This document shows positions 1 to 27,159 of a DNA stretch of 27,159 nucleotides, piece after piece. The notes under the pieces were generated by a model. That model did no database searches, was not told where the DNA came from, and saw only the letters and a program-made list of their open reading frames with translations. Source of the stretch: a virus; IMG/VR virus record IMGVR_UViG_3300035698_000562, positions 1-27,159 of that record. One strand, written 5' to 3'. The first letter of the stretch is position 1. Each line of letters opens with the position of its first letter. The translations under genes were made by a program, and so were the position numbers.

Positions 1-46
1 ATGTATGCGAAGCACCGGAAATAAAAATGCGTGTCGGTTTTAAATT

Positions 47-75
47 TTGTTACACTTTTTTGTTACATTGTTACA
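47..75. repeat. Three TTGTTACA direct repeats upstream of the terminase genes
   Basis: The octamer TTGTTACA occurs at 47-54, 60-67 and 68-75; the last two copies abut and the first is offset by 13 bp. The copies lie in the A/T-rich leader just before the small terminase gene. Phages with a GpA-type terminase usually carry the cos/terminase-binding region close to the small-subunit gene, so these could be recognition sites. They could equally be a regulatory operator. Direct observation of the repeats is certain; the role is inferred. Confidence 0.5.
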
Positions 76-125
76 TTAAACAATATGAGAAAAAAAGCTA
101 ATTCAATAAATTTTTACATTTATTC

Positions 126-740
126 ATGCCGTTGATTTCGCGGAAAGAATTTGCAAACAAATGCGGTGTGACATCATCATATTTAAATAATTACATCCGG
201 CGCGGAAAGGTGATTTTGATTAAAAATCAAGTGGACATGGCGGATCCGGAAAACCAAGAGTTTTTAATAAAAAGAATTGGTGGATCCGGTGATGTTGTAG
301 TTAAAAAGAAGTTGAAGAAATCACCGGAACCACATCATCCGGAACCGGATGTGGGATTAACAGATTCGGAAAAAATTGAAATTGAAAAAAGAAAAATTGA
401 AGGTGATCGGCGAACAGTTGCCACGATTCAAAAAATTGAAGCCGAAGCGCGATTAAAACAATTGCAAGCGGCAAAATTATCCGGCGAATCTATATCATTG
501 GACGTGGCCATGGATATTGTTTCACAATTATCACAATCATTTATCACCGGATTCCGTGGTTTTTGTGATAATCTTGCATTAAGAATCGCGCATGAATCAA
601 GATTGTCCAAACAACAGACATCCGACATGCGCAAAATGATCACCGAAGGAATGAATAATTCCATTGACAGTTCAGTTGAGCAAGCGAAAGTTGATTTAAA
701 AAAGATGTCGGAACAATATCAATCAAATAAAAAACGATGA
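126..740 (+). CDS. Terminase small subunit, Nu1-like (204 aa)
   Basis: Predicted DNA-recognition subunit of the packaging motor, which binds the phage packaging site and hands DNA to the large subunit. Residues 1-35 read as a winged helix-turn-helix (ISRKEFANKCGVTSSYLNNY followed by a basic wing), as in lambda Nu1. A charged linker (about 60-80) follows, then a long Lys/Glu-rich helical region (about 80-125) and a C-terminal helical part likely to serve oligomerisation and contact with the large subunit. The stop codon overlaps the large-terminase start in an ATGA arrangement, implying translational coupling. The ATG at 126 is preceded by an A/T-rich leader without a Shine-Dalgarno motif, like the other starts here. 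The assignment rests on the helix-turn-helix, the size and the neighbour; overall sequence identity to Nu1 is not obvious. Confidence 0.8.
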   Translation: MPLISRKEFANKCGVTSSYLNNYIRRGKVILIKNQVDMADPENQEFLIKRIGGSGDVVVKKKLKKSPEPHHPEPDVGLTDSEKIEIEKRKIEGDRRTVATIQKIEAEARLKQLQAAKLSGESISLDVAMDIVSQLSQSFITGFRGFCDNLALRIAHESRLSKQQTSDMRKMITEGMNNSIDSSVEQAKVDLKKMSEQYQSNKKR

Positions 741-2791
741 ATTTGTTTAATTATAACATTGATTCCTTAATTGAACCATTAACGGAAAGTTTACGACATC
801 ATTTGTCGGACATCAAACCATCCGATTGGGCGGAATCACACCGCCGGTTGTCACCGGACGTGTCATTGATTGGCGGAAAATTTTCATATTACAATTCACC
901 ATATCTTCGAGAAATCATTGATTTTTATTCACCGGATTGTCCATGGAGTGTTGGCGCGTTCATGAAAGCATCACAAATTGGAAACACCGTTGGTGTAATT
1001 GAAAACGCACTTGGATGGATCATTGAAAATCAACCGGGAAACACATTGTATTTGGTTGGACATGCGGAATTGGTTAGTCCATCAATGTTGAAGATTGACA
1101 AAATGATTGATTCATGCAATATCCGCCATTTAATTCGCGCCACAACACAAAGGATCCGCCGAACAAAATCCGGTGACACCGATAAAATGAAGGAGTTTCC
1201 AAATGGGTATTTGCGAATGGGCCACGTCAACCATAAAAGTTTACGGAACGAATCATTTCAATATGGATTTATTGATGATTATGAAGCGATGAAAGGTGCA
1301 ACCAATGAAGCCGGTGCAACCGACAAATTAATTTTACATCGTTTTGCAGCATATGAAAAAAAAATGAAGGTGTTGTTCATGTCATCACCGGAGTTAAAAA
1401 ACCAATCAAATATTGAACCGCTATTTTTGAAAGGTGATCAAAGGTATTGGCACATCCCATGTCCACATTGTAATAAAAAAATAATTTGGCATTGGACAAC
1501 GCCAATGGTTAATGATCCGGAAGAAACCGCCGGCATTGTTTATGAATTGGATGATGGTGAATTAATTCCGGAATCGGTTGCATATAAATGTCAGGAATGC
1601 GGAAACACATTTGATGATCGAAACAAAATGGAGTTATTAAACGCCGGTGAATTTATTCCAACGGCGAAATCAAAAGAACCGGGATTTGTTTCGTGGCATG
1701 TTTCCGCGTTATATGCGCCAACATTTATGTATGGATGGACGCATTATGTCCGGGAATACTTGGATGCATATCCGCCCGGTGGCCAAGAATCAGAACCAAA
1801 GGCAAAAGCATTTTACAATCTTGGAATGGGATTGACATTTGAAGAAAAAACGGATCAATTAGATGGTTCACAATTACAAATGAACATCCGGAAATATGAC
1901 ATTGGATCGGTGCCGGAAAAAATGTCAATTGATGATGGCAATGGTCGCGTGGTGTTATTAACATTAGCGTGTGATTTAAATGGAATTGAAGTTGATGCGC
2001 GATTGGATTATGAAATTATCGCATGGACCGAAAACATGACAACATATTCAGTTCAACACGGATCCATTGGTTCATTTGTTCCGCGTGAAGGTACACGGAA
2101 GAATAAACCGGATCGTTATAAATGGACATATCATCACAATACAGAACGAAGCGTTTGGCCGGAGTTAGAAAATATTTTAAATGACACGTATGAAGTTGAT
2201 TCCGAAAATGGAAAACGAAGAATGAAAATTTTTTGCGGCGGAATTGATGTTGGTCATTATGATCAATATGCATGGCAATTCATGGACATGCATCAAGAAT
2301 TTATTTTATTTGGATTAAAAGGTGAAGGAGTGACCGAAAATCCAAGATTAAAATCAAAATACCTTCCAACCGAACACAATACATCATATTATAAAATCGG
2401 GAAAGCGCGTGATAATTTATTTATTGTTAATGTCAATTTGGTCAAAGATGATTTAGCGTCACGAATGCGATTGCAGTTCGATAAAAATATTCAAACAAAA
2501 CAACCGGCCGGATTCATAAATTATCCACAACCATCCGATGGTTTATATTTATTTGAAAATTATTTTAGTCATTTTGAGGCGGAACAACGTATTAATGAAC
2601 GCCGTGCCGATGGAACGGTGATTGGAACCAAGTGGAAAAAAAAGGTGTCAACCGCACAAAACCACATGTTTGATTGCATGGTTTACAACATGACCATCCG
2701 ACAAATATTCACCGATATTATATTAAAGGACGCCGGAATTAAAAACGGCCAATGGTCCGATTATTGTAAAATTATTACAAAGAAAAAATGA
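737..2791 (+). CDS. Terminase large subunit, lambda GpA family (684 aa)
   Basis: ATPase-nuclease that cuts concatemeric DNA and pumps it into the procapsid. N-terminal ATPase: a deviant Walker A, KASQIGNT, starts at K77, with the lysine at the beginning of the motif as in lambda gpA. A Walker B-like FIDDYEAM lies at about 178-185. A zinc-binding insert has CPHC at 242-245 and CQEC at 285-288, at the place where lambda gpA has its CPHC pair. Nuclease: a first catalytic Asp in LTLACD (about D413), a second in GGIDVGHYD (about D504) and a late FDCMVYN motif (about 663), matching lambda LDCFVYA. Length is close to lambda gpA (641 aa). The start overlaps the small subunit stop and its own stop overlaps the next gene, both as ATGA. 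The family implies cos-type packaging. Confidence 0.95.
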   Translation: MNLFNYNIDSLIEPLTESLRHHLSDIKPSDWAESHRRLSPDVSLIGGKFSYYNSPYLREIIDFYSPDCPWSVGAFMKASQIGNTVGVIENALGWIIENQPGNTLYLVGHAELVSPSMLKIDKMIDSCNIRHLIRATTQRIRRTKSGDTDKMKEFPNGYLRMGHVNHKSLRNESFQYGFIDDYEAMKGATNEAGATDKLILHRFAAYEKKMKVLFMSSPELKNQSNIEPLFLKGDQRYWHIPCPHCNKKIIWHWTTPMVNDPEETAGIVYELDDGELIPESVAYKCQECGNTFDDRNKMELLNAGEFIPTAKSKEPGFVSWHVSALYAPTFMYGWTHYVREYLDAYPPGGQESEPKAKAFYNLGMGLTFEEKTDQLDGSQLQMNIRKYDIGSVPEKMSIDDGNGRVVLLTLACDLNGIEVDARLDYEIIAWTENMTTYSVQHGSIGSFVPREGTRKNKPDRYKWTYHHNTERSVWPELENILNDTYEVDSENGKRRMKIFCGGIDVGHYDQYAWQFMDMHQEFILFGLKGEGVTENPRLKSKYLPTEHNTSYYKIGKARDNLFIVNVNLVKDDLASRMRLQFDKNIQTKQPAGFINYPQPSDGLYLFENYFSHFEAEQRINERRADGTVIGTKWKKKVSTAQNHMFDCMVYNMTIRQIFTDIILKDAGIKNGQWSDYCKIITKKK

Positions 2792-3483
2792 AAATTGGCG
2801 TTATTATGCCGCATCGCGGTGACCGAAATATTTTTTTAAAACAATTTAACCGGTGTTTGGATTACCAAACATTAAAACCGGAAGTGGTTGAAATTATTGA
2901 TTACAAACCAACATCCGATGTGGTTGACATCACACCACGTTATCGTGAAGGATATAAACGATTGAGTGGAAAAGGATTGGATGTGATTGCATTCATGGAA
3001 ATTGATGATTATTATCATCCACAATATTTGGAACAAATTGTTTCCGCATGGAAACGTCATCACAAACCGACCGTGTTCGGTACCAATTACACAATTTATT
3101 ATCACCTTCATTTAAAAAAATATTTTCGGTTCGAACATTTCCGCCGATCATCAATGATGTCCACGTTATTAAAACCGGATCTTCAAATTAATTGGCCGCG
3201 TGATGATGATCCATATACGGACCTCCATATTTGGAAACAATTCAAAGACATTGCAAAATCTAAGGGAGTTAATGCAAACACATCATGGATGACGTTCCAA
3301 CCAAAACAACATATTTGTGTTGGAATTAAACATGGAATTGGAATGTGTGGTGGACGAATGCATGTTGATCATTTATATAAATACAAACATTCAGATCCAA
3401 CACTTGAATATTTATCAAAAGTGGTTGATAAAGAATCATTGGAATTTTATAAATCATTAGAAATGCCACATTTTTTTCCGTGA
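2788..3483 (+). CDS. GT-A-type glycosyltransferase family protein (231 aa)
   Basis: Looks like a small soluble GT-A fold (GT2-like) glycosyltransferase. The N-terminus MKIGVIMPHRGDR is a typical first strand and nucleotide-sugar loop, and EIDDYYHPQYLE (about 71-82) carries the DxD-like metal/nucleotide-sugar motif. Similar DDxY sequences are common in phage glycosyltransferases encoded close to the terminase. The acceptor is unknown: it could be modified phage DNA bases, capsid proteins or a host glycan. No membrane segment is visible. It is translationally coupled (ATGA) to the terminase gene and is followed at once by a hairpin with a U-tract, so it seems to be the last gene of the packaging transcript. 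A catalytic role is likely from the DxD but unproven. Confidence 0.7.
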   Translation: MKIGVIMPHRGDRNIFLKQFNRCLDYQTLKPEVVEIIDYKPTSDVVDITPRYREGYKRLSGKGLDVIAFMEIDDYYHPQYLEQIVSAWKRHHKPTVFGTNYTIYYHLHLKKYFRFEHFRRSSMMSTLLKPDLQINWPRDDDPYTDLHIWKQFKDIAKSKGVNANTSWMTFQPKQHICVGIKHGIGMCGGRMHVDHLYKYKHSDPTLEYLSKVVDKESLEFYKSLEMPHFFP

Positions 3484-3493
3484 TCATTTTAAT

Positions 3494-3510
3494 TTCCTTC
3501 ATTGAAGGAA
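3494..3510. promoter_or_regulatory. 17-bp palindromic operator candidate, copy 1
   Basis: TTCCTTCATTGAAGGAA is a perfect 8+1+8 palindrome. Its exact reverse complement is found once more in the window, at 16683-16699 next to an RHH regulator gene. This copy lies about 85 bp upstream of the tail sheath start, so it is well placed to control the tail transcript. A weak promoter-like TTG (3547-3549) and TATTTAAA (3574-3581) with a 24-nt spacer lies between it and the gene, but it matches the Bacteroidota TAnnTTTG consensus poorly. Confidence 0.5.
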
Positions 3511-3520
3511 TTTTTTTTTA
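3494..3520 (+). terminator. Hairpin with U-tract after the glycosyltransferase gene
   Basis: TTCCTTC (3494-3500), loop ATT and GAAGGAA (3504-3510) are followed by nine T residues (3511-3519). This has the form of a rho-independent terminator for the packaging transcript. The same 17-bp palindrome recurs at 16683-16699, where there is no long U-tract, so this site may also or instead be an operator. Confidence 0.6.
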
Positions 3521-3596
3521 TTCCATTTTTCATGCGCGTATATTCGTTGACCGATGTAGTATGCAAACACACGTATTTAAATGAAAAAATTCACAC

Positions 3597-5108
3597 ATGA
3601 GTGATGCCGTAGGCCTTGAAAGGGTTTCAAAAATAGTTGGTTACAAAATTGTAAAGGCTAATTTCAACAACAACACGCCAAATTTACCGCAAAGAATCGC
3701 GATTTTAGGCGAGGCCAACAACGCGAATCAATCCGGTTTGAGTGTTGAACCGGAAGTTATTACAAGCGCAAAAGAAGCCGGTGATTTATATGGATTTGGT
3801 TCACCAATCCACATAATCATGCGGATATTGCGTCCACAATCGGGTGGTGGCATTGGTGGCATTCCAACCGTTGTTTATCCACAAGCAGAAGCAGTCGGCG
3901 CAACATCAAAAATTATTGACGTTACGCCAACCGGTACGGCCACCGGCAACGGAACGCATTATTTAAAGATTGCCGGCCGTGACAATGTTGATGGACAATT
4001 TTATGCGATTGGTATTGTTGCCGGTGACACCACATCGGACATCACCGCAAAAGTTGCGAACGCAGTTAATAATGTTTCCGGATCACCAATGATTGGTGAT
4101 GATTACACGTATGAAACAAGATTCACATCTAAACACAAAGGATTAACGGCGGATAAATTATCCATCACCGTTGACACCACGGAGGCACCCAGTATTGGAA
4201 TAACATGGTCGGTTGAAAATATTGAATCCGGATCCGGAACACCATCCATTTCCGATGCGTTGAGTAAATTCCAAAACGATTGGAACACACTTGTTATCAA
4301 TTCATATGGTATGCATGATTCCACAATGGATTTATTGGAATCGTTTAACGGCATTGCAGATCCAACGAATCCGACCGGAAGATACACCGGAATCATAATG
4401 AAACCATTTGTTGCATTAACCGGATCCACGGATGATGATCCAAGTGATGAAACCGAATCAAGAAAAATTGAAATGACAATTGCCATTTGTCCGGCACCAA
4501 ATTCCGCCGGTTTACCGATGGAAGCAGCCGCAAACATGGCGTTGTTACAAGGAAGAATTGCACAAGATAATCCACATTTGGATGTTCAAGATAAATTCTA
4601 TGTGGACATGCCGGTTCCAAGTGATGGTGACATTGGTTCAATGTCAGATTATGAAAACCGCGATGCATTTGTGAAAAAAGGATGTTCAACCGTTGAATTG
4701 GTTGCCGGAAAATTTAAAGTTGTGGATTTTGTCACATCATATCATCCGGATGGTGAATTACCACCACAATTCCGTTATGTAAGGAATTTAAATATTGATT
4801 GGAATATTCGATTTAGATATTATTTATTGGAACAAATTCATGTGGTTGGAAAGGCAATCGCGAATGACACCGATAATGTTTCAGTTCAAAACGTGATCAA
4901 ACCGAAAGGATGGATTCAAATTGTTTCAGATTTAGCGGATCAGTTATCGCAAGATGCGGTGATTGTTGACGCGGCATTTATGCAAGATTCAATTGTTGTT
5001 GCAATTTCATCATCCAATCCGGATCGTTTAGAAACCGAATTTTCATATAAAAGAAGTGGATTTGCAAGAATCAGTTCAACGAATGCAAAGGCCGGATTTA
5101 ATTTTTAA
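3597..5108 (+). CDS. Tail sheath protein, Mu gpL-like (503 aa)
   Basis: Predicted contractile sheath subunit that wraps the tail tube and shortens on infection. The length and the N-terminal pattern (a short leader, an extended NNTPNLPQRIAILGEANNAN strand, and a SAKEAGDLYGFGSPIH stretch about 60-75 residues in) fit the Mu gpL/FluMu sheath family. The central part is Gly/Thr-rich beta structure. The C-terminal end, with LETEFSYKRSGFARISSTNAKAG, resembles the conserved sheath core that interlocks neighbouring subunits. It opens the tail module after a 113-bp non-coding gap containing the palindromic hairpin and is followed at once by the tube gene, the invariant sheath-tube order of contractile tails. 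A tiny out-of-frame ATG at 3581 in the leader gives only seven codons and is not taken as the start. Confidence 0.9.
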   Translation: MSDAVGLERVSKIVGYKIVKANFNNNTPNLPQRIAILGEANNANQSGLSVEPEVITSAKEAGDLYGFGSPIHIIMRILRPQSGGGIGGIPTVVYPQAEAVGATSKIIDVTPTGTATGNGTHYLKIAGRDNVDGQFYAIGIVAGDTTSDITAKVANAVNNVSGSPMIGDDYTYETRFTSKHKGLTADKLSITVDTTEAPSIGITWSVENIESGSGTPSISDALSKFQNDWNTLVINSYGMHDSTMDLLESFNGIADPTNPTGRYTGIIMKPFVALTGSTDDDPSDETESRKIEMTIAICPAPNSAGLPMEAAANMALLQGRIAQDNPHLDVQDKFYVDMPVPSDGDIGSMSDYENRDAFVKKGCSTVELVAGKFKVVDFVTSYHPDGELPPQFRYVRNLNIDWNIRFRYYLLEQIHVVGKAIANDTDNVSVQNVIKPKGWIQIVSDLADQLSQDAVIVDAAFMQDSIVVAISSSNPDRLETEFSYKRSGFARISSTNAKAGFNF

Positions 5109-5126
5109 TGTAAAAAAAACAAAAAT

Positions 5127-5531
5127 ATGAATGTTGGCGGCGATATTTTAGAAATCACATTTACACACGAAACCATTGGTTCCGGTGTAATATTTCCAAT
5201 GTCTAATTCGGACGGATCCATGGATTTGGGTGGTTATCGTTCAAACGATGACGCCGACATGATTGCCGGGAATGGTGACATGGTGGATCAGATGAACAAC
5301 AAACGTTGGTCAATGGAATGTCCGGTTGTGTGGGATGCAAACACACGTGAAGATCTTGAAAAATTAAATCAATTAGCCGCGTCAACGATTCCGGCAGATT
5401 GGACCATTTCATTAATCAATGGTGTAATTTATTCCGGTAAAGGAAAACCGGTTGGTGATTATGTTGGAAACACTAACAACGCACAATTTCCATTAAAAAT
5501 TTCCGGTGGAGGAAAATTAAAGAAACAATAA
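5127..5531 (+). CDS. Tail tube protein, Mu gpM-like (134 aa)
   Basis: Predicted subunit of the inner tail tube through which DNA passes. It is a compact beta-rich protein (VGGDILEITFTHETIGSGVIF at the start) with a C-terminal GKGKPVGDYVGNTNNAQFPLKI stretch, a recognisable feature of Mu gpM-like tubes in which a GxP/GD turn precedes the closing strands. Length matches Mu gpM (about 118 aa). It directly follows the sheath and precedes the chaperone and tape measure, the standard order. The leader is A-rich (AAAAAAAACAAAAAT) with no Shine-Dalgarno sequence. Confidence 0.85.
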   Translation: MNVGGDILEITFTHETIGSGVIFPMSNSDGSMDLGGYRSNDDADMIAGNGDMVDQMNNKRWSMECPVVWDANTREDLEKLNQLAASTIPADWTISLINGVIYSGKGKPVGDYVGNTNNAQFPLKISGGGKLKKQ

Positions 5532-5543
5532 AAACTTTTTAAC

Positions 5544-5942
5544 ATGGCCGAACAAAAAGTTAATTCAACACAAGCCGGTGTTGAATTTGATGAATGGTTA
5601 AATTCCAAGCGAATCCGAGAATCACGCCGTGAAGCGCGTGATCATCAAATTGCGGATTGCGTTTCAGCAATTCAAGAAGGAATTTTGGAATTTGACAATG
5701 AAACAAAGATTTTAAAACACAATTTGATTTTTGAAGTCAATGAAATTGATTCGGTGGAATATAAAAACCGCGTTTCAAGTAAAGACGTAGAACGATATTT
5801 GAAAGGCGTTGCACCGAATGATGCCGATGGCAGATTGCGCGCGTGGATTTGCGCATTAACCGGTCAACCGGTGAATGTGATCCGGAACATGGACACGGAA
5901 GATTTATCAATTGCACAATCAATTGCCCTTTTTTTCCAATAA
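5544..5942 (+). CDS. Tail assembly chaperone, unshifted form (132 aa)
   Basis: Small mostly helical protein placed exactly between tube and tape measure genes, the position of the tail assembly chaperones (Mu gp41, P2 gpE, lambda gpG). These bind the tape measure protein during tail assembly and are absent from the mature virion. The N-terminus is rich in Arg/Glu/Asp and the centre (about 50-75) has a short beta pattern. The last codons are read through TTTTTTC and end in TAA at 5940-5942. In this family a fixed fraction of ribosomes shifts to -1 near the end to make a longer product, and that arrangement is present here. Sequence alone would not identify it; the position and the shift site do. 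Confidence 0.75.
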   Translation: MAEQKVNSTQAGVEFDEWLNSKRIRESRREARDHQIADCVSAIQEGILEFDNETKILKHNLIFEVNEIDSVEYKNRVSSKDVERYLKGVAPNDADGRLRAWICALTGQPVNVIRNMDTEDLSIAQSIALFFQ

Positions 5943-6112
5943 CCGATCACACGCCGGAAAGCATAAGCAACATGATCAAAGGTGTTGTTAGAACATTTAA
6001 TTGGACGCCGGATGTGATTGATAATTTATTTTTGGATGATATTGATCACCATGGTTTAATTTTTTGGCATAACGACATCGTTGAAGTCAGTAAAGAACTA
6101 AAAGGTGATTAA
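5544..6112 (+). CDS. Tail assembly chaperone, -1 frameshift product (about 189 aa)
   Basis: Joining frame 0 (5544 to 5936) to the -1 frame yields a fusion whose junction reads IALFFPITDHTPESIS. It adds 58 residues that are not otherwise translated from a convincing start. The extension contains two short helices (SISNMIKGVVRTFNWT and HHGLIFWHNDIVEVSKELKG) and ends at TAA 6110-6112, overlapping the tape measure start as TAATG. This matches the G/GT arrangement of lambda and the E/E' arrangement of P2, where the extension contacts the tail tube protein. The -1 region has an in-frame ATG at 5843, but it lies inside the upstream gene and has no sign of being used. Confidence 0.75.
5930..5936 (+). 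promoter_or_regulatory. Programmed -1 ribosomal frameshift heptamer T TTT TTC
   Basis: In frame 0 the codons are GCC CTT TTT TTC CAA TAA, so 5930-5936 is T TTT TTC, a classic X XXY YYZ slippery heptamer with two phenylalanine tRNAs. A shift of one base back re-pairs both tRNAs (TTT TTT) and opens 58 further codons. The frame-0 stop is only two codons downstream. No strong hairpin or pseudoknot is obvious after the site by eye. Confidence 0.75.
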
Positions 6113-8034
6113 TGAGTAATTTTGTAATTCCATCCATATTCACGGCGGTTGACAAGTTTTCCGCACCGCTTGCAACAATGCGCAACAACACCGCGTCATT
6201 TGCTGCAAAATCAGAAGCAAACATTGCGCGTGTGGATCGTGCGTTTCATAAATTAACACCGGGAATTTCATCCGCAACAAAACAAATGTGGAACATGGCC
6301 ACAGCCGCCATTGGAATTGGCGCGGTCATTGGTGGTGTTCATTTTTTCACATCATCAATCAAGGATTATGAAGTTGCATTGGATTCGGCGCAAGCCATCA
6401 CCGGTGCCACTAATAAAGAATTTGTAAATTTCAAAAAACAAATTGAATCGGTGGCATCCGCCACAAGGCAATCAGCTATTGAGGTTGCAAAAGGTTTTGA
6501 GGTTGTTGGATCACAACAACCGGAATTATTAAAAAACGCCGATGCACTTGGTAAGGTTACCGAAGCAAGTATAATTTTATCCAAAGCAAGCCGCGATGAT
6601 TTGGAAACATCATCCAAGAATTTAACCGGTGTGATGAATCAATTCAATTTAACCGCAAAAGATGCAGAACGAACAATGAATGTTTTGGCAGCCGGTTCGG
6701 TTGTTGGTGCGGCATCAATCACCGAAGTTGGTGAAGCGATGAAAAATTTCGGTGCGGTTTCATCATCCGCGAATATGTCATTAGAACAATCGGTTGCATT
6801 AGTTGAAACGGTTGCGAAATTTCAAATAAAAGGTGCCGAAGCCGGAACCAAATTGCGTGGTGTCACTTTAAAATTACAGAAGGCCGGTATCGGTTATGCA
6901 TCCGGACAATTTGATATTAGTAATGCATTAGAAGAAACCCGGAAAAAATTTGAAAGCCTTGGATCCGCAAAAAAACAAGATGCATTTTTAAATCAAATTT
7001 TCGGCGCTGAAAACGTTTCGACCGGTAAAATTTTATTGAACAATATTGATTTATTTAAACAATATACATCCGGCGTCACCGGAACCAACACGGCGGTCAC
7101 ACAAGCGGAACAAAACACATCCAATTTCACAACAAAATTAGATGAATTAAAAAACAGATTTCAAAACATATTAGTTTCAAGCGATAAAACAACCGCCGGA
7201 ATTTCTACATTATCAACTTTTGTTGTGTTTTTAACGAATAATTTAGATTCAATTATTACCATTGGCGTTGCGTTTATCGGAATATGGTTGGCAATCAAAG
7301 CGGTTTTAATGATTTCACGTGCGGCGTTGGTTGCATACAATATTATATTAGGCATTTCAACCTTGATCCAAGGGAAAAGTTTATTTGCATTGCGCGCGAA
7401 TGCGTTTGCGATGAAAACCGTTGCGATTGCAACAAAGGTGATCACGGCGGCGCAATGGTTATGGAATGCGGCAATGTCCGCGAATCCAATTGGATTAGTT
7501 ATCGCCGCAATTGTAGCATTATCCACCGCCGTTTATTTCATTGTTGACGCATGGGATTCATGGGGCGCGTCAATTGCATTTATCACCGGAATCATTGGTG
7601 GACCATTTATCATGGTGATTATGGCGGTCATTTCAATTGTTCAATCGGTCCGCCGGAATTGGGATTTATTGGTTGATTCATTTACCAATGGCGGTTTAAT
7701 TTCCGGTATTTTAATGATCGGAAAAGTTTTGTTGGATGTGATTTTGATGCCGATGCAACAAATAATGGAAGTGATTGCGAATTTAACCGGCGCAAATTGG
7801 GCGGCGGATTTTGCCGCAAACATTGAGCAATTCCGGAATGATCTTGGCGTGAATACTGAAAATCAAACAACCGAAGTTGTTAATCCACAAGCGGATCAAC
7901 AACAATCATTGGCGCGGCAAATCACACAAACCAATAATGCGCGCGTCACCATTGATAATCGTTCCGGTTTTGGAATAAGTTCGGACAATAATGATTTAAT
8001 TGAAATACAAACATCACCATCATTTGAATTATAA
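6112..8034 (+). CDS. Tail tape measure protein, TP901 family (640 aa)
   Basis: Sets tail length and is ejected ahead of the DNA. The N-terminal two-thirds has the TP901 core pattern: a hydrophobic segment near 55-80, a helical run with DYEVALDSAQAITGATNKEF (about 87-106), SRDDLETSSKNLTGVMNQF (about 160-178) and the conserved INEVGEAMKNFG-like stretch (here ITEVGEAMKNFG). An Ala/Ile-rich hydrophobic zone at about 365-510 contains several potential membrane-crossing helices that may act in the inner membrane on ejection. At roughly 0.15 nm per residue the tail would be near 95 nm, assuming no processing. It starts on the last base of the chaperone extension (TAATG) and ends TAATG with the next gene. 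Confidence 0.92.
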   Translation: MSNFVIPSIFTAVDKFSAPLATMRNNTASFAAKSEANIARVDRAFHKLTPGISSATKQMWNMATAAIGIGAVIGGVHFFTSSIKDYEVALDSAQAITGATNKEFVNFKKQIESVASATRQSAIEVAKGFEVVGSQQPELLKNADALGKVTEASIILSKASRDDLETSSKNLTGVMNQFNLTAKDAERTMNVLAAGSVVGAASITEVGEAMKNFGAVSSSANMSLEQSVALVETVAKFQIKGAEAGTKLRGVTLKLQKAGIGYASGQFDISNALEETRKKFESLGSAKKQDAFLNQIFGAENVSTGKILLNNIDLFKQYTSGVTGTNTAVTQAEQNTSNFTTKLDELKNRFQNILVSSDKTTAGISTLSTFVVFLTNNLDSIITIGVAFIGIWLAIKAVLMISRAALVAYNIILGISTLIQGKSLFALRANAFAMKTVAIATKVITAAQWLWNAAMSANPIGLVIAAIVALSTAVYFIVDAWDSWGASIAFITGIIGGPFIMVIMAVISIVQSVRRNWDLLVDSFTNGGLISGILMIGKVLLDVILMPMQQIMEVIANLTGANWAADFAANIEQFRNDLGVNTENQTTEVVNPQADQQQSLARQITQTNNARVTIDNRSGFGISSDNNDLIEIQTSPSFEL

Positions 8035-8486
8035 TGGATTTAAAATTAATTGAAGAAGGAAACGGCGGTGAAGTGATTTATGCGGATTTTGATTTAACAA
8101 CCATTAATGGTTTATCAAATCAAATATACCTTGCATTATTTGGTGGCAATCCGGGAAATCCAACGCCGTTTGAACGTGGTGAAAATGAAGAAGGTTTGGA
8201 TTTTTGGGGCAATACCTTTTTAAATCAACAACAACAATTTAATTCAACAACGGAAAACACACTTGTCAATGTTGCATTAAATAGTCAAGGACGTTCCGAA
8301 ATTGAAAAAGCAGTTAAAAAAGATTTGGAATATTTATCCGAAATTTCAGAAGTTGAAGTTGAAGTGATAATTCAAAATGATCAACGTTGCAAAATCAACA
8401 TTGATATTAATCAACCAAAAAACATTGAAGATTCTTCATTTCGTTTTATATGGGATGCAAGCGCAAACGAATTAACAACACAATAA
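8034..8486 (+). CDS. Baseplate protein, Mu gp46-like (150 aa)
   Basis: Matches the pattern of the phage GP46 family, whose members (Mu gp46, related to T4 gp25/P2 gpW) form the inner baseplate wedge next to the sheath. The start MDLKLIEEGNGGEVIYADFDL equals the family's 'DIxLxxDGxGGDLxL' opening. ENEEGLDFWGNTFL (about 48-61) is the conserved 'RRGWWGD' region, here GLDFWGNTF. The C-terminal half is beta-rich with an EVEVEVIIQNDQRC strand pair. It overlaps the tape measure stop (TAATG) and leads directly into the gp47-like gene, as in Mu. Confidence 0.82.
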   Translation: MDLKLIEEGNGGEVIYADFDLTTINGLSNQIYLALFGGNPGNPTPFERGENEEGLDFWGNTFLNQQQQFNSTTENTLVNVALNSQGRSEIEKAVKKDLEYLSEISEVEVEVIIQNDQRCKINIDINQPKNIEDSSFRFIWDASANELTTQ

Positions 8487-8487
8487 A

Positions 8488-9657
8488 ATGGTCACGATTC
8501 CAACATTATCAACATTAATTTCCGATGTAACATCCGACATCGAAACTAAATTTGGTTCCAATGTTCCAACATTCGGAAAGGTATTTTTGCGCGCGGTTAT
8601 ATTGGTTCAAGCCGGTAAATTAAAAATTATGTATTTAATTTTGGCAAAGTTGCAAAAAAACATTTTTGTTGACACGGCCGATTCAGAAAATTCCGGCGGC
8701 ACCTTGGAAAGATGGGGCCGGATAAAACTTGGAAGAAATTCATTTGCAGCCACCGCCGGTGAATATACAATTCAAGTGACCGGAACAATTGCATCGGTGA
8801 TTCCGGGTGAAACAAAGTGGTCCGCAACCATTAATGGAGTGACAAAATATTTTATTATTGATGAAGATTATGCATTGGCAGCATCCACCGACACATTAAC
8901 CGTTCGATCATTGGAAACCGGTGAATCATCACGATTAATTATTTCACAAACGTTGAGGTTGACGCGATCGGTTGATGGTGTTGACAATGCCGGTTCGGTT
9001 ATTAGTGAAGATATTATTCCGCAAAGTGAAGAAGATTTGGAAGATTATCGCGCGGCGGTGGTTTCGGCGTTTCAATTAGAACCACAAGGTGGTGCGGCGT
9101 CCGATTATCGAATTTGGGCGGATGACGTTTCCGGTGTTTTAAAGGTTTATCCATATGCGGTAAATGGACAACCGGCGGATGTTGTGGTTTATGTTGAAGC
9201 GACCACGGCGGATTCAATTGATGGCAATGGAACGCCATCATCATCCATGTTGGATGATGTTTCAGCAGTATTCGAACAAGATCCGGACACATCAAAAGAT
9301 ATTGATGAACGTGGCCGGCGTCCACTTGGTGTGTTTAATTTGGACGTGGATCCGGTGGTTCCGATACCGGTTGACATCACCGTTCCTTCATCCACATACA
9401 CCACCGCGCAACAAACCGTGATTGAAACCGCATTAACTGAAAGATTGGCGAACATCCGTCCATTTATAGGTGCGGCGGACATTTTAGAATTACAAGATGA
9501 CACATTGGATGTGAATATAATCACCGCCGAAATATTATTAACATATCCCGGAACATCATTTGGATCAATTTCCATGGATGTCAATTCCATTAATGTTTCA
9601 ACATATACTTTTGAAAATGGCGAAATTCCATATTTAAATTCAATAACATTTAGTTAA
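8488..9657 (+). CDS. Baseplate J-like protein, Mu gp47-like (389 aa)
   Basis: Predicted wedge component that spans from the baseplate core to the fibres and transmits the contraction signal. Recognisable family features: an N-terminal helix-rich region, a GGTLERWGRIKLGRN stretch (about 70-84; the typical 'LdrlAal.GvpR'), a beta domain (about 90-165), then EEDLEDYRAAVVSAFQLEPQGG (about 180-200), which matches the very conserved 'ETDDELRaRll...pQGGt' motif. GRRPLGVFNLDVDPV (about 272-286) is the usual 'RPvga.v.V..p' segment. It lies one base after gp46 and two bases before gp48, the conserved Mu trio. Confidence 0.9.
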   Translation: MVTIPTLSTLISDVTSDIETKFGSNVPTFGKVFLRAVILVQAGKLKIMYLILAKLQKNIFVDTADSENSGGTLERWGRIKLGRNSFAATAGEYTIQVTGTIASVIPGETKWSATINGVTKYFIIDEDYALAASTDTLTVRSLETGESSRLIISQTLRLTRSVDGVDNAGSVISEDIIPQSEEDLEDYRAAVVSAFQLEPQGGAASDYRIWADDVSGVLKVYPYAVNGQPADVVVYVEATTADSIDGNGTPSSSMLDDVSAVFEQDPDTSKDIDERGRRPLGVFNLDVDPVVPIPVDITVPSSTYTTAQQTVIETALTERLANIRPFIGAADILELQDDTLDVNIITAEILLTYPGTSFGSISMDVNSINVSTYTFENGEIPYLNSITFS

Positions 9658-9659
9658 TC

Positions 9660-10760
9660 ATGGCGCGATTGGATCAATTAAAAAAATTATCAAGGCAATT
9701 ATTACCAAGTGGCCGCGCGTTTAGAATGCCATTTGGCGGATTCTTTGAAAAATTATCATTTTCATTAGTTGAAAGTGAATCACGTTTTTTGGATGATTCG
9801 TTTTCCATATTATCATCATTACTTCCGGACAATAGTGATTTCACCACGATTGACGCGGCGCAATGGGAAACACGCCTTGGAATAATCACCAATGAATCGG
9901 TTTCATTAGATGATCGAAAATCAGCAATTTCAAGAAAATTAGCACATCCGGGAACGGTTAAACCGCGCCAAAATTATGTTTATTTGGAGGGGCAATTAAG
10001 ACAAGCCGGATTTGATGTTTATGTTCATGAAAACCGATTTGGCGATTATGCCGCCGGATTTAATTGGGTATTGCCGGAATCATTTTTTCCATCGGAAGGA
10101 TCCGATTTAATTGTGAATGGCAGTTTTTTAACCGCGTCCGATTGGACGTTGCCGTTCGGAACCATTATGGTTGCCGGTGATGGATATTTAACATTTTCCG
10201 GTGCGGCACCGGCGGAATATGCCGCACAAACATTTGGATCACCAATCGCCGCCGATTCCGGATTGTATCGTTTACGGATTTATCAAAGGGCGGATTTAGA
10301 TGATTGCAAAGTGGAATTATTAGATGGAACCGCCACGGTCCAATGGTCACAAGATTTTAATAATCCGGATGAAACGGTGGTGATTGATATTGACGCATCA
10401 ACATTCACGTCAATCGTGACCGAAATCCGGATTTATTCCGAAACCGATGGCAATGGAAGCATTGAATATGTTTCATTAAACACAATTATTGATCCGAATG
10501 ATTATCCGGGATTAAATGAAACGTATTATGGTTTAGAATACACCAATTATATTGTGAACCACGTGGATCCGACACGTGAAATTTTTTATGATTTTGGTAG
10601 TAATTTAAAATCCACATTTTTCATTGGCGGCCAAGATTTAAATGACATCACAAAATTATACACCGATATTGATTCCAACCGAATTGAAGAATTTCGACAA
10701 TTGATTTTGAGATTAAAACCGGCACAAACCAAAGCGTTTTTATTTATTAATGAAATTTAA
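9660..10760 (+). CDS. Baseplate protein, Mu gp48/YmfQ-like, with inserted beta-domain (366 aa)
   Basis: The N-terminus (residues 1-130) carries the family signature LSRQLLPSGRAFRMP, a helical middle, WETRLGI and the 'A.l...G....yv' tail of the DUF2313/gp48 family. The C-terminus (about 305-366) ends in EEFRQLILRLKPAQTKAFLFI, the conserved 'CLIRRLKPAHT' strand. Between them, residues about 146-277 are an insert not usual for the family, which is near 200 aa. The insert reads as a beta-sandwich of carbohydrate-binding type: SDLIVNGSFLTASDWTLP, then GYLTFSG, GLYRLRIYQ and IRIYSETDGNGSIEYVSLN. The same pattern forms most of the separate protein at 21749. The gp48 position is at the baseplate periphery, so the insert may face outward and touch glycans. 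Confidence 0.85.
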   Translation: MARLDQLKKLSRQLLPSGRAFRMPFGGFFEKLSFSLVESESRFLDDSFSILSSLLPDNSDFTTIDAAQWETRLGIITNESVSLDDRKSAISRKLAHPGTVKPRQNYVYLEGQLRQAGFDVYVHENRFGDYAAGFNWVLPESFFPSEGSDLIVNGSFLTASDWTLPFGTIMVAGDGYLTFSGAAPAEYAAQTFGSPIAADSGLYRLRIYQRADLDDCKVELLDGTATVQWSQDFNNPDETVVIDIDASTFTSIVTEIRIYSETDGNGSIEYVSLNTIIDPNDYPGLNETYYGLEYTNYIVNHVDPTREIFYDFGSNLKSTFFIGGQDLNDITKLYTDIDSNRIEEFRQLILRLKPAQTKAFLFINEI

Positions 10761-11528
10761 ATGTCAATAAGTACATTAAATATTAATAATTCGGCCGTGG
10801 TTAAACACACGGCAAAATTGGAAAAAATGCATCGTTCCGCGTTACCGGTTGCGATTCGTGGCGCGATAAATAACGCGGCGTTTGATGTCAAACAACGTTC
10901 CATGCCGAAATCATCAAAGAAGTCATTCACCATCCGGAAACAAAACTTTTTCAAAGCAAATTCACGCGTGTTGATGGCAAAAGGTTTTCATGTTCGGTCC
11001 ATGCGTGCGACCGTTGGATTTTTATCTTCCGGATTAAAAGGAAATAACAATCAAGCGGTTAAAGATTTAGAAGAACAAGAACATGGCGGATCCATTGGTG
11101 GACGTTCATTTATTCCATTAAAAACATCACGTGTTTCAACAAGTGATTCACGTCCGGTTAAAGCCCGGTATCGTTTGAATGAATTAAAAAATGTTGTGAA
11201 TGCAAACAAGGTGGTGGCACCGAGTAAGAAACAAAAATTCATTAAAGCGGCATTCAAGGCAAAACAACAATTCGGAAAAGACGCGTTTGTTTTGGGAAAC
11301 GTCCGGAGTGGTGGCCGTTTAACATTGTCACATATTAAAACAATTAGATCTTCCGGAAGAAATGGAATAAAAATGACACGTGTTCCAATTTATAGTTATA
11401 AAAAAGGATTTGTTGCAAGAGTTAAGCCAACGCAATTCATGCGCCGTGCCACCATGGAAAGCGGATTAAAAATTGAACAATATTTTTTGAATCAAGCGCG
11501 CAAACAATTTGAAAGATTAAATAAATGA
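10761..11528 (+). CDS. Tail completion / minor tail protein, GpZ-like or HK97 gp10-like (255 aa)
   Basis: Highly basic protein with an N-terminal helix pair, LEKMHRSALPVAIRGAINNAAFDVKQRSMP (about 20-49 in two parts), resembling the opening of lambda-type GpZ and HK97 gp10-like tail-completion proteins ('kal..ai...a.....'). The rest has many Lys/Arg/Ser residues, a GG-containing loop near 110 and FMRRATMESG near the C-terminus. In related phages such proteins help terminate or join tails. It sits between gp48-like and gpN-like genes, an unusual place. The function is tentative. Confidence 0.45.
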   Translation: MSISTLNINNSAVVKHTAKLEKMHRSALPVAIRGAINNAAFDVKQRSMPKSSKKSFTIRKQNFFKANSRVLMAKGFHVRSMRATVGFLSSGLKGNNNQAVKDLEEQEHGGSIGGRSFIPLKTSRVSTSDSRPVKARYRLNELKNVVNANKVVAPSKKQKFIKAAFKAKQQFGKDAFVLGNVRSGGRLTLSHIKTIRSSGRNGIKMTRVPIYSYKKGFVARVKPTQFMRRATMESGLKIEQYFLNQARKQFERLNK

Positions 11529-12742
11529 GTTGGATCGAACGCATATCAAATGAAATGATCATTGTCACCGGTGATGGGAAAGAATACCGGCCAATGTATT
11601 TAAACGCCGAACGTGAAACGCAATTTCACACATCGCAATTTGAATTTGTGAACAAACGTGGAACATTGGTCCATCGTGGAAAAGATAAAGGAAAGGTTTA
11701 CACATTAGAATTATATTTTCAAGGTGAAGATAATTTGGATGTGGCCACGGCATTCGATAAATCAACATTGGATTCGCGGCCATGGACAATTTCACATCCA
11801 CTTTATGATTCCATTACGGTTCAACCGGTCCGGATCCATCAAGATAACACGCTGATGAATGTCACCAAATTTTCATGCGCGGTGATGGAAACCATTACGG
11901 AAAAATTACCGGCGTCCACCGTTGCGCCAAAAGAACAATTGGATGCGGACATTGAAGATTCAAAAGAAGCGATTGCGCAAGAATTTGCCGGTGAAAATTT
12001 CACCACCACCGATTCCACAATTTTAACTTCCAATAATATTGAAAACTACAATCAAGGAAAAAAGGGATTGTTAAATAATATTGATGCGCAATTGTATTAT
12101 AATCAATTCAAACAAGCCAACGCCGCAATTTTAAACGTTTCATCCGCGCCATTGTTAGCAATGCGCAAAATCCAAGCAATGATTGAATCACCGGCATTAT
12201 TTGTTGATTCAGTTGAAAACCGATTAGCAACATTAGAAAATCAATATTTAAAACTTCGCACATCAATTTCCAACATCACCACAAGGAAAAAAAAGGTGGC
12301 ATTTGAGGCATACGGAGTTGGAACCGCATTGGCAATTATCACGGCCGCCATTAGTGGATCCACCGCATCAACAATTGGTGAAGTTTTAACAATTGCAACA
12401 CGCGTTTCAAACAATTATGATTTATTATTAACCGATTTGGATTCATTACAGTCAACCAACGGCGGTGAAGTTAATTCATACATTCCAAATGGCGAATTAT
12501 TACAAAAATTAACATCCGCCACAAATTTTTCATTGGCATTTTTAAAACAAATTAGTCTTGGAAAATCAATTGAACGGTCAATTATTTTGGAAGAAGATTC
12601 AAATTTAATTTCATTGACACATCGTTTTTATGGTTTGGATTTAGATGATGAAAATTTGAACACCTTTATGAATATAAATAATATTGGATTGAATGAAATG
12701 TTGTTTATCAGGAAGGGCCGAACAATTAAATATTTAATATGA
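11525..12742 (+). CDS. DNA circularisation / tail hub protein, Mu gpN-like, with C-terminal LysM-like tail (405 aa)
   Basis: Residues 1-100 fit the gpN N-terminal (DNA_circ_N-type) domain: WIERISNEMIIVTGDGKEYR, then FHTSQFEFVNKRGTLVHRG and a LELYFQGEDNLDVATAFDKS stretch, like the Mu gpN 'FEFPgrdgp.vedlG' region. A helical coiled part follows (about 140-300) with an Ala/Ile-rich segment (about 265-290) that could be membrane-active. The last 55 residues (IILEEDSNLISLTHRFYGLD ... NEMLFIRKGRTIKYL) read as a LysM/T4 gp53-like peptidoglycan-contact module. In Mu the protein is a baseplate hub component. Start and stop overlap neighbours by ATGA. Confidence 0.75.
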   Translation: MSWIERISNEMIIVTGDGKEYRPMYLNAERETQFHTSQFEFVNKRGTLVHRGKDKGKVYTLELYFQGEDNLDVATAFDKSTLDSRPWTISHPLYDSITVQPVRIHQDNTLMNVTKFSCAVMETITEKLPASTVAPKEQLDADIEDSKEAIAQEFAGENFTTTDSTILTSNNIENYNQGKKGLLNNIDAQLYYNQFKQANAAILNVSSAPLLAMRKIQAMIESPALFVDSVENRLATLENQYLKLRTSISNITTRKKKVAFEAYGVGTALAIITAAISGSTASTIGEVLTIATRVSNNYDLLLTDLDSLQSTNGGEVNSYIPNGELLQKLTSATNFSLAFLKQISLGKSIERSIILEEDSNLISLTHRFYGLDLDDENLNTFMNINNIGLNEMLFIRKGRTIKYLI

Positions 12743-13761
12743 TCATAAAAATCAACGGTCAAAAATTTGAATATTTCGACAAATTTACGGTTGATTTGAA
12801 ATATAATTCAATCGCATCCACATTTTCATTTGGATTTTATTTTGATCCGGCAATTCATTCAAAATTACACGATTTTAAAGCATTCAGTAAAATAATAATT
12901 GAAGATAATAATGAAGTGATTTTGACCGGAATAATATTATCACACACACTTCCAAGATCACCAAAAAAACAATTGAATGTTGTGGCCGGTTATTCATTAC
13001 CCGGTCAACTTGGTGACACCACAATTCCAATTTCAAGTTATCCGTTACAATCCACATCCAAGTCATTAAAACAATTGTGTGATGATTTATGCGCACCATT
13101 TAATATTAATGTTGAGGTTGATCCGGACGTGATGGGTGATGCCAATTTAATATTTGATGAATCAACGGCAGAAGAAACCGAAACGATTCAATCATATTTA
13201 TCCAAATTAGCATCACAACGCGGAATTGTTTTATCACATACACCAACCGGATCTTTATTTTTAACAAAAGCAAAATTAAAAGCGTCACCAATTCTTGAAA
13301 TAGTTGAAGGTGATATTCCAAATCTTGAAATGGTGTTGTCGTTTGATGGTCAAGGGATGCATAAAAACATAAATGTTTTAAAAGATTCGGATCCGGAATC
13401 CGGTGCGGCGGATGAAGTAAGTGTTTTAAATCCATTTGTTGATATTGAAAAAAGCACCACGAAAATTTTAACATCCGGCGCGGCCGAAGATTTACAATTG
13501 GCGGTTAAATCAGCGTTGGGAAATGATTTAAAAGGAATAAAATTGATTATTAATTTTGACCGGTTTGATCCAAAAGGCAAAGTAATCCGGCCAAATTCAA
13601 TTATTACGGTGATTGATCCGCAATTAAAAATGTCAAACAAAGTTCGTTGGTTTATTGATAGTGTAAAATTAACCGGATCACCAAAAGAAAAAACCGCCAA
13701 TATCACTTGTTATTTACCTGAATCATTAAATGGAAATTTACCATCATATATTTTTGATTAA
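12739..13761 (+). CDS. Baseplate hub protein, Mu gpP (gp44)-like (340 aa)
   Basis: Predicted trimeric hub that links tube to spike. The start IIKINGQKFEYFDKFTVDLKYNSIASTFSF is the usual gp44/gpP first beta domain. It is followed by VVAGYSLPGQLGDTTIP and the STSKSLKQLCDDLCAPFNINV helix (about 108-128), matching the 'g.tl.ei...ia.pfgv.v' motif. LASQRGIVLSHTPTGSLFLTKAK (about 157-179) gives the second conserved segment, typically 'la..rg.ll..d..G.lv.tr'. It overlaps the gpN-like stop and abuts the spike gene, the order found in Mu (N-P-45). Confidence 0.85.
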   Translation: MIIKINGQKFEYFDKFTVDLKYNSIASTFSFGFYFDPAIHSKLHDFKAFSKIIIEDNNEVILTGIILSHTLPRSPKKQLNVVAGYSLPGQLGDTTIPISSYPLQSTSKSLKQLCDDLCAPFNINVEVDPDVMGDANLIFDESTAEETETIQSYLSKLASQRGIVLSHTPTGSLFLTKAKLKASPILEIVEGDIPNLEMVLSFDGQGMHKNINVLKDSDPESGAADEVSVLNPFVDIEKSTTKILTSGAAEDLQLAVKSALGNDLKGIKLIINFDRFDPKGKVIRPNSIITVIDPQLKMSNKVRWFIDSVKLTGSPKEKTANITCYLPESLNGNLPSYIFD

Positions 13762-14253
13762 ATGTTGCGAATAGTTCAGTTTTTATCAAGTAGGTTTGAA
13801 AAATTCCGGTTTTTTAAATTTAATATTTCAAAATCCAACACACAAGATGTTCGGGTTGTCGCGCCATTTGGCGTTGATTCGGTTCCAATTAAAGATATGA
13901 TGTTGGCATTGGGTGGAACAAGGATAAAAGGGAAAAGTGTTGTGATTGGTGTTTTAAACGTTAGTGGCGAAGCCGATGAAGGTGAAGTTAGATTGTATTC
14001 GGTTGATCAATCCGGATCAGTTAAAGCCAAGATTCACATAAAAAATGATGGAACAATTGTTGTGGAATCATTAAATATGAATATTTTAGCGGAAACACTT
14101 GCAATTGATGGTGATGTTACGGTGACCGGTGATGTAATTGCAGAAGGTGAAGTGACCGCGAAAGCGTCAACAACCGATGTCAGTTTATCAACACACCTTC
14201 ATTCCACAAGTGGTTATGGCGCGCCGACATCAACACCGGCACCGAACACATAA
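13762..14253 (+). CDS. Baseplate spike protein, Mu gp45-like (163 aa)
   Basis: Predicted membrane-piercing spike (gpV/gp45 type). Residues about 20-90 form the OB-fold-like part, with VRVVAPFGVDSVP and DEGEVRLYS. Residues about 95-138 are short repeats of Asp/Gly/Val/Thr/Ile (DGTIVVESLNMNI, AIDGDVTVTGDVIAEGEVTA) of triple-stranded beta-helix type. THLHS at 144-148 supplies the HxH pair (H145, H147), which in P2 gpV and related spikes binds an iron ion at the tip. Mu gp45 is about 197 aa. The start codon directly follows the hub stop (TAAATG). Confidence 0.9.
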   Translation: MLRIVQFLSSRFEKFRFFKFNISKSNTQDVRVVAPFGVDSVPIKDMMLALGGTRIKGKSVVIGVLNVSGEADEGEVRLYSVDQSGSVKAKIHIKNDGTIVVESLNMNILAETLAIDGDVTVTGDVIAEGEVTAKASTTDVSLSTHLHSTSGYGAPTSTPAPNT

Positions 14254-14269
14254 TTAATATGAAAAAATA

Positions 14270-14524
14270 ATGCCATTAGACATCGCAAATTTATCCGCAT
14301 CATTACGTGATGCAATGCGTGATTCAATTGGAACACCGATCACATCCGCGCAATTTGCAAACACGGCGGTTTTGGCGGCAACAATGGCCACGGCGATTGA
14401 TACATTTGTTAAATCCGGAACAGTCACCACAACGGTTGCGGCGGCAATTCCGGTTCAAGTGGTTCCGGCAACCGGCACCGGTGCGACAACCGGCACCGGT
14501 GCCGGATCAGGTTCAATAACTTAA
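14270..14524 (+). CDS. Small protein of unknown function after the spike gene (84 aa)
   Basis: Not recognised. The first half is helical (DIANLSASLRDAMRDSIG; QFANTAVLAATMATAIDTFV), the second half is Val/Thr-rich and ends in Thr/Gly/Ala repeats, PATGTGATTGTGAGSGSI, encoded by an imperfect DNA repeat (accggcaccggtg at about 14471 and 14489). The gene has a leader (AATATGAAAAAATA) and tight spacing on both sides. It lies between the tail and head modules, so it could be a baseplate accessory or a head-tail joining component. Confidence 0.6.
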   Translation: MPLDIANLSASLRDAMRDSIGTPITSAQFANTAVLAATMATAIDTFVKSGTVTTTVAAAIPVQVVPATGTGATTGTGAGSGSIT

Positions 14525-14534
14525 AAAAAAGAAT

Positions 14535-14843
14535 ATGGCGGTTTATAATAGTGAAACGATTTACATCCAAAGTAAAACCACGGCGGCGGCAAAGGTTTGC
14601 GCAATTGATGCTTTGATTGACGCGTTATTTTTACAAATGGCGTCCGTGGTAGGAACGTCAAATATTGAAGAATATCAATTGAATGACGGTCAAACAACCA
14701 TCCGCACAAAATACCGAAGTCCGGACCAAATCACCGCGACAATTAATGTTTTGGAACAGATGCGCAACAGATATTTAAACCGATTAAATGGACGAATCGC
14801 ACGTGGTGTTGATTCAAAAAATTTCAGACATGGTAAAAGATAA
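14535..14843 (+). CDS. Head-tail joining protein, gpW-like (102 aa)
   Basis: The position immediately before a lambda-type portal is where gpW-like head-to-tail joiners are encoded. The sequence has a helical N-terminus (KTTAAAKVCAIDALIDALF), a small beta hairpin (QLNDGQTTIRTKYRS) and a C-terminal helix (PDQITATINVLEQMRNRYL), the helix-hairpin-helix plan of lambda gpW, where a 'V..dGR.vef' strand precedes a helix with YI.EL. It is longer than gpW (68 aa). The 3' end overlaps the portal reading frame by up to 56 bp. Confidence 0.6.
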   Translation: MAVYNSETIYIQSKTTAAAKVCAIDALIDALFLQMASVVGTSNIEEYQLNDGQTTIRTKYRSPDQITATINVLEQMRNRYLNRLNGRIARGVDSKNFRHGKR

Positions 14844-16458
14844 TTTAACATTCGCCGGTCGCGCTATTGTTTCGGCCGTTAAACTTGCAAATCGAATTGG
14901 AATACCATTAGAAAATGGTCCATCATCCAATAAGAAAAAAAACGTCACGTCATATTATGGTGAACGTGATCAACCATTTTCATGGTCATATGATGGTGAA
15001 AAAAATCTTGGTGAAATTGGGCCGGCGCGTGATTATTCACCGAATTATGAAATATTGCGGATTCGATCATGGCAAGCATACATGGAAAGTGATATTGCAC
15101 AATCTATTTTTAAAAAATTTCAAACATGGATCATTGGTAAAGGATTAAAAATCCAAGCGGAACCGGATAAAATTGTTTTAGAATCAGAAGGAATTAAACC
15201 GCCGGATGAACAGTTTACGCAAAAAATTGAATCAAGATTTCGATTATATGCAAAAAACACAATGTCAGATTTCACCGGGATGCAAAATTTACACATGATT
15301 GCAGACAAAGCACATAAAACCGCCGTGGTTGGTGGTGATTGTTTGGTTGTGTTACATTATATTAAAAACCAAGTAAAAGTTCAATTGATTGATGGCGTGC
15401 ATGTTAAGTCACCGGCATATACAACAACAATCAATCCGGTCACAAAGAATCCAATCATCCATGGCGTTGAATTAGATGAATCCGGAAACCATGTTGCATA
15501 TCATTGTCGGTTTAAAAACCGAAATGTTGAAATAAAAGCATTTAACAACGGTTTGCGCGTTGCGTTTATGGTTTACGGTCATCAATACCGGTTGGATAGT
15601 CATCGCGGAATGCCATTGATTGCGGTTGTATTGGAAACCATGAAAAAAATGGAACGTTACAAGGAAGCCACAATTGGATCCGCCGAAGAACGTCAAAAAA
15701 TTTCAGTATTTGCCGAACATAAATCACAATCCACCGGTGAATCACCATGGACCGAACGATTATCAAAAGTTATTGACGTGGATGGTGATGATGATGTTCC
15801 GGAAGATATTAACGGAACACAATTGGCCGACACGGTGGCGGTCACCACTAATAAACAGTTGATTAATATGCCAATTGATTCAACATTAAAAATGTTGGAA
15901 TCAAAAAATGAATTGTATTTCAAAGAATTTTATGAAACAAATTACAATTTTTTATGTGCGGCATTAGAAATTCCACCAAATGTTGCGCAATCAAAATACA
16001 ATGATTCATTTTCGGCGTCACGCGCAGCAACTAAAGAGTGGGATTATACTATTGACATCAAACGTGAAAATTTTTCATTTCAATTTTATCGCCGTGTTTA
16101 TGAATTTTGGTTTTATGTTGAGGTTTTGAAAAATAAATTGGATGCACCCGGTTACATTACCGCATTTGAAGGTGAAGATGAAATGATTTTAAAAGCATAT
16201 ACCAACGCACGTTTTACCGGGCCGCATTTCCCACATATTGATCCGGTAAAAGAAGCGAACGCGGTTCGGATAAAAATGGGAACGGCGGCGGCACACCTTC
16301 CGTTGCAATCACAAGAATCCGGCACCGAAGAATTGAACGGCGGTGATTCCAAAGTGAACACCGAACGATTCGCCGAAGAATTAAAGCGCGCGGAAACATT
16401 GAAGATTCCAACACAACAACAACTGATTAATGATCCACCACCGGAACCAAATCAATGA
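14788..16458 (+). CDS. Portal protein, lambda gpB family (556 aa)
   Basis: Predicted dodecameric portal ring at the DNA entry vertex. Family features: YEILRIRSWQAYMESDIAQSIF and WIIGKGLKIQAEPD (about 95-128, the typical 'vvG.Gl....p' segment), HKTAVVGGDCLVVLHYI (about 172-188), VQLIDGVHVKSP and GVELDESGNHVAYH (about 195-236). In the C-terminal region LCAALEIPPNVAQSKYNDSFSASRAATKEW (in two parts, about 390-420) is the highly conserved portal 'gvp...l..d.s.nySsaRaa..e' motif. A second in-frame ATG at 14830 would cut the overlap with the gpW-like gene to 14 bp, so the true N-terminus is uncertain. Lambda gpB is 533 aa. Confidence 0.93.
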   Translation: MDESHVVLIQKISDMVKDNLTFAGRAIVSAVKLANRIGIPLENGPSSNKKKNVTSYYGERDQPFSWSYDGEKNLGEIGPARDYSPNYEILRIRSWQAYMESDIAQSIFKKFQTWIIGKGLKIQAEPDKIVLESEGIKPPDEQFTQKIESRFRLYAKNTMSDFTGMQNLHMIADKAHKTAVVGGDCLVVLHYIKNQVKVQLIDGVHVKSPAYTTTINPVTKNPIIHGVELDESGNHVAYHCRFKNRNVEIKAFNNGLRVAFMVYGHQYRLDSHRGMPLIAVVLETMKKMERYKEATIGSAEERQKISVFAEHKSQSTGESPWTERLSKVIDVDGDDDVPEDINGTQLADTVAVTTNKQLINMPIDSTLKMLESKNELYFKEFYETNYNFLCAALEIPPNVAQSKYNDSFSASRAATKEWDYTIDIKRENFSFQFYRRVYEFWFYVEVLKNKLDAPGYITAFEGEDEMILKAYTNARFTGPHFPHIDPVKEANAVRIKMGTAAAHLPLQSQESGTEELNGGDSKVNTERFAEELKRAETLKIPTQQQLINDPPPEPNQ

Positions 16459-16463
16459 TTTAT

Positions 16464-16652
16464 TTAATCATCATATTTATACGGTTGTTTAAACCGTTCC
16501 GGTTGATTTTCCACAAAATCTTTTAAAACCGGTTTCAACATTGATGTTATTGTTATCCCTTTATGCCTTGAAATATTCACAAGTTGTTGATGAAGCGCGG
16601 AATCAATTCGGTTAATCCTAACTTCCTTTGAAGTATTTGTGTTTTTTTTCAT
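16464..16652 (-). CDS. Ribbon-helix-helix (Arc/MetJ-type) DNA-binding regulator (62 aa)
   Basis: The only convincing gene on the minus strand. The core SKEVRINRI (beta strand), DSALHQQLVNISRHKG (helix A) and TITSMLKPVLKDFVENQ (helix B) is the ribbon-helix-helix plan of small dimeric repressors. An upstream extension in the same frame (from 16724) is possible, but it would translate the 17-bp palindrome, so I take the ATG at 16652 as the start. That places the start right behind a TAACTTTG promoter box, giving a nearly leaderless message. It lies between portal (stop-to-stop, 5 bp apart) and protease and is transcribed against them. Its likely target is the palindrome at 16683-16699 and the identical one at 3494-3510; autoregulation is inferred. 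Confidence 0.75.
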   Translation of the reverse strand: MKKNTNTSKEVRINRIDSALHQQLVNISRHKGITITSMLKPVLKDFVENQPERFKQPYKYDD

Positions 16653-16657
16653 GGATT

Positions 16658-16691
16658 CAAAGTTAGATGATTTTAAATTTATTTCCTTCAA
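16658..16691 (-). promoter_or_regulatory. Bacteroidota-type promoter of the RHH gene
   Basis: On the minus strand a TTG (16691-16689) and a TAACTTTG (16665-16658) are separated by 23 nt. This fits TTG-N17-23-TAnnTTTG, the known promoter pattern of Bacteroidota. The TTG is inside the palindrome, so a bound repressor would block the promoter. The start ATG is 5 nt past the box. Confidence 0.55.
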
Positions 16692-16699
16692 TGAAGGAA
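16683..16699. promoter_or_regulatory. 17-bp palindromic operator candidate, copy 2, between divergent promoters
   Basis: TTCCTTCAATGAAGGAA is a perfect 8+1+8 palindrome and the exact reverse complement of the site at 3494-3510. It overlaps the -33 region of the RHH promoter and abuts the TAATTTTG box that faces the protease gene. A looser related sequence, ACTTCCTTTGAAGT, lies at 16621-16634 inside the RHH coding region. Confidence 0.65.
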
Positions 16700-16700
16700 T

Positions 16701-16708
16701 TAATTTTG
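16701..16708 (+). promoter_or_regulatory. -7 box TAATTTTG ahead of the protease and head genes
   Basis: The sequence matches the Bacteroidota -7 consensus TAnnTTTG and ends 34 bp before the protease ATG at 16743. The -33 region (about 16678) has only a TTTA and is weak, so activity may depend on an activator or be low. The palindrome ends at 16699, two bases upstream. Confidence 0.45.
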
Positions 16709-16742
16709 AACACCTTTGCGGCATGTCTATTTTTGGAAATAT

Positions 16743-17747
16743 ATGGCAAAGGAAATTTATCTTTATTCATCAATTTATGATTTCGTTGCGGAATCAATTA
16801 TTCAAAAAATGGATGATTTAGCGGATGAAGATTTGGTGATGCGAATTAATTCACCGGGTGGTGAAGTGTTTTCCGGATGGGGTATTGTGGCGAAGATAAA
16901 AGAACATGCCGGATCCATCACCGGAAAAATTGATGGTGCCGCAATTTCAATGTCGGCGTTGATTTTACTTTATTTTGATTCAGTTGAAGCCATGGATGTT
17001 TCGCGAATAATGTTGCATCGTGCGAATATGTTTGTGGAAAATGAAGATGATCAGAAATTTTTGGATTCAATTAATGCGGATATTAAAAAACAATTGAAGA
17101 AAAAAGTTGATTCCAAAGTTTTTAAAGAAATTACCGGAATCAGTATTGACGAAATGTTTAATTCCGAAGAACAAAAAGATGTTTGGTTGACCGCAGATCA
17201 AGCGAAAAAAATTGGTTTGATTCAAAAAGTAAACAAATTAACACCGGCGGCATCAAAAGAAATTGCCGCAATGAATAATAAATTTTATAACATCGCCGCA
17301 ATCGGCGAAAATAACCCAATTGAAATGAAGGATCCAAAAGTTACTGTTGACACATTAAAAACATCCAATCCGGAAGTTTTTCAAGCAATTCAAGCCACCG
17401 CCGTTTCAAGTGAACGCGATCGTGTTGGCGCATGGTTGGCATATATGGACGCGGACAAAGAATCGGTTTTGAAGGGGATAAAAGATGGGTCCGCAATGAC
17501 ACAAACATTGCAAGCGGAATTGAATGTGAAGTTGGTAAACGCCGGAAAACTTAACAAAGTTAAGGCCGGAAATCCGGAATCACCAAGAGCATCCGATGAC
17601 AATTTGGATGTTGAGGTTGAAGAAAGGATTGTGAAAATTAGCGTTGCCGGAAAAGAAGTTGATTTAAGCGCGGAAGAATCCAAACATCAATTAAATGGCA
17701 TTAATGCCGCAATTTTACAAGCTAAAGAAGGAATTAAAATTAATTAA
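16743..17747 (+). CDS. Head maturation protease with scaffold-like C-terminus, ClpP/S49 fold (334 aa)
   Basis: Equivalent of lambda gpC with a Nu3-like part. The N-terminal domain has the ClpP pattern: MAKEIYLYSSI, RINSPGGEVFSGWGI (about 34-48), DGAAISMSALI with the presumed nucleophile S69, and IMLHRANMF with H92. A Gly-Ile-Ser-Ile-Asp segment and KDVWLTADQAKKIGLI complete the fold (about 130-165). Residues about 190-334 are charged and helical (SNPEVFQAIQATAVSSERDR, later VEVEERIVKI), as in protease-scaffold fusions that are cleaved during capsid maturation. A TTG at 16716 extends the frame by nine codons, but the ATG at 16743 begins exactly where the family begins. The gene is separated from the portal gene by the antisense RHH gene, unusual for a head operon. 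Confidence 0.88.
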   Translation: MAKEIYLYSSIYDFVAESIIQKMDDLADEDLVMRINSPGGEVFSGWGIVAKIKEHAGSITGKIDGAAISMSALILLYFDSVEAMDVSRIMLHRANMFVENEDDQKFLDSINADIKKQLKKKVDSKVFKEITGISIDEMFNSEEQKDVWLTADQAKKIGLIQKVNKLTPAASKEIAAMNNKFYNIAAIGENNPIEMKDPKVTVDTLKTSNPEVFQAIQATAVSSERDRVGAWLAYMDADKESVLKGIKDGSAMTQTLQAELNVKLVNAGKLNKVKAGNPESPRASDDNLDVEVEERIVKISVAGKEVDLSAEESKHQLNGINAAILQAKEGIKIN

Positions 17748-17749
17748 CC

Positions 17750-18190
17750 ATGAGCCAAGAAAACGCATTGAACACCGGTCAACAATCAATCACGCACACG
17801 GACACATCCAAAATATTCGTGTTTGACAACCGTTATGATAATTTTGAATACAACAATTCATCATATGTGGATGAAAATCTTTATGCCGGTCAATTAATGG
17901 GTGAAATTGCCGCCACGCGGAAAATCGTTCCATTAGATCCAAACGCATCGGATGGTTCACAATTACCGATTGGAGTATTAGCAAACGACCACGTGGTTTC
18001 CGGAGGCGAAACCAAATCGGTTTCACTTTGTGTTGCCGGTGATGTTGTTGAAAATAAAATACGATTGGAACCGGGTGTTCATTTGACCGATGTGGTTGAT
18101 GGCCGAACATTACGTTCAAGAATGGGAACCGACACCGTTGGAATCAAATTGGTCGGAAGTCAAGATTTAACGAATTACGATAACGAATAA
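17750..18190 (+). CDS. Head decoration protein, lambda gpD-like (146 aa)
   Basis: Predicted trimeric capsid-stabilising protein bound on the outside of the expanded shell. Its signature is YAGQLMGEIAATRKIVPLDP (about 45-64), matching the gpD 'l..GtvLg..tatgk......ga.dG...a.gil' pattern, followed by ASDGSQLPIGVLANDHVV (about 66-83). Next come the paired strands KSVSLCVAGDVVENKIRLE. It lies between protease and major capsid genes, the standard C-D-E order of lambda. The extra N-terminal 40 residues, relative to lambda gpD (110 aa), may form a longer arm. Confidence 0.88.
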   Translation: MSQENALNTGQQSITHTDTSKIFVFDNRYDNFEYNNSSYVDENLYAGQLMGEIAATRKIVPLDPNASDGSQLPIGVLANDHVVSGGETKSVSLCVAGDVVENKIRLEPGVHLTDVVDGRTLRSRMGTDTVGIKLVGSQDLTNYDNE

Positions 18191-18200
18191 ATAATTAGAC

Positions 18201-19265
18201 ATGAACATTTCAACATCACTTGCAAGAGCAGAATTAACAAAAGCATTGGTTGACGTTTACAAAGAACGGCCAAAAGTTTATGGATTTCTTCGTTCATTTT
18301 TTCCAACCAAAACATCAACCACATTAACCGTTTCAATTGAGGTTAAACGCGGAACGGAATATGTTGCGGAGGATGTAGAGCGTGGAACCGAAGGGAACCG
18401 AAACAACATGTCAAGGTCCACGGAAAAAATATTTTTACCACCGTTATATAAAGAATATTTTGACGCAACACAATTGGCGGTTTATGACCGATTATTTGCA
18501 TCCACCGAAATTTCGGCGGCCGCATACACGCAATTCTTAGAAGAATTAGCGGAAGGAATTGGTCTATTGGAAGATAAAATTGAACGATCATATGAATTGC
18601 AATGTTCACAAGTATTGCAAACCGGAATTGTTCAATTGAACGGTGGAACAAATATTGATTTTAAACGGAAGGCCGCACATATTGTGGATTTAACGGATAT
18701 TAACGCAAACCGTTATTGGTTGGCTGCAAATGATGCAACCGCCACGCCAATCCAAGATGTGATTGATGGCGCAAAATTAAACCGTGAAAATGGAAAATCA
18801 CAAGGTGGTGTTTTTAATGTTTTACTTGGATCACGCGCATATGAAGCATTGATAGGAATGCCAAATGTGATTGCAAAACATGATATTAAAAGTTTTGATT
18901 TAGGCATGATAAATGCACCACAACGAAATTCGGTCGGTGCGTCATTCCATGGTGTTATTGCTGGCGGATCTTATTCATTTAGATTATGGACATATCCGGA
19001 GGTGTACGAATCCTCAACCGGAACATTCACACCGTATATTGATGAAACATATATGATTATAATTCCGGAAACACCGAAATTTAAATTAGCCTTTGCCGCC
19101 GTTCCGCAATTAATAACAAACGGCCAACCACCACGTGTTGGATCATTTGTTTATTCAGATTTTCCGGATCCGCGAAAAAATGCGCATGATTTCATAGTGG
19201 AATCCGCCGGTGTTGCAATTCCAACGGCCGTTGATCAAATTTATACGGTCAAAGTATTAGCATAA
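18201..19265 (+). CDS. Major capsid protein, lambda gpE family (354 aa)
   Basis: Forms the icosahedral shell (HK97 fold). Hallmarks: the N-terminal arm followed by FLRSFFPTKTSTTLTVSIEVKRG (about 29-51, two parts), the family 'fl...fp......t..v..d...g' pattern; FLPPLYKEYFDATQLAVYDRLF (about 75-96, the 'p.i...~~~t......' E-loop region); EELAEGIGLLEDKIERSYELQC (about 112-133, the spine helix); and a C-terminal PKFKLAFAAVPQLITNGQ. Length is near lambda gpE (341 aa). It follows the decoration gene by 10 bp and is followed by the HeH protein and a terminator. This will be among the most abundant proteins of the virion. Confidence 0.92.
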   Translation: MNISTSLARAELTKALVDVYKERPKVYGFLRSFFPTKTSTTLTVSIEVKRGTEYVAEDVERGTEGNRNNMSRSTEKIFLPPLYKEYFDATQLAVYDRLFASTEISAAAYTQFLEELAEGIGLLEDKIERSYELQCSQVLQTGIVQLNGGTNIDFKRKAAHIVDLTDINANRYWLAANDATATPIQDVIDGAKLNRENGKSQGGVFNVLLGSRAYEALIGMPNVIAKHDIKSFDLGMINAPQRNSVGASFHGVIAGGSYSFRLWTYPEVYESSTGTFTPYIDETYMIIIPETPKFKLAFAAVPQLITNGQPPRVGSFVYSDFPDPRKNAHDFIVESAGVAIPTAVDQIYTVKVLA

Positions 19266-19271
19266 AAAAAT

Positions 19272-19634
19272 ATGAAATTTAAAGTTCGTGTTTTAAGCAT
19301 ATCCGGAAAGGGGAAAAAGATTTATAAAAGTCAAGAAATAATTGATGAACAAGATCTTCCAAACGGAAATGCGGATGAATTAGTTGCAAAGGGATATTTA
19401 TCACCGGTTGAAGCGGAAGTTGAAGCGGAAGTTGAAGCGGAAGCGGAAGCGGAAGCAGAAGCGGAAGCAGAAGCAGAAGCAGAAGTTGAAGCCGCCACCG
19501 ACACCAATAAACCGGTTGTAATTGATGACATCACAAAAAACGAAATCATCGAATTTTTAAATGGAAAAAATATTGCATACAATCCACGATCTAATAAATC
19601 ACAATTGTATGAATTATACACAGAAAATTTTTGA
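19272..19634 (+). CDS. HeH/LEM-domain protein with Glu-Ala repeat, in lambda FI position (120 aa)
   Basis: Three parts are visible: a small N-terminal beta domain (KFKVRVLSISGKGKKIYKSQ), a low-complexity Val/Glu/Ala tract at about 46-74 built from 6-bp and 12-bp repeats, and a C-terminal HeH fold (ITKNEIIEFLNGKNIAYN ... KSQLYELY, about 86-117). HeH domains resemble LEM/SAP folds and often bind DNA. The gene directly follows the major capsid gene, where lambda encodes gpFI, which helps the terminase-DNA complex find the prohead. A packaging or capsid-accessory role is therefore likely but inferred. It is the last gene before a strong terminator. Confidence 0.6.
   Translation: MKFKVRVLSISGKGKKIYKSQEIIDEQDLPNGNADELVAKGYLSPVEAEVEAEVEAEAEAEAEAEAEAEAEVEAATDTNKPVVIDDITKNEIIEFLNGKNIAYNPRSNKSQLYELYTENF
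19407..19493 (+). repeat. Tandem GAAGCG/GAAGCA repeat coding for a Val-Glu-Ala tract
   Basis: About 85 bp of in-frame repeats of gaagcg, gaagca and gaagtt hexamers. Every unit is a multiple of three, so slippage would change the linker length without changing the frame. The reverse strand gives an open reading frame rich in Ser/Ala/Thr, which is an artefact of the repeat. Confidence 0.85.
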
Positions 19635-19662
19635 TCATTTAACACGTGAATCATAAAAGGGG

Positions 19663-19696
19663 CGGCGGCATGGTGAAAACAATGCCGCCGTTTTTT
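19663..19696 (+). terminator. Strong intrinsic terminator after the head genes
   Basis: CGGCGGCAT (19663-19671) pairs perfectly with ATGCCGCCG (19682-19690) around a 10-nt loop, followed by TTTTTT. The stem is nine base pairs and GC-rich, a canonical rho-independent terminator. Genes from 19708 would need readthrough or their own promoter; I saw no consensus promoter in the gap. Confidence 0.9.
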
Positions 19697-19707
19697 ATTA
19701 AAACAAT

Positions 19708-20088
19708 ATGAGTTTAAAAACAAGAGCAAAAGCAGACGCCGCCAATATATTATCCAATTCGGATGAATGGGGTGAATCATTGATTTTTGATGATGGAAAC
19801 GGATCAATTGTCACGGTCAATGGTTTATATGTTGAACATCATATGGATGTGGATGAACAAGGAAACAAAGTGATTGGTAAAAATGGCCGCGTCACGGTTT
19901 CCGAACAAACGTTGATTGATGCCGGATATACGGTCCGCGATTCGAACAACGATGTGGATTTAAAAAACCACAAAGTTTCGGTGAATCATCAAAACGGTTC
20001 GGTTGTTAAATATCGGATTGAATACATTCAACCGGATGAAACACTTGGTTTAATATTATGTTATTTAGGGGATTATGCCACAAATTAA
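19708..20088 (+). CDS. Head-tail connector protein, lambda gpFII-like (126 aa)
   Basis: Position after the capsid module and before the tail terminator suggests a head-tail adaptor. The start LKTRAKADAANILSNSDEWG is a helix, followed by a beta-rich body with SLIFDDGNGSIVTVNGLYVE and late strands KVSVNHQNGSVVKYRIEYIQ. Lambda gpFII-like proteins (117 aa) have the same plan: a short helix, then an 'ATP-binding-like' beta domain. The 14-bp overlap with the next gene points to coupling. The similarity is of pattern and position only. Confidence 0.55.
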   Translation: MSLKTRAKADAANILSNSDEWGESLIFDDGNGSIVTVNGLYVEHHMDVDEQGNKVIGKNGRVTVSEQTLIDAGYTVRDSNNDVDLKNHKVSVNHQNGSVVKYRIEYIQPDETLGLILCYLGDYATN

Positions 20089-21421
20089 TGGAGTAATAAA
20101 CGAACAAGGATTTGAAAAAATCCGTTCACGTATTTCGGAAATCATTGCGGATGAATTGCCGCGTCAAGTTGAATTGAATTATGATGATCAAGATATAAAT
20201 GCAACGGTTTGGATGGAACGAATTGTGGCGTTTGATCATTCCGAATTACCGGCCATCAATGTTCATTTGCATGAAGGTGACATGACAAATCAAAGTCCGG
20301 GATCATCACATGGTGAATATAAAGTGGATGTGGATGTTTATGTTAAAGCACCCGGAAATGATGTTGATTATGGTTCATCGCTTGCAATGGTGAAATTATT
20401 ACGATTAATTGGAATCATCCGCGCCATCATTCAAAATCCGATTTATAAAACACTTGGATTTGATGCGCCATTTATTATGCATCGTGGTGTTCAAACCTTC
20501 ATGATTCCGGACCAACAAATTAATACAATCCAAAATGTTGTCACCGGCCGGATCACAATCATTGTCCGCGCGCATGAATCTACCGATTTAATAAATCCAA
20601 ATGACATCGCCGGATTCCAAACGCGTGTGTTTTTATCCGATACGTTAAAGGGTTATTTGTGGCAAAATGAAGATTCGGATGTTGATCCGGTGGATGCATG
20701 TGTTGCGGTTGTGGATTCGTTGTCCACCGATGAAAAACTTCAATGCATTCTTCCATCATTTGATTTTGGTGAATCATTGGTTCAAGCAGCGTTGACCGAT
20801 CAACAAGAAACGGATCTTTCAAATTATTTATGTATTCCAAAATCCGGGGTTGTTTATCAAACGGAATTATCACAAGGTTTGACAAATGATGCGGATTCCG
20901 GATCCGAAGGTTGGTTGATTACAAATGGTTATTTTAATGACGTTGTTTTGGCGAATCCGGCAAGTTTTGCCAAATTGGATTATTCATCACCGGATCCATT
21001 TTTTACACTTTTAAATAATAATGTATTCGGAAATAAAAACAGATTTACCGCAATTGATGGAACGCAAATTTACACGGCCGGAATCTTGATTGACCATTAT
21101 AGGAATTTAATGATTGACACGAATAAACAACCGAACGCCGGGAGTTGGCAATTAAATTGTTCATCGGTAATTGGTGCCACTTTTAATGGTTTTAACGATT
21201 GGTTTGTGATGACGCGCGCGGCGTTGGAAAGTGTGTTTAATCCATCATCATATTTAAATTATTCACCATTTAATATTATTGCGGATTTAAGCGCACATGT
21301 ATTATTTTCATCCACCGAAGCCGGTGCCGGTTCCGCGTTTAGGTTATACAATGGACAATGGGCTGCAATTTCGAAAACATCAACCGGCGCCGGTTTTTTA
21401 ATTTGTCGAAAAATGTATTAA
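20075..21421 (+). CDS. Tail terminator fused to Lcl_C/DUF1566 C-type-lectin-like domain (448 aa)
   Basis: Residues 1-170 look like a phage tail terminator (gpU/gpK type): a long first helix IRSRISEIIADEL, LPAINVHLHEGD, KVDVDVYVKAPGNDVDYG, the helix SLAMVKLLRLIGIIRAII and closing strands NVVTGRITIIVRA. Lambda gpU is 131 aa, so the other 270 residues are extra. A linker (about 175-260) leads to residues 319-448, which read as Lcl_C/DUF1566: NRFTAIDGTQIYTAGILIDH, then NGFNDWFVMTRAALESVF and HVLFSSTEAGAGSAFRLYNG, ending LICRKM. This domain is related to the C-type-lectin fold and binds glycans or proteins. A terminator sits at the head-proximal end of the tail, so the lectin part would decorate the neck. 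This fusion is unusual, and I cannot exclude a different N-terminal assignment. Confidence 0.65.
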   Translation: MPQINGVINEQGFEKIRSRISEIIADELPRQVELNYDDQDINATVWMERIVAFDHSELPAINVHLHEGDMTNQSPGSSHGEYKVDVDVYVKAPGNDVDYGSSLAMVKLLRLIGIIRAIIQNPIYKTLGFDAPFIMHRGVQTFMIPDQQINTIQNVVTGRITIIVRAHESTDLINPNDIAGFQTRVFLSDTLKGYLWQNEDSDVDPVDACVAVVDSLSTDEKLQCILPSFDFGESLVQAALTDQQETDLSNYLCIPKSGVVYQTELSQGLTNDADSGSEGWLITNGYFNDVVLANPASFAKLDYSSPDPFFTLLNNNVFGNKNRFTAIDGTQIYTAGILIDHYRNLMIDTNKQPNAGSWQLNCSSVIGATFNGFNDWFVMTRAALESVFNPSSYLNYSPFNIIADLSAHVLFSSTEAGAGSAFRLYNGQWAAISKTSTGAGFLICRKMY

Positions 21422-21443
21422 TATAAATTTTAAATAAATAATT

Positions 21444-21749
21444 ATGGAAAAAAGACACACACCGTTGGAAGTAATTTCCGGATCCAATGGAACAAAGATA
21501 ATCACCGGGGCAATCACCGGATCCAACGCACGTGGATTTCAAGTGAATGAGGATGCAACCATTAGTGTTTTAACGTCCGAGGCGTGGAACCCGGAAACAA
21601 ATGAATTTGATGATGTGGAGGATGTTTTAACCGATCACATCCAAGGCGGTGTTGCCACCACATTATCCGCCGGAACAATTGTGATGTGTCAACAACATCA
21701 TTTTGTAAACATCACACCGGCAACCGGTTCCATTAATTTAATTTTATAA
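21444..21749 (+). CDS. Unknown small beta-rich structural-type protein (101 aa)
   Basis: Not recognised. The sequence is rich in short strands with Gly/Thr/Ser turns (VISGSNGTKIITGAITGSNA; HFVNITPATGSINLIL), has no signal peptide and no membrane segment. A hydrophilic stretch with many Asp/Glu lies in the middle (about 46-66). It stands between the terminator-lectin fusion and the carbohydrate-binding-like protein, with an overlapping TAATG to the latter. A role as a decoration or adaptor protein in a receptor-binding cassette is plausible but only from context. Confidence 0.65.
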   Translation: MEKRHTPLEVISGSNGTKIITGAITGSNARGFQVNEDATISVLTSEAWNPETNEFDDVEDVLTDHIQGGVATTLSAGTIVMCQQHHFVNITPATGSINLIL

Positions 21750-22216
21750 TGTTTGGATTTGGATTTTCACATATGTTTCGCCGGAAATCCACCGCGCCGA
21801 ATCCATATCCGGGAAACGTAATAATTAATCCATCATTTGATGATGGTGCGACTAATTGGAATATTAGAACACCAACTAATGGATCCGCAGTTATTCAAAA
21901 TGGTCGGTTGGAATTTACCACCACCGCCGGTTCAAGCAGCGTTGTTATTGATTCAGCGCAATCAATTCCAAATGGGAATTACACGGTTTATGTTGAGGTG
22001 GAAACCAATCAATCAAGTGTTGTAGCGGAATATGAATCAATTTTTACTTATCCAACCGGTGCCACGCAAAATTCCGACACGTTTGGATCCGCCGGAACAT
22101 TTATTTCGACCGGAACCGTTGGTTTTAATAGTGGCGCGAATTTATCAATTGATTTTCGAATTTTAAATTTAACCGGATTGTGTTATATTAATTCAATTCA
22201 TTTGGTTCCACAATAA
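21749..22216 (+). CDS. Carbohydrate-binding-module-like protein with MFxFGF tag (155 aa)
   Basis: Starts MFGFGFSHMFRRKS and is followed by a beta-sandwich of CBM4/9-like type: GNVIINPSFDDGATNWNIR (about 22-40), GRLEFTTTAGSSSVVI (about 52-67), IPNGNYTVYVEVETN (about 73-87) and a closing CYINSIHLVP (about 145-154). The N/G-S-F...W pattern is typical of galactose-binding-like folds. The domain repeats the plan of the insert in the gp48-like baseplate protein (residues 146-277). The MFGFGF start resembles MFSFGF of the next gene, suggesting a shared attachment tag. Probable glycan-binding fibre or tip protein. Confidence 0.6.
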   Translation: MFGFGFSHMFRRKSTAPNPYPGNVIINPSFDDGATNWNIRTPTNGSAVIQNGRLEFTTTAGSSSVVIDSAQSIPNGNYTVYVEVETNQSSVVAEYESIFTYPTGATQNSDTFGSAGTFISTGTVGFNSGANLSIDFRILNLTGLCYINSIHLVPQ

Positions 22217-22222
22217 AAAATT

Positions 22223-23404
22223 ATGTTTTCATTTGGTTTCACCATCCGTAAACAACAATTGACATCCGCGCCACCGTTGCCGGTTGAATTTGGAAATATT
22301 TATTCCGGTAGTGATTTATCGGAATGGCTACAAATAGGAACATCCGCCACGTTCACACAAAGCGGATTAAATATTATATGTTCGGGATCAGGCGGAACCG
22401 GTGGAACCGGCGCGTCTAATTTATTTAAAGATTACATTGTTTTAAATACCGGACCACATAAATTCACGTGTTTACCAAAATGGAAAATCACGGTTGATTT
22501 AACCACCGGAACCATAAACACCGGAACATCATTTGGTGTTGGATTGGGTGTTGTTTCCGCCAATGGTTTTGAAGAACGCGATTTGATTTGCAGAATTGCG
22601 CAAGATTCATCCGTGTTGGGAAGGTCACAAACATATTATGGTGACACGGATTCCATTGGTTTAAACTTTCAAAATGTGATGGGAACCACGCATTCCATTT
22701 CATCATCTACGCGATACAAATTTGAATTTGAAAAAGATGAATTAACTATTTATAGTAGAATATACAATTCATCGGATGTGTTGTTATATGAAGAATCAAG
22801 AACCGACACGCCACCGGGCGGTGATGTTAATGATATTCACCACAACACCGGTCGTTTTGCCATCAATCAATTTGGCGGAACCACCACGATCCACAACATT
22901 GATATTTCCACCACCACCATGAAATATGCCGATTCATTATTTATTGGTGATTCAATTGCATATGGCGGAAAATCATCATCACTTGCAAATCGTTGGATTA
23001 ATCAAAGGCAAAGTGACACATTTGAAGTTTTGGCGGGATGGGCGGACCGGATGCAAGAAGCGCAAATAAGGATTGATGAAGTCATTGCATTAAGACCAAA
23101 CCACGTTTATATTTGCCTTGGATCCAATGACATCAAGGATGTTTCATGGTCCGGATCCGGTGAAGCGGCATTGGATTCCATATTATCTTCATTAAGCGGT
23201 TACGAAATAACGATGGTTTCACCAACGGCGCGGAATGATGTTAATGTTTCAGCCGTGGAAACATACATGGTTTCAAAGGGAACCACATTGTTGGCATATT
23301 CCGCAACCAAGCAAACCACAAATTCGAATTTATTAGGACCATATAATTCCGGGGATGGTGTTCATTTAACGGATGCCGGCCATTTAATTTTATCAGCATT
23401 ATAA
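22223..23404 (+). CDS. SGNH/GDSL-hydrolase tail protein with N-terminal lectin-like domain (393 aa)
   Basis: The C-terminal part (about 233-393) is an SGNH esterase: LFIGDSIAYGG holds block I (GDS, nucleophile S244), CLGSNDIKD holds block III (GSND, about 300-303) and GDGVHLTDAGH holds block V (D378 and H381). Such enzymes remove acetyl groups from polysaccharides. The N-terminal 230 residues are beta-rich with a jelly-roll look (SGSDLSEWLQIG ... RYKFEFEKDELTIYSRIYNS), typical of concanavalin-like modules. The MFSFGF start matches the preceding gene. Together this is probably a receptor-modifying tailspike or fibre enzyme, acting on capsule or lipopolysaccharide of the host. The last residues end just after block V, as expected. 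Confidence 0.85.
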   Translation: MFSFGFTIRKQQLTSAPPLPVEFGNIYSGSDLSEWLQIGTSATFTQSGLNIICSGSGGTGGTGASNLFKDYIVLNTGPHKFTCLPKWKITVDLTTGTINTGTSFGVGLGVVSANGFEERDLICRIAQDSSVLGRSQTYYGDTDSIGLNFQNVMGTTHSISSSTRYKFEFEKDELTIYSRIYNSSDVLLYEESRTDTPPGGDVNDIHHNTGRFAINQFGGTTTIHNIDISTTTMKYADSLFIGDSIAYGGKSSSLANRWINQRQSDTFEVLAGWADRMQEAQIRIDEVIALRPNHVYICLGSNDIKDVSWSGSGEAALDSILSSLSGYEITMVSPTARNDVNVSAVETYMVSKGTTLLAYSATKQTTNSNLLGPYNSGDGVHLTDAGHLILSAL

Positions 23405-23408
23405 AACC

Positions 23409-24047
23409 ATGGAAATCACAACATTATTGGAATTGTCAAAACAAGGAATCATTGCGGTGTTATTATTGGGAATTTATCTATTTCACAAAAGTTATGAAAA
23501 ACGTGCGGAAAGGCGGTTTAAATTAATGAGTGTAGCAAAGATCACGCGCGCGGACCGGAAAGTTTATGATTTTATTAAATCAATCGCGGCGGAATTTAAC
23601 ATTGACCGGTGTTATGTCATTATGTTTTCCAATGGTGGAAAATACACATCCGGCCGTGACATTCGTTGGTTATCCATGACAAATGAATATAATAAACCGG
23701 GATCCGGATTGAGTTATGTTGGAATACAATTGCAAAGTGTGATTGTAAATGGTGAATTTGTGTTGTTGATGGATGATTTATTTACCAACCGTGTTCAAAT
23801 TTTCAATGATATTAAAAAGATTGCGCCGGATTTCGATATTAAAAAACGTCAAATGACGGCGGATGGCGTTGAAAGTGGATATAATTTTTTGTTGGAAAAT
23901 GTTAATATTAAATTACGCGATGGATCACACACACCAATTGGTGTTTTTAGTTTATATTTTAAGGAACAAAAGAAGTTGACGCCGGAAGAAATTTATAAAA
24001 TACAAACGCGGTGTTTATGGATCCAACAATTATTAATTGAAGAATAA
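23409..24047 (+). CDS. Membrane-anchored GAF-like protein (212 aa)
   Basis: One N-terminal membrane segment (GIIAVLLLGIYLFHKSY, about 13-29) is followed by a basic stretch (EKRAERRFK) that should stay in the cytoplasm. Residues about 45-205 have the layout of a GAF domain: a first helix (VYDFIKSIAAEFNIDRCYVIMF), paired strands with FSNGGKYTSGRDI, an SYVGIQLQSVIVNG helix-strand and a final strand VFSLYFKE before a terminal helix. GAF domains bind small molecules or mediate signalling; I can see no specific ligand residues. It sits between the tail enzyme and the lysis genes. Function unknown, but it is a candidate sensor of host state. Confidence 0.6.
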   Translation: MEITTLLELSKQGIIAVLLLGIYLFHKSYEKRAERRFKLMSVAKITRADRKVYDFIKSIAAEFNIDRCYVIMFSNGGKYTSGRDIRWLSMTNEYNKPGSGLSYVGIQLQSVIVNGEFVLLMDDLFTNRVQIFNDIKKIAPDFDIKKRQMTADGVESGYNFLLENVNIKLRDGSHTPIGVFSLYFKEQKKLTPEEIYKIQTRCLWIQQLLIEE

Positions 24048-24557
24048 ATGGATGTTTTAAAAAAATATTGGGGAATTATCACGGCCGCATTTGGAATCGT
24101 TGGTTTATTAATTGGATATTATAATGATGCGCACACATGGATTTATGACCGGGTGCGTGGTGATATTCATGAACAAGAATTTGTGAAACCGAAATTGGAT
24201 AAAATTTTATCGCATGCGGATTCGATCGGTTATTATCGAACGGAATTTGTGAATTTGATCATTGAAGTTCATTTATTAAAAATGGAAAATCAACGCATTA
24301 AGTTTCAAGCAACACAAGCCATGAAACAAATTTATTATTATGTGATGGTTTATGATCCGGTGTTGGATCAACACGGTTGTAAATATCACCTTCGAAGATT
24401 TCCGGATGATGGAACACCGGAATCTATTTCCCGCCGTGATTATTGGAAATTGATTGATGATGTCATATATTTGGTTGAAACATCTAATGAGGGTGCGTAT
24501 TATAATGATTATTTAAACAACCGGGTTAATTTAAAACATAAATGGTCAGATAATTAA
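24048..24557 (+). CDS. Single-pass membrane protein of unknown function (169 aa)
   Basis: The start MDVLKKYWGIITAAFGIVGLLIGYYND holds one hydrophobic helix at about 8-25, preceded by Lys residues. The remaining residues are soluble and helical, with FVKPKLDKILSHADSIGYY and a long helix EFVNLIIEVHLLKMENQRIK, and a charged C-terminal domain containing DPVLDQHGCKYHLRRF. It starts on the base after the stop of the GAF-like gene, so the two are probably co-expressed and may interact. Family not recognised. Confidence 0.6.
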   Translation: MDVLKKYWGIITAAFGIVGLLIGYYNDAHTWIYDRVRGDIHEQEFVKPKLDKILSHADSIGYYRTEFVNLIIEVHLLKMENQRIKFQATQAMKQIYYYVMVYDPVLDQHGCKYHLRRFPDDGTPESISRRDYWKLIDDVIYLVETSNEGAYYNDYLNNRVNLKHKWSDN

Positions 24558-24567
24558 ATTCAACATC

Positions 24568-24795
24568 ATGAACAAACCAAAAATTCAAATTTCTAATGTT
24601 AAAGAAATAAAAACCACGGCCGTTGGCACGTTGATCATTATCTTGTCATGTTTGGATTTATGGCATTTCAAGGAAATCACCGCGTTGGTTTTCGGTTTTC
24701 CAGTCCAAGTATTGGGAATTATTTTCGGTGTTGCATTGTGGTTGATTCCAGATGCAATTTTATCATTTGGCAGACGTAAGGCAAAGGAATTATAA
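24568..24795 (+). CDS. Holin candidate with two membrane helices (75 aa)
   Basis: Short protein with two hydrophobic segments, TTAVGTLIIILSCLDLW (about 16-32) and FPVQVLGIIFGVALWLIP (about 44-61), separated by a short loop, and a basic C-terminus RRKAKEL. This matches class II-like holins, which make lesions in the inner membrane to release or activate endolysin. It lies 11 bp before the endolysin gene, the usual holin place. No holin family motif is seen, so the call rests on size, topology and neighbour. Confidence 0.7.
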   Translation: MNKPKIQISNVKEIKTTAVGTLIIILSCLDLWHFKEITALVFGFPVQVLGIIFGVALWLIPDAILSFGRRKAKEL

Positions 24796-24806
24796 AAACA
24801 AAAATC

Positions 24807-25319
24807 ATGAATTATCAAACGGCATTTGACAAAGTAATTGGGCATGAAGGTGGTTATGTAAACCATCCAAGTGATCCGGGTGGTGAAACGAAATATGGCA
24901 TCACAGACCGCCGCGATGGAAAAGTTGATGGATTTATTGATGTGGATGGCGATGGTGTTGGCGATGTTGAGGTTGAAAAATTAACAATTGAACAAGCGCG
25001 TGAAGTGTATAAACGTGAATATTGGGATCCGTGTAAAGCGGAAAAACTTCCGGCTCAAATCAGGTATGCGCATTTTGACACGGCGGTTAATGCCGGAATC
25101 AAAACGGCCGCGAAGATTTTACAAAGGGCCGCCGGTGTGAATGATGATGGTGCGATTGGTCCAATGACATTAACGGCATCATCCAAAGTCACCATTTCGG
25201 ATTATTTGTTTCACCGGGCGTTGCATTACATGCGTATAACTAAAAGAAATCCGAAATTGGCGGCGTTTGGATCCGGGTGGGCCAATAGAATTGAACATAT
25301 TTGGAATGAAACAAAATAA
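24807..25319 (+). CDS. Endolysin, glycoside hydrolase family 108 (170 aa)
   Basis: Peptidoglycan-cleaving N-acetylmuramidase. The family start is clear: VIGHEGGYVNHPSDPGGETK (about 10-29), with the catalytic Glu E14 in HEGGY and the conserved DPGGxTxxGIT. The insert VDGFIDVDGDGVGDVEVEKL (about 41-60) carries a DxDGDGxxD calcium-loop motif, common in GH108. Next comes the EYWDPCKAEKLPAQI segment, the conserved 'YW.......lP..ia...fD.avN.G', here FDTAVNAG. The end (LQRAAGVNDDGAIGPMTLTA) is the peptidoglycan-binding-3 region. No signal peptide is present, so release depends on a holin. It overlaps the next gene by 14 bp. Confidence 0.93.
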   Translation: MNYQTAFDKVIGHEGGYVNHPSDPGGETKYGITDRRDGKVDGFIDVDGDGVGDVEVEKLTIEQAREVYKREYWDPCKAEKLPAQIRYAHFDTAVNAGIKTAAKILQRAAGVNDDGAIGPMTLTASSKVTISDYLFHRALHYMRITKRNPKLAAFGSGWANRIEHIWNETK

Positions 25320-25668
25320 TTTGTGGATCAAAATTGCGTTAATTGAAGCGATTTTAATAATTGTTTTATCGGTGATTTTATTTTGGCCGGTTGAACATGT
25401 TTCCATGGATGATTATCATAAAAGTAAAATAAACGCGTCTAACGAACGAACGAAACGATTGGCGTTGCAGAATGCCAATAATACTTTAATCGTTAAATTA
25501 ACCGCAAAAGAATCCGAATTGAAGGATAAAATCAATGAATTAGAAACCACCAAATCAATAAACAATGAAAAATTGGATGTGGACATTTCTATTATTAACG
25601 ATGTGGATCTTGATTCCGCAATTGTTATTGGCGCAAACCAACAAAACTTCCGGCCAAAAGGTTATTGA
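25306..25668 (+). CDS. Inner-membrane spanin-like protein (120 aa)
   Basis: Probable Rz-like i-spanin: one N-terminal membrane helix (IALIEAILIIVLSVILFWP, about 9-27) and then a charged periplasmic coiled coil (about 50-95) with heptad-like spacing (LQNANNTLIVKLTAKESELK and KINELETTKSINNEKL). I use the ATG at 25306, which overlaps the endolysin stop by 14 bp, instead of a TTG at 25267 that would give 13 extra residues without support. The 3' third overlaps the next gene in a different frame, similar to the Rz/Rz1 overlap. Length is close to Rz (153 aa). A lipobox is absent, as expected for an i-spanin. Confidence 0.6.
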   Translation: MKQNNLWIKIALIEAILIIVLSVILFWPVEHVSMDDYHKSKINASNERTKRLALQNANNTLIVKLTAKESELKDKINELETTKSINNEKLDVDISIINDVDLDSAIVIGANQQNFRPKGY

Positions 25669-26020
25669 ATTGAATGGTGTTCGTGGCGTGTTTGTTCCGC
25701 AACCATTTTATCGCACCTTAATCATTGACCAACGCAAAGGTTTTTCATATTACACTAATTGGAAGATCACCGAAGTTCAGTTGATTAAAAAAGATTCTAT
25801 TAATATCGGGTTAAAAGAAACGGCGGATCGGATCCAAATGAATTGGGATTTAGAAAAACAAAATTACAATGATCAAGTTGAAGTGAACCAAACCTTGGAA
25901 ATCATCGCGGAAACCTTGGAAGAATCTAATGTAAAGTTACAAAAGAAGGTGAAATTCATTCCATGGATTATCGCCGGATCCTTTATCACCGGAACAACGG
26001 TTGGTTTATTAACAAAGTAA
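25565..26020 (+). CDS. Secreted/membrane protein nested with the spanin-like gene (151 aa)
   Basis: Begins with a textbook signal-peptide-like stretch (WTFLLLTMWILIPQLLLAQT, cleavage likely after LLLAQ), then a beta part with RGVFVPQPFYRTLIIDQRKG. A helical coiled segment follows (about 95-130; QVEVNQTLEIIAETLEESNV) and a second hydrophobic helix ends the protein, FIPWIIAGSFITGTTVGLL. The coding start lies 104 bp inside the upstream gene in another frame. There is no cysteine anywhere, so it is not a lipoprotein like Rz1. Topology (signal, periplasmic coil, C-terminal membrane helix) resembles a unimolecular spanin without its lipobox. A role in outer-membrane disruption is inferred. Confidence 0.55.
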   Translation: MKNWMWTFLLLTMWILIPQLLLAQTNKTSGQKVIELNGVRGVFVPQPFYRTLIIDQRKGFSYYTNWKITEVQLIKKDSINIGLKETADRIQMNWDLEKQNYNDQVEVNQTLEIIAETLEESNVKLQKKVKFIPWIIAGSFITGTTVGLLTK

Positions 26021-26027
26021 ATCAACG

Positions 26028-26047
26028 TTTTCAACATTTTTTCAACA
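26028..26047. repeat. Two TTTTCAACA repeats, 11 bp apart
   Basis: TTTTCAACA occurs at 26028-26036 and 26039-26047, offset by 11 bp, about one helical turn. They lie in the 90-bp non-coding gap before the accessory genes, where an operator or promoter would fit. No TAnnTTTG box is seen in this gap. Confidence 0.35.
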
Positions 26048-26110
26048 AAACATTTGGAATTGTCATTTATTAGTGATTACTTAGCGGAGTGAACATTAAA
26101 ACAATTACCA

Positions 26111-26401
26111 ATGGAAATAAATTTAACCGGTCACCAACACCGAGTAATTCACTTATTCATTGCTTGTCAATTAATGTTTCCGGATTCGGAATTTATTGAA
26201 TCTGAAAACATTTCAAACGATGATCACATGATTAAATTGACGCCATATTTATTTATTCAGATCGGCGCGATTGACGAATATTATTTGGTGGCGGAATATA
26301 TTAATCCAATTGGTGTAATTAAAACATCTAAGGACCTTAAAACGCCGTCAATGGTGTTTAGACACCTTCAATCCTTTTTATTAAAAATCATCGCGCAATG
26401 A
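26111..26401 (+). CDS. Unknown small protein (96 aa)
   Basis: No family recognised. The sequence reads EINLTGHQHRVIHLFIACQL at the start, a beta pair (KLTPYLFIQIGAIDEYYLVAE in part) and a terminal helix FRHLQSFLLKIIAQ. It is soluble and slightly acidic. It follows the lysis genes after a 90-bp gap and ends in an ATGA overlap with a tiny membrane protein, so the two are probably translationally coupled. This may be the start of an accessory operon. Confidence 0.55.
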   Translation: MEINLTGHQHRVIHLFIACQLMFPDSEFIESENISNDDHMIKLTPYLFIQIGAIDEYYLVAEYINPIGVIKTSKDLKTPSMVFRHLQSFLLKIIAQ

Positions 26402-26574
26402 ATATTTGGAACATAATGGATGAATATCCGAATCACGTGTTGATAATCTTAATTGGATTATTGATTATTTTGATTTGTTTGCAATCAATCCGCGTTAATA
26501 AATCATTATTTGGTTATCGAGCGAAAGGAATTAAAAAATCATGGAAACATTTTGTTAAACGATTAAAAAAATAA
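26398..26574 (+). CDS. Small single-pass membrane protein (58 aa)
   Basis: Starts ATG at 26398, overlapping the previous stop (ATGA). Sequence features: a short acidic start (MNIWNIMDEYPNHV), one hydrophobic helix (LIILIGLLIILICLQSI, about 15-31) and a strongly basic tail (YRAKGIKKSWKHFVKRLKK). The topology is N-out/C-in by the positive-inside rule. The function is unknown; small phage membrane proteins of this kind include antiholins and superinfection-exclusion factors, but nothing here decides between them. It is directly followed by the branched hairpin. Confidence 0.6.
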   Translation: MNIWNIMDEYPNHVLIILIGLLIILICLQSIRVNKSLFGYRAKGIKKSWKHFVKRLKK

Positions 26575-26575
26575 G

Positions 26576-26650
26576 ATGGACACCACCGGATTCGATCCCT
26601 TCCTTCCGTGGTCGGTTTTAATGTTCACACCGATGGTGTCCATTTTTATT
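26576..26650. terminator. Branched hairpin with U-tract, possibly bidirectional terminator
   Basis: ATGGACACCA (26576-26585) pairs perfectly with TGGTGTCCAT (26634-26643), followed by TTTTTATT. Inside are two smaller stems: CCGGA (26586-26590) with TCCG-T-G (26605-26610) and TCGGT (26612-26616) with ACCGA (26629-26633). On the other strand the outer stem is also followed by a T-rich run (TTATTTTTTTAA). It therefore can terminate in both directions. The three-stem fold is more elaborate than a plain terminator needs. Confidence 0.6.
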
Positions 26651-26670
26651 CAAAAATTAAACATTAAAGT

Positions 26671-27084
26671 ATGTCAGAAATAAACAATTATACATTCGAA
26701 GCATGGGAAAAGGACGGTCCGGGATGGAGGCGGCGTGGAAATGCCATCAAAGTGAAGGACATGAAAAAAGTAATCAAAACTTTTGGTGATGGTGTTGAAA
26801 AATTACAAAAATGCGAAACGGACAAAGCATTTCACGCGTTGGAATCCGGTGTTCGATTGCAAGCGGTTCAAAAGGGTTTCATTCCATTAACGAGAAGTGA
26901 ACGCCGGGATGATCATAAATTAATTCAATGTGGATCATGTGGATGGTGGGGATCTTCGCGGTTAGTTTTACAGATACCAAATAAATCTGCCGCATGCCCG
27001 GTTTGTCATGGCGTGAAATTAGAAGAATTTGATGTGTCAAAAGAAATTAAACGTTTGCAGTCAATGCAATTAAAATCAATTTAA
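26671..27084 (+). CDS. Zinc-ribbon protein of unknown function (137 aa)
   Basis: The C-terminal half carries a zinc ribbon: CGSCGWWGSSRL (about 86-97) and CPVCHG (about 113-118) form two CxxC knuckles 24 residues apart. The N-terminal half is helical and charged (TFEAWEKDGPGWRRRGNAIK, VKDMKKVIKTFGDGVEKLQK). No enzyme motif is visible. Such proteins in phages may bind nucleic acids or regulate transcription. It begins 20 bp after the branched hairpin, so it probably has its own promoter, which I could not identify. Confidence 0.65.
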   Translation: MSEINNYTFEAWEKDGPGWRRRGNAIKVKDMKKVIKTFGDGVEKLQKCETDKAFHALESGVRLQAVQKGFIPLTRSERRDDHKLIQCGSCGWWGSSRLVLQIPNKSAACPVCHGVKLEEFDVSKEIKRLQSMQLKSI

Positions 27085-27101
27085 CCAATCCCCCTACTAA
27101 A

Positions 27102-27159
27102 ATGAAAAAATACACACAAGAAGAATTTGACAATTTTAAAGTTGTTAACGGATACAAAA
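27102..27159 (+). CDS. 5' end of a further gene, cut by the window edge
   Basis: An ATG at 27102 opens a frame that runs to the end of the window and reads KKYTQEEFDNFKVVNGYK. The A/T-rich leader ACTAAAATGAAAAAA resembles other starts here. Only 19 codons are present, too few to assign a family. Confidence 0.5.
   Translation, partial: MKKYTQEEFDNFKVVNGYK

Follow-up and report, generated by a model that had tools for sequence, protein, structure and literature searches.

What does a small regulator gene do on the opposite strand in the middle of a phage's structural genes, and what would act on the palindrome that lies beside it? The locus that raises this question belongs to an IMG/VR virus record (IMGVR_UViG_3300035698_000562), of which positions 1 to 27,159 were analysed; this whole stretch of 27,159 nucleotides is called the window here. 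Its late genes are located on the plus strand in the order terminase, tail sheath to portal, ClpP-type protease, decoration and major capsid, and from its promoter type and its relatives the phage appears to be a Bacteroidota phage. In the window the antisense gene is flanked directly by the portal and protease genes, and the junction comprises the following features.

16458, plus strand: stop of the portal gene.
16464..16652, minus strand: gene of the ribbon-helix-helix (RHH) regulator, which has 62 aa and is read against the late genes from an ATG at 16652; 6 nt separate its stop from that of the portal gene.
16658..16665, minus strand: RHH promoter, -7 box TAACTTTG; the ATG follows after 5 nt and the predicted leader is 1 nt long.
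16683-16699, both strands: candidate operator TTCCTTCAATGAAGGAA, a 17-bp perfect palindrome; its centre at 16691 lies 37 bp before the protease -7 box, and it overlaps the -33 part of the RHH promoter.
16704..16708, plus strand: TTTTG at the end of TAATTTTG, which may serve the protease promoter as its -33 element (N19 between it and the -7 box).
16728..16735, plus strand: protease/capsid promoter, -7 box TATTTTTG; the ATG follows after 7 nt and the predicted leader is 3 nt long.
16743..17747, plus strand: ClpP-type head maturation protease, ATG at 16743, first gene of the putatively controlled head unit.
17750-18190, plus strand: decoration gene, in the head unit after the protease.
18201-19265, plus strand: major capsid gene, in the head unit after the decoration gene.

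The 62-aa reading frame against the head genes and the 17-bp perfect palindrome between the divergent RHH and protease starts had both been reported in the initial annotation, and both were found at these positions.

The RHH fold takes up about 45 residues, with two helices after a short beta-strand; the strand pairs only in the dimer, and the paired strands bind DNA. Single-sequence searches with the window RHH protein gave no matches, Pfam gave none for it, and a search with a three-member RHH alignment returned the nearest relative only. The sole match of the window protein at E<0.01 was the Arc-like PHROG 582 (E=0.0011), which was also matched by seven family members. A profile built from 37 family members matched the RHH protein ORF56 (2k9i) with E=1.6e-4, and weakly AvtR and DinJ; in Pfam, three of these 37 members matched RHH_5 and one matched Arc. 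The single-chain model of the window protein (pLDDT 88) displayed an extended N-terminus followed by helices at 18-31 and 35-48. With this model RHH folds headed the Foldseek results, all with E-values above 0.7 and not significant. From profile and model we accepted the protein as a member of the ribbon-helix-helix (Arc/MetJ/CopG) superfamily, and the earlier assignment is supported by the profile match to ORF56. The antitoxin of a toxin-antitoxin pair was considered and rejected, as no partner was found and the RHH stop adjoins that of the portal gene; at most loci no other antisense gene is present at the RHH junction. Tandem forms, in which a single chain carries two RHH domains in the manner of a naturally fused dimer, were detected at the junction by profile in L006, L014, L024, L037, L104 and L124, and by reading in L023 and L039. 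The structure model of the tandem form was of low confidence (pTM 0.38).

Relatives were gathered by alignment searches with portal and capsid, which gave about 130 viral loci. Most of the loci covering the portal-protease junction have an antisense homologue by RHH profile, and in 56 distinct loci, window included and mostly metagenomic, the antisense RHH gene lies directly upstream of the protease gene and divergent from it. Where other genes, even kilobases of them, intervene after the portal, the RHH gene stays with the protease (L009, L076, L025, L030, L061). Among loci that lack RHH, the portal adjoins the protease in L031, L040 and L098, and only forward genes lie between the two in L026, L094, L099 and L103. 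Among cultured relatives, Flavobacterium phage FCV-1 lacks RHH by profile search. Two antisense genes lie beyond the portal in the stretches viewed of FL-1, and an annotated antisense gene is absent from those viewed of phiSM. Forward-gene blocks between portal and protease, some of them lysis-like by eye, occur with RHH present or absent (L009, L076, L026, L094, L103). Directly behind the RHH gene of L030 a second small RHH-like reading frame was recognised by reading on the antisense strand (8597-8767 and 8751-8933). The antisense unit can carry cargo, as extra genes follow RHH in L025, L017, L061 and L053, including a DNA methylase-like reading frame in L061.

The placement of their -7 boxes predicts that both divergent messages, RHH and protease, have no leader or almost none. 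The promoter-like sequence TTG-N23-TAACTTTG that had been described for the RHH gene is present, its TTG inside the palindrome. The near-leaderless start proposed along with it is conserved: box and ATG are separated by 4 nt in 15 of the 18 loci whose box is perfect, and by 5 nt in the window. In F. psychrophilum the -7 box occupies positions -12 to -5, and leaderless mRNAs account for only 5.5% (PMC9723704); with a box at this distance, transcription of RHH would begin on the A of the ATG or on its neighbour. Leaders shorter than 10 nt make up about 3.7% of those in B. thetaiotaomicron (PMC7366714).

For the forward promoter the -7 box had been assigned to TAATTTTG (16701-16708). This was not confirmed, as a TAnnTTTG at 34 nt from the protease ATG is common only to the window and L002. 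A perfect TAnnTTTG 4-8 nt before the protease ATG was found in 16 of 56 loci; since this position is conserved and is filled by TATTTTTG in the window, the forward box is most likely TATTTTTG and not TAATTTTG. The TTTTG candidate for a -33 element in this register was likewise found in the window and L002 only. The placement of TAnnTTTG before the two starts, 4-8 nt for the protease and with a peak at 4 nt for RHH, fits the promoter of the Bacteroidota primary sigma factor. The -33 TTG is inconsistent among the loci, and in F. johnsoniae a -33 motif was likewise not identified (PMC7366714). Forward and reverse promoters were compared in their -33 element and -7 box for a sign of activator dependence, and no difference was found. 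Promoter strength was dropped as such a sign, given this likeness and the F. johnsoniae result. At 13749-13762 of the window a perfect TAnnTTTG box is followed after 5 nt by the start of a late gene (g13762), with no operator copy.

The palindrome TTCCTTCAATGAAGGAA sits within a 19-nt imperfect arm pair and is moderately unusual, with p ~0.01 in a gap of 90 bp. The two strands of the window together contain 40 copies of TAnnTTTG, so that the box means nothing by itself; as the palindrome alone reaches no more than this p value and the box is common, the decision had to come from relatives. The nearest relative, L002, carries TTCCATCATTGATGGAA at the equivalent place, in which a single symmetric pair of substitutions has left the dyad intact. 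Of the 56 loci, 17 have strong dyads (score >=7) between 44 and 61 nt ahead of the protease ATG. Seven of eight control zones contained 0-1 of them; the eighth, which starts at 62 and adjoins the operator zone, contained 6. The operator sequences diverge widely among the phages (GTTCCCAAATTCGGAAC, CTGTAGCATTGCTACAG, GCATCCAATTTGGATGC and others), and in about half of the 56 loci a clear dyad is absent at the head site.

The distance between operator and protease promoter is strictly kept. From the operator centre to the first base of the protease -7 box we counted 37 bp in 20 of the 25 loci scorable for both features, and in 14 of 18 RHH clusters after clustering at 50% identity. When the box-to-ATG gaps were shuffled among loci, this result was reproduced 0 of 20000 times. 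Anchoring 44 usable loci on the box gave a peak of palindromicity at 37 (z=5.5), where 17 loci had at least 5 of 6 outer pairs; the next best offset had 7. The distance to the RHH gene's own box was variable, about 10-28 bp in the better-supported sites and 49 in two, and in the window the operator centre lies at about -38 from the predicted RHH start. Strict spacing at the protease promoter together with loose spacing at the RHH promoter would fit an activator of the first and an occluder of the second. Beside the RHH gene of L022 (17342 and 17368 in G007 coordinates) and of L027 there are two operator copies 26 bp apart, of which only the nearer one follows the 37-bp rule.

One further copy of the operator, which had gone unnoticed in the first reading, is present in the window, and it lies before the tail sheath gene.

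3494..3510, both strands: second operator copy TTCCTTCATTGAAGGAA, centre at 3502, the same as TTCCTTCAATGAAGGAA except for the centre base.
3539..3546, plus strand: -7-like box TATATTCG, 5 of 6, 37 bp from the centre of the second operator, with a predicted start at about 3551.
3597..5108, plus strand: tail sheath gene (PHROG 165, E=8.6e-80), first gene of the putatively controlled tail unit, which runs to the portal gene.

The gene at 2788-3483, between terminase and tail sheath, is glycosyltransferase-2-like, by a weak Pfam match (E=0.00055, below the cut-off).

The sequences upstream of sheath and protease were then compared on further contigs. Of 25 RHH phages, a set that includes the near-duplicate contigs G004/G005 and G010/G031, 24 have a private element shared by both places (shuffle p <=0.02 each); the sole exception is G019/L105, with no shared sheath/protease element. 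At the sheath promoter the operator is placed exactly 37 bp from the box in 19 of the 25. The contigs without RHH, G035-G038, lack a shared operator, the weak matches in G036 and G037 being the -7 boxes themselves. Clearly asymmetric operators point the same way at the two promoters (6 of 6 contigs), and near-symmetric ones are often flipped. In L022 and L027 a further copy lies 37 bp before TATTTTTG, ahead of the gene that precedes the portal. Tandem RHH proteins were not significantly associated with less symmetric operators (p=0.37), and the association of a beta-strand arginine with CC..GG operators is suggestive only (p=0.015, uncorrected for relatedness).

A perfect inverted repeat between portal and protease, whose own p value is only about 0.01, might be taken for a terminator, an RNA hairpin or a chance repeat. 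We give this next to no credence, as the repeat has a one-base centre and lies upstream of both predicted starts, its spacing to the -7 box is fixed in many phages, and some sites are not palindromic and are nevertheless exactly repeated. The terminator in particular was rejected for the position of the site relative to the two starts. Mere copying of a promoter has more to be said for it. In G003, G006 and G011 a stretch of 56-93 nt is nearly identical at sheath and protease, and most of the promoter has been copied in these three and in G018, so the spacing there is not independent evidence. The RHH gene could then be a plain autoregulated moron that controls itself only, its second operator being a functionless part of the copy; the few loci with extra antisense genes behind RHH (L025, L017) would suit such a cargo gene. 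In the window and in G001, G007, G009, G010, G014, G027 and G032, however, operator and 37-bp spacing have been kept although much of the spacer has diverged, and we consider the moron highly improbable.

A search of bacterial genome assemblies made after the rule had been found supplied a held-out set of five loci, from four bins assigned to Bacteroidota and one labelled Phycisphaerales. The antisense RHH gene is present in four of the five. L240, with the new operator TTCCGTTATCAACGGAA, and L241 have the site at 37 with all six outer pairs and L243 has a weaker one, L241 and L243 resembling the known L090 and L050; in L242 a clear dyad is absent at the head site. A sheath gene was identified in three of the held-out RHH genomes, and all three carry an exact operator copy ahead of it, 37 bp before a 5-of-6 box. 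The RHH-less L244 lacks gap, box and operator alike.

The gene is conserved, as are the position of its operator, the duplication of the operator and the linkage between operator and RHH gene. A host regulator or another phage factor could still be what binds, with the RHH gene a passenger beside one of the copies; the sheath sites have no RHH gene adjoining them. Against this, operator and RHH gene occur together and are absent together, the operator varies from phage to phage as the site of a phage's own regulator would, and the RHH gene remains beside one copy though its neighbours change. A different binder is improbable in our judgement.

The reading that we favour, and hold to be fairly probable on this sequence evidence, is that the RHH protein is a phage-specific late regulator, which activates the tail and head promoters from about -49 and represses its own leaderless gene. 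The RHH gene would be transcribed by host polymerase, presumably early, from the leaderless promoter on the opposite strand. A dimer of the protein, or a dimer of dimers, would bind the phage-private 17-bp operator at the sheath and protease promoters and, centred at about -49 from the predicted start, would contact host RNA polymerase, by which both late promoters would be activated. On the head side the operator also covers the core of the predicted RHH promoter, where the bound protein would shut down its own gene; late transcription that continues past the portal, running against the RHH gene, may silence it also. Operator binding by RHH, activation, autorepression and timing are what we infer from the arrangement of gene and sites.

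Repression could take the place of activation in this scheme: RHH would hold down both late promoters and its own until late infection or during lysogeny, and its relief would switch on the head and tail genes. Most characterised viral RHH proteins are autorepressors, SvtR offers a precedent (PMC5569661), and operators common to both promoters fit this equally well. A repressor, however, has no need of a base-pair-exact spacing to the -7 box, and such a spacing is missing from the very promoter that it should occlude, that of the RHH gene; a centre at about -49, moreover, puts the site upstream of the core promoter. An integrase was detected in only 2 of 22 contigs and an rve transposase domain in none, both counts being limited by the incompleteness of the contigs; within that limit a lysogeny repressor is not the general reading. 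We therefore regard repression of both late promoters as rather unlikely. Activation of the late genes with autorepression suits an operator that is phased to the late promoters and loosely placed at the RHH promoter. The autoregulated switch gating capsid synthesis that the initial annotation had proposed fits the data well, apart from its forward promoter, which had been placed at the wrong box. Its term repressor probably has the wrong sign for the head and sheath promoters, to which the operator is phased to the base pair, and would be appropriate for the RHH gene itself.

Taking the group as a whole, we lean slightly towards RHH proteins of this kind being an undescribed class of late activator in a broad group of Bacteroidota myophages, with private duplicated operators, rapid co-divergence of protein and operator, and promoters that relatives probably cannot use. 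No RHH late activator was found in the open-access literature searched, nor did we find there a description of late-gene timing in this phage group. If the reading is true, one protein of about 60 residues and two or three sites would make up a compact switch. Some 30 diverged protein-operator pairs would form a natural set for studying DNA choice by RHH proteins and the coupling of an activator to Bacteroidota RNA polymerase, and could supply orthogonal promoters for Bacteroidota. Late promoters would become predictable, by taking the operator beside the RHH gene and then seeking its copies 37 bp before a TAnnTTTG-like box.

A divergent repressor within a structural operon had been called rare in the initial annotation, but the layout has a precedent in immI of P22, where the RHH repressors Arc and Mnt lie within the late operon between closely spaced promoters and may influence late transcription that continues into the tailspike gene (PMC2629481). 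In P22 the gene served by immI is that of the antirepressor, ant, whereas here there is no ant-like gene and the target would be a pair of structural promoters. Viral RHH regulators have been reviewed as mainly repressors; the archaeal virus protein SvtR represses itself and binds most tightly at the promoter of a virion structural gene, and AvtR, also from an archaeal virus, is a tandem RHH protein, a form likewise present in some of the relatives here (PMC5569661). Both act as repressors on archaeal promoters, and a fixed spacing to a -7 box is not described for them (PMC5569661). That one RHH protein can activate and repress is known from AmrZ of Pseudomonas aeruginosa, which activates algD and represses its own gene (PMC3325190). 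AmrZ differs in being a cellular regulator whose algD site lies 282 bp upstream of the start. Small phage-encoded activators of head and tail late promoters that work from upstream dyad sites are known in Ogr of P2 and delta of P4. Ogr is a zinc-finger protein, in contrast to the RHH protein here, whose operators are private to each phage. Functionally nearest are Mor and C of phage Mu. Mor is a phage activator acting on host RNA polymerase from an inverted-repeat site upstream of -35, centred at -43.5 (PMC4390567), and C activates several late promoters, including I for head synthesis (PMC4461284). None of the 37 RHH family members matched the Mor/C Pfam models at E<=0.01. The likeness lies in a site at a fixed place upstream of late promoters, here 37 bp before the -7 box, and from site placement only we infer late-gene activation of the Mu C/Mor kind. 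What sets the present system apart from Mu is a regulator gene lying antisense within the late genes and an operator specific to each phage.
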